64,000 nucleotides of DNA from Pseudomonas fluorescens. Its GTDB lineage: Bacteria; Pseudomonadota; Gammaproteobacteria; Pseudomonadales; Pseudomonadaceae. Numbering within the stretch: the stretch's first letter is position 1; every line of letters begins with the position of its first letter. The notes beneath the pieces were generated by a model. It saw only the letters and a list, made by a program, of their open reading frames with translations, did no database searches and was not told the DNA's origin. The position numbers and the translations under genes are program-made. Below are positions 1-64,000 of this stretch, in pieces. The stretch is from positions 4,476,501 through 4,540,500 of the forward strand of contig NZ_CP015225.1 of NCBI RefSeq assembly GCF_001623525.1, written 5' to 3'.

Positions 1-139
1 GACGGACGAACGGGCAAAGGTTACCATTTGCTCGCGGCAGAAAAACCAAAGTGATATCACCTTTTTCGTGCCATCTGTCTTATCGCACGCCCACTCGTTT
101 TCTGTAGGGGGCTAACGATTTATTTTTTCAGGAATTTCC

Positions 140-538
140 ATGCCCATCGTTGTCGAGCTCATCACCGACGCCAGCTGTCAGGACCAACAGGACCTGCAGA
201 AAATCTACCGGGATGCCCCGGCCTGGCTGTTCGAACCGTTTAGCGATGCCACGCAACTGATTGCGCAATGCCTCGAGGAAGGCTCGCTGATCGCGGCACG
301 CTTCAATGACCGACTGCTCGGTGCAGCACGCCTGCAACGGCACCAGAACGCCTGGTGCTTGTCCCACCTGTGCGTACGAAACGTTACCCGTCGCCGTGGC
401 GTGGCTGAACGGCTGGTGAGCGAAGCTCGGCGAATGGCCGCACCAAGCGGTGCCGAGCTGCACTTGTTGGCCCCGGCCGGGCATCTGCAAGCCCAGGCGC
501 TGGCGGCCAAATTGAAATTGCCGCTGGACGAATGCTAG
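140..538 (+). CDS. panM: PanM/PanZ-type GNAT acetyltransferase
   Basis: This 132-residue protein has the layout of the short GNAT-fold family that in enterobacteria (PanZ/PanM) binds acetyl-CoA and triggers self-cleavage of the aspartate decarboxylase PanD, which makes beta-alanine for CoA synthesis. The acetyl-CoA-binding loop is visible as VRNVTRRRGVAERLV at about residues 78-92, and the first half shows the W-L-F-E-P-F segment common in the Pseudomonas homologues. An AGGAA ribosome-binding site lies just before the ATG. A two-copy REP element follows the stop. Whether it acts on PanD here is inference from family resemblance; a generic GNAT acetyltransferase is the alternative. Confidence 0.7.
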   Translation: MPIVVELITDASCQDQQDLQKIYRDAPAWLFEPFSDATQLIAQCLEEGSLIAARFNDRLLGAARLQRHQNAWCLSHLCVRNVTRRRGVAERLVSEARRMAAPSGAELHLLAPAGHLQAQALAAKLKLPLDEC

Positions 539-557
539 TTAAAGCCGAACACAAATC

Positions 558-694
558 CCTGTGGCGAGGGAGTTTGCTCCCGCTGGGGGGCGCAGTCCCC
601 CCAAAACCCAACGCCTCGGTGTGTTCAGGCACACCGATTCGCCCGGTTTGGGGCTGCTTCGCAGCCCAGCGGGAGCAAGCTCCCTCGCCACAGG
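558..694. repeat. REP doublet (GAGGGAGCTTGCTCC type)
   Basis: Two inverted copies of the Pseudomonas REP core lie here. The first reads GTGGCGAGGGAGTTTGCTCC at 561-580, and the second is its reverse complement ending in CCTCGCCACAGG at 683-694. Each copy carries a GC-rich side palindrome. The pair sits between the panM-like gene and the asmA-like gene and can fold into a large hairpin. Confidence 0.9.
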
Positions 695-808
695 ATCACA
701 CCTGCCGGCCTGACTGCGAGGGAGTGAGACACGATCACCCAACGCGCCACTAATTCGGGGCGTTATACTCCCGGCTAAATTTTGAACTCAACCTACAAGG
801 ATTCGCCC

Positions 809-3040
809 ATGAAAGCGTTCGGCAAAATCCTGGGTCTGGTACTTCTCGGGCTGTTGCTGATCATTGTGGCCCTGGGCTTTGCCCTGACCCACCTGTTCGA
901 TCCCAACGACTACAAAGAAGAGATCCGCCAGATAGCCCGCGACAAGGCCCACATCGAGCTGACCCTCAATGGCGACATTGGCTGGAGCCTGTTTCCGTGG
1001 CTGGGCCTTGAGTTGCACGATGCCAGCGTCGCGACCTTGGCCAGTCCGACCCAGCCTTTCGCTGACCTGCAGATGCTCGGCCTTTCGGTCCGGGTAATAC
1101 CGCTGCTGCGCCGGGAAGTACAAATGAGCGATGTGCGGGTCGAAGGCCTGAACCTGCGGCTCAATCGTGACAAGAACGGGCACGGCAACTGGGAAGACAT
1201 CGGCAAGGTGCCGGCCTCTGCGTCGACGGCGAACGCGCCGGCCCCCGTGCCATCCCAACAACCGACCCCGCCCGTCAGTACCCCGGCAGAAAAACCTGCC
1301 CAGCCGACCCGACTGGATATCGATAGCCTGACCGTGAACAACGCCCGGGTCGAATACACCGACGAGCAGACCGGCAAGCTGTTCACGGCCGAGAGCATCC
1401 AACTGAGCACCGGCCCGGTTCACGATTCCACCAACATTCCAGTCACCCTGACCGCATTTCTGTCCAGCAACCAGCCGGCCGTACGCGTACGCACCGAAGT
1501 GACGGGGGAACTGCGCTTCGAACGTGCCTTGAAGCGCTACAAGTTCGAAGACCTGAAACTGTCCGGCGAAGCCACCGGCGATCCCTTGCAGGGCAAGACC
1601 CTGAACTTCGCCATCCAAGGCCAACTGTTCCTGGACAAAGCCGCAAACGTCGCCGAGTGGACCGGCATCAAGCTGTCGCTCAATCAACTGCGCGCCCTGG
1701 GTGAACTGAAGGTCAACGACCTCGACAAGACCCCGCAATTGAATGGCGGCGTGTCCATCGCCCAGTTCGACTTGGCGAAGTTCGTCGAAAGCATCGGCCA
1801 GAAACTCCCAGCCATGGCCGAAGGCAGCCTGAGCAAGGTCGAGCTGTCCAGCCGCATTGCCGGTACGCCAACCAGTGTCGAGCTCAACGACATCAACCTG
1901 AAAGTGGACGACAGCAACTTCAGCGGTCGCATCGCCGTGGAGGACTTCGCCAAGCAGTCCCTGCGCGCGCAGCTCAAGGCCGACACGTTCAACGTCGACC
2001 GCTACCTGGAGCCAAAGTCCGCCGAAGCCGACAGTTCCAAGGCGGCCCGTGAGGCTGAAGTCAGCAACACCGAAGCCAGCGCCATGGCCGGTGCCGGCAG
2101 TACACCGCTGCCAAGCGCCCCGACCCAGGGCGCCTGGAGTAACGATCGACTGTTTCCAGTGGAACGCCTGAGCAAGCTGGACCTCGATGCTGACCTGGCC
2201 TTCGGGCAACTGACCCTCGATAAACTGCCAATCCAGAACGCTGCGCTCAAGGCCACCGGCCGAGGCGGCCTGCTGACCCTGGAGAACCTGCGAGGCGACC
2301 TGTACAGCGGCAACTTCGAAACCAAGGGCACCCTGGACGTGCGCCAGCCTACGCCGCAACTGAGCCTGCAAACGCGCATCAATCGGGTCCCTGCCGAGAA
2401 GATCATCGAAAGCCAAGGCAAGAATCCGCCGGTCAAAGGCCTCGTCACCGTCAACAGCGCGATCACCGCCAGCGGCAATAGCCAGAAAGCCCTGATCGAC
2501 AGCCTCAACGGCACCGCCGGGTTCGTCATCAACGACGGCGTGCTGCTCAATGCCAACCTCGAACAGCAATTGTGCAAAGGCATCGCCACCCTCAATCGCA
2601 AGAGCCTCAGCGGCGACCCCCGGGGCAAGGACACGCCGTTCCAGCAACTCAACGGCAATCTCACCTTCAACAATGGCGTTGCCAACAACCCGGACCTGAA
2701 AGTCCGCATCCCCGGCATGACCGTCAACGGCAACGGCGACATCGACCTGCGTGTACTGGGCATGGATTATCGCGTCGGCGTCATCGTCGAAGGCGACAAG
2801 AGCGATATGCCCGACCCGGCCTGCCAGGTCAACGAACGCTACGTCGACGTCGAATGGCCATTGCGCTGCCGCGGCCCGCTGGAACTGGGCGCCAAGGCCT
2901 GTCGCCTGGACAACGACGGGCTGGGCAAGGTCGCGGCGAAACTGGCCGGCGACCGTCTCGGCGACAAGATCGATGAGAAGCTGGGCGACAAGGTCAGCCC
3001 CGAACTCAAAGATGCGCTCAAGGGGCTGTTCAAGCGATGA
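809..3040 (+). CDS. AsmA family protein
   Basis: This 743-residue protein starts with a single membrane anchor (residues about 7-26, GKILGLVLLGLLLIIVALGF), followed by a large periplasmic region ending in the AsmA C-terminal domain with its conserved LNG...G pattern and repeated beta segments. AsmA-like proteins are thought to help lipid or outer-membrane assembly in the inner membrane and periplasm. A Pro/Ala-rich linker lies around residues 140-175. I chose the ATG at 809 because AAGGA precedes it and the hydrophobic anchor follows at once; an in-frame TTG at 782 lacks both. The stop overlaps the mutY start by four bases, so the two are probably co-transcribed. Confidence 0.88.
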   Translation: MKAFGKILGLVLLGLLLIIVALGFALTHLFDPNDYKEEIRQIARDKAHIELTLNGDIGWSLFPWLGLELHDASVATLASPTQPFADLQMLGLSVRVIPLLRREVQMSDVRVEGLNLRLNRDKNGHGNWEDIGKVPASASTANAPAPVPSQQPTPPVSTPAEKPAQPTRLDIDSLTVNNARVEYTDEQTGKLFTAESIQLSTGPVHDSTNIPVTLTAFLSSNQPAVRVRTEVTGELRFERALKRYKFEDLKLSGEATGDPLQGKTLNFAIQGQLFLDKAANVAEWTGIKLSLNQLRALGELKVNDLDKTPQLNGGVSIAQFDLAKFVESIGQKLPAMAEGSLSKVELSSRIAGTPTSVELNDINLKVDDSNFSGRIAVEDFAKQSLRAQLKADTFNVDRYLEPKSAEADSSKAAREAEVSNTEASAMAGAGSTPLPSAPTQGAWSNDRLFPVERLSKLDLDADLAFGQLTLDKLPIQNAALKATGRGGLLTLENLRGDLYSGNFETKGTLDVRQPTPQLSLQTRINRVPAEKIIESQGKNPPVKGLVTVNSAITASGNSQKALIDSLNGTAGFVINDGVLLNANLEQQLCKGIATLNRKSLSGDPRGKDTPFQQLNGNLTFNNGVANNPDLKVRIPGMTVNGNGDIDLRVLGMDYRVGVIVEGDKSDMPDPACQVNERYVDVEWPLRCRGPLELGAKACRLDNDGLGKVAAKLAGDRLGDKIDEKLGDKVSPELKDALKGLFKR

Positions 3041-4104
3041 GAGCCGAGCAGTTTTCCACCGCCGTACTGGACTGGTTCGACCGCCACGGGCGCCACGATT
3101 TGCCCTGGCAGCAGGCCATCTCGCCCTATCGGGTATGGGTCTCGGAAATCATGCTGCAGCAGACCCAGGTCAGTACGGTGCTCAACTACTTCGACCGGTT
3201 CATGGCCTCGCTGCCTACCGTTCAAGCCCTGGCCGCCGCGCCGGAGGACGAAGTGCTGCACCTGTGGACCGGGCTGGGCTATTACACCCGTGCACGCAAC
3301 TTGCAGAAAACAGCGAAAATCGTCGTCGAGCAGTACGGCGGCGAATTTCCCCATGACGTGGAAAAACTCACCGAGTTGCCGGGGATCGGCCTGTCCACCG
3401 CCGGCGCCATCGCCAGCATCAGCATGGGCCTGCGAGCGCCGATCCTTGATGGCAACGTCAAGCGGGTGCTGGCGCGCTTCACCGCCCAGGAAGGCTACCC
3501 GGGCGAACCCAAGGTGGCGAAACAGCTGTGGGCCACCGCCGAGCGCTTCACGCCGCAAGACCGGGTCAACGCCTACACCCAAGCGATGATGGACCTGGGC
3601 GCGACACTCTGTACCCGCAGCAAGCCCAGTTGCCTGCTCTGCCCGCTGAAGCAAGGCTGCGAGGCCCACATGCTGGGCCTGGAAACCCGCTACCCGATTC
3701 CCAAGCCTCGCAAGGAAGTACCCAAGAAGCGCACCTTGATGCCGATGCTGGCGAACAACGAAGGCGCAATCCTGCTTTACCGTCGCCCTTCCACGGGGCT
3801 GTGGGGCGGTCTGTGGAGCCTGCCGGAACTCGACGACCTCGACGACCTGCAGCATCTGGCCCTGCAACACTCGCTGGAGTTGGGCAGCCAACAGGAAATG
3901 CCAAGCCTGGTGCACACCTTTAGCCACTTCCAGTTGGCGATCGAACCCTGGCTGGTCCGGGTCCGGGAAACCGGCCATCACGTGGCCGAGGCCGACTGGC
4001 TCTGGTATAACCTCGCCACCCCGCCGCGCCTGGGCCTTGCCGCCCCGGTCAAAACCTTGCTCGAACGCGCGGCCGCCGTAATGAACGCAGGAGAGTTGCA
4101 ATGA
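3037..4104 (+). CDS. mutY: A/G-specific adenine DNA glycosylase MutY
   Basis: MutY removes adenine mispaired with 8-oxoguanine. The 355-residue protein shows the catalytic glutamate region ([10 protein letters not shown]), the helix-hairpin-helix ([12 protein letters not shown]), the catalytic aspartate in [11 protein letters not shown], and the 4Fe-4S cysteine pattern C-x6-C-x2-C-x5-C in [17 protein letters not shown]. The C-terminal third is the Nudix-like domain that recognises 8-oxoG. The length is normal for the family. It overlaps both neighbours by four bases (ATGA), giving an asmA-mutY-yggX operon. The mutY-yggX pairing is conserved across gammaproteobacteria and links repair of oxidised DNA with protection against iron stress. 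Confidence 0.97.
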
Positions 4105-4373
4105 CCCGCACCATCATGTGCCGCAAGTACAAAGAAGAACTGGAAGGCCTGGAACGTGCACCGTTCCCGGGTGCCAAGGGCCAGGATATCTACGACCATG
4201 TTTCGGCCAAGGCCTGGGCCGACTGGCAGAAACACCAGACCCTGCTGATCAATGAAAAACGCCTGAACATGATGAACGCTGAAGATCGCAAATACCTTCA
4301 GGGCGAGATGGACAAGTACTTTTCCGGCGAAGATTACGCCAAGGCCGAAGGCTACGTACCGCCGTCCGAATAA
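4101..4373 (+). CDS. yggX: YggX family Fe(2+)-trafficking / oxidative damage protection protein
   Basis: This 90-residue protein matches YggX throughout: [17 protein letters not shown] at the start, the conserved cysteine near residue 7, and the [10 protein letters not shown] and [11 protein letters not shown] blocks. YggX proteins are small cytoplasmic proteins that protect iron-sulfur clusters and have been proposed to handle Fe(II). The start overlaps the mutY stop by four bases, and the pair is conserved in Pseudomonas and enterobacteria. Confidence 0.96.
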
Positions 4374-4436
4374 GCTGTCCCGCGTGGGGGCGGATCGTAA
4401 GCGACGGTAATAATTAAATATTTTTTGAAAACGTGC

Positions 4437-4465
4437 TTGACGCCCCCCTGAAAAACCCGTTTAAT
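4437..4465 (+). promoter_or_regulatory. sigma70 promoter of tRNA-Phe
   Basis: A -35 box TTGACG (4437-4442) and a -10 box TTTAAT (4460-4465) are separated by 17 bases. A GC-rich stretch (GCGCCCC) follows, as in promoters under stringent control, and the tRNA begins about ten bases later. Confidence 0.75.
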
Positions 4466-4475
4466 GCGCCCCGTT

Positions 4476-4551
4476 GCCCAGATAGCTCAGTCGGTAGAGC
4501 AGGGGATTGAAAATCCCCGTGTCGGCGGTTCGATTCCGTCTCTGGGCACCA
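4476..4551 (+). tRNA. tRNA-Phe (GAA)
   Basis: This 76-nt cloverleaf has an acceptor stem GCCCAGA/TCTGGGC, the D-loop signature AGCTCAGTCGGTAGAGC, an anticodon stem GGGGA/TCCCC around the loop TTGAAAA (anticodon GAA at 4509-4511), the T-loop GGTTCGATTCC, and an encoded CCA end. It has its own promoter and terminator. Confidence 0.98.
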
Positions 4552-4560
4552 AATACCGAA

Positions 4561-4595
4561 AACCCCGATCAAGCAATTGATCGGGGTTTTTTATT
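4561..4595 (+). terminator. intrinsic terminator of tRNA-Phe
   Basis: A 12-bp stem (AACCCCGATCAA paired with TTGATCGGGGTT) with a short loop is followed by a T-rich run. It lies 9 bases after the tRNA CCA end. Confidence 0.9.
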
Positions 4596-4667
4596 GGCTG
4601 GGATTTTCTTTCTCCGCCTGATCGACTCGGCTACATTCGTCCACTCCCCTCCAGCAAGCGAGTCGAC

Positions 4668-4997
4668 ATGGACATCACCGGCATCCCCTTTGGCACCACC
4701 GATTGGTCAACCATCGAACCTACCGAGCACAAAGGCGTCACCGGAACCGCTTATTGGCGCACCCAACAGTTCGGGAGCATTCGCGTGCGAATGGTGGAAT
4801 ATACGCCGGGGTACCTGGCCGACCATTGGTGCACCAAAGGCCACATCCTGTTTTGCCTCAAGGGCGAACTCAATACTGAACTTGAAGATGGCCGGCAATT
4901 CTTGCTCAGGCCCGGCATGAGCTACCAAGTAGCAGACCAGGCCGAGCCTCATCGATCCTCCACTTCATCGGGGGCTACGCTCTTCATAGTGGATTGA
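4668..4997 (+). CDS. DHCW-motif cupin-fold protein
   Basis: This 109-residue single-domain cupin has the diagnostic region YLADHWCTKGHILFCLKGEL at about residues 46-65, with histidine and cysteine positions typical of the small DHCW-motif cupin family, and a second cupin strand RPGMSYQVADQAEPHRSS. No substrate is established for the family, so no reaction is assigned. The gene stands alone downstream of tRNA-Phe. Its ATG at 4668 is preceded by AGCAAGCGAG, which is only a weak ribosome-binding site. Confidence 0.8.
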   Translation: MDITGIPFGTTDWSTIEPTEHKGVTGTAYWRTQQFGSIRVRMVEYTPGYLADHWCTKGHILFCLKGELNTELEDGRQFLLRPGMSYQVADQAEPHRSSTSSGATLFIVD

Positions 4998-5058
4998 GAT
5001 TCGAAGCGTCGGCGTTGAAGCTGTAGGATAGATGGCCTTATCCATCAGGAATCCGGCC

Positions 5059-5466
5059 ATGTCATCGGCGAACAAACAGCACAAGCGCAGCCAGCGCGCC
5101 AAGGCGAAAGCCAAGCAGAACCGCACCCGGCGTGCTGCTGCGCCGAACGATTTCCTCGACCCGAACGACGAGCGCATCGATCTGGAAACCGTGGACCTGA
5201 CGGAGTTGTTCCAACTCATGAGTGCCGCCGAAAAGGTCAGCCAGAAAGCGATGTGCGAAGCGTTCCTGGCCCATCCACTGCTGGCGCTGGTTTTGGAACA
5301 GGAAGGCGAGGAAGAAGCGACCGACTTCATCATTACCGCATTGATCGAATACCGCCGTCTGACCACGGGCGTGGATGAACAGACCGCGCTGGACTGGGTG
5401 GAAAGCAAGCCATTCCAGGCCGATTATGTGGCCGCGTCCCAGGCGCTGGCCCAAGGCTCGATCTGA
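5059..5466 (+). CDS. hypothetical protein with basic N-terminus (paralogue of 9716-10162)
   Basis: This 135-residue protein begins with a strongly basic, probably helical stretch (NKQHKRSQRAKAKAKQNRTRR), followed by an acidic, helical body of about 100 residues with no recognised domain. I chose the ATG at 5059 because AGGAA lies 9 bases upstream; the in-frame ATG at 5032 lacks this. The N-terminal pattern K-Q-x-K-R-x2-R-A-K-x-K-A-K-Q-x-R also occurs in the gene at 9716-10162, so the two are probably distant paralogues. The basic head suggests nucleic-acid or ribosome contact, but that is inference only. Confidence 0.75.
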   Translation: MSSANKQHKRSQRAKAKAKQNRTRRAAAPNDFLDPNDERIDLETVDLTELFQLMSAAEKVSQKAMCEAFLAHPLLALVLEQEGEEEATDFIITALIEYRRLTTGVDEQTALDWVESKPFQADYVAASQALAQGSI

Positions 5467-5689
5467 CCGTCATCCCGCCAAGCGCTTTTGTGATGAAAGC
5501 GTCTGCGATGGACGACAACCCTCAGAGAAAGCTCCTACAAGCCAGGGTCAATCGACATAGGGCGGCGTCAAATCCGTCCTGCATGAATCACCTTTTAATC
5601 CTCCAGGCCAATCAGCCCGGTCCTGCATCATCAAAACTTCCTCTGGAGCATGCTTTGGGTCCACCCCCTCTCAATGGCTGGACACATCG

Positions 5690-6739
5690 ATGACTTCAAT
5701 TTCACCTCAAGACGACCCGCAGCTCGCGCCACTGATCAGTGAACTCGGCCAATTGATCCAGCAGGCACGCCAGAAGGTCTTGCGCGCCGTCGACACCCTG
5801 CAGGTGCAAACGTGCTGGCAAATCGGGCGACATATCATTGAGTTCGAGCAAGGAGGCGCCGAGCGAGCGGCTTATGGGAAACGTCTGCTACCGTCGCTGG
5901 CGAAAGTGCTGACGGCGCGGTTTGGCAAGGGGTTTGATGAACGCAACCTGCGACACACGCGAGACTTTTATCAGAAGTTCCCGATTTGGAACGCAGTGCG
6001 TACCGAATTGAGCTGGACCCATTACCGCACGCTTTTGCGCGTAGAAAACGACAACGCCCGACATTGGTACATGAACGAAGTGGCCATCCAAAACTGGTCC
6101 ACCCGCGCCCTGGAACGCCAGATCGGCACCTTCTATTACGAACGCCTGCTGGCCAGCCGCGACAGGCCGGCGGTGGAGCAGGAGGCCCTCGTCAATCTCA
6201 AGGAACTGAACCTCGGCCCCAGGGATATCGTCAGGGATCCGGTGGTCCTGGAGTTCCTCGGGCTGCCCAATGCCGGCACGCTCCTGGAAACAGAACTGGA
6301 ACAGGCCCTGATTGACCAATTACAGGGATTCCTGCTTGAGTTGGGCAAGGGCTTCGCCTTCATCGCCCGCCAGCAACGCATCAGTACCGAAAGCAAAGAC
6401 TTCTACCTCGACCTGGTCTTCTACAACTATCTGCTCAAGTGTTTTGTAATCGTCGACCTGAAACGTGGCGAGCTGAGCTATCAGGACATCGGGCAAATGG
6501 ACATGTATGTGCGCCTCTACGACGACCTCAAGCGCGGCCCCGATGACAAACCCACCGTCGGCATCATTCTGTGCGCCCAAAAAGACGAATCGGTGGTGCG
6601 TTACTCCGTATTGCAGGGCAATGAGCAATTGTTCGCCAGTCAATACAAACTGGTGCTCCCCTCGGAAGAAGAGCTGTGTAATGAGCTGAATCGCGAACGG
6701 GCACGACTTGGGGAGCAGCAAACAGGCGCAGCGACTTGA
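5690..6739 (+). CDS. YhcG-type PDDEXK nuclease domain protein (DUF1016)
   Basis: This 349-residue protein has the two-part YhcG layout. The N-terminal DUF1016 region, with a helix-turn-helix-like arrangement, covers about residues 10-165 and includes the family signature LSWTHYRTLLRVENDNARHWYM. The C-terminal PDDEXK nuclease fold covers about residues 190-340, with LGKGFAFIARQQR, the acidic strand FYLDLVFYN and the catalytic D-L-K-R-G strand. Relatives are often found near restriction or defence genes, and their biological role is not settled. Here it stands alone between a small hypothetical gene and bphO, with no methylase or restriction partner, so a solitary accessory or defence role is only a possibility. 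Confidence 0.85.
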   Translation: MTSISPQDDPQLAPLISELGQLIQQARQKVLRAVDTLQVQTCWQIGRHIIEFEQGGAERAAYGKRLLPSLAKVLTARFGKGFDERNLRHTRDFYQKFPIWNAVRTELSWTHYRTLLRVENDNARHWYMNEVAIQNWSTRALERQIGTFYYERLLASRDRPAVEQEALVNLKELNLGPRDIVRDPVVLEFLGLPNAGTLLETELEQALIDQLQGFLLELGKGFAFIARQQRISTESKDFYLDLVFYNYLLKCFVIVDLKRGELSYQDIGQMDMYVRLYDDLKRGPDDKPTVGIILCAQKDESVVRYSVLQGNEQLFASQYKLVLPSEEELCNELNRERARLGEQQTGAAT

Positions 6740-6838
6740 GGAAATGAGGGCCGATACCCGATGACTGCATTCCCCAAAACCCATGTAAGATTTATGCGTT
6801 TTTTTCAGCAACGCTCCAGTCAAAGAACTCTATCCTGC

Positions 6839-7444
6839 ATGTCATCGGCCGCACCCTACCCTTCACTGATCCAGGCATTGCGGACCGAAACCGCTGAACT
6901 GCACGTCGCCCTGGAAAAACGCCTGCCGTTTTTCTCGCCACAGTTGGACCTGGATCTGTACCGACGCCTGATGGCGGCCTACTACGGTTTCTATCAACCG
7001 TTGGAACAACGTCTTCATGTACTTGCACTGACGCCGATCGGGCTGGACCAATCCCTGAGGATCAAACTTCCGGTGCTGCGGGCGGATCTCACGGCACTGG
7101 GTCTGGAAGAAGCCACTATCGAAGCGCTGCCTACCTGCCAGGCGTTGCCGCTGATCGACTCCCGTGCCGCCGCACTCGGCATATCCTATGTGCTGGAAGG
7201 TGCAACGCTCGGGGGGCAGATCCTGCGGCGCAGGGTGGCCGAGAAGCTGGAGCTTGACGCCTCTAGCGGAGCAGCCTTCCTCAACGTGTATGGCGAACTT
7301 ACCGGCCGACGCTGGAAGGATTTCCTCCAATACCTGGACGACAGGAACCTTGGCGAGGCCCAGGTGTTCGAAGTCACACGCGCCGCCAAGGCGACGTTCT
7401 CTCATTTTGAACACTGGCTGGACAGCCAAAAGGTACTGTTATGA
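6839..7444 (+). CDS. bphO: biliverdin-producing heme oxygenase BphO
   Basis: This 201-residue protein opens heme to biliverdin, the chromophore of the phytochrome encoded next. It fits the bacterial BphO family in length and in the proximal heme histidine of ETAELHVALEKRLPF (near residue 21), followed by helical segments including YVLEGATLGGQIL, the distal-helix region with conserved glycines. I chose the ATG at 6839 because the family signature begins soon after; the longer frame from 6761 adds a basic, unrelated leader. The stop overlaps the bphP start by four bases, so enzyme and apo-photoreceptor are made together. Confidence 0.92.
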   Translation: MSSAAPYPSLIQALRTETAELHVALEKRLPFFSPQLDLDLYRRLMAAYYGFYQPLEQRLHVLALTPIGLDQSLRIKLPVLRADLTALGLEEATIEALPTCQALPLIDSRAAALGISYVLEGATLGGQILRRRVAEKLELDASSGAAFLNVYGELTGRRWKDFLQYLDDRNLGEAQVFEVTRAAKATFSHFEHWLDSQKVLL

Positions 7445-9675
7445 ACACGGAAAACCAGGAAGCCTTCGAAGAATTGCTGGCCAATTGCGCAGACGAACCG
7501 ATTCGCTTTCCCGGGACCATCCAGCCTCATGGCGTGCTGCTGATGCTGTCCGAGCCCGATTTCGTGATCCGTCAGGTCAGCGCCAACGTGTTGCAATTGA
7601 TGGCGCAGGATCCCCACAGGCTGTTGGGCCAGACGCTGGACGCCCTGTTGGGGCTGGAACAGGCCGAGGCGATCCTCATCGCCTGTCGCGCCGCCCCGGA
7701 AAGCGACAACGTGCCCGTGGCCATTGTCGTGAACCAGCAACGCTTCGACGCCCTGGTGCATCGCCATCAGGGCACCCTGATCGTCGAATTGGAACAGCAC
7801 CTGAGCGACTATCGCCCCGAAGGGGTCAGCGGCGAGGCCAACATGGGCCGCATGTTGCAACGCCTGCAAAGTGCGAAAACCCTCCAGGCCCTGTACGAAA
7901 TCAGCGTGCGGGAAATCCAGGCCATGACCGGTTACGACCGGGTGCTGATCTATCGCTTCGAGGAAGAAGGCCACGGCCAAGTGATTGCCGAGGCCAGCGC
8001 GCCGTCGATGGAACTCTACAAGGGGCTGTTTTTCCCGGCGTCGGATATTCCCGAACAGGCTCGCGAACTGTATCGCATCAACTGGCTGCGGATCATCCCC
8101 AACGCCGACTACACGCCAGTGCCGCTGGTTCCGCAATTGCGTCCCGACACCCAGGCGCCCCTGGACCTGAGTTTTGCCACGCTGCGCAGCGTCTCGCCGA
8201 TCCATCGCCAGTACATGAAAAACATGGGCGTGCTGTCGTCCATGAGCATCTCGTTGATGGAGGGCGAACGCTTGTGGGGGCTGATCAGTTGCGGCAATCG
8301 CCAGCCGCTGCTGGTGCCCCACGAAATGCGCATGGCCTGCCAGACCATCGGCCAGGTGCTGTCCTTGCAGATCAGCGCCATGCAGGCCCTGGAACTGACT
8401 CGGCAACGGGACGCCAAGCTGGAGGACCTCAAGGTCCTCGCCAACGTCATGGCCGAGTCCAGCGACAATGTCTTCGATGGCCTGTCCCAAGAGCCGCAAC
8501 GGCTCATGGAGCTGACCGGCGCCAGTGGCGTCGCGATTTTCGAAGACAACAAACTGCACCGTCATGGCCAGTGCCCGGAACCGGAGCAGATCCGCGAGCT
8601 GCATAAATGGATCCTGGAAACCGGCAAACCGGTGTTCTCCCACCACAACCTGAGCAGCGTCTTCGCGCCTGCCCAGGCTTATCAGGACGTGGCGAGCGGA
8701 GTGCTGGCGATCCACCTGCCCAAGCCGGTGGAAAACGGTGTGCTGTGGTTCCGCCCCGAGGTGAAGCAAACCCTGCAATGGAGCGGCGACCCGCAAAAAC
8801 CCCTGGACCTGGAAAACAGCGAGACCGGCCTGCGCTTGCGGCCCCGGACGTCTTTCGAGATCTGGAAAGTCGAAATGGCCGGCATCAGCGCCAAATGGAC
8901 CCATGGCGACCTGTTCGCCGCCAACGACCTGCGACGCTCGGCCCTGGAAAACGACCTGGCCCGTCAGGTGCGCAAGGAGCGCCAGGCCGTGCGAGCCCGC
9001 GATGAGCTGGTGGCCGTGGTGTCCCATGACTTGCGCAGCCCGATGACGGTCATTTCCATGCTGTGCGGCATGATGCAAAAGGCCTTCAGTTCCGACGGCT
9101 CCCACAGCTCCAAGCGTATCGCCTCAGCCATCGACACCATGCAACAGGCTACCAGCCGCATGAATGCCCTGCTGGAGGACCTGCTCGATACCTCGCGCAT
9201 CGACGCCGGGCGCTACACCATCAATCCCCAGCCGATGGACGTCAGCCAGATCTTCGAAGACGCCTGCTCGCTGTTGACGCCGCTGGCCGCTGCCAAGGCC
9301 ATCGACATTTCCTTCCACGCCGAACCCAACCTGAGGATCAATGCCGACCCCGAGCGGCTGTTCCAGGTGCTGTCGAACCTGATCGGCAACGCCATCAAGT
9401 TCACGCCGCAGCAGGGCTCCGTGGGCATCAGTGCGATGTCCGTCGGCGATGAGATCGTCTTCAGCGTCCGCGACACTGGTGAAGGGATCGCGCCAGAGCA
9501 GTTGCCTCATGTTTTCGAGCGCTATTGGACGACCAAGGAAGGCAATCCGAACGGCACCGGGCTTGGGTTGTACATTTCCAAGGGGATTGTCCAGGCCCAT
9601 GGCGGTAAACTGCACGCCGAAAGCCAGCCAGGCCAGGGCAGCGAATTCCGCTTTAGCGTGCCGAAAATCGACTGA
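7441..9675 (+). CDS. bphP: bacteriophytochrome histidine kinase BphP
   Basis: This 744-residue red/far-red light sensor has PAS (about 20-110), GAF (about 140-305), PHY (about 310-500), dimerisation/phosphoacceptor and HATPase domains. Cys16, in ANCADEPIRFPG, sits where bacteriophytochromes attach biliverdin. The GAF motif FPASDIPEQAREL and the PHY tongue motif RPRTSFEIW are intact. The phosphoacceptor is His529 in VVSHDLRSP, and the kinase N and G boxes (NLIGNAIKFTP, GTGLGLYISKG) are complete. No receiver domain is attached, and no response-regulator gene follows, so the partner must be encoded elsewhere. It is translationally coupled to bphO. Confidence 0.97.
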   Translation: MNTENQEAFEELLANCADEPIRFPGTIQPHGVLLMLSEPDFVIRQVSANVLQLMAQDPHRLLGQTLDALLGLEQAEAILIACRAAPESDNVPVAIVVNQQRFDALVHRHQGTLIVELEQHLSDYRPEGVSGEANMGRMLQRLQSAKTLQALYEISVREIQAMTGYDRVLIYRFEEEGHGQVIAEASAPSMELYKGLFFPASDIPEQARELYRINWLRIIPNADYTPVPLVPQLRPDTQAPLDLSFATLRSVSPIHRQYMKNMGVLSSMSISLMEGERLWGLISCGNRQPLLVPHEMRMACQTIGQVLSLQISAMQALELTRQRDAKLEDLKVLANVMAESSDNVFDGLSQEPQRLMELTGASGVAIFEDNKLHRHGQCPEPEQIRELHKWILETGKPVFSHHNLSSVFAPAQAYQDVASGVLAIHLPKPVENGVLWFRPEVKQTLQWSGDPQKPLDLENSETGLRLRPRTSFEIWKVEMAGISAKWTHGDLFAANDLRRSALENDLARQVRKERQAVRARDELVAVVSHDLRSPMTVISMLCGMMQKAFSSDGSHSSKRIASAIDTMQQATSRMNALLEDLLDTSRIDAGRYTINPQPMDVSQIFEDACSLLTPLAAAKAIDISFHAEPNLRINADPERLFQVLSNLIGNAIKFTPQQGSVGISAMSVGDEIVFSVRDTGEGIAPEQLPHVFERYWTTKEGNPNGTGLGLYISKGIVQAHGGKLHAESQPGQGSEFRFSVPKID

Positions 9676-9715
9676 GCCGGGCACTGCCCCCTAACGAATT
9701 GGAAACCGAAGCCCA

Positions 9716-10162
9716 ATGGCCTCACTGAACAAGCAGCAAAAACGCGCCAAGCGCGCCAAAGACAAAGCCAAGCAGATCCGCATGAGCGGGCGCAAATCGA
9801 TCCCAATGTATGGCGACCCGGCCCACGCCACCGCCCAGCCACCGGTCTACGTGCTGGAACTGTTCGCCAAGCTGCGCGAAGCCGAGGCCATCAGCCGCAG
9901 TGAAATGCTCGATACGTTGCTCGCGTCCCTGAGCGTGATGATCATCGAACGCCCAGGCCTGCTCGACCTGAAAAACGCCGAAAACGAAAGCATGGCCGCC
10001 ACCAACCTGGCGGCCGACATGCTGGTGGACTACCGCATGTGGGTCGATGACATGGACCGCGAGACGGCACAGCGCTGGCTCAGCACCCCGGAGCTCATCC
10101 AGGACTTCAGCGAGGCGCTGGACCGTTATCGCCAGTCGATGGAAGAACCGGCCAGCGAATAA
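9716..10162 (+). CDS. hypothetical protein with basic N-terminus (paralogue of 5059-5466)
   Basis: This 148-residue protein starts with LNKQQKRAKRAKDKAKQIR, a basic helix like that of the protein at 5059-5466. The rest is predicted helical with mixed charge and no recognised domain. A GGAAA site precedes the ATG. The two paralogues bracket the YhcG nuclease and bphOP genes. The final codons and stop lie inside a perfect 22-bp palindrome shared with the end of the convergent gene on the other strand. The function is unknown. Confidence 0.75.
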   Translation: MASLNKQQKRAKRAKDKAKQIRMSGRKSIPMYGDPAHATAQPPVYVLELFAKLREAEAISRSEMLDTLLASLSVMIIERPGLLDLKNAENESMAATNLAADMLVDYRMWVDDMDRETAQRWLSTPELIQDFSEALDRYRQSMEEPASE

Positions 10163-10177
10163 CCGGCCGGTTATTCG
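10156..10177. terminator. 22-bp perfect palindrome at the junction of two convergent stops
   Basis: The sequence from 10156 to 10177 is fully self-complementary (centre ACCGGCCGGT). It contains the stop codon of the plus gene (10160-10162) and of the minus gene (10173-10171) in symmetric positions. It could act as a bidirectional terminator or mRNA-end stabiliser, although no T-tract follows on either strand. Confidence 0.55.
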
Positions 10178-10620
10178 TCACCGTTCCAATGGAACACCAG
10201 GTTGCGCGCGGCGCCGCTGCCGACGTCGGCGGTGTCGCGCCGCGCCTCACCGTTGCGTGTCGCCACCACGGTGTACTTGCCCGGCGGCAACTGCACGTAA
10301 ACCAGCGGTCCCGCCTCGTCCAGCGTCAGCAGCGCTTGCCCCGCCGCGTTCTGGACGACGACATGCACATCCGGGATGTACTTGTTTTCAGGGCCGACCG
10401 CGAACGTCATGTGCAGGTTGTATCCGTGGGCCTGTCCGATGGCCCGGGCTTCATCCTCGCCAATGCCACCGGACAAGTAGGTGATCCCGTTCTGTTGCTG
10501 CGGCTGGACCTGCACGCCGGCACTGTCTACCGGGGCCAGGCTCGTGGCGTTGAGCATGATGGGGAACAACAGCGCGCCGAGCAGAAGCAAGGGCAGCAAA
10601 AAGTAATGGTTATGCTTCAT
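10171..10620 (-). CDS. exported carboxypeptidase-regulatory-like (beta-sandwich) protein
   Basis: This 149-residue protein has an N-terminal signal or anchor (HYFLLPLLLLGALLFPIML). A C-terminal region (about residues 75-145) resembles a carboxypeptidase regulatory-like beta-sandwich: DVHVVVQNAAGQALLTLDEAGPL, then LPPGKYTVVATRNG. Such domains are small extracytoplasmic modules with no catalytic role. I chose the ATG at 10620 because the hydrophobic signal follows directly; the longer frame adds 21 polar residues. No operon partner is evident, and the gene converges on 9716-10162. Confidence 0.7.
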   Translation of the reverse strand: MKHNHYFLLPLLLLGALLFPIMLNATSLAPVDSAGVQVQPQQQNGITYLSGGIGEDEARAIGQAHGYNLHMTFAVGPENKYIPDVHVVVQNAAGQALLTLDEAGPLVYVQLPPGKYTVVATRNGEARRDTADVGSGAARNLVFHWNGDE

Positions 10621-11016
10621 GGCGAGGACTCCAAGTACTGGAAACAGCTCATGAGTTCTCCTTTGATTTTGATTACGCGACAAGGTTTAGATCTATTGGC
10701 TATGAACCGAAACCGAGTAACCACTCAAAGCACAGCGACACGCTCATCCGGTTAACCCTTCCAACCCCCGCCCAAAGCTGGCACCATCGCGCCTTTTTTC
10801 ACGCGACTCCCCGGGCTTTTCACCGGTAGACAGGGTTCAAACGGCCGTTCGGTTGTTGATGGCGCGACAGACTGCTGTGCCGATGCGACAACCTGCCACA
10901 CATCCCCGGTTTACCAGCCGAAGCGCTGTTGGCTGCCATTCGGACGCATGCTAGCTTGGCCGCCTCGCCAAGGAAGGCAGCCAACAGCAAGGGAGCACAT
11001 ACCATGAGGACCGCAC
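10621..11016. other. intergenic region upstream of the amino-acid ABC operon
   Basis: This 396-base region separates two divergently transcribed genes. It holds a 12-bp perfect inverted repeat (10926-10937 and 10976-10987), listed separately, and no open frame that looks coding. A TGGCAC at 10779 is not followed by a correctly spaced GC element, so I do not call a sigma54 promoter. Confidence 0.5.
10926..10987 (+). promoter_or_regulatory. leader inverted repeat before the ABC transporter operon
   Basis: CTGTTGGCTGCC (10926-10937) is the exact complement of GGCAGCCAACAG (10976-10987), with 38 bases between. In RNA it would form a 12-bp hairpin ending about 30 bases before the start codon of the ATPase gene. 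A leader structure or a protein-binding site are both possible; no ligand is suggested. Confidence 0.45.
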
Positions 11017-11790
11017 ATGGCCCAGGCCACGCCCGCGCTTGAAATCCGCAACCTGCACAAACGCTACGGACAGTTGGAGGTGCTCAAAGGCGTCTCGCTG
11101 ACCGCCCGCGACGGCGATGTGATCTCGATCCTCGGATCCTCCGGGTCCGGCAAATCCACATTCCTGCGCTGCATCAACCTGCTGGAAAACCCCAACCAGG
11201 GCCAGATCCTGGTGGCCGGCGAAGAGCTCAAGCTCAAGGCCGCTAAAAACGGTGAGCTGGTGGCCGCCGACGGCAAACAGATCAACCGCCTGCGCAGCGA
11301 GATCGGTTTTGTCTTCCAGAACTTCAACCTTTGGCCGCATATGAGCGTGCTCGATAACATCATCGAAGCGCCGCGCCGGGTGCTTGGCCAAAGCAAGGCC
11401 GAAGCCGTCGAAGTGGCCGAAGCCCTGCTGGCAAAGGTCGGTATCGCCGACAAGCGTCACGCCTACCCGGCCGAACTGTCTGGTGGCCAGCAACAACGCG
11501 CGGCCATCGCCCGCACACTGGCGATGCAGCCCAAGGTGATTCTGTTCGACGAACCCACCTCCGCCCTTGACCCGGAAATGGTCCAGGAAGTACTTAGTGT
11601 GATCCGCGCCCTGGCCGAAGAAGGACGCACCATGCTGCTGGTCACCCATGAAATGGGCTTCGCCCGTCAGGTTTCCAGCGAAGTCGTGTTCCTTCATCAA
11701 GGCTTGGTCGAGGAGCAAGGATCGCCACAGCAGGTCTTCGAGAACCCGCTTTCGGCGCGCTGCAAACAATTCATGTCCAGCAACCGCTAA
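11017..11790 (+). CDS. polar amino-acid ABC transporter, ATP-binding subunit (HisP/AotP type)
   Basis: This 257-residue ATPase has Walker A (GSSGSGKST), the Q-loop (VFQNFNLWPHMSVLDNI), the ABC signature (LSGGQQQR) and Walker B (VILFDEPTSALDPEM). It belongs to the polar amino-acid family that moves basic amino acids, as in HisP of enterobacteria. It is the first gene of a four-gene operon followed by the binding protein and two permeases, the same order as PA5152-PA5155 in P. aeruginosa. The substrate is probably arginine, lysine, ornithine, histidine or a related compound, judged from the family only. Confidence 0.92.
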   Translation: MAQATPALEIRNLHKRYGQLEVLKGVSLTARDGDVISILGSSGSGKSTFLRCINLLENPNQGQILVAGEELKLKAAKNGELVAADGKQINRLRSEIGFVFQNFNLWPHMSVLDNIIEAPRRVLGQSKAEAVEVAEALLAKVGIADKRHAYPAELSGGQQQRAAIARTLAMQPKVILFDEPTSALDPEMVQEVLSVIRALAEEGRTMLLVTHEMGFARQVSSEVVFLHQGLVEEQGSPQQVFENPLSARCKQFMSSNR

Positions 11791-11803
11791 CGGAGCAGTA
11801 CAC

Positions 11804-12559
11804 ATGCAGACCTATAGGAAATTTCTTCTGGCCGCAGCCGTCAGCCTGGTCTTCTCGACCAGCGCCATGGCGGTCGAGAAACTGAAGATGGGCATCGAAG
11901 CGGCCTACCCGCCGTTCAACAACAAGGACGCCAGCGGCCAGGTCGTGGGGTTCGATAAAGACATCGGCGATGCCCTGTGCGCCAAGATGAAAGTCGAGTG
12001 TGAAGTGGTCACTTCCAACTGGGACGGCATCATTCCCGCCCTGATGGCCAAGAAGTTCGACTTCCTGATTTCTTCGCTGTCGGTCAACGACGAGCGCAAG
12101 CAAGCCGTGGACTTCACCGATCCGTACTACTCCAACAAACTGCAATTCATCGCACCGAAAAACGTCGACTTCAAAGTCGATAAAGAGTCTCTCAAGGGCA
12201 AGGTCATCGGGGCACAGCGCTCTACCCTCGCCGGCACCTGGCTGGAAGACGAACTGGGCAGCGATATCACCGCCAAGCTCTACGACACCCAGGAAAACGC
12301 CTACCTGGACCTGACCTCCGGCCGCGTCGACGCGATCCTGGCCGACAAATACGTGAACTACGACTGGCTGAAAACCGAAGCTGGCCGTGCTTACGAATTC
12401 AAGGGGGACCCGGTGGTGGAAGGTGACAAGATCGCCATTGCGGTGCGCAAGGGTAACGACGAACTGCGTAACAAGCTGAACGCCGCACTCAAGGAAATCC
12501 TTGCCGACGGTACCTATAAAAAGATCAACGACAAGTACTTCCCGTTCAGTATCTATTGA
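11804..12559 (+). CDS. periplasmic amino-acid-binding protein of the ABC transporter
   Basis: This 251-residue solute-binding protein has a Sec signal peptide (KFLLAAAVSLVFSTSAMA, cleavage before VEK). The mature part is of family 3, with the N-terminal ligand loop MGIEAAYPPFNNKDASG, the signature GFDKDIGDALC, and SSLSVNDERKQAVDFTDPYY in the hinge and ligand area. It most resembles lysine/arginine/ornithine/histidine-binding proteins. The ATG at 11804 lies 13 bases after the ATPase stop with GGAG upstream; a longer frame reading into the ATPase gene is not real. Confidence 0.93.
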   Translation: MQTYRKFLLAAAVSLVFSTSAMAVEKLKMGIEAAYPPFNNKDASGQVVGFDKDIGDALCAKMKVECEVVTSNWDGIIPALMAKKFDFLISSLSVNDERKQAVDFTDPYYSNKLQFIAPKNVDFKVDKESLKGKVIGAQRSTLAGTWLEDELGSDITAKLYDTQENAYLDLTSGRVDAILADKYVNYDWLKTEAGRAYEFKGDPVVEGDKIAIAVRKGNDELRNKLNAALKEILADGTYKKINDKYFPFSIY

Positions 12560-12637
12560 TACTGACGTGCCTGGCCGGCGCAGCCGTCTGGCAGCGCCGG
12601 CCCTTAGCAAAGCCTGCCGCGATATGAATTCTTACCC

Positions 12638-13333
12638 ATGATGATCGATCTCTACGGATTCGGCCCGGCGCTTGCCGCCGGCGCGCTGATGACCGTCAAA
12701 TTGGCGCTCACGGCCCTCTGCCTGGGGCTGGTGCTCGGCCTGCTCGGCGCCTTGGCCAAGACCTCGCCGTACAAGCCGCTGCAATGGCTGGGCGGCACCT
12801 ATTCGACGTTGGTTCGCGGCATCCCGGAATTGCTCTGGGTGCTGCTGATCTATTTCGGCACCGTCAACCTGCTGCGTGCCCTGGGTGAGTATTTCGGCAA
12901 CCCCGACCTCACCCTCGATGCCTTCGCCGCTGGCGTCATTGCCTTGGGCCTGTGCTTTGGCGCCTACGCCACGGAAGTGTTTCGCGGCGCGATCCTGGCG
13001 ATCCCCAAAGGCCACCGTGAAGCCGGCGTCGCCCTGGGCCTGTCGAAGTGGCGGATCTTCACCCGGTTGATCATGCCGCAGATGTGGCGCATTGCCCTGC
13101 CCGGCCTGGGCAACCTGTTCATGATCCTGATGAAGGACACCGCGCTGGTCTCGGTGATCGGCCTGGAAGAAATCATGCGCCATGCGGAAATCGGCGTGAC
13201 CGTGTCCAAGCAACCGTTCACCTTCTATATGGTCGCGGCATTCATGTACCTGGGCCTGACGGTGCTTGCCATGATCGGCATGCACCTGCTGGAACGACGC
13301 GCTGCCCGTGGATTTACCAGGAGTACCCAATGA
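12638..13333 (+). CDS. amino-acid ABC transporter permease (HisQ type)
   Basis: This 231-residue inner-membrane protein has about five hydrophobic segments and the EAA loop HREAGVALGLSKWRIFTRLIMPQ that contacts the ATPase. It is the first of two homologous permeases forming the transport channel. The stop overlaps the next permease start by four bases. Two adjacent ATG codons (12638 and 12641) are possible starts. Confidence 0.92.
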   Translation: MMIDLYGFGPALAAGALMTVKLALTALCLGLVLGLLGALAKTSPYKPLQWLGGTYSTLVRGIPELLWVLLIYFGTVNLLRALGEYFGNPDLTLDAFAAGVIALGLCFGAYATEVFRGAILAIPKGHREAGVALGLSKWRIFTRLIMPQMWRIALPGLGNLFMILMKDTALVSVIGLEEIMRHAEIGVTVSKQPFTFYMVAAFMYLGLTVLAMIGMHLLERRAARGFTRSTQ

Positions 13334-14019
13334 ACTGGGACGTCATCATCAAGTGGCTGCCCAAGCTGGCCCAAGGCGCGACACTGACCCTGGAGCTGGT
13401 GGCCATCGCCGTGCTCGCCGGGCTGCTGCTGGCGATTCCACTGGGCATCGCGCGCTCTTCGCGCCTGTGGCAAGTGCGGGCATTGCCCTATGCCTACATC
13501 TTCTTTTTCCGTGGCACGCCGCTGTTGGTCCAGCTGTTTTTGGTCTACTACGGCCTGGCGCAATTCGAAGCCGTGCGCAGCAGTGCAATGTGGCCGTACC
13601 TGCGGGACCCGTTCTGGTGCGCCACGGCCACCATGACCCTGCATACCGCTGCCTACATCGCCGAGATCCTGCGCGGTGCGATCCAGGCCATCCCCCGTGG
13701 CGAGATCGAAGCCGCACGGGCCCTGGGCATGTCGCGGCCCAAGGCGTTGTTCTACATCATGCTTCCCCGTGCCGCGCGCATCGGCCTGCCGGCCTACAGC
13801 AACGAAGTGATCCTGATGCTCAAGGCCAGTGCCCTGGCGAGTACCGTGACCTTGCTGGAACTCACCGGCATGGCCCGCACCATCATTGCCCGGACCTACT
13901 TGCCGGTGGAGATTTTCTTTGCAGCCGGCATGTTCTACCTGCTGATGTCCTACCTACTGGTGCAAGGCTTCAAACAGCTGGAGCGCTGGTTGCGCGTCGA
14001 TGCCTGCCAAGGGCGCTGA
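13330..14019 (+). CDS. amino-acid ABC transporter permease (HisM type)
   Basis: This 229-residue second permease has hydrophobic segments beginning TLTLELVAIAVLAGLLLAI and the EAA loop EIEAARALGMSRPKALFYIMLP. I placed the start at the ATG overlapping the upstream stop (ATGA at 13330); the longer frame upstream only reads through the first permease. With the HisQ-like protein it would form the heterodimeric channel. Its end overlaps the proposed start of the next gene by 20 bases. Confidence 0.92.
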   Translation: MNWDVIIKWLPKLAQGATLTLELVAIAVLAGLLLAIPLGIARSSRLWQVRALPYAYIFFFRGTPLLVQLFLVYYGLAQFEAVRSSAMWPYLRDPFWCATATMTLHTAAYIAEILRGAIQAIPRGEIEAARALGMSRPKALFYIMLPRAARIGLPAYSNEVILMLKASALASTVTLLELTGMARTIIARTYLPVEIFFAAGMFYLLMSYLLVQGFKQLERWLRVDACQGR

Positions 14020-15253
14020 CTGCGGCGTGCTGACGGGCGAGGCTCTGCTCGCCCGCTTCACGGCGCTGGATACTTTTCTCACGGCGCACCAGGCACTGTG
14101 GAAACCGCGTCCGTTCACCCATCTGCAACTGCCTTGGGAAACGTCCCACCCGGAATTGTCCCGATGGCTACGCCAGCGCTCGCTGGAAGCTGCGGAAAAC
14201 GACCATCATCAGCCGTGGTTGATGGAAGATGCGCCTGCGCCATTCCCGGAATTGGCCGCTATCTCCCGAGCATTGAGCGCAGTCGCAGAATTGCCGGCCA
14301 GCACGCTCGAAGCGCCAAGCCATCGCCTCAACGTCGACGTGCCCGGGCGCAAATGGCAGCAGATCGAAGCCTTCGCCAGCCGCCTGCACTTCACCACCCA
14401 ACCGACCCATTGGCTCGATTGGTGCGCCGGCAAAGGCCACCTCGGTCGACGCCTGCTGCAGGGTGAGCAACAACTGACTTGCCTGGAGTATGACCCCGCA
14501 CTGGTCGCCAGCGGCCAACAACTGAGCCTGCGCCATCACCTGCACGCCACGCACCTGCAACAAGACGTACTGGCGGCTGACGCAATCCAGGCGCTCCATT
14601 CCGGACACACGCCTGTGGCCCTGCACGCCTGCGGCGACTTGCATGTGCGCTTGATACACCTGGCCAGCGCCGCTGGCTGTGCACAACTGGCGATCGCGCC
14701 CTGCTGTTACAACCGCATCAGCAGCGAGCGTTATCAAGCACTGTCCGACGCGGCCAAGGGTTCAGCCCTACAGCTGTCGCTAGACGATCTCAGCCTGCCG
14801 CTGACCGAAACCGTCACCGCTGGCGCGCGCGTCAGAAGACAACGGGACCAATCCATGGCCCGGCGCCTGGGCTTCGACCTGCTGCAACGGCACATCAGAG
14901 GGTGCGACGACTACCTGTCCACCCCCTCACTGCCCAGCGCCTGGCTGGAAAAATCCTTCGCCCAATACTGCACCGATCTGGCAACCCTGAAAGACTTATC
15001 CACAGTCGGCACGCCTGATTGGCTCGCCTTGGAAGCAGCAGGCCATCAGCGCCTGGCCGAGGTGCGCAACCTGGAGTTACTGCGAGGTCTTTTCCGACGG
15101 CCGCTGGAGCTTTGGCTGGTACTGGACCGGGCGCTTTTCCTCACTCAAAAAGGCTACGACGTTCGCCTCGGCACCTTCTGCGAAACCCCGCTGACGCCGC
15201 GCAACCTGCTGTTGCTGGCAGAGCGTTGCCGAGACGAAACAGCCTGTGGATAA
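14000..15253 (+). CDS. SAM-dependent methyltransferase (Methyltransf_32 type)
   Basis: This 417-residue protein has a SAM-binding motif I, WLDWCAGKGHLGRRLL (about residues 133-148), followed by LEYDP, HACGDLH and the PCCYN motif, which together fit the family of methyltransferases related to the eukaryotic TRM13/METTL25 group. The N-terminal 110 residues and C-terminal 140 residues are extra to the fold. The substrate is unknown. The start at 14000 lies inside the upstream permease gene; a GTG at 14028 is an alternative. It is probably co-transcribed with the ABC operon, and the same placement occurs in other pseudomonads. Confidence 0.75.
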   Translation: MPAKGADCGVLTGEALLARFTALDTFLTAHQALWKPRPFTHLQLPWETSHPELSRWLRQRSLEAAENDHHQPWLMEDAPAPFPELAAISRALSAVAELPASTLEAPSHRLNVDVPGRKWQQIEAFASRLHFTTQPTHWLDWCAGKGHLGRRLLQGEQQLTCLEYDPALVASGQQLSLRHHLHATHLQQDVLAADAIQALHSGHTPVALHACGDLHVRLIHLASAAGCAQLAIAPCCYNRISSERYQALSDAAKGSALQLSLDDLSLPLTETVTAGARVRRQRDQSMARRLGFDLLQRHIRGCDDYLSTPSLPSAWLEKSFAQYCTDLATLKDLSTVGTPDWLALEAAGHQRLAEVRNLELLRGLFRRPLELWLVLDRALFLTQKGYDVRLGTFCETPLTPRNLLLLAERCRDETACG

Positions 15254-15563
15254 CTCTGTTGATGAAATAAACTCGGATCCAAGAAATTCGTGATTTCCTG
15301 AGCGAATCAGCATTGGTCATTTTTTGTTCATATGGATAAAAAACCATGAAAACAGGCATTTGCGACGAAACGCGAAGGCGGTCACAAAATCGCAAGATGC
15401 CCTGCGTCTCATCCTGCCCGTTGTGCATAAGCGTCTAAGCAAAACGACATAACCGCCGAATTCAGTGCTGCTCCGCGCCAACAATTGCGTCCACCGCGCC
15501 CGTGCTATACAACAGCCAAACGTATCGTGATTGACACAACGCCGACACACTCAAGGACTGGCC
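15254..15563. other. intergenic region between methyltransferase and FkbM gene
   Basis: This stretch of about 310 bases is AT-richer than the flanking genes. I see no tRNA, REP copy or clear terminator. A TATACA near 15504 with TTGCGT 15 bases upstream is a weak promoter candidate for the next gene. Confidence 0.4.
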
Positions 15564-16388
15564 GTGACGTTCATTTCCTACGCACAAAACTTCGAAGACA
15601 TACGGCTGTGGCGCGCCCTCAAGTCGGTGGAAAACGGCTTTTACCTCGACGTCGGCGCCAACCATCCGACAGATGATTCAGTCACCCGAGCGTTTTACGA
15701 CCGCGGCTGGCGCGGCATCAACATCGAACCCGTACCGGCCTACTACGACGCCCTCTGCCAACAACGCCCCCACGACATCAACCTGCAATGCGTGGCCGGC
15801 GACAACGCCGAAAGCCTGACCTTCTACACCATCGCCAACACCGGCCTGTCCACGGTAGAAGCCAGCGTCGCCCAACAACACCGCGACGCCGGCATGGACG
15901 TGGGCACCCAGACCGTCCAGTCCCGCACCCTGGCCTCCATCTGCGAGCAATACGCCCAGGATCGCCCCATCCACTTCCTGAAAATCGACGTCGAAGGCCA
16001 CGAAGAAACCGTGCTGCGCGGCATGGACTTCGGCCGCTGGCGCCCCTGGATCATCCTCATCGAAACCCCATGGGCCCGCGACCAGACCTGGGAAACCCTG
16101 GTGACCGACGCCAGCTACCAGCCCATCCTGTTCGACGGCATCAACACCTACTACCTCGCCGAAGAACACCTGGCCCTCAAACCCGCCTTCGACATCCCCC
16201 CGTGCAACCTCGACGGCTTCCAACTCTGCAAAGGCCACAAATTCAGCCACCCCATCGACGACACCGACCAACAACTCAGCGCCGCCCTGCAACGCGCCGA
16301 ACAGGCCGAAGCCCAACTCCACGCCATGCAAAACAGCCGCACCTGGCGCGCCCTGAACAAACTGCGCAACCTGCTGCACCGCGCTTGA
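15564..16388 (+). CDS. FkbM family methyltransferase
   Basis: This protein of about 274 residues is a FkbM-type SAM-dependent O-methyltransferase. It shows the SAM motif FYLDVGANHPTDDSVT, then GINIEPVPAYYDAL, and the typical later strand FLKIDVEGHEETVLRGMDF. Such enzymes usually methylate sugars in polysaccharides or glycans. The last 45 residues form an Ala/Gln-rich helix ending in SRTWRALNKLRNLL, a tail common in surface-glycan enzymes. I prefer the GTG at 15564, which has AAGGA upstream, over the earlier TTG. It stands alone with no glycan cluster nearby. Codon third positions are overwhelmingly C. Confidence 0.85.
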   Translation: MTFISYAQNFEDIRLWRALKSVENGFYLDVGANHPTDDSVTRAFYDRGWRGINIEPVPAYYDALCQQRPHDINLQCVAGDNAESLTFYTIANTGLSTVEASVAQQHRDAGMDVGTQTVQSRTLASICEQYAQDRPIHFLKIDVEGHEETVLRGMDFGRWRPWIILIETPWARDQTWETLVTDASYQPILFDGINTYYLAEEHLALKPAFDIPPCNLDGFQLCKGHKFSHPIDDTDQQLSAALQRAEQAEAQLHAMQNSRTWRALNKLRNLLHRA

Positions 16389-16423
16389 GTATGGGCAGTG
16401 CAAAAATAGTCAGAATTCAGGGG

Positions 16424-16451
16424 TTTACAGAACGCACCCAATCGCTATAAT
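16424..16451 (+). promoter_or_regulatory. sigma70 promoter of tRNA-Thr
   Basis: TTTACA (16424-16429) and TATAAT (16446-16451) are separated by 16 bases, and the tRNA begins 13 bases after the -10 box. Confidence 0.75.
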
Positions 16452-16463
16452 CGTCGCCCACAC

Positions 16464-16539
<76 letters not shown>

Positions 16540-16547
16540 TACAAAAC

Positions 16548-16580
16548 GAAGCCCTCGTAGAAATGCGGGGGCTTTGTTGT
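16548..16580 (+). terminator. intrinsic terminator of tRNA-Thr
   Basis: AAGCCCTCG pairs with CGGGGGCTT across a short loop (one G-T pair), followed by the T-rich TGTTGTTT. Confidence 0.75.
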
Positions 16581-16695
16581 TTCTGGAGGTTGAACCTTCC
16601 TAGGAGCTAGATAAGACCGATATCGCCTTAATCAGCATCCACAGACCAAACCTTTCCTGCGCTCCTACCCGTTACAATTTCACGTCAGGACAATG

Positions 16696-16723
16696 TTGAC
16701 GGTCTCTTACACCGACCTATAAT
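16696..16723 (+). promoter_or_regulatory. sigma70 promoter upstream of the Abi gene
   Basis: TTGACG (16696-16701) and a consensus TATAAT (16718-16723) are separated by 16 bases. Transcription would start near 16730, about 78 bases before the Abi start codon, directly at the 5' side of the structured segment described next. Confidence 0.7.
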
Positions 16724-16729
16724 ACGCCC

Positions 16730-16791
16730 CAACACACCCGCCAAGCCTAGGTTGACCCAGTCAGCAAGCTCAAATCGTGCGGGTTTTTTTT
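16730..16791 (+). ncRNA. putative small structured RNA upstream of Abi gene (AbiF-RNA-like)
   Basis: From the predicted start near 16730, ACCCGC (16736-16741) pairs with GCGGGT (16779-16784), directly followed by eight T residues (16784-16791), like an intrinsic terminator. Inside this stem a second hairpin forms: GTTGAC (16751-16756) with GTCAGC (16760-16765) around the loop CCA. The segment would be a self-contained RNA of about 60 nt ending just before the Abi ribosome-binding site (GGAGA at 16795). Conserved RNAs are known upstream of AbiF genes; identity with that class is inferred from position and shape, not from a covariance search. It could instead be only a leader attenuator. Confidence 0.55.
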
Positions 16792-16807
16792 GCCTGGAGA
16801 AAACTAC

Positions 16808-17797
16808 ATGAGGCCCTTCGACAAGCCGGCTCTCAGCGTAGAACAGCAATTGGAACTGCTAAAGCAACGAGGTTTGCACATCGCCAACGATGATCGAGCC
16901 ATGCGTTTTCTCGAAGTGGTCACGCTGTTTCGCCTGAGTCCCTACATGCGCCCCTTTCAGGAGCCAGACCCTGAACATCCCTTCAAGCCCGGCAGCACAC
17001 TGAAGGCAATCGTCGATATTTACCGCTTCGATGGTACGTTGCGGCGCATCACCATGGATGCCATCGAACGTGTCGAAGTCGCCATACGGGCGACTATCAG
17101 CAATCATATGTGCCCCAAGTACGGGCCTGACTGGATAGCTGACGCGTCCGTCTTCTCCTCGTCATACTCACACACCGATTTGTTGCGTCCATTGCGGGAG
17201 CAAATGAATAAGGAGCGCAGTAAACTCAAACGTGATATCGACCGCATCAGAAAGGGCCGACAAGCCGATGGGCTCCAGCAACAGCGGATCGAAAACCGCA
17301 TGCGTGACAATTATTTCCGATATTACGGTGCAACCTATGCCCACCCGGAGTTGCCGCCCGCTTGGGCGGTCCTGGAAGAACTCAGCCTTGGGACGGTATC
17401 TGCCCTCTTCAATGCCATAGGCAGAAGCGCCGACAAGAAAGCTATCGCCACCAGATTCAGCCTGCCCTTCGAAGTACTGGCCTCCTGGCTACACACGCTG
17501 ACCTTCATTCGCAACTGCTGTGCCCACCACTCACGGCTATGGAACCGAGAGCTCTCGATTCGACCATCCTTACCTAAAGAATGGGCCATTCCCACTGCCC
17601 CCGCCGACCAGCCTCAGCCCAAACAGCGTCTATACGTCGTATTGACGATGCTGGCCTACCTAACCGACCTGATCAGCCCTGACAGCCAGTGGAAGCTTCG
17701 CCTGGCCGAAATCATGGATCAGCAGGAACTGGATTATTTGAGGCTCATGGGATTTCCAAATGATTGGAAAGATCAACAGCAATGGCGCCTAGCGTAG
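16808..17797 (+). CDS. Abi family (AbiD/AbiF, HEPN) abortive infection protein
   Basis: This 329-residue Abi_2 family protein opens with the family start PFDKPALSVEQQLELLKQRGL. It has the central block YRFDGTLRRITMDAIERVEVAIRATISNH and the C-terminal HEPN ribonuclease-type motif RNCCAHHSRLWNRELSI, an exact R-x4-H. Family members act in abortive infection or toxin-antitoxin style phage defence, and the HEPN motif suggests RNA cleavage. A charged helix (about residues 118-160) is inserted before the HEPN half. I chose the ATG at 16808, preceded by GGAGA, over an earlier frame start. A dedicated promoter and a structured RNA lie directly upstream. No second protein partner is present. Confidence 0.87.
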   Translation: MRPFDKPALSVEQQLELLKQRGLHIANDDRAMRFLEVVTLFRLSPYMRPFQEPDPEHPFKPGSTLKAIVDIYRFDGTLRRITMDAIERVEVAIRATISNHMCPKYGPDWIADASVFSSSYSHTDLLRPLREQMNKERSKLKRDIDRIRKGRQADGLQQQRIENRMRDNYFRYYGATYAHPELPPAWAVLEELSLGTVSALFNAIGRSADKKAIATRFSLPFEVLASWLHTLTFIRNCCAHHSRLWNRELSIRPSLPKEWAIPTAPADQPQPKQRLYVVLTMLAYLTDLISPDSQWKLRLAEIMDQQELDYLRLMGFPNDWKDQQQWRLA

Positions 17798-17835
17798 AGA
17801 AACTCGAAACAGACTGCGGTTAATTCCCTGCTTCA

Positions 17836-18265
17836 TCATTCCAGCCAAAAATCGTGGTCTGTCCCCTCGAATCCAAAAGCCATGACGCCTGTGAATACAA
17901 ACATTCGGCCATCCCATAGCAAATCAGGGGCTGGTGAATTGAAGGGAAGGTCCGTTGGCGCAACGGCAAAAGCTCCGCCAACCTTTGATCTCTCAATGCC
18001 CAGGCCAGAAAAGCTACGCAGAATATTAAGCAGCTCAAGAGACTCGTCCGGGTCCAGAGCATCGTCCTGAAGCATGGACGCCAGACGCGAATACAACAGA
18101 TTGATCACCGGGTCATTTAGATGGGCGAGGTTGTTTTCCAACCATTGTTTTTTAAAAAAATCTCTTCGCTGGTCTTCACGACACCGTCCCGAGCACGAAC
18201 GACTAACCAACACCCGCATACCAAGCGCCACCGCAGGGCATCCGCCCTGATAGATGCGAGCCACT
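17836..18265 (-). pseudogene. truncated, frameshifted BRCT-domain protein gene
   Basis: The readable part (KKQWLENNLAHLNDPVINLL, then SLELLNILRSFSG, then PDLLWDGRMFVFTGVMAFG) fits Pseudomonas BRCT-domain proteins, whose BRCT begins with the FVFTG strand. The match stops abruptly after VMAFG and runs into the 17-bp repeat at 17850-17866, so most of the BRCT domain is missing. Upstream of the KKQWL region the likely continuation (DGVVKTSEEIFL) is in another frame, and the break falls at the homopolymer TTTTTTTAAAAAA near 18150-18163. It therefore looks broken at both ends. The family assignment is from memory of the conserved blocks and is moderately sure. Confidence 0.6.
17850..17866 (+). repeat. 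17-bp inverted repeat, left copy
   Basis: AATCGTGGTCTGTCCCC occurs here, and its exact reverse complement occurs at 19759-19775. The copy lies within the truncated end of the BRCT remnant. In other gammaproteobacteria this type of phrase flanks REP-associated transposase genes, but no transposase is present here. Confidence 0.75.
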
Positions 18266-18325
18266 AATTTGACAGCATGCAAACGAGCAGCTATAGATCA
18301 AAAGCCCGCTCAAAAAGGACTTGAT

Positions 18326-18676
18326 ATGCGCTTACTTCTCACTCTGTTGGGCTTGAGCTTGGGCTTATCTGGTTGTTCGTTTGTCTCGATCACTGGTGCC
18401 ACAACAACCGAACGCTTTATCAACGTCGGTCCCGTGTTACTCAAAACCGATCAGCCCGCACGCGCGATAGTCACTTCTACGCTCGGCGTGGGCGCAACAA
18501 ACTTTCAAGGCACCACCAACATCGGCTATGTCGACCAAGAAGTAGTTGTTATCCCCAATGCTGCCGGGTGTGAACTCATCCTCATAGTTAGAAATCACCA
18601 AGAGCTCGAACGAGCGAAACAGATCCTGGGGGATGCCCTCAAGCATGCCTGCACCAACGACAAGGAAGCACTATGA
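18326..18676 (+). CDS. small predicted lipoprotein
   Basis: This 116-residue protein starts MRLLLTLLGLSLGLSGCSF, a lipoprotein signal peptide with lipobox LSGC (Cys17). The mature domain is beta-rich then helical, and no family is recognised. AAGGA precedes the ATG at 18326. The stop overlaps the start of the next lipoprotein gene by four bases, so the two are translated as a pair. The GC content is lower than in core genes of the window, suggesting acquisition by transfer. Confidence 0.7.
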   Translation: MRLLLTLLGLSLGLSGCSFVSITGATTTERFINVGPVLLKTDQPARAIVTSTLGVGATNFQGTTNIGYVDQEVVVIPNAAGCELILIVRNHQELERAKQILGDALKHACTNDKEAL

Positions 18677-19731
18677 AGGCACTAAGGTTAACCTCACTGA
18701 TCGTATCGGCAGCGCTGGTGACAGCCTGCACAAACGAATCGCCCTTGCTTTTTGTCTCAAAATCCTCGGTGGGTCTTGATGTTTCAACACCCACTACGGG
18801 TAGTACCGAACTCAGCGTCAACTTTGGTTGGAAGTCCATCGACGCGGCGTACGTACCAGTTGTTGAGATCATTGATAAAGAAGGTAAGGTGCTGCATCAA
18901 ATATTATCAGGCGACTCCGAAACAGCCAGACAACAAATCCCAGCCCCCACCCCTCTTGCCGAAAATTTCAAAGAGGAAGTAGATTTACTTGTTGAAAAAT
19001 CCGAAACCCTCGCGAAGACCGGCAAAGCGAATGAGCCCGCAGCTGTTGCCGAACTAAAGCAACAGGGGAAAAAGGTTACTGATTTCTCCGAGCAATTTTT
19101 CAGTACAGAAAGCATTAAACCTGAACAACAATCTTCAGCGACACCAACCCTTTCCAGAGCATTCAAAGAACAAGTAAGCCTACTGGTAAACAATGCTACT
19201 AATTTCAACAACATAACAAACCAGGCAAAAGCTGCTGCTGATTTAGAAAAACAAAAAGAAATTGTTGCCGCCATGTCCGAAAAAATAGCCAGCACCGAGA
19301 ACACCACCATCGAGCAACAAACTCCAATTGCATCAACCCTTGCTACCCAGCTTGTCAAAGCATCAGAGACTCTTAATCAAACGACGGAGTTATACGAAAA
19401 GGCAACTGATGCAGACAAACCTCAGTTAAAGAAACAAATGCAGGCGCAGCAAGAAGTCATGGCAACAATTTCCGAAGCATTAATCAAATCCATTGACCGT
19501 AAAGACGCGCTATCCGTGTTCTCCGTAATCGATACGAAGTCAATATTTCGGGAGTCAATCGGCGTGGGCAAAGTCTTCGCCACGGGCATGGCGGCGCAGA
19601 ATGTGTCGCGTGACTTCAATGCCTCACGCGGCTGCGTCACCGCAATATCCAGCGCAGTAGCCAAGCTTGCAGCTTCCCCAGACGCCGCCGAGCAAGCAAA
19701 AGCCAAAGCACTCATCGAAGCTTGCAAGTAA
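18673..19731 (+). CDS. predicted lipoprotein with long helical, coiled-coil-like body
   Basis: This 352-residue protein has a lipoprotein signal (LIVSAALVTAC, Cys19). A short beta region follows (LSVNFGWKSIDAAYVPVVEI), then about 200 residues rich in E, K, Q, A and T with three imperfect repeats of the form EQQS/TP..ATxLxxAFKEQVxLLV, probably coiled coil. The C-terminal 70 residues include the cysteine-containing ASRGCVTAISSAVAKLA. I recognise no family. The gene is AT-richer than its surroundings and coupled to the small lipoprotein gene before it. A periplasmic or surface structural role is only a guess. Confidence 0.7.
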   Translation: MKALRLTSLIVSAALVTACTNESPLLFVSKSSVGLDVSTPTTGSTELSVNFGWKSIDAAYVPVVEIIDKEGKVLHQILSGDSETARQQIPAPTPLAENFKEEVDLLVEKSETLAKTGKANEPAAVAELKQQGKKVTDFSEQFFSTESIKPEQQSSATPTLSRAFKEQVSLLVNNATNFNNITNQAKAAADLEKQKEIVAAMSEKIASTENTTIEQQTPIASTLATQLVKASETLNQTTELYEKATDADKPQLKKQMQAQQEVMATISEALIKSIDRKDALSVFSVIDTKSIFRESIGVGKVFATGMAAQNVSRDFNASRGCVTAISSAVAKLAASPDAAEQAKAKALIEACK

Positions 19732-19758
19732 CTCCCCCTACGAATACCAAGGGAATTC

Positions 19759-19775
19759 GGGGACAGACCACGATT
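19759..19775 (-). repeat. 17-bp inverted repeat, right copy
   Basis: GGGGACAGACCACGATT is the exact reverse complement of the copy at 17850-17866. The two copies enclose about 1.9 kb that holds the end of the BRCT remnant and both lipoprotein genes. Confidence 0.75.
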
Positions 19776-19843
19776 ACTGGAGGATGGACTGGACTGTCCC
19801 TACGTTGGCTTCTTCAGAGGAGTTTTTGAGGGCTCTTAACTGT

Positions 19844-20158
19844 TTAGCCCGCGTCCCTGCTCCAGCGCCGGGCACGCATCGCTGCCACCTGATCATTGGA
19901 GGCGAACTTACCTTGATCGGCGACATCTACAGCCCGTTCGATCTGTGTGTTCAAGACCTTCTCGTACTCGACGTAGCCGCGCAGAGCGCCCATCACAAAG
20001 CCAAGGTCCTGGCCGAGGACGCGGCGATGATCCGCGGTACGGATCGGTATGCCTGGTCTTCGTGTTATTTGCAGGATATGAGCAAGGCCGTCATCGATGA
20101 CGTGGTGAAGGTGCTGGAGGCGCCGGGGAGTAATCCGGCTTAAGAGCTGCAAACCCAA
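19844..20158 (-). pseudogene. possible degenerate ribbon-helix-helix antitoxin gene
   Basis: On the minus strand the last 50 residues read YVEYEKVLNTQIERAVDVAD followed by QGKFASNDQVAAMRARRW. This resembles the C-terminal tail of CopG-type antitoxins (helix, then an acidic turn, then a basic end). The N-terminal half of the frame does not look like an intact DNA-binding arm, and no toxin gene adjoins it. A plus-strand frame over the same bases gives no recognisable protein. I treat it as a decayed remnant with low confidence. Confidence 0.3.
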
Positions 20159-20231
20159 TGCTGCTCACGAGCGGGGCAGCCTTGGATTTTATCTGCCGGA
20201 GCAGATTAAAGAAGGGCTGCTTCACGCCCAT

Positions 20232-20256
20232 CGGGGATAAATCCCCTCGCCACAGG
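20232..20256. repeat. single partial REP copy
   Basis: GGGATAAATCCCCTCGCCACAGG is a variant REP with a GGGATAAATCCC palindromic core, alone in the 250-base gap before the chemoreceptor gene. Confidence 0.6.
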
Positions 20257-20407
20257 TTCACTCTGTCCCAGGCCCAAACAGTTGGCGCTGTATTCATCTA
20301 ATCATTTCCCCCGCCGATAGCCTCAGATAAGAGCCTGGGCTCCCCCAAGGCTCTGCTGGCGCTCGACTACACTTCCCAGAATTCCCCCGCTCCAGGAGCA
20401 GTAAGCG

Positions 20408-22015
20408 ATGAAGATCCGCACCAAAGTCATAGGCTCGGGGTTGGTCAGTCTTTCTTTTGCGCTATTGCTCGGCGGTATCGGGCTGTGGGGTTATCACTCC
20501 ATGACCGAGGCCCTGGTGCAGAACGAGACCAGTATTTCGGCCATGCGCAAGCACATGGAGGCGGACATGATGCACGACGCCATTCGTGCCGATGTGTTGG
20601 CCGCATTGCTGGTGGCACCGGGGGACACTCAGGCGGCCAAGGAGGTGACGGAGGCATTCGATGAGCATACGCAGCGGATGCGCAAGGTTATCGCCGAAAA
20701 CGCCGAGGCCAAGTTACCGGGGGATGTCGCCAAGGCAATTGGCGAGCTTAAACCACAGGTCGAAACCTATATCGACAAAGCCAAGCAAATAATCGGCAAG
20801 GCACTGAACGGTGCCCAGGATGGCCAGGCGTTGCGGGCGGAGTTCGACGGGGCGTTTTCGGCGTTGGAGGAGCGCAACGAGGCAGTGAGTGAGCTGATCG
20901 AGAACCAGGCGCAATCCTCGCGTGAGCATCAGGACCACAGCATTCACACCTCGGAGCGCTGGCTGATCGCGACACTACTGGCCACTTGCGTGGCGCTGGC
21001 GCTGTTGTCGTGGAGCCTGCTCAAGGCTGTGCTGACGCCACTGAACAAGATCATCCTCAATGCCCAGGCGATGTCCCAAGGGGATTTGCAGCGCTCGATG
21101 GGGGCTCAGAGCAAGGATGAGTTGGGTCAGTTGCAAGGTGTGATCGAGCAGATGCAGACCAATCTGCGACAGATGATCGCCACGATCCGCGGCCAGAGCG
21201 ATGAGTTGCACGGCACGTCCCGGCATCTGGGCGATACGGCGCGACAGATTGTGTCCAGCGCCGATCAGCAGGCCCAGAGCGCAACCAGCATGGCGGCGAG
21301 CATGGAGCAGATGATGGCGAATATCAGCCAGATCCATCAGCACGCCGACAGCGCCCGAACGATTTCCGCGCAGTCCGAGCATTTGGCGAGCAGCGGTGGC
21401 CAGGTGATTCTCGGGGTGGTGGAAGGCATGAACCGGATCGCCGAGGTGGTCAACCAGTCCTCCAGCAAGATCACGGCGCTGGACGCATCGTCCGAGGACA
21501 TTCATTCCATCATCCAAGTGATCAAGAGCATCGCCGAACAGACCAACTTGCTGGCGCTCAACGCCGCCATCGAAGCCGCCCGCGCCGGTGAGGCGGGGCG
21601 TGGTTTTGCGGTGGTGGCCGATGAGGTGCGCAACCTGGCGGCGCGCACCACCCAGTCCACCCAGGAAATCACCGCGATGATCGAGCGCATCCAGTCCAGC
21701 GCCCGGGACGCGGTGGCGAACATGCAGGCGTGTGTCAGCCGTGTGGACGAAGGCGTCAACCTGGCCCAGCAGGCCGGGGTGTCCATCAGCGAAATCCGCA
21801 CCGGTGCCCGGCATGCGGCCGAAGTGGTGGAGGAAATTTCCCAGACCATTGCCGAGCAATCCAAGGCCAGTGATGAGATGGCACAGCGGGTGGAGTCGAT
21901 TGCCGAGCAGTCCCGTGAGAACACACGCTCGATTCACAACCTGACGCAAACGGCGGATCAATTGAACAATGCGGCGGGGTCGATGCAGGCTTCGGTGCAG
22001 CAGTTCAAGGTTTGA
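20408..22015 (+). CDS. methyl-accepting chemotaxis protein
   Basis: This 535-residue transmembrane chemoreceptor has TM1 at about residues 10-30, a helical periplasmic sensor of about 155 residues, TM2 at about 188-210 ([20 protein letters not shown]), a HAMP domain (about 211-265) and a cytoplasmic signalling domain with the highly conserved hairpin [20 protein letters not shown] followed by [17 protein letters not shown]. The sensor is a four-helix type with high Lys and Glu content, so the ligand is not predictable. No CheW- or CheR-binding pentapeptide is visible at the C-terminus. It stands alone, preceded by an AGGAG site. Confidence 0.95.
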
Positions 22016-22023
22016 TCGGATAC

Positions 22024-22066
22024 CCGTGGCGAGGGAGCTTGCTCCCGCTGGGCTGCCTAGCAGCCC
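22024..22066. repeat. single REP copy
   Basis: One copy of GTGGCGAGGGAGCTTGCTCC with the GGGCTGCCTAGCAGCCC side hairpin fills the gap between the chemoreceptor stop and the convergent RES gene stop. Confidence 0.9.
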
Positions 22067-22069
22067 TTT

Positions 22070-22747
22070 TCAAACCTCGCTCACCTCGAACACAAACGAA
22101 ATCTCCCGCTTCTGGGCGCTCCAGACGTACCGAATATGCTTGCCCTGCACCGGAATCGAAACTGCCGGAGGGCGAAACGCGGCCACGCATTCGTGGCCGG
22201 GCAGCCGGACGCTGTTGTACAGCAGCCCCCACGACAAGGTTTCACGCAGTTGTCGGGCGAACACTTGGGACGGACCATAGGCTGTAGGGTCGGGGTTGTG
22301 GAGGTGGGGGTAGTCGTGGCGGATATCGTGCAGAGGTTTGACCACCTTGTTGATGTAGGTGCGCATGGTCAGCTCCAGGTCTGGCTCGTTGGTCGCGCCA
22401 AGGAATCGCGCCTGGTGGTAGCAGGTCTCGGCAATGGCCGCTTCCTGGCTGCTGGCGGCGTAGTAGACGCCGAAGGTGCCGTCGCTGAAGCGGCTGCTTT
22501 TGCCGATGTGGGTAAACGCCGCCATCACCGGCGAGGAGCCGGGCCCGGAAATGCGGTCCTCTGGGCGGACCCGGGACAGCACGCCGGCTTGCTCCATCAG
22601 CCGATCGTTGGTCAACGCTTCCAGGGCGTAGGCCGTGGGCAGGTCTTCAGGGTCGAGTACGTCTTCAAACAGCGAAATCGGCGGGAAGCTGCTGTTGACG
22701 ATCCGATAGGCCCGATTCCATTGCGGGTCCGCCAGTGGTGGCATCAT
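22070..22747 (-). CDS. RES-domain toxin (NAD+ phosphorylase type)
   Basis: This protein of about 225 residues has the RES family layout: RAYRIVNSSFPPISLFEDV with the first conserved Arg, then the R-F-S-DGTFGVYYAAS block, then the conserved glutamate in AAIAETCYHQ, and the late serine region GPSQVFARQLRE. RES toxins are ADP-ribosyltransferase-fold enzymes that degrade NAD+, as in MbcT, and arrest growth. Two adjacent ATG codons (22747 and 22744) are possible starts. The first overlaps the antitoxin stop (TGATG), so the toxin follows its antitoxin in one operon. Confidence 0.88.
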   Translation of the reverse strand: MMPPLADPQWNRAYRIVNSSFPPISLFEDVLDPEDLPTAYALEALTNDRLMEQAGVLSRVRPEDRISGPGSSPVMAAFTHIGKSSRFSDGTFGVYYAASSQEAAIAETCYHQARFLGATNEPDLELTMRTYINKVVKPLHDIRHDYPHLHNPDPTAYGPSQVFARQLRETLSWGLLYNSVRLPGHECVAAFRPPAVSIPVQGKHIRYVWSAQKREISFVFEVSEV

Positions 22748-23157
22748 CAACCGCGTACTCCGTCGAGGTATCGCCGCACATCGGCGATGTCTACCACGCG
22801 GCCGGTCAGCATGTAGGACAGTGCCGACTGGCCGTTGAACGGTGCCGCGGTGTTCGGGCTGCTGACCCATTGATAAGCACGGTCCCGGCTGTTGCTGAAG
22901 ATAATGCTCAGTGCCTTGTGGATACCCATGAGGTAGGAAATGCGCTCGAGCGTATCGCGAGGCAGCTTCACGTTTTCCGGCAATTGTTTGTATTTGTAGA
23001 AGGTCGTGTTTCCCACCTTGCCCAGCAATGTGCGCTGCTGCTCGACGCTGCAGCCCCAGAGCGCCATGAGGTTGAAGAAAAACTTCAACGCGACTCGACC
23101 CGCATCCGGGGAATCCAATTGTTGCTGCGCATTGAGAGTGATGGAGGAAGTCGCCAT
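22747..23157 (-). CDS. Xre/MbcA/ParS-type antitoxin paired with RES toxin
   Basis: This 136-residue protein has an N-terminal Xre-like helical domain (ALKFFFNLMALWGCSVEQQRTLLG) and the C-terminal toxin-binding domain seen in MbcA/Xre antitoxins (RISYLMGIHKALSIIFSNSR, then WVSSPNTAAPFNGQSALSYM). It should bind and neutralise the RES protein encoded next and repress the shared promoter. AAGGAG lies before the ATG at 23157. Confidence 0.88.
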   Translation of the reverse strand: MATSSITLNAQQQLDSPDAGRVALKFFFNLMALWGCSVEQQRTLLGKVGNTTFYKYKQLPENVKLPRDTLERISYLMGIHKALSIIFSNSRDRAYQWVSSPNTAAPFNGQSALSYMLTGRVVDIADVRRYLDGVRG

Positions 23158-23502
23158 GGTTTGGGCTCCTTTATCGCGGGGTGGTGCTTAGAGGATAGTA
23201 CAGATGTGGATTATTTTTAAGTTTTTATTCGCAAACGGATTCCATCGATGTTCTATTCGAACAATTCGGCATGGCTTTGCAGGTCAACAAACGTAACCAG
23301 CTTCCCACTAACAGGTCTTGGCCAGCATCTGTTAGGCAAAATCCCCAAATTCCGCATAAGCTCCAACCATCGCCTGCCGGCGCTTTTCGGCCCAAAATCG
23401 CGACAACCGTGGCAAGGTGCATGATGATAGCCGGCATGCACTGCCTGGCCCGGACCAGGTGCACAACAATAGCGAGCCCACTTAAGCAGAGGGCATTACC
23501 TC
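23158..23502. other. intergenic region between antitoxin and LysR genes
   Basis: This stretch of about 345 bases lies between divergent genes. The antitoxin promoter should lie in the AT-rich part (23190-23230, ATGTGGATTATTTTTAAG). I see no RNA gene, REP copy or coding frame. Confidence 0.4.
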
Positions 23503-24429
23503 ATGGATAGCAGAACCCTACGCAACCTCATGCGTATCGTGCAGACCGGCTCGTTGTCGGCAGCGGCCGAGCATTCGTGCCTCACGGTGCAGGCGTTGGC
23601 GGCGCAGTTGAACAAGGTCGAGGAACAGTTCGGTTTCCGGTTGTTCCGGCGCTCGAACAAGGGCCTGACGTTGACGAGCCAAGGCTCGGAACTGACCCCC
23701 TTCATGGATCAGGTGCTGATTGCCACCCGGCAGTTGGAGGAGAAAGTCGCGGCGCTCAAGAGCCCGCGACAGCGCATCCTCAGAATGGCGCTCAATACCA
23801 CCCTGCCGGCGGAGTTCAACCGGCGAATGATCGATCGGTTGATCGCTGTGTTCCCCCAGTATCAGCTGGAATTCAGCTACGCCGAGTCGATGGAGAACCT
23901 GAGCAAACTCAGGAATGAAGATTTTGACCTGGCGGTCCTGATCGGCCAGCAACAGGGCGGTTTTACCAGCATCACCATGCCGGATGTGCAGGTGCGGGTG
24001 GTCGGCGCCCATTGTGGCGATGCAGACGATTCCCTTGGCCTGCTCGGTGACAAGTTTCAGGTGCGTCCGGCAGAAGAATGCCCGTACTCCCGCAGCTTCC
24101 TGCGCTTTCTCGACGCCGGCCTGGGTGAATACGGGTCGAGCCAGCGCATGGTGTATTCCTGCAGTGAAACGCTGACGCTGTCATTGATCACTCAGCTCGA
24201 TGGCTTGGGGCTGGTGTCCCGGGAAGCCGCGCTGCGCAACGGCCTGGCGATTTTCCCGGATTTCGAGGATTTCCTTGAAGTCCGCCTGGCGGTGAACAAT
24301 CCGGAGTTGTCCGGCCAGGCACTGCACGATGTGGTGGACCTGACGCTACAGGAACGAACCGAGCGCGATGTACGCCGCCGTGCCCACCGCCACACTGAGA
24401 AACAGGTTGCGGCTGAAATACGCACATAA
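23503..24429 (+). CDS. LysR family transcriptional regulator
   Basis: This 308-residue protein has an N-terminal winged helix (DSRTLRNLMRIVQTGSLSAA, then LNKVEEQFGFRLFRRSNKGLTLTSQG). An effector domain of two Rossmann-like halves follows. It is transcribed toward the dioxygenase-AzlCD operon and overlaps the end of azlD by 84 bases on the opposite strand, which is unusually long. The last 25 residues (LQERTERDVRRRAHRHTEKQ) look unlike a normal LysR C-terminus and lie within that overlap. Regulation of the neighbouring operon is plausible from position only. Confidence 0.85.
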   Translation: MDSRTLRNLMRIVQTGSLSAAAEHSCLTVQALAAQLNKVEEQFGFRLFRRSNKGLTLTSQGSELTPFMDQVLIATRQLEEKVAALKSPRQRILRMALNTTLPAEFNRRMIDRLIAVFPQYQLEFSYAESMENLSKLRNEDFDLAVLIGQQQGGFTSITMPDVQVRVVGAHCGDADDSLGLLGDKFQVRPAEECPYSRSFLRFLDAGLGEYGSSQRMVYSCSETLTLSLITQLDGLGLVSREAALRNGLAIFPDFEDFLEVRLAVNNPELSGQALHDVVDLTLQERTERDVRRRAHRHTEKQVAAEIRT

Positions 24430-24663
24430 CAGCGTCGGAATCGCGGCATAAAACTCAGGGCGGTCGAGCTGTATCTGCTGATCCTTGATCAACAAGGGAG
24501 TCAGACTGATGGCAGCGACGATCGCCACTGGCAGGTATTCCAGGGCGCGGGCAATAAAGGGCGGCCAGTGTTCGGTATTGATCTGCAACGGCAGGGCGCG
24601 CGGCAGGAAGGTCACGGCCATCATCAGGACCACGACCAGGATCAGGAACGTTTGGTCAGGCAT
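24346..24663 (-). CDS. azlD: AzlD family branched-chain amino acid export subunit
   Basis: This 105-residue membrane protein has about four hydrophobic helices. Its features are typical of AzlD: TFLPRALPLQI, LEYLPVAIVAAISLTPLLI and TLLCAYFSRNLFLSVAVGTAAYI. It is the small partner of AzlC in exporters of branched-chain amino acids and analogues. The start at 24663 lies inside the end of azlC (22-base overlap), so expression is coupled. Its 3' end overlaps the convergent LysR gene. Confidence 0.9.
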   Translation of the reverse strand: MPDQTFLILVVVLMMAVTFLPRALPLQINTEHWPPFIARALEYLPVAIVAAISLTPLLIKDQQIQLDRPEFYAAIPTLLCAYFSRNLFLSVAVGTAAYIALGSFL

Positions 24664-25355
24664 ACGCCTACCCCGCAGCCAACGAACGTGGCAATGAAGA
24701 CATTGAATGGCGAGCTGCCCAGCAGGCTCAGCCCGCCCATGCAGACGACAGCCGCCAGGGCTGCGATCAGTTTGTTGCGGGTGTTGCACAACGAAACCAG
24801 CACATAGAGCATCATCGCGGTCAGCGCATAGTCGAGCTGGTACTTGATGAGGTGCGCCGCGTATTGCGCACATACGGCACCCAGCAAGCCACCGAGCACC
24901 CAGGATGTGTGGCAGAACAGGTTGAAGCCGACCAGGTAGCGCACACTCACCGGCGCCCCGCTGCCGAGCTTGACGCTGTGGAACGCGAACGACTCGTCCG
25001 TCAGCCCCGCCGCGTAGCACCAGCGCTCGAAACGGCTGAGCCCCAGCGCACGCAGGGCCTTGGCCATGTAGACCGACATCAGCATGTGGCGGGCATTGAT
25101 CAGGAACGTGGTAAGCACGATGGTGGTCAGCGACGCGCCGCTGGAAATCAGCGCCAGCGCCGCGAATTGCGAAGCGCCCGCGTAGACGAACAGGCACATC
25201 GCCACCGGCAACCACAGGGGCAACCCGGCGTTGACCGCCATCAGACCGAACACAAACGAAACCGTGAAATAACCCGCTACCACCGGACTGGCTTCAGCAA
25301 AGGTACGCGAGGCTTGTGGTTCGACCGCCAGCGGCTGGCTGGAAGTCTTGTTCAT
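24642..25355 (-). CDS. azlC: AzlC family amino acid exporter subunit
   Basis: This 237-residue membrane protein has the AzlC pattern GYFTVSFVFGLMAVNAGLPL, then VYAGASQFAALALI, then NARHMLMSVYMAKALR, and the TDESFA motif. With AzlD it forms an exporter first defined by resistance to 4-azaleucine in Bacillus. It starts within the stop of the upstream acetyltransferase gene (ATGA overlap), so it belongs to the dioxygenase operon. The exported compound may be a hydroxylated or free amino acid (inference). Confidence 0.92.
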   Translation of the reverse strand: MNKTSSQPLAVEPQASRTFAEASPVVAGYFTVSFVFGLMAVNAGLPLWLPVAMCLFVYAGASQFAALALISSGASLTTIVLTTFLINARHMLMSVYMAKALRALGLSRFERWCYAAGLTDESFAFHSVKLGSGAPVSVRYLVGFNLFCHTSWVLGGLLGAVCAQYAAHLIKYQLDYALTAMMLYVLVSLCNTRNKLIAALAAVVCMGGLSLLGSSPFNVFIATFVGCGVGVCLTKRS

Positions 25356-25789
25356 AAATCCCTCTCGAAGGTGATTTCGCCCCGGGGCTCACAGAAGCCC
25401 TGGGCCGCCCAGAAGCGCTTGCCGGCCAGATTAGCATCGTCGACAAAAAGGAACATGCGCAGCACGCCGACCCGTTTCATGTCAGCCGACGCGGCTTCAA
25501 CCAGGCGCTGGCCCAGGCCTTTGGCGCGATGCTGCATGCTGACCGCCAGGTGATTGATCGTGCCACGGGTACCGAGCATACCGCCGATCACGGCGCCCAC
25601 CACGTCACCGCTCGCATCGATAGCCAGGTACGCGGTGGTGGTTTCCTGCAACAACACACCGCGCAAGAATCGGGCGTCCTGCCATTCGCAGAACGACACT
25701 TCGTCGAAACCGCGAAAAAACCGCTCCAGTCGCTCGGCGTCCCGGACCATGGCCCGGCGCAACAGGACCTGCTGCGTCGGGTCGTCCAT
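25352..25789 (-). CDS. GNAT family N-acetyltransferase
   Basis: This 145-residue GNAT protein has the acetyl-CoA loop NHLAVSMQHRAKGLGQRLVEAAS at about residues 80-102 and the C-terminal strand LFVDDANLAGKRFWAAQGF. The ATG at 25789 lies 13 bases after the stop of the dioxygenase gene, and its own stop overlaps the azlC start. It may acetylate an amino acid or a hydroxylated derivative handled by this operon. That follows from position only, since GNAT substrates cannot be read from sequence. Confidence 0.85.
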   Translation of the reverse strand: MDDPTQQVLLRRAMVRDAERLERFFRGFDEVSFCEWQDARFLRGVLLQETTTAYLAIDASGDVVGAVIGGMLGTRGTINHLAVSMQHRAKGLGQRLVEAASADMKRVGVLRMFLFVDDANLAGKRFWAAQGFCEPRGEITFERDL

Positions 25790-25802
25790 GGGTTCGAGCC
25801 GT

Positions 25803-26549
25803 TCAGCGAACAATGTCGAAAGCGGTCCCGGGCCGCGAGAAGGAAATGGCCAGGATCTGCCGGTACGCCATGTCATGGCTATGGGTGTTGCGCGCCGGGG
25901 TCACGTAATGGCGCATGTCGCGATCCAGGAAGAACGTCGTGTCGAGGATGTCCTCGTAGGTCGTCGCCGCCAGCTGTTCTTCCTGGGCGCTGTACAAACG
26001 GCTTTCCGCACCCGCCACATTCTGACGGCCCCAGAAGTGCACGCCGCTGAACGGATAGCCATCACAGTGAATCCCTTCGGGGGTGATTTCCAGTTGTTTG
26101 CCCGGCTTGATCTCGATGCGGATCTGATGGATCTGGCACTGCCAGATTTCATCGTGCAGCTCCTGCGGCAGGACGTTCTTGTAGACCTCGAAGTCCGTGT
26201 CGATCAGGCTGCGCATCACCGGCGAATTGATCACTTCGTTGGAGAAGTCCTGAAAGTGCCGTTCCAGTCCACCGACATAGCTGTTGTTGGCCTTGGACTG
26301 AATGTAGGCCCGGTGTTCGAGCTGCGTGAGCTCGCGGGTCGTAGGGTTGTATTCGAAGTCGCTGTAGCGGCGAAAACGCATGCCTGACTCGGCCTGGCCG
26401 TAGTAGCTGTCGGGCTCCATGTTTTCCCAGCTTTTGGTCAGCCGGACAAAATCGCCGAAATGACCGTAGAGGTTGAAGTCTCCACCGCGAACATTGACGT
26501 ATTTGTCACGTCTTAGCGCTTCGCCCACTTCCCTGTTCAGAACGATCAT
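25803..26549 (-). CDS. 2OG-Fe(II) dioxygenase, L-isoleucine dioxygenase (IDO)-like
   Basis: This 248-residue protein matches the 2OG-Fe dioxygenase family that includes the Bacillus thuringiensis L-isoleucine-4-hydroxylase. Shared blocks are YYGQAESGMRFRRYSDF, LIDTDFEVYKN, IHQIRIE, the metal motif H161-C-D163, the distal histidine H214 in MRHYVTP, and the 2-oxoglutarate-binding arginine R230 in MAYRQILAISFSR. All metal and cosubstrate ligands are present, so it is probably active and hydroxylates a free hydrophobic amino acid. It is the first gene of an operon with a GNAT protein and AzlCD. GGAGA lies before the ATG. Confidence 0.85.
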   Translation of the reverse strand: MIVLNREVGEALRRDKYVNVRGGDFNLYGHFGDFVRLTKSWENMEPDSYYGQAESGMRFRRYSDFEYNPTTRELTQLEHRAYIQSKANNSYVGGLERHFQDFSNEVINSPVMRSLIDTDFEVYKNVLPQELHDEIWQCQIHQIRIEIKPGKQLEITPEGIHCDGYPFSGVHFWGRQNVAGAESRLYSAQEEQLAATTYEDILDTTFFLDRDMRHYVTPARNTHSHDMAYRQILAISFSRPGTAFDIVR

Positions 26550-26902
26550 TTTTCATAGGTCTCCGCTGCATTGAGCGGCCTAATCTAGTAGGTGCAGGAT
26601 TTACGTCCATGAGAAAGTATTTGAGGCATTTCAAGCGGCGCTTGAAACGCTGGCAAAAATTGCATGAGTACGACTTTTGTTCGGGAAAACAGGCGGTTCC
26701 AGCGGTGTTTTTTGTGCTGAAAGCCAAAAAGACCCGAGTTTGAGGTCGCAACGCTATTTATTGCAGGCAGGCGTGATCAATTGTGGCGAGGGAGCTTGCT
26801 CCCGCTTGAGTGCGCAGCGCTCACACCAGAAGGGCTGCTGCGCAGCCCAGCGGGAGCAAGCTCCCTCGCCACGGTTTTATAGACTTACAACCTGATCAGG
26901 CA
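26550..26902. other. intergenic region upstream of dioxygenase operon, with REP doublet
   Basis: This stretch of about 350 bases is AT-rich from 26580 to 26760 and should hold the promoter of the minus-strand dioxygenase operon. A REP doublet fills 26782-26873. No coding frame looks real. Confidence 0.45.
26782..26873. repeat. REP doublet (GAGGGAGCTTGCTCC type)
   Basis: GTGGCGAGGGAGCTTGCTCC at 26783-26802 and its inverted copy ending near 26873 lie about 50 bases apart, with side hairpins TGCGCAGCGC and GCTGCTGCGCAGC. Confidence 0.9.
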
Positions 26903-28189
26903 TCAGAAGACGTTGATCGGGTAATCCACGAACACCCGCAGCTCATTGCCGCTGACGTTGTACTCGCTGGACTTCTGCGACACCCGCAGCACGGAACTGC
27001 GCAACCTGACGCTCAAGTCCTTGGCCGGACCGCTCTGGACCACGTACTTGAACTGGTTGAAGATCTCGCGCTCGGTGCCGCCTTCGCTGGTCGAGGTGGT
27101 GATGTTATCGCCACGCACATAAGCAACGTTATAAGTCAGGCCCGGTACGCCGAAGGTGGTGAAATCCAGGCCATAGCCCAACTGCCAGCTGCGTTCGTCT
27201 TCAGCGTTGAAGTCGGACCAGTAGGAGTTGGCCAGGTAGATCGTATTGCCGCCATCACCCACCCGATTCTGCTCGCGCTGATAGCCCCCGTAGGCATAAC
27301 CCAGGTTGCTGTCGCCGGTACTGCGCTGGTGGGCGAGCGTGAAGCTGTGCGGCCCCGTGGCGAAGGTGGCTGCCAGGCTCCAGATCTTGTTGTCATCGCC
27401 GGTGACGTTGTTTTCACGAACGTAGCTGTTGTCCAGCTTGGTGCGATAACCGTTGAAATCCAGGGTCAGGGACTGATCCTTGGCCAGCGGGAACACATAG
27501 TTGGCGTTCACGTATTGCTTCTTCAATACGTCTTCGACATCCGAAGCGTAGAGCGAAGCCTTGAACTGCTCGGTGAACTGATAGCTGCCGCCCAAGACGT
27601 TGATCGACTTCAGGCCACCGCTGTCGCGGCCTTCAGCACTCTTGCGCGATTCGGCGGTGAAACGGCCGGCATTGAGTTCCAGGCCCTTGATCTCCTTGGA
27701 GGTGATCAATGTGCCGGTGTAGCTTTCCGGCAACAGGCGCGAGTTGTCATAGCTGAGCACCGGCAGGGCCGGCATCTGGTCGCCGTAGGCCAGCACGGTG
27801 TTGGAGACGCGGAACTTGACCGCTGCCCCGAACTTGGACAGGTCATCGGCCGCGTTGCCGCTGTCGCCTTGCTTGAAGAAGTCGATGCCACCCGCACCGC
27901 TGCGGCCTTTACCGCCGTCCAGACGCAGCGCGTACAGGCCGAACGCATCCACACCGACACCCACGGTGCCCTGGGTGAAACCGGACGAGAAGGTACCTAT
28001 GGCCGCCTGGCCCCACTCGGCCTTGTCTTGGTTGCCATCTTTGTAGTCGCGATTGATATAAGCGTTGCGCAACAGCACTTTCAAGCTGCTGTCTTCAACG
28101 AACCCCTTGGACTCAGCCTGGTCATTGGCCATGGCGTGTGTCGTGCTCAAGATCCCCAGTGCGATCATACTAATGCGCTTGTTCAACAT
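26903..28189 (-). CDS. OprD family outer-membrane porin
   Basis: This 428-residue protein has a signal peptide (ISMIALGILSTTHAMA), then the OprD start FVEDSSLKVLLRNAYINRDY, the AEWGQAAIGTFSSGFTQGTVGVGVDAFG block and a C-terminal strand ending in phenylalanine (VDYPINVF), as for 18-strand OprD porins. These take up basic amino acids, peptides or organic acids. The particular substrate is not readable. I chose the ATG at 28189, which has AGGAA upstream and the signal peptide directly after. It is monocistronic and is preceded by a strong hairpin. Confidence 0.93.
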   Translation of the reverse strand: MLNKRISMIALGILSTTHAMANDQAESKGFVEDSSLKVLLRNAYINRDYKDGNQDKAEWGQAAIGTFSSGFTQGTVGVGVDAFGLYALRLDGGKGRSGAGGIDFFKQGDSGNAADDLSKFGAAVKFRVSNTVLAYGDQMPALPVLSYDNSRLLPESYTGTLITSKEIKGLELNAGRFTAESRKSAEGRDSGGLKSINVLGGSYQFTEQFKASLYASDVEDVLKKQYVNANYVFPLAKDQSLTLDFNGYRTKLDNSYVRENNVTGDDNKIWSLAATFATGPHSFTLAHQRSTGDSNLGYAYGGYQREQNRVGDGGNTIYLANSYWSDFNAEDERSWQLGYGLDFTTFGVPGLTYNVAYVRGDNITTSTSEGGTEREIFNQFKYVVQSGPAKDLSVRLRSSVLRVSQKSSEYNVSGNELRVFVDYPINVF

Positions 28190-28286
28190 GTTTATTTTCC
28201 TTGTACGGGTTGATACGCACTGTGGCGGGCAACCGAAATGGCGCTTTTTGCGCTCTTTTTCGGACTCTTGCTCCTGGAAATAATGA

Positions 28287-28325
28287 AAAGGCCCGCCCAC
28301 GAGTGATCGTGTCGGGCCTTTTTAT
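28287..28325. terminator. strong hairpin with T-tracts on both sides
   Basis: AAGGCCCG pairs with CGGGCCTT around an inner imperfect stem (CACGA/TCGTG), with TTTTTATT on the plus side and TTTTCATT on the minus side. It may end the minus-strand DsbA-family transcript before the porin gene, or sit in the porin leader. Confidence 0.6.
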
Positions 28326-28440
28326 TATTTAAGAGTCATGGCTGTTAGCCACAGGCGTAGGACGAATCCTAGTCGCGCCCTCAACGGTGTGTCAATTTCG
28401 TGAAACGTCTGTAATCAGGCAAAAAATGTCTAAGAACTGC

Positions 28441-29112
28441 TCACCGCGAACAAGCGTCCAGACCGCAGGCCGCTGTTGGCGTGGAGGCCTGAACCGGCGT
28501 GGCTTGCGTCAGCCATTGGGCGAATGCCTCGGGCTTGCCGAGCCAGGGGCCGATGTCGATCAGCGTGAACTGGCCGTCCTGCTCCAGGGCCAAGGTCGGG
28601 AAACCCTGGCCGCCGACCTGAGCCAGCAAGGTACGACTGGCCTTGATATGCCCCTGCACGTCAACCGCGCGCAACGCCGCCAGGAACGCTTGGGCCGGCA
28701 GGCCCATGGATTGAGCGAACTCCAGCAGGACGGTTTCGTCAGCGATGCGCCGACCCTCGACGTAGTGCGCGGTTTGCAGGCGCCCGAGCAATTCCAGACC
28801 GTGGCCGCCGAGCTGTTCGGCAGCGAGGATGGCGGCGGTCGGCGGCGCCGAATCGAAGACGGCGCTGTGGTCACGCAGCAAACCTTCAAAGTAGGCCTCG
28901 CCAAACGGCTGCCCGGAATATTCGGCGATGCGCCGGTCGTGGGGCATCACGTAATCGCGCAATTGCGGCGAAACCTGCTGGCGATTGGCACCGGTCATCA
29001 TGCCGCCGCCATGAGCAATCACCGGCAATACACTTCGGGCAGCCTGCACCAGCGGCTTGGCGCCGTAACACCAGCCGCACAGCGGGTCGTAGATATAATG
29101 AAGAGTGGCCAT
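28441..29112 (-). CDS. DsbA family thiol oxidoreductase (CGWC active site)
   Basis: This 223-residue thioredoxin-fold protein has the active site PLCGWCYGAKP at residues 10-20 and the cis-proline region GGQGFPTLALEQDG. The rest is the DsbA helical insert. There is no signal peptide, so it is probably cytoplasmic, like the FrnE-type DsbA proteins. I chose the ATG at 29112 (MATLHYIYDPLCGWC), preceded by GGAGT. The terminal TAACGLDACSR includes two more cysteines. The substrate is unknown. Confidence 0.88.
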   Translation of the reverse strand: MATLHYIYDPLCGWCYGAKPLVQAARSVLPVIAHGGGMMTGANRQQVSPQLRDYVMPHDRRIAEYSGQPFGEAYFEGLLRDHSAVFDSAPPTAAILAAEQLGGHGLELLGRLQTAHYVEGRRIADETVLLEFAQSMGLPAQAFLAALRAVDVQGHIKASRTLLAQVGGQGFPTLALEQDGQFTLIDIGPWLGKPEAFAQWLTQATPVQASTPTAACGLDACSR

Positions 29113-29305
29113 GAGGACTCCGCTAACCATGGGAATTGGATGGCAGCAGGGTAGTCTTGAAAGCGCTGCGGAAAAACGCTGAAACGGTTTTCAGTGTGTT
29201 TCGTGGATCGGTCGAATATCCCACTGAATTTGAACACCACCCTGTATGGGAGTTGGCTAGCTCCCATAGGATTTGTGCGAATCAATGTGAAAGCCAGCGG
29301 ATACA

Positions 29306-29340
29306 AAAAAAGCGCTGCCATCCCGGCCAGCGCTTTTTAT
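29306..29340 (-). terminator. intrinsic terminator of 29355-29555
   Basis: AAAAGCGCTG pairs with CAGCGCTTTT around GCCATCCCGGC. On the minus strand it is followed by a T run, just after the stop of the small gene. Confidence 0.8.
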
Positions 29341-29354
29341 CAATCCGTCGAACT

Positions 29355-29555
29355 CTATCCTTGCATCACATCCCACAACGCTTCCAGCTCCGCCTCGCTG
29401 AACAGGCCAACGGGGTAACGCTCAACGATTACCTGGCGCGGATCAGGTTCTCTGATCTGACGCGTTCCGTTGGATTTCAACCACTGCGCCAAGGCTTGAA
29501 GCGACTCACCATTAACGGCCAAGGGATGGCATGTGCGCTCGCTTATCATATTCAT
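29355..29555 (-). CDS. small hypothetical protein
   Basis: This 66-residue cytoplasmic protein (MNMISERTCHPLAVNGESLQ onward) ends in an acidic helix (FSEAELEALWDVMQG). No family is recognised. Support comes from GGAGAG before the ATG at 29555, a terminator right after the stop, and normal Pseudomonas codon use. A start two codons later (29549) is possible. Confidence 0.55.
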   Translation of the reverse strand: MNMISERTCHPLAVNGESLQALAQWLKSNGTRQIREPDPRQVIVERYPVGLFSEAELEALWDVMQG

Positions 29556-29693
29556 TCCAGCGCCCTCTCCTGGTTGATGAGCGGCCAATTTATCCAAGGT
29601 TTATGACAAAACAACTCAGTTCTCTCCCCAGAACTGCCGAAGTACAGATACAAGAGCTATGCCAATGTATCCGCCACGCCAATAAACAGGCAC

Positions 29694-29727
29694 AAAAAAA
29701 CCCGCGCGCCAATCGGGCCGCGGGCTT
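29694..29727 (-). terminator. intrinsic terminator of aguA
   Basis: On the minus strand CCCGCGGCCCG pairs imperfectly with CGCGCGGG, followed by TTTTTTTGTG. It lies about 70 bases after the aguA stop. Confidence 0.75.
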
Positions 29728-29797
29728 GCCGGCATGGATCCAAAACCGCCGACCTAGAGCCGGCGCGGTCGATATCACCCAGCTGTTACATCGCCAC

Positions 29798-30904
29798 TCA
29801 TTTTGCGCGCGGTGCAGGTTGCTGTTGAGTAAGGCAATGGATATTGCCGCCCCCCAGTAACAGTTCGCGCCCTGGCACCATGACCACTTCGTGCTGCGGG
29901 AACAGGTTCTGCAGGATGTCCCTGGCCGGTGCGTCCAGCGGATCGTCAAAACTTGGGGCGATGATGCCGCCGTTGACGATCAGGAAGTTCACATAGGAAC
30001 CGGCTAGCCGCACGGTTGGGTTGCGCTCTTGGGACCCTTGCACCGCGTCGACACCGGCACACTCCTCCTCGGTGGCGTACAACGGCCCCGGAATCGGCAT
30101 TTTGTGCACTGTGAACGGGCGTCCCTTGGCGTCAGTGCTGTTTTGCAGCACGTTCATCGCCGCGTGACAGCGGGTGTAGTTCGGGTCTTGCGGGTCGTCA
30201 GTCCAGGCAAGCAGGACTTCACCTGGCCGCACGTAGCAGCAGAAGTTATCCACATGACCGTCGGTTTCGTCATTGAACAGACCGTCCGGCAGCCAGATGA
30301 TCTTGTCCACAGCCAACTGCGCGCTGAGCACTGCCTCGATCTCTTCACGGCTCAAGTGTGGGTTGCGATTGCGGTTGAGCAGGCACTCTTCGGTGGTGAT
30401 CAGGGTGCCTTCACCATCCACATGGATCGAGCCGCCCTCGAGCACAAAACCTTCGGTGCGATAACGCGGGCTGCGCTCGATCTCAAGAATCTTGCCGGCC
30501 ACTTGCGCATCACGGTTCCACGGTGCGTACAGGCCGCCGTCGAAACCGCCCCAGGCGTTGAAATCCCAATCGACACCGCGCACTTCGCCGTTGTCATTGA
30601 TGACGAACGTCGGCCCTGTGTCGCGAACCCAGGCGTCGTCGCTGGACATTTCCACCAGGCGGATATTCGGCACATCGAGACGCGCCCGGGCATTTTCGTA
30701 TTGGGCCGCAGACACCGCCACGGTCACCGGTTCAAAACGGGCGATGGCCTTGGCGACCGCTATGTGGGCGGCCTGGGCGGGCTTGCCGCCCAGGCGCCAA
30801 TTGTCCGGGCGCTCGGGCCAGATCATCCAGACCTGGGTCTGGGTCGCCCACTCGGCAGGCATGTGGAAACCATCCGCGCGGGGAGTGCTGTGCAACGTTG
30901 TCAT
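29798..30904 (-). CDS. aguA: agmatine deiminase
   Basis: This 368-residue enzyme hydrolyses agmatine to N-carbamoylputrescine and ammonia, the first step of agmatine use for putrescine. Family signatures are [22 protein letters not shown], the [12 protein letters not shown] loop, NAWGG, the histidine in [12 protein letters not shown], and the nucleophile Cys357 in [12 protein letters not shown]. It fits the AguA length. AGGAGA precedes the ATG. An N-carbamoylputrescine amidohydrolase gene is not adjacent. The neighbour upstream is the large aminotransferase fusion, which may also act on amines. Confidence 0.96.
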
Positions 30905-31037
30905 GGGTCATCTCCTGGGCGATGGGCAGTGGCAACCTTATAAACGATAAATATCGACTAATAAAGCCAAAAAAACCAACACCCATCAAAAAATAGCGCC
31001 AAACATCGACAAAAATCGATTTTATAAATTAATGCAA

Positions 31038-31134
31038 CCCCTGTGGAAGCGAGCGTGCTCGCGATAACGGTTGGTCAGCCAAATCAATATAGGCTTGGAC
31101 ACCGTCATCGCGAGCACGCTCGCTCCTACAGGGG
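31038..31134. repeat. REP doublet of the second type (GCGAGCGTGCTCGC)
   Basis: CCCTGTGGAAGCGAGCGTGC at 31039-31058 and the inverted CGCGAGCACGCTCGCTCCTA at 31110-31129 form a pair of a different subfamily from the GAGGGAGCTTGCTCC copies elsewhere in the window. It lies between aguA and the aminotransferase fusion. Confidence 0.88.
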
Positions 31135-31157
31135 AACAGCTTGGCGTTCCAGATTGG

Positions 31158-34070
31158 TTACAACCCCTCGTCCAAGACTTTCACCAACATATCTACGAAG
31201 AAATCCACGCTCTGGCGCGTAGTGACCATCGGCGGTTTGATCTTGAGGATGTTCAGGTAATCGCCGGTCGGTTGCATGAAAATCCCCAACGCTCGCAGGC
31301 GGTTGCACAGCGCCGTGGTTTCTTCAGTGGCCGGCTCCAACGTGTCGCGGTCGCGGATCAGTTCCACGCCCAGGTAGAACCCGGAACCATGCACCGCACC
31401 GACCAATGGGTAGCGGTCGATCAAGGCCTCCAGCCGCGCCTTGAAGTGCCCACCCACCACCCGGGCGTTTTCCCAGAGATGTTCTTCTTCCATGACATCC
31501 AGTACCGCCATGCCGATCTGGCAACTGACCGGGCTGCCTCCGGCCGACGAAAAGAAATACCCCTCGGCTTCCAGCGCCTCGGCGATCTCCCGGCGGGTAA
31601 TGACCGCACCCAGTGGCTGGCCGTTGCCCATGCCCTTGGCCATGGTGATGATATCCGGCACTACGCCTTGCTCTTCGAAGCCCCAGAAAAACTCGCCCAT
31701 GCGCCCATAACCGACCTGGACTTCGTCGGCGATGCAGACCCCACCGCGCTCGCGCACCATCGCGTAGACCTGCTTCAGGTAACCGGGCGGCAGCGCGATC
31801 CCACCGGCGTTGCCGTATACCGGTTCGCAAATGAAACCGGCGAGCTGGCGGTTGTTTTCGGCGATTTTCGCCAGGTTGTGTTCAACGCTGCGCACGTAGT
31901 CCGGCGCAGTGTCGGGACCACGGAATTCGCCGCGATAGATGTTCGGTGCGGTCACCGGATGCACCCAGTCCGGGCGGCTGCTCAAGGCCTGGGGATTGTC
32001 GGCGATAGACGTCGAGACCGCATCGGCGGCCACCGACCAGCCGTGATAGGCCTCCAATACGCTGAGCATGTCCCGCCCGCCGCTGTAGGCCCAGGCCAGG
32101 CGGATCGCCAAGTCGTTGGCCTCGGTGCCGCTGTTGACCAGGAACACCCGGTCCATGTTGGACGGCGCCAACGCCAGCAGGCGTTCGGAAAATTCGGCGA
32201 TCGCCGCATAGTGGAAACGCGAGTTGGTATTGAGCAGCGACCACTGCCGGGCAGCCACTGCCGCCATGCGTGGATGTCCATGGCCCAGCACCGCGACATT
32301 GTTGAGCATATCCAGGTACGAGCGGCCCTGCATGTCGATCAGGTGATTGCGCCAGCCGCGCTCGATGCGCGGCGGATCGACGTAATAGTGCTTCTGCGAA
32401 CGGGCAAAGCTCGCATCGCGACGGGCCAGCAGCACCTGGGGATCGATCTCCGGTTCGGCATCGCAAGCCAGTCCCAGCAGCACCGCCGGCGAAGGACATA
32501 GCGCCTGCCAGGCCGCTGCCCTGGAGGGCGTGCAGAACAGCGGTGGATTCACCTGGGCGCCACGGCACAACTGGACCCGCAACGGCCCCGTCACTTCACC
32601 GAGCACCTGCCCCTTGACCAGTGCCGCGCCGGAATGCAGCGGCGACGTCACGCCCCACAGCCGCACGCTCAACTGCGCGCTGTCCAGCTGCAACAGGCCG
32701 TCGGCAGCCTTGTGCACGACCCCAGCGAACGGGGATTCGAGCGGCGTCCCCCGAGGAACGCTCAACTCCACGTGCAGTGGATAAGTATCGGGTTCGACGG
32801 CGCTGTCCGGCCGAGTGCGGGATAACCGGTATTGCCCATAGCGGCTGGCGGCCAGGCCATGAACGCCCGCGGCCTCGCTCAGCAGGCGCTGGTCGATCCC
32901 CGGCTGCTCCCAATTGCCGGCCTCGAAATGCGGGCTCAGTACACCCAGGTCAATCAGCGCGAACTCACGCCCCACCAGGGTCGGCAACAGCGGCGCAAAG
33001 CCTTCGCTGGCGATGGGCGGCAGGCTGTGGCCGACGGCGGTGAAAATCGCCGCCTCCATCAATTCGAAGGGCACCGAGTGGGCGACCCGGAAAATCTCCC
33101 ACTCATGGGCCAGGTTGTCACGGCTGTATTGGTTGTCCGGGTCGATGGAAACCTGCTGTTCACCGCTGAGCACCAGCACCGCGGCGCGCGCCACGATCAA
33201 TGGCCACAGCGCCAACAGTTCTTCGCGTTGCAAGGGGTTGACCGCCTGGTAGGCCTTGATCGCCGGCAAGATGAAGAATGGATCGCCGTCGGCGTGGTGC
33301 AGCAGGGCCGCACACGTTACCGACAGGTCCGTGATGCGCCAGGTGCGGATCAGGTCGCCGAAATCGATGACGCCCTGCAATTGCCATTGGCGCTGGGCAT
33401 CGCGCTGCCAGACCACGTTGTCATCGGTGATGTCCATGTGGATCGCCTGCACCGGCAGGCTGGCCTTGAGCGACTGCAAGCGCCGCTCGGCCTGTTGCGC
33501 GACCTCGGCGATCAGTTGCCGCCGCTGATCGTCGTCGATGACAGGCAGCAGATGATCGACCAGGGCGGGAGCGTGGCGCGCGTCCCATTGCAGGGTGCGC
33601 TCCAGGCCTGGGTGGTCGAATGTTGCCAAGGCTAGGTCCATTTCCGCGCACAGGCGGCCCAGGCCGGTCACCAACTCAAGCGGCAGGTGTTTGAGCTGCG
33701 TGAGGGACTGGCCGTCGATGTACTCAAGCAGGCGCATATGGATCGCTTGGCCGTCGACGTCCAAAGTCAGCAGGTCCTGGCCGTTGCTGGCGGTAATCAC
33801 CCGCGGCACCTTCACCGCGCCGTGCCCGGCCAACTGCTTGAGGGCCGCGTGTTGGGCCTGAAGTTCCTGGACAGCGTAGTCGCCGTGGCAAATTTTCAAC
33901 ACAAAGCGCCCACGTTCGCTGTCGACGCGGTAATTGAGGTCCTGGTTGCTGCCAAGGGGTCGCAGGTCGCCGCTGAGTCCGTAATTCGAGCGCAGCAGCA
34001 CCAGCGCTTGCTCGGCGCTGATCTGTGGGCTTGGCAAACTGGCACGGTGAACCAACGTAGCGAGTGGCAT
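31158..34070 (-). CDS. three-domain fusion: APH-like kinase, M23/lipoyl-like middle, class III aminotransferase
   Basis: This 970-residue protein joins three parts. Residues about 20-300 are an aminoglycoside-phosphotransferase-like kinase with the catalytic loop HMDITDDNVVW and the metal motif VIDFGDL. Residues about 420-530 are a beta-rich segment like M23 peptidase or lipoyl folds (PRGTPLESPFAGVVHKAADG). Residues about 560-970 are a class III PLP aminotransferase with Lys812 in TMAKGMGNGQP as the likely PLP lysine. Similar fusions are known in pseudomonads and relate to hydroxylysine or phosphoethanolamine enzymes; the true substrate is unknown. A kinase plus lyase or aminotransferase acting on one amine is plausible. 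Confidence 0.85.
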   Translation of the reverse strand: MPLATLVHRASLPSPQISAEQALVLLRSNYGLSGDLRPLGSNQDLNYRVDSERGRFVLKICHGDYAVQELQAQHAALKQLAGHGAVKVPRVITASNGQDLLTLDVDGQAIHMRLLEYIDGQSLTQLKHLPLELVTGLGRLCAEMDLALATFDHPGLERTLQWDARHAPALVDHLLPVIDDDQRRQLIAEVAQQAERRLQSLKASLPVQAIHMDITDDNVVWQRDAQRQWQLQGVIDFGDLIRTWRITDLSVTCAALLHHADGDPFFILPAIKAYQAVNPLQREELLALWPLIVARAAVLVLSGEQQVSIDPDNQYSRDNLAHEWEIFRVAHSVPFELMEAAIFTAVGHSLPPIASEGFAPLLPTLVGREFALIDLGVLSPHFEAGNWEQPGIDQRLLSEAAGVHGLAASRYGQYRLSRTRPDSAVEPDTYPLHVELSVPRGTPLESPFAGVVHKAADGLLQLDSAQLSVRLWGVTSPLHSGAALVKGQVLGEVTGPLRVQLCRGAQVNPPLFCTPSRAAAWQALCPSPAVLLGLACDAEPEIDPQVLLARRDASFARSQKHYYVDPPRIERGWRNHLIDMQGRSYLDMLNNVAVLGHGHPRMAAVAARQWSLLNTNSRFHYAAIAEFSERLLALAPSNMDRVFLVNSGTEANDLAIRLAWAYSGGRDMLSVLEAYHGWSVAADAVSTSIADNPQALSSRPDWVHPVTAPNIYRGEFRGPDTAPDYVRSVEHNLAKIAENNRQLAGFICEPVYGNAGGIALPPGYLKQVYAMVRERGGVCIADEVQVGYGRMGEFFWGFEEQGVVPDIITMAKGMGNGQPLGAVITRREIAEALEAEGYFFSSAGGSPVSCQIGMAVLDVMEEEHLWENARVVGGHFKARLEALIDRYPLVGAVHGSGFYLGVELIRDRDTLEPATEETTALCNRLRALGIFMQPTGDYLNILKIKPPMVTTRQSVDFFVDMLVKVLDEGL

Positions 34071-34280
34071 ACAACGACCCCTGAGGTGGTTTTGTTCGGA
34101 TGCCTATCACGCCACTGAGCCGGAGGATAAGCAACCCCTCCTGTTCAAAAATATGCACAGCTCTCCTGAGAGGCTATATGGGAGGGCATGTCCATGGGAT
34201 ATTCGCTTGCACCGCCCCTCGCCATGCCTACAAGCTATGCTCCTAAAGCTCTGTCGTCTCACGGAAAAAGGCTTACCCGG

Positions 34281-35363
34281 ATGCGCATTCTCGTCACTGG
34301 CGGTGCCGGTTTCATCGGCTCGGCTCTCATACGGCACTTGATTCTTGATACCGGACACCAGGTTCTGAACCTCGATAAGCTGACCTATGCCGGCAATCTC
34401 GAATCACTGAGCAGCATCGATCACGACAGCCGCTACGAATTCGTCCAGGCCGATATCGTCGACCAACCAACCGTCAGTGCGGTGCTGGCGCGATTCAAAC
34501 CTGACGCCATCATGCATTTGGCGGCCGAGTCCCATGTAGACCGCTCCATCGATGGCCCGGCGGACTTCATCCAGACCAACATCGTGGGCACCTACAGCCT
34601 GCTGGAGGCCACTCGAGCCTACTGGCAGGCCCTGCCCGAGCCGCAGAGGCGTGCGTTTCGCTTCCACCACATTTCCACCGACGAAGTGTATGGCGACCTG
34701 CACGGTGTGGATGACCTGTTCACCGAGACCACCGCCTATGCCCCAAGCTCACCGTACTCGGCGAGCAAGGCAGCGTCCGACCACCTGGTCCGTGCCTGGC
34801 AACGCACCTACGGCTTGCCCGTGCTGTTGACCAACTGCTCCAATAACTACGGGCCGTTTCACTTCCCCGAGAAGCTCATTCCACTGGTGATTCTCAACGC
34901 GCTGGCCGGCAAGCCGTTGCCGGTCTATGGCGACGGCCAGCAAGTGCGCGACTGGCTGTTTGTCGAGGATCATGCCCGTGCACTGCTCAAGGTCGTCACC
35001 GAAGGCATGGTCGGCGAGACTTACAACATTGGCGGTCACAACGAGCAGAAAAACATCGACGTGGTGCGCAGCATCTGCGCCTTGCTCGAAGAACTGGCGC
35101 CACGCAAGCCCGAAGGGATCGAGCACTATGCCGACCTGATCAGCTTCGTCCAGGATCGCCCCGGCCACGACCTGCGCTACGCCATCGACGCCAGCAAGAT
35201 CGAACGGGAACTGGGCTGGACACCACGGGAAACCTTCGAGACCGGGCTGCGCAAGACCGTGCAGTGGTACCTCGAAAACCTGCTGTGGTGCCAACGTGTC
35301 CAGGACGGCAGCTATCAAGGCGAGCGCCTGGGCTCGCTCGACAACAAGGATGCAATGGCATGA
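34281..35363 (+). CDS. rmlB: dTDP-glucose 4,6-dehydratase
   Basis: This 360-residue enzyme converts dTDP-glucose to the 4-keto-6-deoxy sugar, step two of dTDP-L-rhamnose synthesis. The NAD-binding [14 protein letters not shown] is at the N-terminus, the catalytic Thr-Asp-Glu region is [12 protein letters not shown], and the [11 protein letters not shown] motif holds the active Tyr and Lys. I chose the ATG at 34281, where the protein begins MRILVTGG; the longer frame adds 31 unrelated residues. It is the first gene of rmlBACD and overlaps rmlA by four bases. Confidence 0.97.
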
Positions 35364-36235
35364 TGAAAGGCATTGTCCTGGCCGGCGGTTCCGGCACACG
35401 CTTGCACCCGATCACCCTCGGGGTTTCCAAGCAACTTTTACCGATTTATGACAAGCCGATGATTTATTACCCGATCTCGGTGCTGATGCTCGCCGGCATC
35501 AAGGACATCCTGGTGATTTCCACGCCGCATGATCTGCCGCAGTACCGCAACCTGTTGGGCGATGGCCATCAGTTTGGCGTACGGTTCAGCTATGCCGAGC
35601 AGCCGTCGCCCGATGGCTTGGCCCAAGCGTTCCTGATTGGCGAACAGTTCATTGGCAGCGACTCGGTGTGCCTGATCCTGGGCGACAACATTTTCCACGG
35701 CCAGCATTTTGGTGAACAATTGCAGACCGCCGTCAACCGGCAGAGTGGCGCGACCGTGTTCGGCTACTGGGTCAAGGACCCTGAGCGTTTTGGCGTGATC
35801 GACTTCGATACAGAAGGACGGGCGATGTCCATCGAAGAAAAACCCACCGCACCCAAATCCAGCTACGCGGTCACCGGCCTGTATTTCTACGATAACGACG
35901 TGATCAAGATCGCCAAGGCCATCAAGCCGTCCAAGCGCGGCGAACTGGAAATCACCGACGTCAACAATACCTACCTGCAACGCGGCGACCTGCACGTCGA
36001 GCGCTTCGGTCGTGGTTTCGCCTGGCTGGACACCGGCACCCACGACAGCCTGCTGGAAGCCTCGCAATACGTGCAGACCATCGAACATCGCCAAGGCCTG
36101 AAAGTGGCGTGCCTGGAAGAAATTGCCTACCAGCAAGGTTGGGTCAGCCGCGAGCACGTTCTGGAGCGCGCCCAGTATTTTGGCAAGACCGGCTACGGCC
36201 AGTACTTGTTCAAGATCGCCGGAGAAACACGATGA
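35360..36235 (+). CDS. rmlA: glucose-1-phosphate thymidylyltransferase
   Basis: This 291-residue enzyme joins dTTP and glucose-1-phosphate, the first step of dTDP-rhamnose synthesis. It has the nucleotidyltransferase signature [29 protein letters not shown], split here by description only: GGSGTRLHP then [12 protein letters not shown]. The start ATG at 35360 overlaps the rmlB stop; a second ATG follows at once. The product is known to allosterically sense dTDP-L-rhamnose in the family. Confidence 0.97.
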
Positions 36236-36777
36236 ATGTCATCGCCACCCGTTTGCCAGACGTCCTGGTCATCGAACCGAAAGTCTTTGGCGACGACCGG
36301 GGGTTTTTCTACGAAAGCTTCAATGCCCGGGCGTTTGCCGAAGCGACTGGCTGCACCCTGCAGTTCGTCCAGGACAACCATTCACGCTCCACCCGGGGCG
36401 TGCTGCGGGGCCTGCACTATCAGATCGAACAAACCCAGGGCAAACTCGTGCGCGTCACGGCGGGGGAAGTGCTGGATGTCGCGGTGGACATCCGCCGCAG
36501 CTCGCCGACCTTCGGCCAATGGGCCAGCGTACGCCTGTCGGCGCAGAACCACCGGCAGATGTGGGTCCCGCCAGGTTTTGCCCACGGTTTCGTCGTACTG
36601 AGCGAATCAGCGGACTTCCTCTACAAGACCACTGATTACTACGCCCCCTCGGCCGAACGCTGCATTCGCTGGGACGATCCGCAGTTGGCCATCGATTGGG
36701 AGTTCGAAGGCACGCCGATCCTCTCGGCCAAGGACCTGAATGGCAAAGCCCTGCACGAGGCCGACCTGTTCCCATGA
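36232..36777 (+). CDS. rmlC: dTDP-4-dehydrorhamnose 3,5-epimerase
   Basis: This 181-residue cupin-fold epimerase carries the family signature [20 protein letters not shown], with the catalytic histidine in the GLHYQ strand, and the later [15 protein letters not shown] block. It starts at the ATG overlapping the rmlA stop (ATGA). The order here, rmlB-rmlA-rmlC-rmlD, differs from the rmlBDAC order of P. aeruginosa. Confidence 0.96.
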
Positions 36778-37655
36778 GTGCCCCCTTGCGTATCCTGATC
36801 ATCGGCCAGAATGGCCAGGTTTCCCGGGCGCTCCAATCGCGCCTGAGCGGCCTGGGCGAGTTGACCGTACGCGGCAGCGACCAGCTCGACCTGGCACAAC
36901 CGGATTGCCTGCGTGCCCCCATCGAAGCCCTCAAGCCCGGCCTGATCATCAATGCCGCCGCCCACACGGCCGTCGATCAGGCCGAAAGTGAACCGGAGCG
37001 GGCGTTCGCCATCAATGCCACGGCACCGGGCATCCTGGCCCAGGCAGCGGTTGCGCTGGGCGTCCCGCTGATTCATTACTCCACCGACTACGTCTTCGAT
37101 GGCCTCAAATCCGCCCCCTACACCGAGGACGACACGCCCAACCCGCTGAGTGTCTACGGACGCAGCAAGCTGGCCGGCGAGAATGCCATCCGCCAAGCTG
37201 GCGGCCAGCACCTGATTCTGCGCACCAGTTGGGTGTACTCCACCGAGGGCCGCAACTTCCTGTTGACCATGCAGCGCCTGTTGCAGGAAAAACCGCAGTT
37301 GCGGGTGGTCGCCGACCAGGTCGGCGCACCGACCTGGGCCGGCACCATTGCCGACAGCACCGCGCAATTGATCGAGCGCTGGCAGGCCGGCCAACCCGGC
37401 GCCTGGGGCACCTATCACCTGACAGCCCGGGGCGAGACGTCCTGGTTCGGCTTCGCCCAGGCCATCGGCGAAAACCTGCTTGAGCGACACAAGCCGTGTG
37501 CACTGCTTGAGCCGATTGAATCCAGCGCCTATCCGACTCCAGCCCCGCGGCCACTCAACTCGCGCCTGGATTGCACGCGCCTGCTCAAGGAGTGGGCAGT
37601 GAGCCAACCGGACTGGCGAGACGCGTTGCAGCAGTGCCTCGCCGGACAAGCCTAG
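36774..37655 (+). CDS. rmlD: dTDP-4-dehydrorhamnose reductase
   Basis: This 293-residue reductase makes dTDP-L-rhamnose, the last step of the pathway. The N-terminal NAD(P)-binding IIGQNGQVSRAL, the INAAAHTAVDQAE motif, STDYVFDG and the active-site YGRSKLAGE are all present. It starts inside the rmlC stop (ATGA). Rhamnose supplied by this operon feeds O-antigen, LPS core or other glycans made elsewhere. Confidence 0.96.
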   Translation: MSAPLRILIIGQNGQVSRALQSRLSGLGELTVRGSDQLDLAQPDCLRAPIEALKPGLIINAAAHTAVDQAESEPERAFAINATAPGILAQAAVALGVPLIHYSTDYVFDGLKSAPYTEDDTPNPLSVYGRSKLAGENAIRQAGGQHLILRTSWVYSTEGRNFLLTMQRLLQEKPQLRVVADQVGAPTWAGTIADSTAQLIERWQAGQPGAWGTYHLTARGETSWFGFAQAIGENLLERHKPCALLEPIESSAYPTPAPRPLNSRLDCTRLLKEWAVSQPDWRDALQQCLAGQA

Positions 37656-37659
37656 TACT

Positions 37660-37684
37660 GCCTTACAAATAGTATTTGCAAGGC
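37660..37684. promoter_or_regulatory. 25-bp imperfect palindrome between rmlD and dctB
   Basis: GCCTT pairs with AAGGC and CAAATA with TATTTG about a central G, with one mismatch between the two arms. It spans the position of a -35 box for the CATAAT at 37692-37697. It could be an operator for dctB or a weak terminator of the rml operon. Confidence 0.4.
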
Positions 37685-37726
37685 AACTAGGCATAATACG
37701 CCTGTCACCACAGGCGTCCGAGGCTC

Positions 37727-39535
37727 ATGAATTCCACCCTTCCCCGCAGACCCCGTTGGCGCAGCCTGGCCTTGCTCGCGCTGTGCCTGGCGCCGTTGCT
37801 GTGGCCGTTGGAGCACTTGGCCGAACGTTACTACCGCAGCGAACTGGCCGGGCAAAATCGCCAGACCCTGGACCTCTACGTCGCCAACCTGTTGGGCACA
37901 CTGCACCGTTATGAGGTACTGCCACAGATTCTCGGCGACCTGCCGGCCTTGCGCGCCGCTTTGTCGGCACCCGACGATGGCGTGACCCAAGGCAATGCCA
38001 ACCGGCTGCTGAAAAACATCAGCGCCCAGACCGGCGCCGAAGTCATGTACCTGATGGACCCTTCCGGCAAAACCCTGGCCGCGTCGAACTGGGACAAACA
38101 CGACAGTTTCGTCGGACGCAATTTCGCCTTCCGGCCGTACTTCATCGAAGCCATGGCCGGACGCCTGGGTCGCTTCTTCGGCTTGGGCACCACGTCGGCC
38201 AAGCGCGGTTATTTCTTCGCCGCCGCCGTGCACGACCGCGAAAAAGTCATTGGCGTGCTGGTGGTCAAAGTCGATCTCGACCACACCGAAAGCCTGTGGG
38301 GCAAGACTCCCGAACAATTACTGGTGACCGACCACAATGGCGTGGTCATCCTCACGTCGCGACAAGAGTGGCGATTTCGCGCGACCCGACCCTTGAATGA
38401 CGCCGAGCGCGAGGCCATCAGTGCGGTGCAACCGTATCCGACCCGCGAGCCCAAGCCGCTGAACCTGAACGACAACGCCTGGCTGACCCAGACCCAGTCC
38501 ATCGAGGAAACCGGCTGGAGCGTCAGCATCCTCGCCCCGCGCACGCTGATTGATCGTCCGGTGCGCACCGTTGTCGCCATCGGTGGCGCGGCCTTGCTGG
38601 TCTTGATGCTGTTGCTCGGGTTGATGATGCAGCGCAGGCGCCATTACCTGGATCGAATCGCCTTCGAAGCCAAGGCCCGTCAAGAATTGGAAGGCCGGGT
38701 GGCCGAGCGCACCAGCGACCTGGAAGGACTGAACCGACGGTTGAAGCAGGAAGTGCTGGAGCGCGAACAGGCTCAGCAAGAGTTGGTCCGTGCCCAGGAT
38801 GACCTGGTGCAGGCCGGCAAGTTGTCTGCCCTGGGCACCATGTCGGCGAGCATCAGCCACGAACTCAACCAACCGCTGGCAGCGATTCGCAGCTACGCGG
38901 AAAACGCCGAGATTTTGCTCGATCACCAACGTACCGAAGATGCCCGGGGCAACCTCAAGCTGATCAGCGAACTGACCGGGCGCATGGCCTCGATCATCGC
39001 CCACCTGCGCGCCTTCGCCCGCCGCGACCGACATGCGCCGGAAAGCGTCGCCCTGCAACCGGCGCTGGACGACGCCCTGGCGCTGCTCGCCAAACGCCGG
39101 CGCAGCATGGAAGTGGAACTGATCCGCGACTTGCCGGCCGCCACGCTGTGGGTCGAGGCTGGCGAAACCCGCTTGCGCCAGGTACTCGGCAACCTGCTGG
39201 CCAACGCCCTTGATGCGCTCACCGAGAAAGGCCCACCGCGCAAACTCTGGCTCAGTGCCCAGGCCACCGAAACCGGCGTCAACCTGTACATCCGCGATAA
39301 CGGCCCGGGGTTTTGCATGGAAGCCCTGGGCCGCGCCGGCGAGCCCTTCTACACCACCAAGACGCGCACCCAAGGCCTTGGCCTGGGACTGGCGATCTGC
39401 GACACCCTGATGCGCGCCTTCGGCGGCGAACTGTCGTTCGCCAACCACAAGGAAGGTGGCGCCCTGATTACCCTGAAACTGCGCGCCGGAGCCCCCGGGG
39501 TGAGCTTGCAACCGTCCGAGGACCGAAGTGTATGA
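37727..39535 (+). CDS. dctB: C4-dicarboxylate sensor histidine kinase DctB
   Basis: This 602-residue sensor kinase has TM1 at about residues 14-30, a periplasmic double-PAS (dCache-like) domain (about 40-280) with the YFFAAAVHDREKVIGVLVVKV strand in its distal half, TM2 at about 283-305, a coiled coil, the phosphoacceptor in SASISHELNQPLAAI, and a complete HATPase (NLLANALDAL, GLGLGLAICDTLM). DctB senses succinate, fumarate or malate and controls their uptake. The rml-dct neighbourhood is the same as in P. aeruginosa. It overlaps dctD by four bases. Confidence 0.92.
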   Translation: MNSTLPRRPRWRSLALLALCLAPLLWPLEHLAERYYRSELAGQNRQTLDLYVANLLGTLHRYEVLPQILGDLPALRAALSAPDDGVTQGNANRLLKNISAQTGAEVMYLMDPSGKTLAASNWDKHDSFVGRNFAFRPYFIEAMAGRLGRFFGLGTTSAKRGYFFAAAVHDREKVIGVLVVKVDLDHTESLWGKTPEQLLVTDHNGVVILTSRQEWRFRATRPLNDAEREAISAVQPYPTREPKPLNLNDNAWLTQTQSIEETGWSVSILAPRTLIDRPVRTVVAIGGAALLVLMLLLGLMMQRRRHYLDRIAFEAKARQELEGRVAERTSDLEGLNRRLKQEVLEREQAQQELVRAQDDLVQAGKLSALGTMSASISHELNQPLAAIRSYAENAEILLDHQRTEDARGNLKLISELTGRMASIIAHLRAFARRDRHAPESVALQPALDDALALLAKRRRSMEVELIRDLPAATLWVEAGETRLRQVLGNLLANALDALTEKGPPRKLWLSAQATETGVNLYIRDNGPGFCMEALGRAGEPFYTTKTRTQGLGLGLAICDTLMRAFGGELSFANHKEGGALITLKLRAGAPGVSLQPSEDRSV

Positions 39536-40923
39536 CCATCGACAACCGGATTGAGGTGGTGCTGATCGACGACGATCCCCATCTACGTCAGGCCTTGAGC
39601 CAGACCCTCGACCTGGCCGGCCTGAAAATCCTGCCCCTGGCCGAAGCCAAGGGCGTGGCCGGGCAACTGCCCCGTGACTGGCCGGGTGTCGTGGTCAGCG
39701 ACATTCGCATGCCCGGCATGGACGGCCTCGAGTTGCTGAACGAACTCCACGCCCAAGACGCGGAGCTGCCCGTGCTGCTGATCACCGGCCATGGCGACGT
39801 GCCACTGGCGGTGCAGGCAATGCGCGCCGGGGCCTACGACTTCCTGGAAAAGCCTTTCGCCAGCGATCATCTGCTCGACAGCGTGCGCCGGGCCCTGGCC
39901 TTGCGCCGCCTGGTGCTGGACAACCGCAGCCTGCGCCTGGCCCTCAGCGACCGGCATGAACTCAGCGCCCGCCTGGTCGGCCAATCGACGCCGATGCTGC
40001 GCCTGCGCGAGCAGATCGGCGCACTGGCCGCCACCCGCGCCGACGTGCTGATCCTCGGTGAAACCGGTGCCGGCAAGGAAGTGGTCGCTCGGGCGCTGCA
40101 CGACCTTTCGAGCCGGCGTAACGGGCCGTTCGTGGCCATCAACGCCGGCGCCCTGGCCGAGTCGGTGGTGGAAAGCGAGCTGTTCGGCCACGAACCCGGC
40201 GCTTTTACCGGCGCGCAGAAGCGCCGCATCGGCAAGTTCGAATTCGCCAACGGCGGTACGCTGTTCCTGGATGAAATCGAAAGCATGAGCCTGGATGTCC
40301 AGGTCAAGCTGCTGCGCCTGCTGCAGGAGCGCGTGGTGGAGCGGCTGGGGGGCAATCACCAGATCCCGCTGGATATCCGCGTAATCGCCGCCACCAAGGA
40401 AGACCTGCGCCAGGCCGCCGACCAAGGGCGTTTTCGCGCCGACCTGTATTACCGCCTGAACGTCGCGCCGCTGCGCATACCGCCCTTGCGTGAACGGGGT
40501 GAAGATACGCTGATGCTGTTCCAGCATTTCGCCGACGAAGCCAGTGCTCGCCACGGGCTGCCGCCCCATGAATTGCAACCGGCACAACGGGCGCTGCTGC
40601 TGCGCCACAGTTGGCCGGGCAATGTGCGGGAATTGCAGAACGCCGCCGAACGCTTTGCCCTGGGACTGGAACTGGCCCTGGATAACAGCGCGCCAGACGG
40701 CAACCCCGGCGCACCGGTGGAACTGGTCAGTGGAGGCTTGAGCGAGCAGGTGGAAAACTTCGAGAAAACCCTGATCGCCGCCGAACTGGCACGCCCCCAC
40801 AGCTCGGTGCGCAGCCTGGCCGAAGCCTTGGGCATTCCACGCAAGACATTGCACGACAAGTTACGCAAACATGGGCTGCACTTCGGCGACAGCAGCCATG
40901 GTTCGGCCGATGAGTCCGATTGA
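39532..40923 (+). CDS. dctD: sigma54-dependent response regulator DctD
   Basis: This 463-residue NtrC-type regulator has a receiver with phosphoacceptor Asp57 in VVSDIRMPGMDG, an AAA+ domain with Walker A GETGAGKE and the sigma54-contact motif ESELFGHEPGAFTGA, arginine finger region, and a C-terminal Fis-type helix-turn-helix (RSLAEALGIPRKTLHDKLRK). It would activate the dctA or dctPQM transport genes with sigma54. No such transport gene lies in this window. Confidence 0.94.
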   Translation: MTIDNRIEVVLIDDDPHLRQALSQTLDLAGLKILPLAEAKGVAGQLPRDWPGVVVSDIRMPGMDGLELLNELHAQDAELPVLLITGHGDVPLAVQAMRAGAYDFLEKPFASDHLLDSVRRALALRRLVLDNRSLRLALSDRHELSARLVGQSTPMLRLREQIGALAATRADVLILGETGAGKEVVARALHDLSSRRNGPFVAINAGALAESVVESELFGHEPGAFTGAQKRRIGKFEFANGGTLFLDEIESMSLDVQVKLLRLLQERVVERLGGNHQIPLDIRVIAATKEDLRQAADQGRFRADLYYRLNVAPLRIPPLRERGEDTLMLFQHFADEASARHGLPPHELQPAQRALLLRHSWPGNVRELQNAAERFALGLELALDNSAPDGNPGAPVELVSGGLSEQVENFEKTLIAAELARPHSSVRSLAEALGIPRKTLHDKLRKHGLHFGDSSHGSADESD

Positions 40924-40960
40924 GTTATCGTCATTTCCCGTTCAAGCAAAAGGCCCCGCA

Positions 40961-41416
40961 ATGAACCGCGACAGTCGTTACCTGGAATCGATCCTGCACC
41001 ACGACATCCCCTTGACCCGGGACATGGGCCTCAAGGTGCTCGATTGGCAGGCCCGGCAACTACGCCTGTCCTTGCCGCTTGCAGCCAACGTCAACCACAA
41101 GAGCACCATGTTCGGTGGCAGCCTGTATTGCGGCGCGGTGCTCGGCGGCTGGGGCTGGCTGCACCTGGCCCTGCGCGAGGAAGGCATCGAAGACGGGCAT
41201 ATCGTGATTCAGGAAGGGCAGATCAGTTATCCGCTGCCGGTGACCCGCGATGCGACCGTCGTCTGCGATGCGCCCGAGGAAAAGGTCTGGAAACGCTTCC
41301 TGGCCACCTATCGGCGCTATGGCCGGGCGCGACTGGCCTTGCAGACGCAAGTGTTGAATACCGGAAGTGAGGAAGTGGCAGTGCAGTTCGAGGGGCAGTA
41401 CGTGTTGCACCGCTGA
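40961..41416 (+). CDS. YiiD-type hot-dog thioesterase domain protein
   Basis: This 151-residue protein has the single hot-dog domain found at the C-terminus of E. coli YiiD: HDIPLTRDMGLKVLDWQ, then ANVNHKSTMFGGSLYCGAVL, a strand-helix typical of putative thioesterases. I chose the ATG at 40961, after the dctD stop; the longer frame runs through dctD. A small-molecule or acyl thioester substrate is likely but unknown. Confidence 0.82.
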   Translation: MNRDSRYLESILHHDIPLTRDMGLKVLDWQARQLRLSLPLAANVNHKSTMFGGSLYCGAVLGGWGWLHLALREEGIEDGHIVIQEGQISYPLPVTRDATVVCDAPEEKVWKRFLATYRRYGRARLALQTQVLNTGSEEVAVQFEGQYVLHR

Positions 41417-41429
41417 AGCAACGCAGCCC

Positions 41430-41528
41430 CCCTGTGGCGAGGGAGCTTGCTCCCGCTGGGCTGCGAAGCGGCCCCAAGATTTTGCGGTTGCTGCGCAACC
41501 GAGCGGGAGCAAGCTCCCTCGCCACAGG
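41430..41528. repeat. REP doublet (GAGGGAGCTTGCTCC type)
   Basis: GTGGCGAGGGAGCTTGCTCC at 41434-41453 and the inverted copy ending in CCTCGCCACAGG at 41517-41528 lie between two convergent genes. Confidence 0.9.
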
Positions 41529-41542
41529 AAAGCAGGTACGGT

Positions 41543-42370
41543 TCAGGAACGGGCCAACTCCAATAGCTTGCCCCGCCATGCCGCTTTCGCCGGCAACGCC
41601 AGGAACGATGTATTCAACAGCGACTCCCGCGGTGGATAACAGAACGGTTCACCGTTCAAATCCAACACCTCGCCACCCGCACCTTCCAATACACCCTGGG
41701 CGGCAGCGGTGTCCCACTGGGAGGTCGGCGCCAGCCGTGGATAGCAATCCGCCGCGCCTTCGGCCACCAGGCAAAACTTCAACGAACTGCCAATACTGGT
41801 CAGTTGCAGCTCACCCAGGCTCCCGCTCAAACCATCCAGCAGGCGTTCCTGCTCCGGGCTGGTGTGCCGACGACTGGCGACCACGGTAAAAGCTTCACCC
41901 GGGGCCAGGACGTCACGAACCGCAATAGGCAAAGGCACGCCGCCCTTATCACCACGCCAGGCGCCCAGCCCTGCACCGCCGACGTAAAAGCGCCCATTGG
42001 TGGGCATCGACACCACACCGAACACCACACGGCCCTGCTCCACCAACGCGATGTTGACGGTGAACTCCTCGCTGCCGGAAATGAACTCCTTGGTGCCATC
42101 CAGCGGGTCTACCAGCCACCAGCGATGCCAGCCGGCGCGCACGCTTTGGGCAATATCGGCGTCTTCTTCGGAGAGGATCGGAATATCCGGGGCCAGCGCC
42201 ATCAGCCCGGCCACGATCACATCATGAGCGGCCATGTCTGCAGCGGTCACCGGCGACTCGTCGGCCTTGTGGTTGACCTGCACGTTGGCGCGCCAGAACG
42301 GCAGGATCGCATCACCGGCCTGGAGCGCCAGCTCGACTACAGGGGCCATCAACGGATGAGGGAAAGTCAT
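41543..42370 (-). CDS. cysQ: 3'(2'),5'-bisphosphate nucleotidase
   Basis: This 275-residue enzyme of the lithium-sensitive inositol-monophosphatase fold removes 3'-phosphate from PAP and PAPS in sulfate assimilation. It has the metal motifs ILSEEDAD and VDPLDGTKEFI and the late region WDTAAAQGVLEGAGG. The start at 42370 overlaps the nudE stop by four bases, so nudE and cysQ are one operon, as in other pseudomonads. Confidence 0.95.
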   Translation of the reverse strand: MTFPHPLMAPVVELALQAGDAILPFWRANVQVNHKADESPVTAADMAAHDVIVAGLMALAPDIPILSEEDADIAQSVRAGWHRWWLVDPLDGTKEFISGSEEFTVNIALVEQGRVVFGVVSMPTNGRFYVGGAGLGAWRGDKGGVPLPIAVRDVLAPGEAFTVVASRRHTSPEQERLLDGLSGSLGELQLTSIGSSLKFCLVAEGAADCYPRLAPTSQWDTAAAQGVLEGAGGEVLDLNGEPFCYPPRESLLNTSFLALPAKAAWRGKLLELARS

Positions 42371-42933
42371 GACAGGAACGCTCCACGCTGGGTCAGCAGG
42401 TCACGGGCCAGGTACAGCGCTGCCAAGGCCCGGCCCTCCGTGAACAGCGGGTTCTGTGCCAGGGCCGACAGCTCACGCAGGTTGACCTTGTCCACGCGCA
42501 TCGGCTCGGGCTCGTCACCCTCCAGCCGTTCTTCATACAGATCGGTCGCCAGCACCACCTGGATCTTCTGGCTCATGTAGCCGGGGGACAGCGACAGTTC
42601 GGTCAGGTGTTCCAATTGACGCGCTCCGAAACCGGCCTCTTCCTTGAGTTCCCGTTCGGCCGCCGCCAGCACATCTTCACCTGGCTCGATCAAGCCCTTG
42701 GGCAGGGACAGTTCGTAGGCGTCGGTGCCCCCGCAATACTCTTCCACCAACACAGCGTGGTCGGCATCGAGCATCGCCACGATCATCACCGCGCCATAGC
42801 CCGCCCCCTTGCTCGCCAGACGTTCATAGGTGCGCTCCACACCGTTGGAAAACCGCAATTTCAGTTCTTCCACACAAAACAGGCGGCTGGTAGCGACGAT
42901 CTGGCGATCGAGTATGGTGGGTTTCTGGCGCAT
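42367..42933 (-). CDS. nudE: ADP compounds hydrolase NudE
   Basis: This 188-residue Nudix enzyme acts on ADP-ribose, NADH and diadenosine phosphates in the family. The Nudix box GX5EX7REUXEEXGU is complete in GLIEPGEDVLAAAERELKEE followed by AGF. It is the first gene of the nudE-cysQ operon and diverges from the HAD gene across about 88 bases. Confidence 0.94.
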   Translation of the reverse strand: MRQKPTILDRQIVATSRLFCVEELKLRFSNGVERTYERLASKGAGYGAVMIVAMLDADHAVLVEEYCGGTDAYELSLPKGLIEPGEDVLAAAERELKEEAGFGARQLEHLTELSLSPGYMSQKIQVVLATDLYEERLEGDEPEPMRVDKVNLRELSALAQNPLFTEGRALAALYLARDLLTQRGAFLS

Positions 42934-43021
42934 AAACGGCTCCCTGGGCGATAGCGGGCTACTATACCCGGCCTATTCTGATTGTTTGTGTCGGATATCC
43001 GATTACCGCTGGAGAAGTTTT

Positions 43022-43684
43022 ATGGCTTTGCTGCCCTGGCATGAGATCGATACGGTTCTGCTGGACATGGACGGCACCCTGCTGGACCTGCATTACGACA
43101 ACCATTTCTGGCTCGAACACCTGCCACAGCGCTACGCCGAACTGCATGGCGTGAGCCGGGCGATGGCCGAGATGGAGCTGCAACCGCTGTTCGAGCGCAA
43201 CGCCGGCCAGTTGCAATGGTATTGCCTGGATTTCTGGAGCGCCGAGCTGAAACTGCCGGTACGCGAACTGAAGTTGGAAACCGCGCACCTGATCGCCTTG
43301 CGCCCGGACGCCGATACCTTCCTGGCGGCGATCCAGCGGGCCGGCAAGCGCGTGGTGATGATCACCAACGCCCACCGCGACTCATTGTCCCTGAAGCTGG
43401 AGCGCATCGAGCTGGCCCCTTACTTCGACCGCCTGATCAGCTCCCACGACTACGGCTTTCCCAAGGAAAACCCGCAGTTCTGGGACGCACTGCAAGCCGA
43501 CTTGAATTTCGACCCGGCCCGCAGCCTGTTCATCGACGACACCCTGCCGGTGTTGCGCAGCGCCCGGGACTTCGGCGTGGCGCACTTGCTGGCCGTGAGC
43601 GAGCCGGATAGCCGCAAGGGACCGAAGGACACGGCGGAGTTTGAAGCGTTGATAGATTACCGGACGCTGATCGAAGGGCTCTGA
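43022..43684 (+). CDS. yrfG: HAD-family GMP/IMP nucleotidase (YrfG type)
   Basis: This 220-residue HAD phosphatase has motif I LLDMDGTLLDLHYDNHFW, motif II VVMITNAH and the later SLFIDDTLPVL. It resembles E. coli YrfG, a GMP/IMP nucleotidase. I chose the ATG at 43022, where the family start MALLPWHEIDTVLLDMDG appears; the longer frame reads back across the nudE promoter. The adjacent nudE is a usual neighbour. Confidence 0.9.
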   Translation: MALLPWHEIDTVLLDMDGTLLDLHYDNHFWLEHLPQRYAELHGVSRAMAEMELQPLFERNAGQLQWYCLDFWSAELKLPVRELKLETAHLIALRPDADTFLAAIQRAGKRVVMITNAHRDSLSLKLERIELAPYFDRLISSHDYGFPKENPQFWDALQADLNFDPARSLFIDDTLPVLRSARDFGVAHLLAVSEPDSRKGPKDTAEFEALIDYRTLIEGL

Positions 43685-43693
43685 AAAAACCCT

Positions 43694-43793
43694 TTGTGGC
43701 GAGGGAGCTTGCTCCCGCTGGGCCGCGAAGCGGCCCCTTTTTTTCCAGACAAGTGCTGCGCACTTGAGCGGGAGCAAGCTCCCTCGCCACAGG
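43694..43793. repeat. REP doublet (GAGGGAGCTTGCTCC type)
   Basis: GTGGCGAGGGAGCTTGCTCC at 43696-43715 and its inverted partner ending at 43793 sit between the convergent HAD and LysM genes. Confidence 0.9.
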
Positions 43794-43800
43794 AAACCGG

Positions 43801-44241
43801 CTACTCGGGAATACGTAGCACCTGCCCCGGATAGATCTTGTCCGGGTGCGACAGCATCGGCTTGTTGGCCTCGAAGATCTTGTTGTACTTGTTCGCGTCG
43901 CCGTACTCGGCCTTGGAGATGGCGCTGAGTGTGTCGCCCTTCTTCACGGTCACGAAACGCGCCGCCTGTGCTACCGGGCCAGTCACCGTAATCTGGTCGT
44001 CGACACTGCCGACACCTTCGATATTGCCCACCGCCAACAGGATCTTTTCCTTTTCTTCCTGGCTCGCTACTTCACCGGTGACGATGACTTTGTCGCCGTC
44101 GAGGGTCGCCTGAACATTCGGATTACCCAGGCCGACCTTTTCAATATGCGCTTTCAGTTGTTCGCTGGCATTGGCATTGCCGGGGGTCAGCAGGTCGATC
44201 AGCTTCTCTCCTGCTTCCTTCACAAAGCTAAAAATACTCAT
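43801..44241 (-). CDS. kbp: BON-LysM protein (potassium-binding Kbp/YgaU type)
   Basis: This 146-residue protein has a BON domain at about residues 20-90 ([31 protein letters not shown]) and a LysM domain at about 97-145 ([31 protein letters not shown]). E. coli Kbp with the same layout is a cytoplasmic potassium sensor. There is no signal peptide. I chose the ATG at 44241 with GGAG upstream; the longer frame overlaps the divergent LysR gene. Confidence 0.93.
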
Positions 44242-44374
44242 GGCACACGCTCCTTGATTTAAGTGTCCAGACGCAAAGACTAGACCAGGCGAGACGAACC
44301 CGGTTCCCAACCGACCAATGACCCCGCCACGCGCAAGCGCTAGAATCCGAACCTTCCTGCGCCCTGGAGCGAAG

Positions 44375-45262
44375 ATGGACATCAAGCAGCTGAAATTTCT
44401 CATCGCGCTCGACGAAACCCGCCACTTCGGCCAAGCCGCCGCACGTTGCCACATCACCCAGCCGACCCTGTCGATGCGCCTGCGCAGTCTTGAAGAAGAA
44501 CTTGACCTGCCGCTGGTCAATCGCGGCCAGCGCTTTGAAGGTTTCACCGCGCCGGGGGAACGGGTACTGGCCTGGGCGCGTACGGTGCTGGCGGCCTATG
44601 ACGGGCTGCAGGCCGAAGCGGCGGCCTGTCGTGGCAACCTGGTGGGTACGCTGCGCCTGGGCGTGGTGCCGTTGTCGGACTTCGACCCCCTGGCGATGAT
44701 GCAGCGCTTGCACGCCGAGCACCCCAACCTGCGATTCGAATTGTCGTCCCTGAGCTCCGAACGCATCCTCGAACAGCTGGCGAACAACCGTATCGACCTG
44801 GGTATTTCCTACCTGGAACGCCTGGACAACGAGCGCTTCGAAGCCCTGCCCTTCAGCCACACCCGCATGGGCCTGCTCTACGACCAGCGCTATTTCTTTT
44901 TCGGCGAACAACCGCTGAGTTGGGAAGCGCTGATCGAGCTGCCCCTGGGCATGCTCACCAGCGGCATGCATTTTCGCCAATCCATCGACCACAACTTCCA
45001 CAGCCGGGGCCTCACACCTCAACCGCTGTTGCAAACCGACGCAGTGCATCAATTGTTACAAGCGGTGCACGGTGGACTGTGTTGCGCGGTGATGCCCTTG
45101 GACAGCGGCCTGAATGTGCTGACCGAAGATTTGCGCATCCAGCCCATCGAAAGCGCGCAGACCTTAGTCCCGCTGGGCCTGATCATGCGGCGCGGCGCCC
45201 CACGTTCGGCCTTGGCAGAGGCCTGTTTTGCCCTTTACCAGAAATCATCGACAACATCTTGA
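44375..45262 (+). CDS. LysR family transcriptional regulator next to fdhD
   Basis: This 295-residue LysR protein has the helix-turn-helix [20 protein letters not shown] followed by [19 protein letters not shown] and a standard effector domain. GGAG precedes the ATG at 44375. It lies on the same strand as, and 87 bases before, fdhD, so it may regulate the fdhD-formate-dehydrogenase genes or be read with them. This placement is conserved in pseudomonads. Confidence 0.9.
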
Positions 45263-45349
45263 TCGACGTCATCTATTGAGAGATCAGTAATAGCGATTAG
45301 ACGTGGCAGATTGCCGCATTTAGTCTTAACACTATTCCTACTTTCAGTG

Positions 45350-46195
45350 ATGCCTATGAACGACAAGCCTCCGGTCAGTCCAGCGCCAGCGATGGAAACA
45401 TCCGCGCCGGCCGCCAGCCAGAGCTATCGCTACTGCAATCTGGACCACTCCCAATCGGACAGCACCGCGCTGGCCGAGGAAGTGGCGCTGGCGATTGCCT
45501 ATAACGGCATCAGCCAGGCAGTCATGCTGGTCACCCCCACCGACCTTGAAGACTTCATCGTCGGCTTCAGCCTCGGCAGCGGCATCATTGAAGACACATC
45601 GGACATCTATGACCTGCAACTGAGCGGCACGGGTGCTGCGCACCATGCCGAGGTGACCATCGCCAACCGCGCCTTCTGGAACCTCAAGCAGCAACGCCGG
45701 CAATTGACGGGCACCAGTGGCTGCGGCTTGTGCGGCGTAGAGGCAGTGGAACAGGCATTGCCAAACCTCAATGTGCTGCCCGGCGCGCCGCTGCCACCCG
45801 CCCAATGGCTCGATGGCCTGCGTGACCGCATCAGCCAGTTCCAGCCCCTGGGTCAATACTGCGGCGCAGTCCACGCCGCGTTGTTCATGAACGCCCAAGG
45901 CGAATTGCTGTTGGGTCGCGAAGACATCGGCCGGCACAACGCCCTCGACAAACTGATCGGCGCGTTGGTCCGGCAGCAGATCCCGGTAGCCGGCGGCGTA
46001 GCGATCGTCACCAGCCGTTGCAGCCTCGAACTGATCCAGAAAGTCCTGCGGGCCGGTATCCAGACCCTGGTCAGCCTGTCGTCACCCACGGGCCTTGCGG
46101 TGCAGTGGGCCCGCCAACACAACCTCAACCTCATCCACCTGCCACAAAAAAGTGCGCCACGGGTCTACAGCCCTGCGATGGAGAAACAAGCGTGA
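45350..46195 (+). CDS. fdhD: formate dehydrogenase accessory sulfurtransferase FdhD
   Basis: This 281-residue protein carries sulfur to the molybdenum cofactor of formate dehydrogenases. The sulfur-carrying cysteine pair is visible in GTSGCGLCGVEA (C-x2-C), and GREDIGRHNALDKLIG is the conserved loop. Starts at 45350 and 45356 are both possible, and the ribosome-binding site is weak. The stop overlaps the GTG start of the next gene (GTGA), coupling maturation factor and enzyme. Confidence 0.95.
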   Translation: MPMNDKPPVSPAPAMETSAPAASQSYRYCNLDHSQSDSTALAEEVALAIAYNGISQAVMLVTPTDLEDFIVGFSLGSGIIEDTSDIYDLQLSGTGAAHHAEVTIANRAFWNLKQQRRQLTGTSGCGLCGVEAVEQALPNLNVLPGAPLPPAQWLDGLRDRISQFQPLGQYCGAVHAALFMNAQGELLLGREDIGRHNALDKLIGALVRQQIPVAGGVAIVTSRCSLELIQKVLRAGIQTLVSLSSPTGLAVQWARQHNLNLIHLPQKSAPRVYSPAMEKQA

Positions 46196-48540
46196 GCAAT
46201 CATCAACAAGCCGACCAGAAACCCGTACCGCGCTACAAGCCCTACAAGGGCCCGGCCGGTGGCTGGGGAGCGCTGATCAGCGTCGCTCAGGCCTGGTTGA
46301 CCAGCGACAACGCGCTGAAAAACATCCGCATGATGCTCAAGACCAACCAGAATGGCGGTTTTGACTGCCCAGGCTGTGCCTGGGGTGATTCACCGGAAAG
46401 CGGCATGGTCAAGTTCTGCGAGAACGGCGCCAAGGCGGTGAACTGGGAAGCGACCAAGCGCCGCGTCGATGGTGCATTTTTCGCCAAGCATAGCGTGAGC
46501 TCACTGCTGGAGCAGAGCGACTACTGGCTCGAGTACCAGGGTCGCTTGACCGAGCCAATGCGCTACGACGCCGAAACCGACCGCTACAAACCCGTCAGTT
46601 GGGAAGCGGCGTTCGACCTGATCGGCAAGCACCTGCAAGGGTTGTCCAGCCCGAACCAGGCCGAATTCTACACCTCGGGCCGAGCCAGCAACGAAGCGGC
46701 CTACTTGTATCAGCTGTTCGTGCGCGCCTACGGGACCAACAACTTCCCCGACTGCTCGAACATGTGCCACGAGGCCAGCGGCGTAGCGCTGTCCCAGAGC
46801 GTGGGCGTGGGCAAGGGCACAGTGACCTTCGACGATTTCGAACACGCCGATGCGATTTTCGTCTGGGGCCAGAACCCCGGGACCAACCATCCGCGGATGC
46901 TCGAACCACTGCGCGAGGCGGTGAAACGCGGCGCCCAAGTGGTCTGCATCAACCCGCTCAAGGAGCGTGGCCTGGAGCGCTTCCAGCATCCGCAGAACCC
47001 GATCGAAATGCTCACCAACGGCAATAAGCCGACCAACACCGCCTATTTCCGCCCGGCCCTGGGTGGCGACATGGCGATCTTGCGCGGCATGGCGAAGTTC
47101 CTGCTGCAGTGGGAGCGCGAAGCGCAGAACACTGGCGCTGCGGCGGTGTTCGACCACGCGTTCCTCAATGAGCACAGCACCAACGTGCTGGATTACCTGG
47201 CGGCGGTCGACGACACGCCGTGGGAACAGATTGTCGAGCAATCGGGCATGACCCTGGTCGACATCGAGCAAGCGGCGCGCATGTACGCCAAGAGCCAGAA
47301 CGTGATCATGTGCTGGGCGATGGGTATCACCCAGCACCGTCATTCGGTGGCGACCATCCAGGAAATCGCCAACGTGATGATGCTTCGCGGCAACATCGGC
47401 CGGCCAGGCGCAGGCCTGTGCCCGGTACGTGGCCACAGCAACGTCCAGGGTGACCGGACCATGGGCATCAACGAGCGTCCGCCAACGGCGTTCCTCGATT
47501 CGCTGGAGCGGCGCTTCCAATTCAAGGTGCCGCGTGAAAACGGCCACAACGTGGTCGAGGCGATCCACGCCATGGCCAGCGGTGAGGCGAAAGTGTTCAT
47601 CGCCCTGGGCGGCAACTTCGCCCAAGCCACGCCGGACAGCCATCGAACGTTCCAGGCCTTGTCCAATTGCGACCTGACGGTGCAGATCAGCACCAAGCTC
47701 AACCGCAGCCATCTGGCTCACGGCAAGGAAGCGCTGATCCTGCCGTGCCTGGGCCGCACCGACATTGATCTGCAAACCGAAGGTGCGCAAGCGGTGACCG
47801 TGGAAGACTCCTTCAGCATGGTGCATGCCTCCATGGGCCAGCTGCAGCCGCTGTCGAACCAGATGCGCTCCGAACCGTGGATCATCGCCGGCATCGCCGC
47901 CGCCACACTGGGTAGCCGTCCGGTGGACTGGAACTGGCTGGTGGCCGACTACAGTCGCATCCGCGACCTGATCGCCGACACCGTACCAGGCTTCAAGGAC
48001 TTCAACGAAAAGCTGAAGAACCCTGGTGGGTTCTACCTCGGCAATAGCGCCGGTTCGCGGCGCTGGAATACCCCGTCGGGCCGCGCCAACTTCAAGCCCA
48101 ACCGGTTGCCGACCGATCTTGTGCATGAACGCACCCGGGCCACCGGCCAGTTGCCCGACCTGATCATGCAGTCCATGCGTTCCCACGATCAGTACAACAC
48201 CACCATCTATGGCCTCGATGACCGCTATCGCGGTGTGAAGGGCCAGCGTGACGTGTTGTTTGCCAACGAAGCGGACATCATTCGACTGGGCTTCAAGCCG
48301 GGGCAGAAAGCCGACATCGTCTCGCTCTGGGATGACGGGCGCGAACGGCGGGTCAAGGGCTTTACCCTGCTGGCATTCGACATTCCTGCCGGGCAGGCTG
48401 CTGCTTATTACCCAGAAGTGAACCCGCTGGTGCCACTGGAAAGCACGGGCGACGGAAGCCACACCCCAACGTCGAAATTCGTCGCGATCCGTCTGGAAGC
48501 GGCGAGCGAGAATGGACTGATCCTGGCCAAGTCGGCCTGA
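46192..48540 (+). CDS. FdhF/YdeP family molybdopterin oxidoreductase
   Basis: This 782-residue molybdopterin bis-MGD oxidoreductase belongs to the FdhF/YdeP family. Three N-terminal cysteines (Cys59, Cys62, Cys76; FDCPGCAWGD then MVKFCENG) could contribute to a metal centre. Cofactor-binding stretches include YTSGRASNEAAYLYQLF, DAIFVWGQNPGTNHPRM and PVRGHSNVQGDRTMGI. The GTG start overlaps fdhD. The enzyme is usually annotated as a formate dehydrogenase, but the YdeP branch has poorly known substrates, so the reaction should be read with care. Confidence 0.9.
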   Translation: MSNHQQADQKPVPRYKPYKGPAGGWGALISVAQAWLTSDNALKNIRMMLKTNQNGGFDCPGCAWGDSPESGMVKFCENGAKAVNWEATKRRVDGAFFAKHSVSSLLEQSDYWLEYQGRLTEPMRYDAETDRYKPVSWEAAFDLIGKHLQGLSSPNQAEFYTSGRASNEAAYLYQLFVRAYGTNNFPDCSNMCHEASGVALSQSVGVGKGTVTFDDFEHADAIFVWGQNPGTNHPRMLEPLREAVKRGAQVVCINPLKERGLERFQHPQNPIEMLTNGNKPTNTAYFRPALGGDMAILRGMAKFLLQWEREAQNTGAAAVFDHAFLNEHSTNVLDYLAAVDDTPWEQIVEQSGMTLVDIEQAARMYAKSQNVIMCWAMGITQHRHSVATIQEIANVMMLRGNIGRPGAGLCPVRGHSNVQGDRTMGINERPPTAFLDSLERRFQFKVPRENGHNVVEAIHAMASGEAKVFIALGGNFAQATPDSHRTFQALSNCDLTVQISTKLNRSHLAHGKEALILPCLGRTDIDLQTEGAQAVTVEDSFSMVHASMGQLQPLSNQMRSEPWIIAGIAAATLGSRPVDWNWLVADYSRIRDLIADTVPGFKDFNEKLKNPGGFYLGNSAGSRRWNTPSGRANFKPNRLPTDLVHERTRATGQLPDLIMQSMRSHDQYNTTIYGLDDRYRGVKGQRDVLFANEADIIRLGFKPGQKADIVSLWDDGRERRVKGFTLLAFDIPAGQAAAYYPEVNPLVPLESTGDGSHTPTSKFVAIRLEAASENGLILAKSA

Positions 48541-48548
48541 CACAGTAT

Positions 48549-48630
48549 TGTGGCGAGGGAGCTTGCTCCCGCTTGGTTGCGCAGCAACCAGAAAAGGGAG
48601 TCGCAGCCCAGCGATACCCCCTCGCTACAG
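48549..48630. repeat. REP doublet, second copy diverged
   Basis: GTGGCGAGGGAGCTTGCTCC at 48550-48569 is a good copy. The inverted partner (CGATACCCCCTCGCTACAG) has several changes, unlike the other doublets in the window. Confidence 0.8.
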
Positions 48631-48648
48631 AGTACTTTCCAGCGCCCA

Positions 48649-48680
48649 CAAAAAAGGCCGTTTTCCATAGAAAACGGCCT
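48649..48680 (-). terminator. minus-strand intrinsic terminator with no annotated gene upstream
   Basis: AGGCCGTTTTC (48655-48665) and GAAAACGGCCT (48670-48680) form a perfect 11-bp stem with loop CATA. The six A residues before it on the plus strand read as a T-tract on the minus strand, so it terminates minus-strand transcription. Confidence 0.7.
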
Positions 48681-48773
48681 GTCCGAAGTAGCTAAAGACC
48701 GACCAAATTGTCTAAAGTTCCCACCAAAAAACAATAACTTAGAGAATTGTGCACAAGTCGTGTTACTCGTCGG
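48649..48773 (-). ncRNA. candidate unannotated small RNA
   Basis: A TACAAT on the minus strand (48785-48780) could start an RNA near 48773 that runs about 125 bases to the orphan terminator at 48649-48680. The body contains GGTGGGAACTTTAGACAATT and no convincing open frame. The -35 element is poor. The terminator is the main evidence; the RNA itself is a hypothesis. Confidence 0.3.
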
Positions 48774-48837
48774 ATTTCTATTGTAACCAAGCGAAGCCAG
48801 CCTCAGGATCGCGCCGTCATCCCTTTGAGGCTCCTCT

Positions 48838-49317
48838 ATGAAGTTCTCCTCCATTCTCTTGTTGTCCCTTAGCCTGGCCAGTGGCATCGCTTCCGCCGGT
48901 GGTACTGCCGAAGCAGGTGTGGGCGGCGCATTGGGCGGGGTTTTGGGTTCGGTCGTCGGCCAGTCCCTGGGCGGCAACACCGGCTCCACTATCGGCGCGG
49001 CGCTGGGCGGCGCGGGCGGCAGTGCAGTCGGTGCAGACAAACACAGCCGCGGCGAAGCAGCGATCGGCGGCGCGCTGGGCGCAGCCGGCGGTAACGTGGT
49101 CGGTCGCAGCGTCGGCGGCACCACTGGCAGCCTGATCGGTGCGGCAGCGGGCGGCGGCGCTGGTGGTGCCCTGGGTAACTACATGGGCCAGGACGATGAC
49201 GATGATCGTCACTATGACGGTCGCCGTGGTGATCGCCGCTACTACCGTGACGGCCACCCAGGTCGTGGCCATGCCTACGGGCATCGCAAAAAACATCATC
49301 GCTACTACCGCGACTAA
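48838..49317 (+). CDS. glycine-zipper exported protein
   Basis: This 159-residue protein has a signal peptide (FSSILLLSLSLASGIASA), then about 95 residues of Gly-rich zipper repeats (GGALGGVLGSVVGQSLGGNT and two more rounds) that could insert in a membrane. A tail rich in Asp, His, Arg and Tyr (DDDDDRHYDGRRGDRRYYRD) ends in a metal- or nucleic-acid-like basic cluster. The family has no settled function. It is monocistronic with a bidirectional terminator after it. Confidence 0.85.
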   Translation: MKFSSILLLSLSLASGIASAGGTAEAGVGGALGGVLGSVVGQSLGGNTGSTIGAALGGAGGSAVGADKHSRGEAAIGGALGAAGGNVVGRSVGGTTGSLIGAAAGGGAGGALGNYMGQDDDDDRHYDGRRGDRRYYRDGHPGRGHAYGHRKKHHRYYRD

Positions 49318-49341
49318 CGGCTGACTGATAACCGCCGTTGA

Positions 49342-49394
49342 AGATCGCAGCCTCCGGCAGCTCCCAGAGCTGACAGGAGGCTGCGATTTTTTGT
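49342..49394. terminator. bidirectional terminator
   Basis: ATCGCAGCCTCC pairs with GGAGGCTGCGAT, with TTTTTTG after it on the plus strand. It lies between the convergent glycine-zipper and thioesterase genes and can serve both. Confidence 0.85.
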
Positions 49395-49395
49395 T

Positions 49396-49815
49396 TCAGA
49401 CCACCAACAGTTCCAAAGCCCCACGTAGTCGGTCCGGAATCGCCACCGGCCGATTCGACGCCCGGTCCACAAATACGTGAACAAAACGCCCCGCCGCACA
49501 GGCCTCCTCCTCGCCGACCTTGAACACCGCCAGCTCGTACTGCACCGAACTGCTGCCCAGCTTCCCGACCCGCAGGCCGATTTCAATCCGGTCTGGAAAG
49601 GCGATTGAGGCAAAGTAGTCACAGGCCGAACTCACCACGAACCCCACCACCTCTCCGTCATGGATATCCAGACCACCGACTTCGATCAGGTAGGTATTCA
49701 CAGCGCTATCGAAAAAGCTGTAATAGGTGACGTTATTGACGTGACCGTACACATCGTTGTCGTGCCAGCGCGTGGTAATGGCTTGCAAGTGTCGGTATTC
49801 GTTGCGTTGGGGCAT
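49396..49815 (-). CDS. acyl-CoA thioesterase (4-hydroxybenzoyl-CoA thioesterase fold)
   Basis: This 139-residue hot-dog thioesterase has the active-site segment TTRWHDNDVYGHVNNVTYYS with the catalytic aspartate in the DNDVYGHVNN motif. I chose the ATG at 49815 with AAGGA upstream. It lies 45 bases downstream of, and in the same direction as, the 3-hydroxyacyl-CoA dehydrogenase gene, so the two probably act in one acyl-CoA pathway. The chain specificity is not readable. Confidence 0.9.
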   Translation of the reverse strand: MPQRNEYRHLQAITTRWHDNDVYGHVNNVTYYSFFDSAVNTYLIEVGGLDIHDGEVVGFVVSSACDYFASIAFPDRIEIGLRVGKLGSSSVQYELAVFKVGEEEACAAGRFVHVFVDRASNRPVAIPDRLRGALELLVV

Positions 49816-49860
49816 CAGGTGTCCTTTACGGTTGTTCAATGATCTTGACGTGGCCCGGTC

Positions 49861-51087
49861 TCAGGCCTGCGCGAAACCCTTGCCCTGCGCTGCCAGATCG
49901 CCAATCAGACGCGCGGGCTTCCACTGGTCGCCCTGCTTCGTTTCGAGCGCCAGCAGGCGTGCGTGGATATCCTCCAGCCCCTGCCCGTCGGCCCAGGCCA
50001 TCGGCCCGCCCTTGTCCGCAGGGAAACCGTAGCCGTTGAGGTAGACCCGATCGATGTCCTGGGCCGACTCGGCAATGCCCTCCTCCAGGATTTTCGCGCC
50101 CTCGTTGACCAACGCCAGCAAGCACCGTTCGAGGATTTCCTGCGGGCCAATCTCGCGCCGCTGGAAACCTAGCGCTTCACTGACCCGTAGCACCAGCGCA
50201 TCGACCTCGACATCATGCTCGGCCTGTCGACTGCCCGGCTCGTAGTGATAGTACCCATTGCCGCTTTTCTGGCCGAACCGTCCCAGCTCGCACAGCCGGT
50301 TGTCTACCTGGACCTCTGGCGCATCCTGGCCTGTTCCTGCCAATTCTCGTGCGCGCCACTCCAGGTCGATCCCGACGACGTCGTACATGCGAAACGGCCC
50401 CATGGCGAAACCGAAGCCTTGCAATGCCGCATCGACCTGATGGGGGAATGCCCCCTCGAGCAACATCTTGCGAGCCTCCAACACATAAGGATGAAGCATC
50501 CGGTTGCCGATGAACCCATGGCAATTGCCCGATACCACGCTGACCTTGCCCATGCGCTTGCCTAACACCAGGGCCGCGTCCAGCACCGCCTTGGAAGTCT
50601 GCGCACCACGAACGACTTCCAACAGTTTCATGATGTGCGCCGGGCTGAAGAAATGCAGGCCCAGCACCTGGGTTGGCCGGCGGGTGACCGCGGCGATCGC
50701 ATCGATGTCCAGCGCCGAGGTGTTGCTCGCCAGGATCGCCGCGGGTTTGAGCAAACCGTCCAGTTCACGAAAAATCCTCCGCTTGAGCTCGAGATTCTCG
50801 TAGACCGCTTCGATCACCAGATCCACATTGCGGATCGCCGCGTAATCATCCGCCCGTGTCACCCGGGCAATCCGCGCGTCAGCCTCACCCTGATCGATAC
50901 GCCCCTGACGCACGCCATGGGCATAGGTCTCGGCCACGGCGACCAGTGCCTGCTCGAGCATCTGCGGATTGTTGTCGACCCACTGCACCGCCACGCCGGC
51001 GTTGGCCAGGCACATCACGATGCCCCGCCCCATGGTGCCTGCACCGACCACCGCGGCACGCTGAATATCGAAAGGTGTCTGGCTCAT
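49861..51087 (-). CDS. 3-hydroxyacyl-CoA dehydrogenase
   Basis: This 408-residue enzyme oxidises L-3-hydroxyacyl-CoA with NAD+. The N-terminal Rossmann domain (AAVVGAGTMGRGIVMCLANAG) carries the catalytic region NTSALDI...GLHFFSPAHIMKLLEV with the active histidine. The 3HCDH C-terminal domain is present twice: NRMLHPYVLEARKMLLEGA and a second LNGYGFPADKGGPMAWAD, as in the multifunctional FadB type. It lacks an enoyl-CoA hydratase domain. Carnitine dehydrogenase is a shorter relative, which makes that assignment less likely here. Confidence 0.9.
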   Translation of the reverse strand: MSQTPFDIQRAAVVGAGTMGRGIVMCLANAGVAVQWVDNNPQMLEQALVAVAETYAHGVRQGRIDQGEADARIARVTRADDYAAIRNVDLVIEAVYENLELKRRIFRELDGLLKPAAILASNTSALDIDAIAAVTRRPTQVLGLHFFSPAHIMKLLEVVRGAQTSKAVLDAALVLGKRMGKVSVVSGNCHGFIGNRMLHPYVLEARKMLLEGAFPHQVDAALQGFGFAMGPFRMYDVVGIDLEWRARELAGTGQDAPEVQVDNRLCELGRFGQKSGNGYYHYEPGSRQAEHDVEVDALVLRVSEALGFQRREIGPQEILERCLLALVNEGAKILEEGIAESAQDIDRVYLNGYGFPADKGGPMAWADGQGLEDIHARLLALETKQGDQWKPARLIGDLAAQGKGFAQA

Positions 51088-51194
51088 GTTTGCTCTCTTG
51101 TTGGCGATCCAAAGACAGCCTTCACCTTAGTCAGCCGCCGAATGTTTTTGAAATTTATTCGTGTGATGCAAGGCATTCAGCGGATGGATGCAGT

Positions 51195-53123
51195 TCACAG
51201 GTGCGCTTGAGCCCAATGGCGAACCTCTGCGTACGGATACTCCTCCAGTGCGGCATATCCATGGATCTTTCGCGCCTTCAACCGGGTGAACAACGGCACG
51301 CTGATCGCGCACAGAAACCGGGTCAAGCGCTCGGCGGAAGGTGGGTTGCCGGTGTGCTCCTCATGCCTGTGGATAAAGTCACCGCACAGCGTCTCGAAGT
51401 TTTTATCCACAAGTGCCGGCAACGACGGCGGTTCCGGCAATTGAGCGACCTGTCCGTGGCACACCGAGCAATGACCGCACTGCTGCGGCGCGTTGTCATC
51501 GCCGAAATACTGCGCCAATCGATAACCGAGGCAACGTTCGGTGGCGAACAACTCGAGCATGGCATGGATCCGCGCGATTTCACCGCGTTCATGCCGGGTG
51601 AAATAAGCATGCAGTTCGGCGCCCAGGACCTGCGTATCCACATTCGTCTCCAGCACGCTGTACACCTCGGTCATCTGCTTGCTTTCCAGCTCGATCCAGC
51701 CCTTCTCCTGGAAGTAATCCAGTGCCTTGACCACGCGACTGCGTTCAGCGTGATACTGCTGGTACATCCCGTCGAAATTCACCGTGGCCCAGGTCCGGGC
51801 GCGACTGGAGGTCTGGATGATGGCCGAGACGAAATCCCTTCGCTCGCCTTCGAAGCGCTCCAGCAGTTCTTGTGGCTCAGTCAGGAGCTTGAAGCGGTAC
51901 TCCGCGAAATAGGCATAACGCGGCGCGATCAGCCGACGCAGTTCCAGCTGGACCAGCAGCGTCTTGAGCGGCAACTGCCGGATGTTGCTCTGGTCCGCCA
52001 GGGGGCCCAGCAAAAACTCCCATTGCCCATCGGGCGCGGCGGCCTTCAGCTCATCGAGCACACGACGAATGCCCTCCAACTCAGGAGTATCGCCATAGAC
52101 AAAGTTCTCCAGCACGTTGAGGCTGTCGCGATTGGCCAGTACCAGGCAATCGGACGGTTGCCCGTCCCGCCCGGCCCGGCCAATCTCCTGACTGTAGTTT
52201 TCGATGGATTTGGGCAAGTCGAAATGCACCACGTTGCGAATATCGCTCTTGTCGATGCCCATGCCGAACGCAATGGTCGCGACAATGCAATTGGACTGCC
52301 CGCCCATGAACCGCCGCTGGATGGCTTCGCGTTGTTCGTGGGGCAAACCGGCGTGATAGGCCTCGGCCCCGATGCCGTGCTGGGTCAGGTGTTCGGCTAT
52401 CTGCTCGGCGGTTCGCTGCAAGGTGACGTAGACGATGCTCGGTTGTCCGGGACGTTCGCCCAGCCATTGCACCAGCCGTGCACGCTTGTGCGCACCGCGC
52501 ACGGGTTCGACCAGCAGGTTGAGATTGGGCCGATAGAAACCAGTCGTCACCACATCCTCGGCGGCGATGGCGAACTTCGCCTGCATGTCGGCGATGACCT
52601 TGGGTGTCGCGGTGGCCGTCAACAGCAACACCTGGGGAATATTGAACTGGCGCTGATAATCGGGAAGCTTGAGGTAGTCCGGACGAAAGTTATGCCCCCA
52701 CTCTGAAATACAGTGGGCCTCGTCCACCACCAGCAACGAGATCGGCACCTGCTGCAGAAAGTTGCGAAAACGCTCGTTCTTCAGCCGCTCCACGGAAATC
52801 ATCAGGATCTTCAACTCCCCCGAACGGGCCCGCGCCATGGCGTCGTTGGCTTCGTCACGGCTCTGGGCCGAATCGATACTGGCCGACGCGATGCCGTGAC
52901 GTTGCAGGAACGCCAACTGATCCTGCATAAGCGCCAGCAATGGCGAGACTACCAGGGTGAGATGCGGCAATAGCAGGGCTGGCAATTGATAACACAGGGA
53001 CTTGCCGGAACCGGTGGGAAAAATGGCCGCTGCCGACCGACCGGCCAGGACTGCTCCGATGGCAGACTCCTGACCGGGGCGAAACTGTGGATAACCGAAA
53101 ACCTGTTCCAGGGTGCTGTGCAT
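51195..53123 (-). CDS. recQ: RecQ family ATP-dependent DNA helicase
   Basis: This 642-residue 3'-5' helicase has motif I FPTGSGKSLCYQLPAL, motif II DEAHCISEWGHNFRPDY (DEAH), motif III LLTATATP, motif V TIAFGMGIDKSDIRNVVHFDLPKS in parts, motif VI QEIGRAGRDG, and the RecQ zinc-binding cysteines around RCLGYRLAQYFGDD...CGHCSVCHG. The tail (KARKIHGYAALEEYPYAEVR) does not show a clear HRDC domain, which fits a shorter RecQ type in pseudomonads. A separate full-length RecQ may exist elsewhere, so the symbol is tentative. Confidence 0.9.
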   Translation of the reverse strand: MHSTLEQVFGYPQFRPGQESAIGAVLAGRSAAAIFPTGSGKSLCYQLPALLLPHLTLVVSPLLALMQDQLAFLQRHGIASASIDSAQSRDEANDAMARARSGELKILMISVERLKNERFRNFLQQVPISLLVVDEAHCISEWGHNFRPDYLKLPDYQRQFNIPQVLLLTATATPKVIADMQAKFAIAAEDVVTTGFYRPNLNLLVEPVRGAHKRARLVQWLGERPGQPSIVYVTLQRTAEQIAEHLTQHGIGAEAYHAGLPHEQREAIQRRFMGGQSNCIVATIAFGMGIDKSDIRNVVHFDLPKSIENYSQEIGRAGRDGQPSDCLVLANRDSLNVLENFVYGDTPELEGIRRVLDELKAAAPDGQWEFLLGPLADQSNIRQLPLKTLLVQLELRRLIAPRYAYFAEYRFKLLTEPQELLERFEGERRDFVSAIIQTSSRARTWATVNFDGMYQQYHAERSRVVKALDYFQEKGWIELESKQMTEVYSVLETNVDTQVLGAELHAYFTRHERGEIARIHAMLELFATERCLGYRLAQYFGDDNAPQQCGHCSVCHGQVAQLPEPPSLPALVDKNFETLCGDFIHRHEEHTGNPPSAERLTRFLCAISVPLFTRLKARKIHGYAALEEYPYAEVRHWAQAHL

Positions 53124-53373
53124 GAGCGGTCGCTCCTCTGACTGCTGCGAGACCCAAAGACTAGCGGGACAGCGCAGCGCGTCGAGAAAAGGTCGGGGTA
53201 AAAAACGATACCGGATGATACAGCCTCAACGTCCGATTGCTTTGCCACGAGGAGATACAAATCCGGGCACTTTGATGCCTCGTTCCCCCTCCGTTTGCGG
53301 GTTAAGGTGCGCCGTCTATCCATGAGCCAGGCCAGGAAGCCTGACGCTCAAGACTCTCTTCAAGGATCGAACC

Positions 53374-54438
53374 ATGCCACACCTGTTTCCCGTGCTACGC
53401 GCCCTGGCGATAGCATCCGCCTCACTGCTGGTCGGCTGCCTGACCATTGCTGAACCCTCCGGGGTGGAACCGGCCGTGTTCGAAACACCGGAGTATCACG
53501 CTCAGCAGGGCTTGGCCGTCGTCAAGGCCTCGGCGTTATATGCCCGTGGCGGCACTGGACAGGGTGTGCTGGTCGCACTGATCGATTCGGGGCTCGACAC
53601 CCGCCTGAAGGAGTTCGAAGGGCGACTGAGCGATCCCGGATTCGATTACGTCGAAAACCGTCCAGGCACGATTGACCGCATCGGCCACGGCACGCAAATG
53701 GCCGGCATACTCGCCGCCAACAAGGACGACCAGGGTATGCATGGCATCGCGTTCAACGCTCGGTTGATCCCCTTTCGTTTTGGCGACGACAACGAGCCGT
53801 TTTTCTTTGACAGCGAAATCGCACAATCCTGGCAAAGCGGCTTCGACAAGGGCGCCCGCCTGTTCAACAACTCGTGGGCCAACTCCATCCCCGCCACCGA
53901 AATCAATGAGGCGCGTTACAACCAGGTCATGCCCGACTCTCTGGCCGTTGCTCGAGAACTGGTCGCGGACGGCGCCGTGTTCGTCTTCCCGACAGGTAAC
54001 GAACTCAAGCGTGAGCCTTTGGCCGAACCAGGGTTGCCGGTGGCCTTGCCTGAACTGGAAAAAGGGTGGCTCGCGGTGGTTGCGCTGAAAAACGACGGCA
54101 GCGCGATCAATGGCAAATCCAACTATTGCGGCGTTGCAGCCGCCTGGTGCATCGCCGTACCTGGCGGCGACTCCGGGGCGCAGGCAGGCTTGCTCACGGT
54201 GGGCAAGGAGGGTCGTTACGTGCAAACCGCCGGCACGTCTCCAGCCGCAGCCTTGGTCAGTGGCGCACTGGCTGCGCTGCAAAGCCTTTACCCGCAACTC
54301 AACCCGCAACAGGTCCGCGAACATCTGCTGGCGACAGCCAACCGCACGGGCATCTATGCCAACAGTGAGGCCTATGGCAGGGGGTTGATGGATCTGGAGA
54401 CGGCCTCACGACGAGTCCCCGCCCCCATAGCGGATTAA
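53374..54438 (+). CDS. subtilisin-like (S8) serine protease lipoprotein
   Basis: This 354-residue S8 peptidase has a lipoprotein signal ending LLVGC (Cys22), so it should be membrane-anchored and face the periplasm or surface. The catalytic triad is visible as Asp in VALIDSGLD (about residue 69), His in GHGTQMAGILA (about residue 109) and Ser in GTSPAAALVSGA (about residue 289). The oxyanion asparagine lies in FPTGNELK. The length suits a single-domain protease without a passenger. It stands alone. Related lipoproteins in pseudomonads are of unknown target. Confidence 0.88.
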   Translation: MPHLFPVLRALAIASASLLVGCLTIAEPSGVEPAVFETPEYHAQQGLAVVKASALYARGGTGQGVLVALIDSGLDTRLKEFEGRLSDPGFDYVENRPGTIDRIGHGTQMAGILAANKDDQGMHGIAFNARLIPFRFGDDNEPFFFDSEIAQSWQSGFDKGARLFNNSWANSIPATEINEARYNQVMPDSLAVARELVADGAVFVFPTGNELKREPLAEPGLPVALPELEKGWLAVVALKNDGSAINGKSNYCGVAAAWCIAVPGGDSGAQAGLLTVGKEGRYVQTAGTSPAAALVSGALAALQSLYPQLNPQQVREHLLATANRTGIYANSEAYGRGLMDLETASRRVPAPIAD

Positions 54439-54750
54439 AGTACTGCACCATCGACGTGGAGCTCGCTTCCACCGCTGGTTTTTCATCAATTCTTGTAACG
54501 GCGAGATGACTAGCCTGTCGGAAATGGCCTGCCGCATCCTAAGCCGTCCCTACAGCGAGTTTGTAGGATTGGTCAGACAGTGAATGGGAAATGAAGACGG
54601 GTCAGCTAGCCCTGGAGCAAGCATTTCATCCAAGCGTCAGACGCTGGTAAACGTCCTACACAAGCTGTCCTTTCAGGTCCTATTGCGGTGCCTGGAAGGA
54701 GCCCTCTATAGTTTTCAGCGCGATTGAAAATCGTACTGAAGAGGGCTCAA
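54439..54750. other. intergenic region before the small gene at 54751
   Basis: This region of about 310 bases has no coding frame. Its last 50 bases form a nested inverted repeat listed separately. The rest shows no REP copy or RNA gene that I can support. Confidence 0.45.
54699..54748 (+). promoter_or_regulatory. 5' leader hairpin that would hide the ribosome-binding site
   Basis: GAGCCCTCT (54699-54707) is the exact complement of AGAGGGCTC (54740-54748), and TTTTCA (54712-54717) pairs with TGAAAA (54725-54730) inside. The AGAGGG arm is the likely Shine-Dalgarno of the ATG at 54751, so folding would block translation. Regulation by temperature, a small RNA or an RNA-binding protein is possible. 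Confidence 0.55.
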
Positions 54751-55017
54751 ATGCACACGGATAATCCGCCCATCGATCGATACCAGCGACTCAACAACAC
54801 GCCGATTCTGGCCATCGACACCGAGGCCAACCTCCACGACCTCTGCGACGCCGCCGCCCAACGAATCCGCGCGTCCAGCGACCTGCTCGAAACCCTTCAC
54901 TGCCTATGCTTCAAACATGCCGATGTGAAAGACATTCCCAACATCATTCATGCGCTTTATCTGCTGACTCAAGATGGCAGCGAGTTGCTGGAGGTTGTGC
55001 GGCAGCGGTTGCGTTAA
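54751..55017 (+). CDS. small hypothetical protein (DUF6124-like)
   Basis: This 88-residue protein has a core ILAIDTEANLHDLCDAAAQR followed by IRASSDLLETLHCLC, which resembles the helical DUF6124 family found in many copies in Pseudomonas. No function is known. I chose the ATG at 54751 because AGAGGG lies 5 bases upstream; the longer frame from 54724 has no site. The leader hairpin described before it suggests post-transcriptional control. Confidence 0.7.
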   Translation: MHTDNPPIDRYQRLNNTPILAIDTEANLHDLCDAAAQRIRASSDLLETLHCLCFKHADVKDIPNIIHALYLLTQDGSELLEVVRQRLR

Positions 55018-55047
55018 TTAGCCGTCCATAAAAAAACCGCCCTCGAA

Positions 55048-55249
55048 GGGTAATGCTGTTCACTTAAGAAAATGATGGACCTGTGGCGAGGGAGCTTGCT
55101 CCCGCTCGGCTGCGAAGCAGTCGTAAACCGGCGGGTGCGGTGTGTCTGATGCTGCGCGTTTGGCAGGTTTAGGGGCCGCTTCGCAGCCCAGCGGGAGCAA
55201 GCTCCCTCGCCACGGGTTTGTCGATGGCCTTAAGTGAACAGCATTACCC
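55048..55249. repeat. 21-bp perfect inverted repeat flanking a REP doublet
   Basis: The arm at 55048-55068 (GGGTAATGCTGTTCACTTAA plus one base) is the exact reverse complement of the arm at 55229-55249. The arms lie 160 bases apart with a REP doublet (55081-55214) between them, giving a long nested hairpin. No other REP locus in this window has such outer arms. Confidence 0.85.
55081..55214. repeat. REP doublet (GAGGGAGCTTGCTCC type)
   Basis: GTGGCGAGGGAGCTTGCTCC at 55083-55102 and its inverted partner ending near 55214 enclose about 85 bases. The pair is nested in a 21-bp outer inverted repeat. Confidence 0.9.
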
Positions 55250-55408
55250 CCATTGAAGGGCGCGGCAAACCATACCGAGCGACCAAAAGAGCCCTTACCA
55301 GACGGTTCCGAGACTGTTGTGAGACTTTTCTTCTTTTTCCAATGGGCAACGATTTCGCCCTAGACTTTCACCCCGATAGACACGCCCCTTCAGCCCGGAC
55401 ATTTCACC

Positions 55409-55762
55409 ATGCGCCTCAGCCCAGACTTCCCCGACGACCCAGCCATGCGCCAACTCATGGGACTGCTCCACGAAGAAATCGGCCTGCCCGAGCGCAAGAC
55501 CATTCGCCTGGGCACGGCAATCAATTTCGATCTGGGCTGCGATGGCGCGGATGCTCGGCATCTGATGGAGGCATTGGAGGAGCGGTTCGCCATCGATCTC
55601 GTCGACTATGACGCTTACCGCTACTTCCAGCCGGAAGGCTTTGACGTGTTTCAAAAGCGCAGGGCCAAGGGCCGTGGCAATAAGATGCCGTTGACCATCG
55701 GCATGCTCTACAAGGCCATCAAGGCACAACGATGGGATACGCAGGAAGTGGAAAACGCCTAG
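55409..55762 (+). CDS. DUF1493 family protein
   Basis: This 117-residue protein has the acyl-carrier-like segment LGCDGADARHLMEALEERFA, where the D-G-A-D resembles the D-S-L phosphopantetheine site but lacks the serine, so it is probably not a working carrier protein. The C-terminal half (MPLTIGMLYKAIKAQRW) is the usual DUF1493 end. The ATG at 55409 is supported by the conserved start; an ATG at 55445 is possible. The function is unknown. Confidence 0.78.
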   Translation: MRLSPDFPDDPAMRQLMGLLHEEIGLPERKTIRLGTAINFDLGCDGADARHLMEALEERFAIDLVDYDAYRYFQPEGFDVFQKRRAKGRGNKMPLTIGMLYKAIKAQRWDTQEVENA

Positions 55763-55782
55763 CTGGTAAGACAGCGCCCACA

Positions 55783-55813
55783 AAAAAGCCGCCCTGAAGA
55801 GGGCGGCTTTTTC
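55783..55813. terminator. bidirectional terminator between DUF1493 gene and pckA
   Basis: AAAAAGCCGCCCT pairs with AGGGCGGCTTTTT around GAAG. T-tracts occur on both strands, between two convergent genes. Confidence 0.9.
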
Positions 55814-55829
55814 ATCTGCTAACCGAGCC

Positions 55830-57434
<1,605 letters not shown>

Positions 57435-57552
57435 CTACTACCCGAAAAAAGTGGGCCGGATTATGCCAGAAAACCCCAAAAAGAGTAGGGCCCTCCCGTC
57501 AGTACGGCGTAAATCCGGCGTTTGCCAGGAGATTTACCTGCGCTGAACCGTT

Positions 57553-58455
57553 TTAGTGACGAGTATCTGACGGTGTGTCGACACCCGCACCGGCGAACAA
57601 TTGCGCAATGTCCGCCGCGTCGAACAGGTAGCGCTCGTTGCAAAACTGGCAATCGATCTCGATGGCACCGCCATGCTCGATCACCAGTTGCTGCGCATCT
57701 TCCAGACCCAGACTGACCAGCGCATTGGCAGAACGTTCACGAGAGCAGCTGCATTGGAAGCGCAACGGTTGTCCGTCGAACAAGCGTACCTGCTCCTCGT
57801 GATAGAGGCGATGCAGCACGGTTTCGTTGTCCAGGCTCAACAGCTCATCGGCGCTCAGGGTGCTGGCCAGAGCGGTGACGTGCTGCCAACTGGCGTCGCG
57901 TTCTTCCGGGTCGCGCAGGCGATCGGCAGGCAGTTGTTGCAACAGCAAACCGCGGGCACGCCGTCCGTCTGCGTAGAGCCAGAAGCGGGTATTGGTCTGC
58001 TGGGACATGACGAAGTAGTTGGTGAAGCATTCAGCCAGGGTCACGCCATCGAGATCGACGATGCCCTGGTAGCGCTTGCCATGGGTAGGGTCCACCGTCA
58101 GGGCCAGCACGCCGTTGGGCATCATGTCGGCCAGGGTCGCGTCGGGCGCGATCTGCTCGGCGTGATAACGGGCCAGGCCGCGGATCTCGCGCTCGCTGGA
58201 GCACTCGATCATCAGCAGCGGGACCGGACCTTCGGAACGCGCCTGGAGAATCAGCAAGCCATCGAACTTCAAGGTGCCCACCAGCAACGCCGCAGCCGCC
58301 ATCAGCTCGCCGAGCAGTTGTGCGACCGGCTCCGGATAGGGGTGCTTGGCGAGGACTTCGGCGTAGCTACGCTCCAACGCCACCAGCTCGCCACGGGCGT
58401 CGCTGTCATCGAAGATGAAACGTTGGGTGTAGTCGGTATCCGGTAAATCAGTCAT
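57553..58455 (-). CDS. hslO: Hsp33 redox-regulated chaperone
   Basis: This 300-residue Hsp33 has the C-terminal redox switch as C-x-C ([10 protein letters not shown]) and C-x2-C ([12 protein letters not shown]), which bind zinc when reduced and form disulfides under oxidative stress. I chose the ATG at 58455 ([17 protein letters not shown]), where the family starts; an upstream TTG is less likely. It lies in the same direction as, and downstream of, hslR across a REP doublet. Confidence 0.95.
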
Positions 58456-58579
58456 AGGGTCTGGTATCTGAGGTGATGACAAATGATGGCGGGCATTTTA
58501 TGGGCATTGCCGGTGGGTTCCAAGCAAGGCTTGGGTTTGCCTGACGGGAAGAGACCGATGACTCAATCCGAATTGTCAT

Positions 58580-58675
58580 TGTGGCGAGGGAGCTTGCTCC
58601 CGCTCGGTTGCGCAGCGACCGTCAGATTTTGGGGCCGCTACGCAGCCCAGCGGGAGCAAGCTCCCTCGCCACGGG
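58580..58675. repeat. REP doublet between hslR and hslO
   Basis: GTGGCGAGGGAGCTTGCTCC at 58581-58600 and its inverted copy ending at 58675 separate two genes transcribed on the minus strand. It is inserted in what is otherwise a compact neighbourhood. Confidence 0.9.
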
Positions 58676-58691
58676 CCTTGCGCCAGCCTTT

Positions 58692-59102
58692 TTATTCGTT
58701 ATTGCTGCCGTGAAACTTGAACAGGTCCCGGCGCTGCTTCTTGCTCGGCTTGCCATCGGTGCTGACCCCCAGGGCGCCGGCCTTGCGTTGCGCGGCGGCG
58801 GCTTCGCGCTTGGCGATGCTGGCTTCGGTCTCACGATACAGCGCCTGCGCTTCAGGTGCGCCGCGACGCACGATCGACAAAGCTTCGACCACCACGGTCT
58901 TTTTATCGAAGCCGGTGCGAATGACAAATTCATCGCCAACGCGTGGCTCCTTGCCCGGCTTGCAACGTTCTCCGCGGTGATGAACCTTGCCGCTCTCGAT
59001 GGCGGTCTTGGCCAGGGCCCGCGTCTTGTAGAATCGCGCCGCCCACAACCATTTATCGAGACGGACCTTGTCGTCCTCTTCCTTTTTTTGTGCCACTGCC
59101 AT
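58692..59102 (-). CDS. hslR: ribosome-associated heat shock protein Hsp15 (S4 domain)
   Basis: This 136-residue S4-fold RNA-binding protein carries the S4 segment VRLDKWLWAARFYKTRALAK followed by TAIESGKVHHRGERCKPG, and a basic C-terminal helix region. Hsp15 binds 50S subunits carrying stalled nascent chains and frees their tRNA in E. coli. It is a usual neighbour of hslO. The ATG is at 59102, with AGGAAT upstream. Confidence 0.94.
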   Translation of the reverse strand: MAVAQKKEEDDKVRLDKWLWAARFYKTRALAKTAIESGKVHHRGERCKPGKEPRVGDEFVIRTGFDKKTVVVEALSIVRRGAPEAQALYRETEASIAKREAAAAQRKAGALGVSTDGKPSKKQRRDLFKFHGSNNE

Positions 59103-59332
59103 TCCTCTTTTCTGCCAATAGTCGGAACTGTACTACCGTTTTTGTCGAGCGCACGAATCCGGGCCGACGGATAGAATGTCCGCCAAATCGCCTCCACATG
59201 CATGGCTTGGCTAGAAATCGGTTACAAGCACAAACAAGCGCGTAGATAACTGTCGCCATTTTGTGATTATTCTGCGTGAATACCGCGATTCGCGGAGTCC
59301 ACGATCCGATGTACTGATCGCAGGTTTTTTTA

Positions 59333-59815
59333 TTGAAGACTTTTGACCATTTGACCGTTGTCGGTCTGCGCGAGTGGGTGGCGCTCCCGGATCTGGGAGT
59401 CGTGGGCCTGCGGGCAAAAATCGACACCGGCGCCAGCACCTCCAGCCTGCATGCCACAGACATCGAGCCATTCGAGCGCGATGGCGAAAAGTGGGTGCGC
59501 TTCACTGCCCACCTCGGTACGGTCGTGCAATTGCGCCATCGCCGCTGCGAAGCCCCACTGGTGGCCCGCAAGACAATAAAAAGCTCCAACGGCCACGCTC
59601 AGGTCCGCTACGTGATCAGCACCACGTTGGCACTGGGTGATCGGATCTGGCGGGTCGAGTTCACCCTTGCCTGCCGCAAGTCCATGCGATACCGCCTGTT
59701 ACTGGGTTCCAAAGCCTTGATCGACGGCCAATTGGTGGTCAATCCGGGTATCAAATACGTTCAAGACAAGCCGGCATTCCCGGTGTCCACTACCTCTGCC
59801 ACAGGTGTTGCATGA
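59333..59815 (+). CDS. rimB: retropepsin-like aspartic protease (RimB-type, RimK-associated)
   Basis: This 160-residue protein is a single-domain aspartic protease of the RimK-linked type (DUF785), with the catalytic motif in [16 protein letters not shown]. The family removes glutamates that RimK adds to ribosomal protein S6. The start I can support is a TTG at 59333 with only a weak AGG upstream, which matches the conserved [16 protein letters not shown] sequence. Its stop overlaps the rimK start by four bases. Confidence 0.82.
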
Positions 59816-60717
59816 AGATCGCTGTGCTGTCGCGTAATCCGCGTCTGTATTCCACTCGTCGTCTGGTTGAAGCCGGGACCGAACGAGGCCATGAAATGGT
59901 GGTGATCGACACCCTGCGCGCCTACATGAACATCGCCAGTCACAAGCCTCAGATCCACTACCGTGGCAAGCCGCTGGAAGGGTTCGACGCGGTGATCCCG
60001 CGCATCGGCGCATCGGTGACGTTCTATGGCTGCGCCGTGTTGCGCCAGTTCGAAATGATGGGGGTGTTTCCCCTCAACGAGTCGGTGGCCATCGCCCGCT
60101 CCCGGGACAAGCTGCGCTCGCTGCAACTGCTGTCACGGCGCGGGATCGGCCTGCCGGTCACCGGTTTTGCCCACTCCCCCGACGACATTCCCGACCTGAT
60201 TGCGATGGTCAACGGCGCACCGCTGGTGATCAAGGTGCTGGAAGGCACCCAGGGCATCGGCGTGGTCTTGTGTGAAACCGCGACCGCGGCGGAGTCGGTG
60301 ATCGAGGCGTTCATGGGCCTGAAGCAGAACATCATGGTCCAGGAATACATCAAGGAAGCCGGTGGCGCAGACATTCGCTGCTTCGTCGTCGGCGATAAAG
60401 TGATTGCCTCGATGAAACGCCAGGCCAAACCCGGAGAGTTCCGCTCCAACCTGCATCGCGGCGGCAGTGCCAGCCTGATCAAGATTACCCCGGAAGAACG
60501 CATGACCGCCCTGCGGGCCGCGAAAGTCATGGGCCTGGCCGTGGCCGGCGTGGATATCCTGCGCTCCAATCACGGGCCGCTGGTGATGGAGGTCAACTCC
60601 TCGCCAGGCCTGGAAGGAATCGAGACCACTACAAGCAAGAACGTGGCTGGGATCATCATCGAACACCTGGAAAAGAATGGCGGGCCGAACATGACCCGGA
60701 CCAAAGGAAAGGGTTAG
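59812..60717 (+). CDS. rimK: ribosomal protein S6--L-glutamate ligase RimK
   Basis: This 301-residue ATP-grasp ligase adds glutamate residues to the C-terminus of ribosomal protein S6. It has the N-terminal preATP-grasp strand, the ATP-binding region [19 protein letters not shown], and the metal and ATP residues in [14 protein letters not shown] and [14 protein letters not shown]. In Pseudomonas fluorescens RimK activity is known to remodel the proteome and affect plant colonisation. It is translationally coupled to the protease gene before it. Confidence 0.96.
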
Positions 60718-60790
60718 AAGAGCAGCTTCAAGCTTCAAGCTTTAAGCCAAGCCGGTTCAACTTGCAGCTTGAAGCTCGCGGCTTGCAGCT
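60718..60790. repeat. AGCTTCAAGC-type short inverted repeat cluster
   Basis: AGCTTCAAGCTTCAAGCTTT on the left and GCTTGAAGCTCGCGGCTTGC on the right form a long imperfect stem between the convergent rimK and envZ genes. It may end both transcripts. Confidence 0.7.
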
Positions 60791-60794
60791 GCCC

Positions 60795-62108
60795 CTATAC
60801 CGCATCCCTTGGCAGCATCAGCCCCAACGGCAACCGCACCCGCGCTTCCAGCCCACCACCGGCGCGATTGCGCAGTTCGACGTTGCCGCCGTGCATCGAG
60901 GCGATGCGCTTGACGATGGCCAAGCCCAGCCCAGTACCCTTCCCGCCCCGGGCGCGATCGCCGCGAGTGAACGGGTTGAAAATGGCTTCCAGCTCAGAGG
61001 GATCGATGCCGGCGCCTCGGTCCATGACGCTCAGCACCACGTAAGGCGCGCTGGTGTCACCGGAGACATAGGCCGCGACTTCGACGCCGGTGCCAGCGTG
61101 GTTCAGCGCATTGCCAATCAGGTTGTTCAACAAGCGCTTCATCGACACCCGGCGCAGGGGGAAGGGCTGGATCGGCTCCAGGCGCAGGTGCACTTTTTCG
61201 TCATTCTGGTTATAGGGCGCAGCCACCTCCCGCACCAATTCACTGAGGTCCACCTCTTCCACAGACTCGTCACGACCGTCGCGAATGAACGCCAGGAACT
61301 GGTCGAGAATCGCGTCCATGTCCTCGATGTCGCGGACCATCTCGTCAGTCAAGTCGGTGTGCTCGCCCATCAACTCCAGCGACAACCGCAGCCGGGTCAG
61401 CGGCGTACGCAAGTCATGGGAGACACCCGCGAGCATCAACTCACGCTCGCGCCCGGCCTGTTCGACATCCTCGGCCATCTGGTTGAAGGCACGGTAGACC
61501 TCGGTCATCTCGCTGGGCGTATCGCTGATGGGCAGCCGCACGCTACGCCCCTGGCCTAGTTGGCGGGCGGCGTAGACCAGGCGTTTCAAGGGTTGGTTGA
61601 GCTGGCTGACGAAGATCCACGCCGATGCCGTGGACAGCAGGCCGATGGCCAGGAACCAGCCGAGCACGTTCCAGATTTTCTGACCGCGCAGCGGATGCGG
61701 GTACAACGGCACTTTCAGCCAGCCATCCCCCAGGCTCGGGGCCCGCACCCATAGCGCTGGCGGCGAATGCATGCGCAAGCGCACCTCGGTATCGGCGCCC
61801 AGTTCGGCCTGCATCTGGCGTTGATAGATCTCGCTGTAGGGCCAGTGCTGCTCGCCCTCCGGCACGCCGGCACCGACGACGCGGATCAGGGTCGCGGCTT
61901 CGGCGATTTTCGCTCGATTGGTTTCGTCGGCAGCCCAATAGGCCCGCAAGGTCAAGGCAACGCCGTGGCTGTACTGCCGGTCCACGAGCACGTCTTCGTT
62001 CATCAGCAGGTACACCAGCGTCAGTGCCTTGGAGAAGAGCACGACGATCAGCACCAGCCAGAGGGTGCGGGAGAAGAAACTCTGGGGGAACCAAACGGGG
62101 GTTTTCAT
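60795..62108 (-). CDS. envZ: osmosensor histidine kinase EnvZ (AmgS type)
   Basis: This 437-residue kinase has TM1 at about residues 15-35, a periplasmic sensor region of about 120 residues, TM2 at about 150-165, a HAMP domain, the phosphoacceptor His231 in LAGVSHDLRTPLTRLR and a complete HATPase domain (NLIGNALNHAG, GKGTGLGLAIVKR). In P. aeruginosa the orthologue AmgS responds to envelope stress. It follows ompR with a 114-base gap that contains REP-like sequence. Confidence 0.95.
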   Translation of the reverse strand: MKTPVWFPQSFFSRTLWLVLIVVLFSKALTLVYLLMNEDVLVDRQYSHGVALTLRAYWAADETNRAKIAEAATLIRVVGAGVPEGEQHWPYSEIYQRQMQAELGADTEVRLRMHSPPALWVRAPSLGDGWLKVPLYPHPLRGQKIWNVLGWFLAIGLLSTASAWIFVSQLNQPLKRLVYAARQLGQGRSVRLPISDTPSEMTEVYRAFNQMAEDVEQAGRERELMLAGVSHDLRTPLTRLRLSLELMGEHTDLTDEMVRDIEDMDAILDQFLAFIRDGRDESVEEVDLSELVREVAAPYNQNDEKVHLRLEPIQPFPLRRVSMKRLLNNLIGNALNHAGTGVEVAAYVSGDTSAPYVVLSVMDRGAGIDPSELEAIFNPFTRGDRARGGKGTGLGLAIVKRIASMHGGNVELRNRAGGGLEARVRLPLGLMLPRDAV

Positions 62109-62125
62109 GAATAACCGCTACACAC

Positions 62126-62216
62126 TTGCAGGAGCGAGCGATGCTCGCACAATGACAGACCGCGAGTCGCCTGGAAGAAGACATTTCAACCGGCCAGGCC
62201 ACCCGCTCCTACAAAT
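62126..62216. repeat. REP-like sequence between ompR and envZ
   Basis: GCAGGAGCGAGCGATGCTCG at 62129-62148 resembles the second REP type, and CACCCGCTCCTACAAATCGC near 62200-62218 is a partial inverted partner. The insertion widens the ompR-envZ gap, which is usually short. Confidence 0.7.
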
Positions 62217-62222
62217 CGCCGA

Positions 62223-62963
62223 TCACTTGCTGGCGGCGCCATCCGGTACGAACACGTAACCCACGCCCCAGACGGTCTGGATGTACCGCGGCTTGGAAGG
62301 ATCGGGTTCGATCATCCGGCGCAGACGGGAAATCTGCACGTCAATGGAGCGCTCCAGCGCATCCCATTCACGACCACGGGCCAGGTTCATCAGCTTGTCG
62401 CGGGTCAGCGGCTGGCGGGCGTTCATCACCAGGGCCTTGAGCACGGCGAACTCGCCCGTGGTGAGCATGTGGACCTCATCGCCGCGCTTGAGCTCACGGG
62501 TGGCCAGGGACAGTTCGTAGTCGCCGAAGGTCACGCTTTCGTCTTCGCTGCCCGGCGCGCCAGGCACCGGCGCCGACTGGCGACGCAGCACCGCCTTGAC
62601 GCGGGCCATCAGCTCGTCGGGGTTGAACGGCTTGGCCAGGTAATCGTCGGCGCCCAGTTCAAGGCCCTTGATACGACTAAGCTCGTCGCCCTTGGCGGTG
62701 AGCATGATGATCGGGATCTGGTTGTTGGCGCCGCGCAAGCGGCGGCAGGCGGTCAGGCCGTCTTCACCGGGCAGCATCAGGTCGAGCACCACCAGGTTGA
62801 ACACTTCACGGGCCAGCAACCGATCCATTTGCTCGGTATTCGGTACGGTGCGGGCGCGGTAGCCCTTGCTGACGAAAAAGCGTTCCAGCAAGCTGCTCAG
62901 CCCCGGATCGTCGTCAACAATAAGAATTTTTTCGCCTTCAGCAGTTTGTGCAGTGCTGCTCAT
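62223..62963 (-). CDS. ompR: two-component response regulator OmpR
   Basis: This 246-residue OmpR/PhoB-type regulator has a receiver with phosphoacceptor Asp61 in VVLDLMLPGEDG and acidic residues IVDDDPG, and a winged-helix DNA-binding domain with TTGEFAVLKALVMNARQPLT and RSIDVQISRLRRMIE. With EnvZ it controls porin and envelope genes. GGAG precedes the ATG. It is the first gene of the ompR-envZ operon. Confidence 0.97.
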   Translation of the reverse strand: MSSTAQTAEGEKILIVDDDPGLSSLLERFFVSKGYRARTVPNTEQMDRLLAREVFNLVVLDLMLPGEDGLTACRRLRGANNQIPIIMLTAKGDELSRIKGLELGADDYLAKPFNPDELMARVKAVLRRQSAPVPGAPGSEDESVTFGDYELSLATRELKRGDEVHMLTTGEFAVLKALVMNARQPLTRDKLMNLARGREWDALERSIDVQISRLRRMIEPDPSKPRYIQTVWGVGYVFVPDGAASK

Positions 62964-63318
62964 AGGAAGCTCCTTTGATCTCGGCGCGCATTATGGCCTA
63001 GCTGCCGTTATACGCACCGTGTGCATTGTTAGCAGATTTTTCCTCTATCACCACAAATCCGGGTATCAAGCCTACAGACCATGTCCCCCCCTCAGGACAG
63101 AACGCTGGTTATAATGCGCGGCCTTTTGTGCCAGGGAATGTCGGATCGTGACCCGGCGTGCCATTTTTTCAGCCTTGGCAAGGCAACTTTTTGAATTTCG
63201 CGGGTCAACAGGCAGCCTTTTGACCCAGGCAGCGGCGCATGCCAGGCCGCTCAACCAGTCTCGCCGAGCCCTGCTTCTGCGGTGGCGAGCCTGATTTCAC
63301 AATTTGTCAGGTGGTTTT
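62964..63318. other. intergenic region between divergent ompR and tex
   Basis: This stretch of about 355 bases holds the promoters of both genes. A TATAAT at 63110-63115 points toward tex but lacks a clear -35 box. A poly-T stretch near 63032-63038 faces the ompR side. No coding frame or RNA gene is convincing. Confidence 0.4.
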
Positions 63319-64000
63319 ATGGACAGCATCAACAGCCGCATCGCCGAGGAACTCGGTGTACGCCCACAACAGGTCGAAGCGGCCGTCGCGCTACTCGATG
63401 AAGGCTCCACGGTGCCTTTCATCGCCCGTTACCGGAAAGAAGTGACCGGCAGCCTCGATGACACCCAATTGCGGCATCTGGAAGAACGCCTGCGCTACCT
63501 GCGAGAACTCGACGAACGGCGCATCAGTATCCTGGCCAGCATCCAGGAGCAGGGCAAGCTGACCCCGCAACTCGAGCGCGACATCAAGCTGGCCGACACC
63601 AAGACTCGTCTCGAAGACTTGTACCTGCCCTACAAGCAAAAGCGCCGCACCAAGGGCCAGATCGCCCTGGAAGCCGGCCTCGGCGAGCTGGCCGACGGCC
63701 TGTTCAACGACCCGACCCTGGCCCCGGAAACCGAAGCCGCGCGCTTCGTCGATGCCGAAAAAGGCGTGGCGGACGTGAAAGCGGCGCTGGAAGGCGCCAA
63801 GTACATTCTCATGGAGCGTTTCGCCGAAGACGCCAACCTGTTGGAAAAACTACGTAACTACCTCAAGCAGGAAGCCACCCTCAGCGCCCGGGTGATCGCC
63901 GGCAAGGAAGAGGAAGGCGCGAAGTTCCGCGACTACTTCGAACACGACGAACCGCTCAAGAGCATGCCGTCCCACCGCGCCCTGGCGATTTTCCGGGGTC
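63319..64000 (+). CDS. tex: RNA-binding transcriptional accessory protein Tex (5' part)
   Basis: The first 227 residues of Tex are present: the N-terminal helix-turn-helix-like domain ([20 protein letters not shown], then [20 protein letters not shown]) and the long helical region [20 protein letters not shown]. Tex is about 770-780 residues in Pseudomonas, so the gene runs past the window edge. It is a nucleic-acid-binding factor linked to transcription and translation. The start ATG at 63319 is preceded by a weak AGGTGG site. Confidence 0.95.

Follow-up and report, generated by a model that had tools for sequence, protein, structure and literature searches.

ToxIN-type III toxin-antitoxin systems have an RNA antitoxin encoded 5' of the toxin gene, with a terminator between the two, and the RNA inhibits the toxin through direct RNA-protein contact. 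The Pseudomonas locus analysed here shares this layout, with an RNA 5' of the toxin gene and a terminator between them, but its predicted toxin is a HEPN RNase and its RNA is a single hairpin unit, rather than a tandem repeat array. PbAbiF-AbiFr, a system from a Prevotellaceae bacterium, includes a protein that is homologous to the AbiF of our locus and has been solved with its ncRNA (PDB 8vz6); a review (PMC12737573) gives one ncRNA per PbAbiF monomer and a single-strand RNase activity.

In the work on RCd22-AbiF from the C. difficile phage phi027 (PMC12373285), transcription of the abiF-motif RNA RCd22 mostly terminates before the gene, with read-through giving a long mRNA. RCd22 neutralises AbiF in cis and in trans, AbiF is its main partner through RNA-protein binding, and substitutions of R202 and H207 abolish the toxicity of AbiF (PMC12373285). 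Our locus and RCd22-AbiF have in common an abiF-motif RNA directly 5' of an Abi_2 HEPN gene, one promoter, a Rho-independent terminator before the gene and an R-x4-H motif. However, RCd22 is described as 98-132 nt long, with two abiF motifs followed by a terminator (PMC12373285), whereas the RNA reported here would have one motif in ~62 nt, with P1 as the terminator stem; RCd22-AbiF is found in a phage lysis module, whereas our unit is chromosomal and lies beside a tRNA gene. The C. difficile phage proteins and the protein of our locus have ~23% identity.

The window, by which we mean the whole 64-kb stretch of DNA analysed, corresponds to positions 4476501-4540500 of a single-contig 6.92 Mb Pseudomonas genome, and the nearest named loci to its abiF gene are from Pseudomonas sp. 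SJZ074, P. corrugata and P. brassicacearum (95-96% protein identity). The abiF RNA lies directly 5' of abiF on the same strand, with the end of its U-tract 16 nt before the start codon (Table 1). The start was set at the ATG at 16808, rather than at the mechanically listed TTG at 16790, because of the spacing from the ribosome-binding site. The reading that we favour, with a probability of about 0.88, is that the RNA and the protein of this locus form a two-part, type III-like toxin-antitoxin unit of the same kind as AbiF/AbiFr. The computations made here cover the conservation of the promoter, the folding of the RNA, the family, fold and catalytic motif of the protein, the linkage between RNA and toxin and the direction in which loss occurs; RNA binding, neutralisation, read-through and RNase activity are what would be expected of the window unit from its homologues. 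It is a known, recently characterised kind of unit, and its fresh aspects are the minimal architecture (one motif, ~62 nt, with the terminator inside the antitoxin fold), the one-way loss, the copies embedded in restriction-modification (R-M) operons and an RNA class unscored by Rfam. No paper that looks to be on this Pseudomonas unit was found in the open-access library searched, but we do not claim that it is unpublished. AbiF has been proposed as the single-HEPN starting point of Cas13, and compact chromosomal Pseudomonas examples would be useful for studying how a HEPN RNase is held in check by an antitoxin RNA; the repeated loss of the toxin with the RNA kept, together with the placement in R-M operons, provides leads on toxin release and on the role of solitary antitoxin RNAs.

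Table 1. Features of the abiF locus (positions in the window)
Feature	Position	Strand	Basis and remarks
tRNA-Thr (TGT)	16464..16539	+	ARAGORN; recurrent upstream neighbour of this abiF clade
-35 element TTGACG	16696..16701	+	Promoter scan; invariant in 23/23 orthologues
-10 element TATAAT	16718..16723	+	Promoter scan; 5/6 columns invariant in 23 orthologues
abiF RNA, proposed RNA antitoxin and attenuator	16730..16791	+	RF03085 match, covariation; ~62 nt predicted, exact ends inferred
P1 closing stem, also the terminator stem	16736..16784	+	16736-16742 with 16777 and 16779-16784, U16778 bulged
P2, 3 bp	16744..16770	+	16744-16746/16768-16770; fold and covariation
P3, variable apical hairpin, 6 bp	16751..16765	+	16751-16756/16760-16765, one G-U
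Single-stranded CAAAUC between P2 and P1	16771..16776	+	Conserved in aligned RNAs; Rfam consensus alignment
U8 tract completing the intrinsic terminator	16784..16791	+	First U is the last base of the P1 stem
Ribosome-binding site GGAG	16796..16799	+	8 nt 5' of ATG 16808; mean identity of 16792-16807, 0.976
abiF (Abi_2 family HEPN toxin), 329 aa	16808..17797	+	ATG 16808, stop 17797
HEPN RNxxxH motif RNCCAH	17510..17527	+	Residues 235-240; sole R-x4-H in the protein

In the proposed toxin-antitoxin unit, one promoter would yield mostly a short RNA of ~62 nt, because the closing stem of the RNA and the U8 tract form an intrinsic terminator. This short RNA would fold as the abiF motif, bind the AbiF HEPN ribonuclease dimer and hold it inactive, and occasional read-through of the terminator would give the AbiF mRNA; both the discrete 62-nt RNA and the read-through into abiF are predictions. 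Since P1 of the motif is itself the terminator stem, antitoxin folding and the end of transcription would be a single event, and since the mRNA would arise by read-through of the antitoxin's terminator, the same folding event would both make the antitoxin and limit the toxin. An excess of antitoxin would be built in, with read-through setting the dose of toxin. If this balance were upset, most plausibly by phage infection, free AbiF would cleave RNA and growth would stop.

The first-pass annotation had placed a consensus promoter (TTGACG, 16-nt spacer, TATAAT) before this RNA, and both elements are present at 16696-16723. Two promoter-like sites were found in 1.9 kb, against a mean of 1.5 after shuffling, and the match by itself is not significant; the promoter call is supported by conservation, not by the match alone. 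In 23 distinct close orthologues (24 hand-chosen class-A loci, of which one was a duplicate; L048 and L050 were among the loci not included), mean column identity was 0.63 upstream, 1.000 in the -35 element, 0.79 in the spacer and 0.986 in the -10 element. It reached 0.995 in the abiF RNA (56 of 62 columns invariant), a value biased upwards by the choice of loci containing the RNA core (none of the 24 was dropped for absence of the RNA); over the initial 209 nt of the abiF gene it was 0.927. This pattern fits a promoter-driven RNA under constraint stronger than that on the protein gene.

The same annotation had described a terminator-ended RNA just before the ribosome-binding site, with an outer stem, a run of eight T residues and an inner 6-bp hairpin. 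The outer stem (ACCCGC, 16736-16741, with GCGGGU, 16779-16784), the U8 tract and the inner hairpin were all recovered, and the U8 tract ends at 16791, with GGAG starting at 16796; however, the 3-bp middle helix, the C16742-G16777 pair and the single-stranded CAAAUC had been missed. Single-sequence folding of the abiF RNA was ordinary (z -1.74, with 11 of 200 shuffles equally stable), and this simple energy test was therefore dropped as evidence of structure. Covariation was used instead, because the energy of the single RNA was unexceptional. The terminator scan, which permits loops of 3-8 nt only, did not list the terminator of the abiF RNA.

Of the 32 distinct class-A/B RNAs that the pattern search had given, 30 were used for the first alignment (A1; L007 and L048 omitted), which also contains sequences from loci lacking a full toxin (e.g. 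L068, L069, L074 and L122). Standard pairs filled 98.3% of its 479 pair cells, against 86.8% after shuffling; both sides had changed in 57 cells (23.9 shuffled; 0/500 shuffles as high) and in 6 of the 16 pairs (4.0 shuffled; 11/500 shuffles). A larger alignment (A5) of 41 RNAs, comprising the 32 with L007 and L048 included, L054 and eight RNAs from toxin-less loci, gave 98.3% pairing in 647 cells, 8 of the 16 pairs with changes on both sides and 82 such cells against 30.1 shuffled; none of 500 shuffles was as high on any of the five measures, but with related sequences the shuffle control makes significance look greater than it is, and the structure came from the same RNAs. When the partner was slid by 1-3 columns, pairing fell to 27-40%, and RNAalifold recovered the helices on its own. 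P3 holds most of the compensatory changes. The outer pair of P2 is U-A in 22 and A-U in 19 of the 41 RNAs, and two of the seven P1 pairs have changes on both sides (A-U to G-C in two RNAs and G-C to A-U in one), with the second P1 pair broken in four RNAs (L052, L048, L188 and L192). Across the alignment, the U8 position is rich in T, with some bases substituted. Of the 41 RNAs, 40 keep the AAAU of the P2-P1 bulge, the exception (L193) having only a toxin remnant, and we infer that CAAAUC is a candidate toxin-contact segment.

These features bear on the possibility that the RNA acts in cis only, as an attenuator or leader whose terminator hairpin sets AbiF expression without binding the protein. 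The closing stem and U8 tract do lie directly before the ribosome-binding site and the terminator of the C. difficile RNA lowers downstream expression (PMC12373285). However, the conserved CAAAU bulge, the covarying P2 and the conserved 5' leader would be needless for a plain terminator, and, in C. difficile, neutralisation by the RNA works in trans and the RNA is recovered together with the purified protein (PMC12373285). We consider a role restricted to attenuation quite improbable.

Membership of the abiF class and a two-part RNA-protein unit, both suggested by the first-pass annotation, are supported by a match to RF03085, by the homology to PbAbiF and by the compensating changes described above (8 of 16 pairs in 41 RNAs), which it had proposed to look for upstream of homologues. 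The Rfam covariance model, another check that it had proposed, matched at the exact place (16737-16784; 34.2 bits, E 7e-4 in 2 kb), with agreement at all displayed consensus letters, and in a search of the whole 6.9 Mb genome this match stood alone at E≤1 (E 5.7e-4). Nevertheless, the score lies just under the curated gathering cut-off of 37, and the RNA was therefore missed by the search of the window at the gathering threshold. A homologous RNA in another genome (G145) scores above the Rfam cut-off, at 42.9 bits. The window RNA and the RF03085 model share the outer and middle helices and the consensus letters CCCGCCAAGCCU ... GCUCAAAUCG ... GCGGGU, but the apical insert is 19 nt long in the window and 9 nt in the model consensus, and this longer insert probably explains the sub-threshold score. 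At the level of sequence and predicted structure, the window RNA is homologous to abiF RNA and built like it, although it falls under the formal Rfam cut-off. RF03085 is independent of the present alignments, whereas our model R1 was built from A1, and its scores for A1 rows are therefore circular. Weak RF03085 matches of 25.3 bits, of which one genome had as many as six, were disregarded because they probably belong to a repeat element: a 37-nt sequence scoring ~25 bits and probably part of such an element was found 2 to 6 times per genome in G045, G085, G289, G227 and G265 (e.g. L140 and L141). Elsewhere in the window, the Pseudomonas sRNA P34 was matched at 48573-48938 on the minus strand (172 bits).

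The gene had been assigned to the Abi_2 family of HEPN proteins, and this assignment stands: the window protein has an Abi_2 domain (155.6 bits, against a curated cut-off of 25.6), an R-x4-H motif and the AbiF fold, and its predicted fold is confident over the full length. Its RNCCAH motif (residues 235-240) aligns with RNSCCH of 8vz6, and R235, N236, A239 and H240 are invariant in 25 aligned sequences. An ancestral relationship between AbiF and Cas13 is a published claim about the family (PMC12737573; PMC12373285), and is not demonstrated for the window gene. Cas13 was absent among the Foldseek/VIA-align structural matches of the window protein, with which the published relation is still compatible, and the protein has one R-x4-H in 329 aa, where a type VI effector requires two; no direct repeats of at least 14 nt, as part of a CRISPR array, were found in the stretch scanned (16390-18400). 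Thirty comparisons with relatives sharing 80% identity or more (in some cases one sequence fetched twice) gave dN/dS ratios of 0.050-0.135, indicating that abiF is under purifying selection, as judged from these sequences. It is very improbable that the locus is a decayed remnant, no longer functional in this genome: toxin loss is common at such loci (17 of 41 RNA places), but the reading frame, catalytic motif, ribosome-binding site, promoter and RNA are all intact in the window, and both the dN/dS values and the confident full-length fold argue against decay.

A relative of the window protein was identified at E≤1e-10 in 66 of 298 Pseudomonas genomes, and all 23 full-length toxins with at least 45% identity (L001, L004-L016 and L018-L026) carry the RNA just upstream; no full-length toxin of this clade without the RNA was found in the 298 genomes. 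A scan of the genus with R1 recovered the same 23 toxin loci and showed a clear break in scores, with 41 places scoring at least 47 bits, then single matches of 39.6 and 35.7 bits, followed by short matches below 33 bits, mostly terminator-like pieces of ~30 nt that were treated as noise; the genus scans were run with stricter filters, and weak matches were lost. The 39.6-bit (G080) and 35.7-bit (G079:C86, before a full-length distant toxin) matches were left out of the 41 places. A full-length toxin follows the RNA in 24 of these places (the 23, together with a more distant toxin in G255), and the other 17 have a broken toxin or none. The abiF gene behind the RNA is truncated, interrupted or mostly deleted in G040, G158, G031, G114, G210, G214, G237 and G246, and there is no toxin or only a short N-terminal remnant in G079 (two places), G192, G187, G227, G180, G034, G077 and G230. 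Absence was judged by tblastn searches of regions no longer than 8 kb or, for G180, on the genome protein search and gene list; at G079:C48:466887, the contig has only ~1.2 kb downstream of the RNA.

That the toxin disappears while the RNA stays is the pattern predicted for an antitoxin, although an RNA of value as a terminator would likewise persist for some time. Where the RNA remains alone, the toxin may have been lost recently, or the RNA may be kept simply as a useful terminator; a more tentative suggestion, which we regard as unlikely, is that solitary RNAs outlive the toxin because they are useful alone, as a shield against incoming AbiF or as leaders tuning restriction genes. It is very improbable that the RNA regulates other mRNAs as a trans-acting sRNA, with an incidental position beside abiF, since, although it looks like a discrete promoter-terminator unit and toxin-less copies exist, 23/23 full-length toxins of the clade carry it and C. 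difficile gel shifts with six mRNAs gave one weak complex, the protein being the main partner (PMC12373285).

A full tRNA-Thr(TGT) was found upstream, within the 3 kb fetched, in 13 of the 20 loci L033-L052. In other Pseudomonas (L034, L043 and L139), abiF is flanked by incomplete copies of the 3' end of tRNA-Thr or of the tRNA terminator. In P. corrugata (L034, 2658-5487), the abiF stretch lies between the tRNA-Thr and an 88-nt partial copy running from the tRNA into its terminator, and a phage-integrase-domain gene, scoring 27.8 bits where the cut-off is 27, lies close to abiF in L043. The tRNA-Thr/abiF site therefore looks like an insertion hot spot. An integrated element in the window itself was considered and rejected: no second copy of the tRNA-Thr 3' end with three or fewer mismatches was found in the 64 kb, and 16390-18400 has no direct repeat of at least 14 nt, so that these scans give no sign of an attachment site here, in contrast to the other genomes. 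In L139, abiF is interrupted by an insert carrying a transposase gene (rve and HTH_21), and the 5-nt overlap matches window positions 17335-17339.

The whole RNA-toxin unit was also found inside type I R-M operons, where it separates hsdR from hsdM, in L018, L019 and the Marinomonas locus L056. The RNA without a full toxin is still in this position in G034 (L192) and G077 (L193). In G180 (L147), it is directly 5' of hsdM-hsdS, and the RNA of G187 (L190) lies after the end of hsdR and ~2.3 kb before hsdM.

Other Abi_2/AbiF genes, most with the HEPN letters RNRCAH, are preceded by a distinct terminator-ended structured RNA. In the alignment of this second class (A4; 15 sequences, from L105, L106, L114, L115, L117, L119, L121, L123, L124, L127, L129, L132, L133, L135 and L143), 98.4% of 192 cells were paired and 4 of 13 pairs had changes on both sides; for each measure, 0-1 of 500 shuffles reached the observed value. 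The corresponding model (R2) identified 30 places in 29 of the 298 Pseudomonas genomes at E≤1e-4, part of them being the model's own rows, and 12 of the 30 had no adjoining relative of the window protein at E≤1e-10. Two more abiF-like RNA classes were seen by eye 5' of Abi_2 genes, one in L098, L109 and L112 (R1 scores of 28.6-31 bits) and the other in L104, L110, L126 (23.3 bits) and L128. Among 20 sources searched at E≤10, RF03085 matched only L096, and none of nine A4-class loci or of seven loci of classes D and E, which were recognised by eye.

No abiF-like RNA was seen, at the sensitivity used, beside the Abi_2 genes of a group with ~30% identity, which includes the second Abi_2 gene of this genome and was drawn by eye, partly by the absence of the RNA itself. 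Judging from the adjacent DNA, an Abi_2 protein does not always need an abiF RNA, as the paralogue in this genome and other Abi_2 genes have none beside them. This paralogue (L002/L148; L148:4796-5803, G000:C1) is an Abi_2/HEPN gene with the motif RNVCAH, located 286 nt 3' of a tRNA-Arg, with no adjacent abiF RNA at the sensitivity used. In L150 (7228-12098), an Abi_2 gene directly follows, with a 4-nt overlap, a gene for a 1288-aa reverse transcriptase domain protein, and the Abi_2 gene of L155 (6839-7837) lies directly after an apparent hsdS gene, identified by eye.
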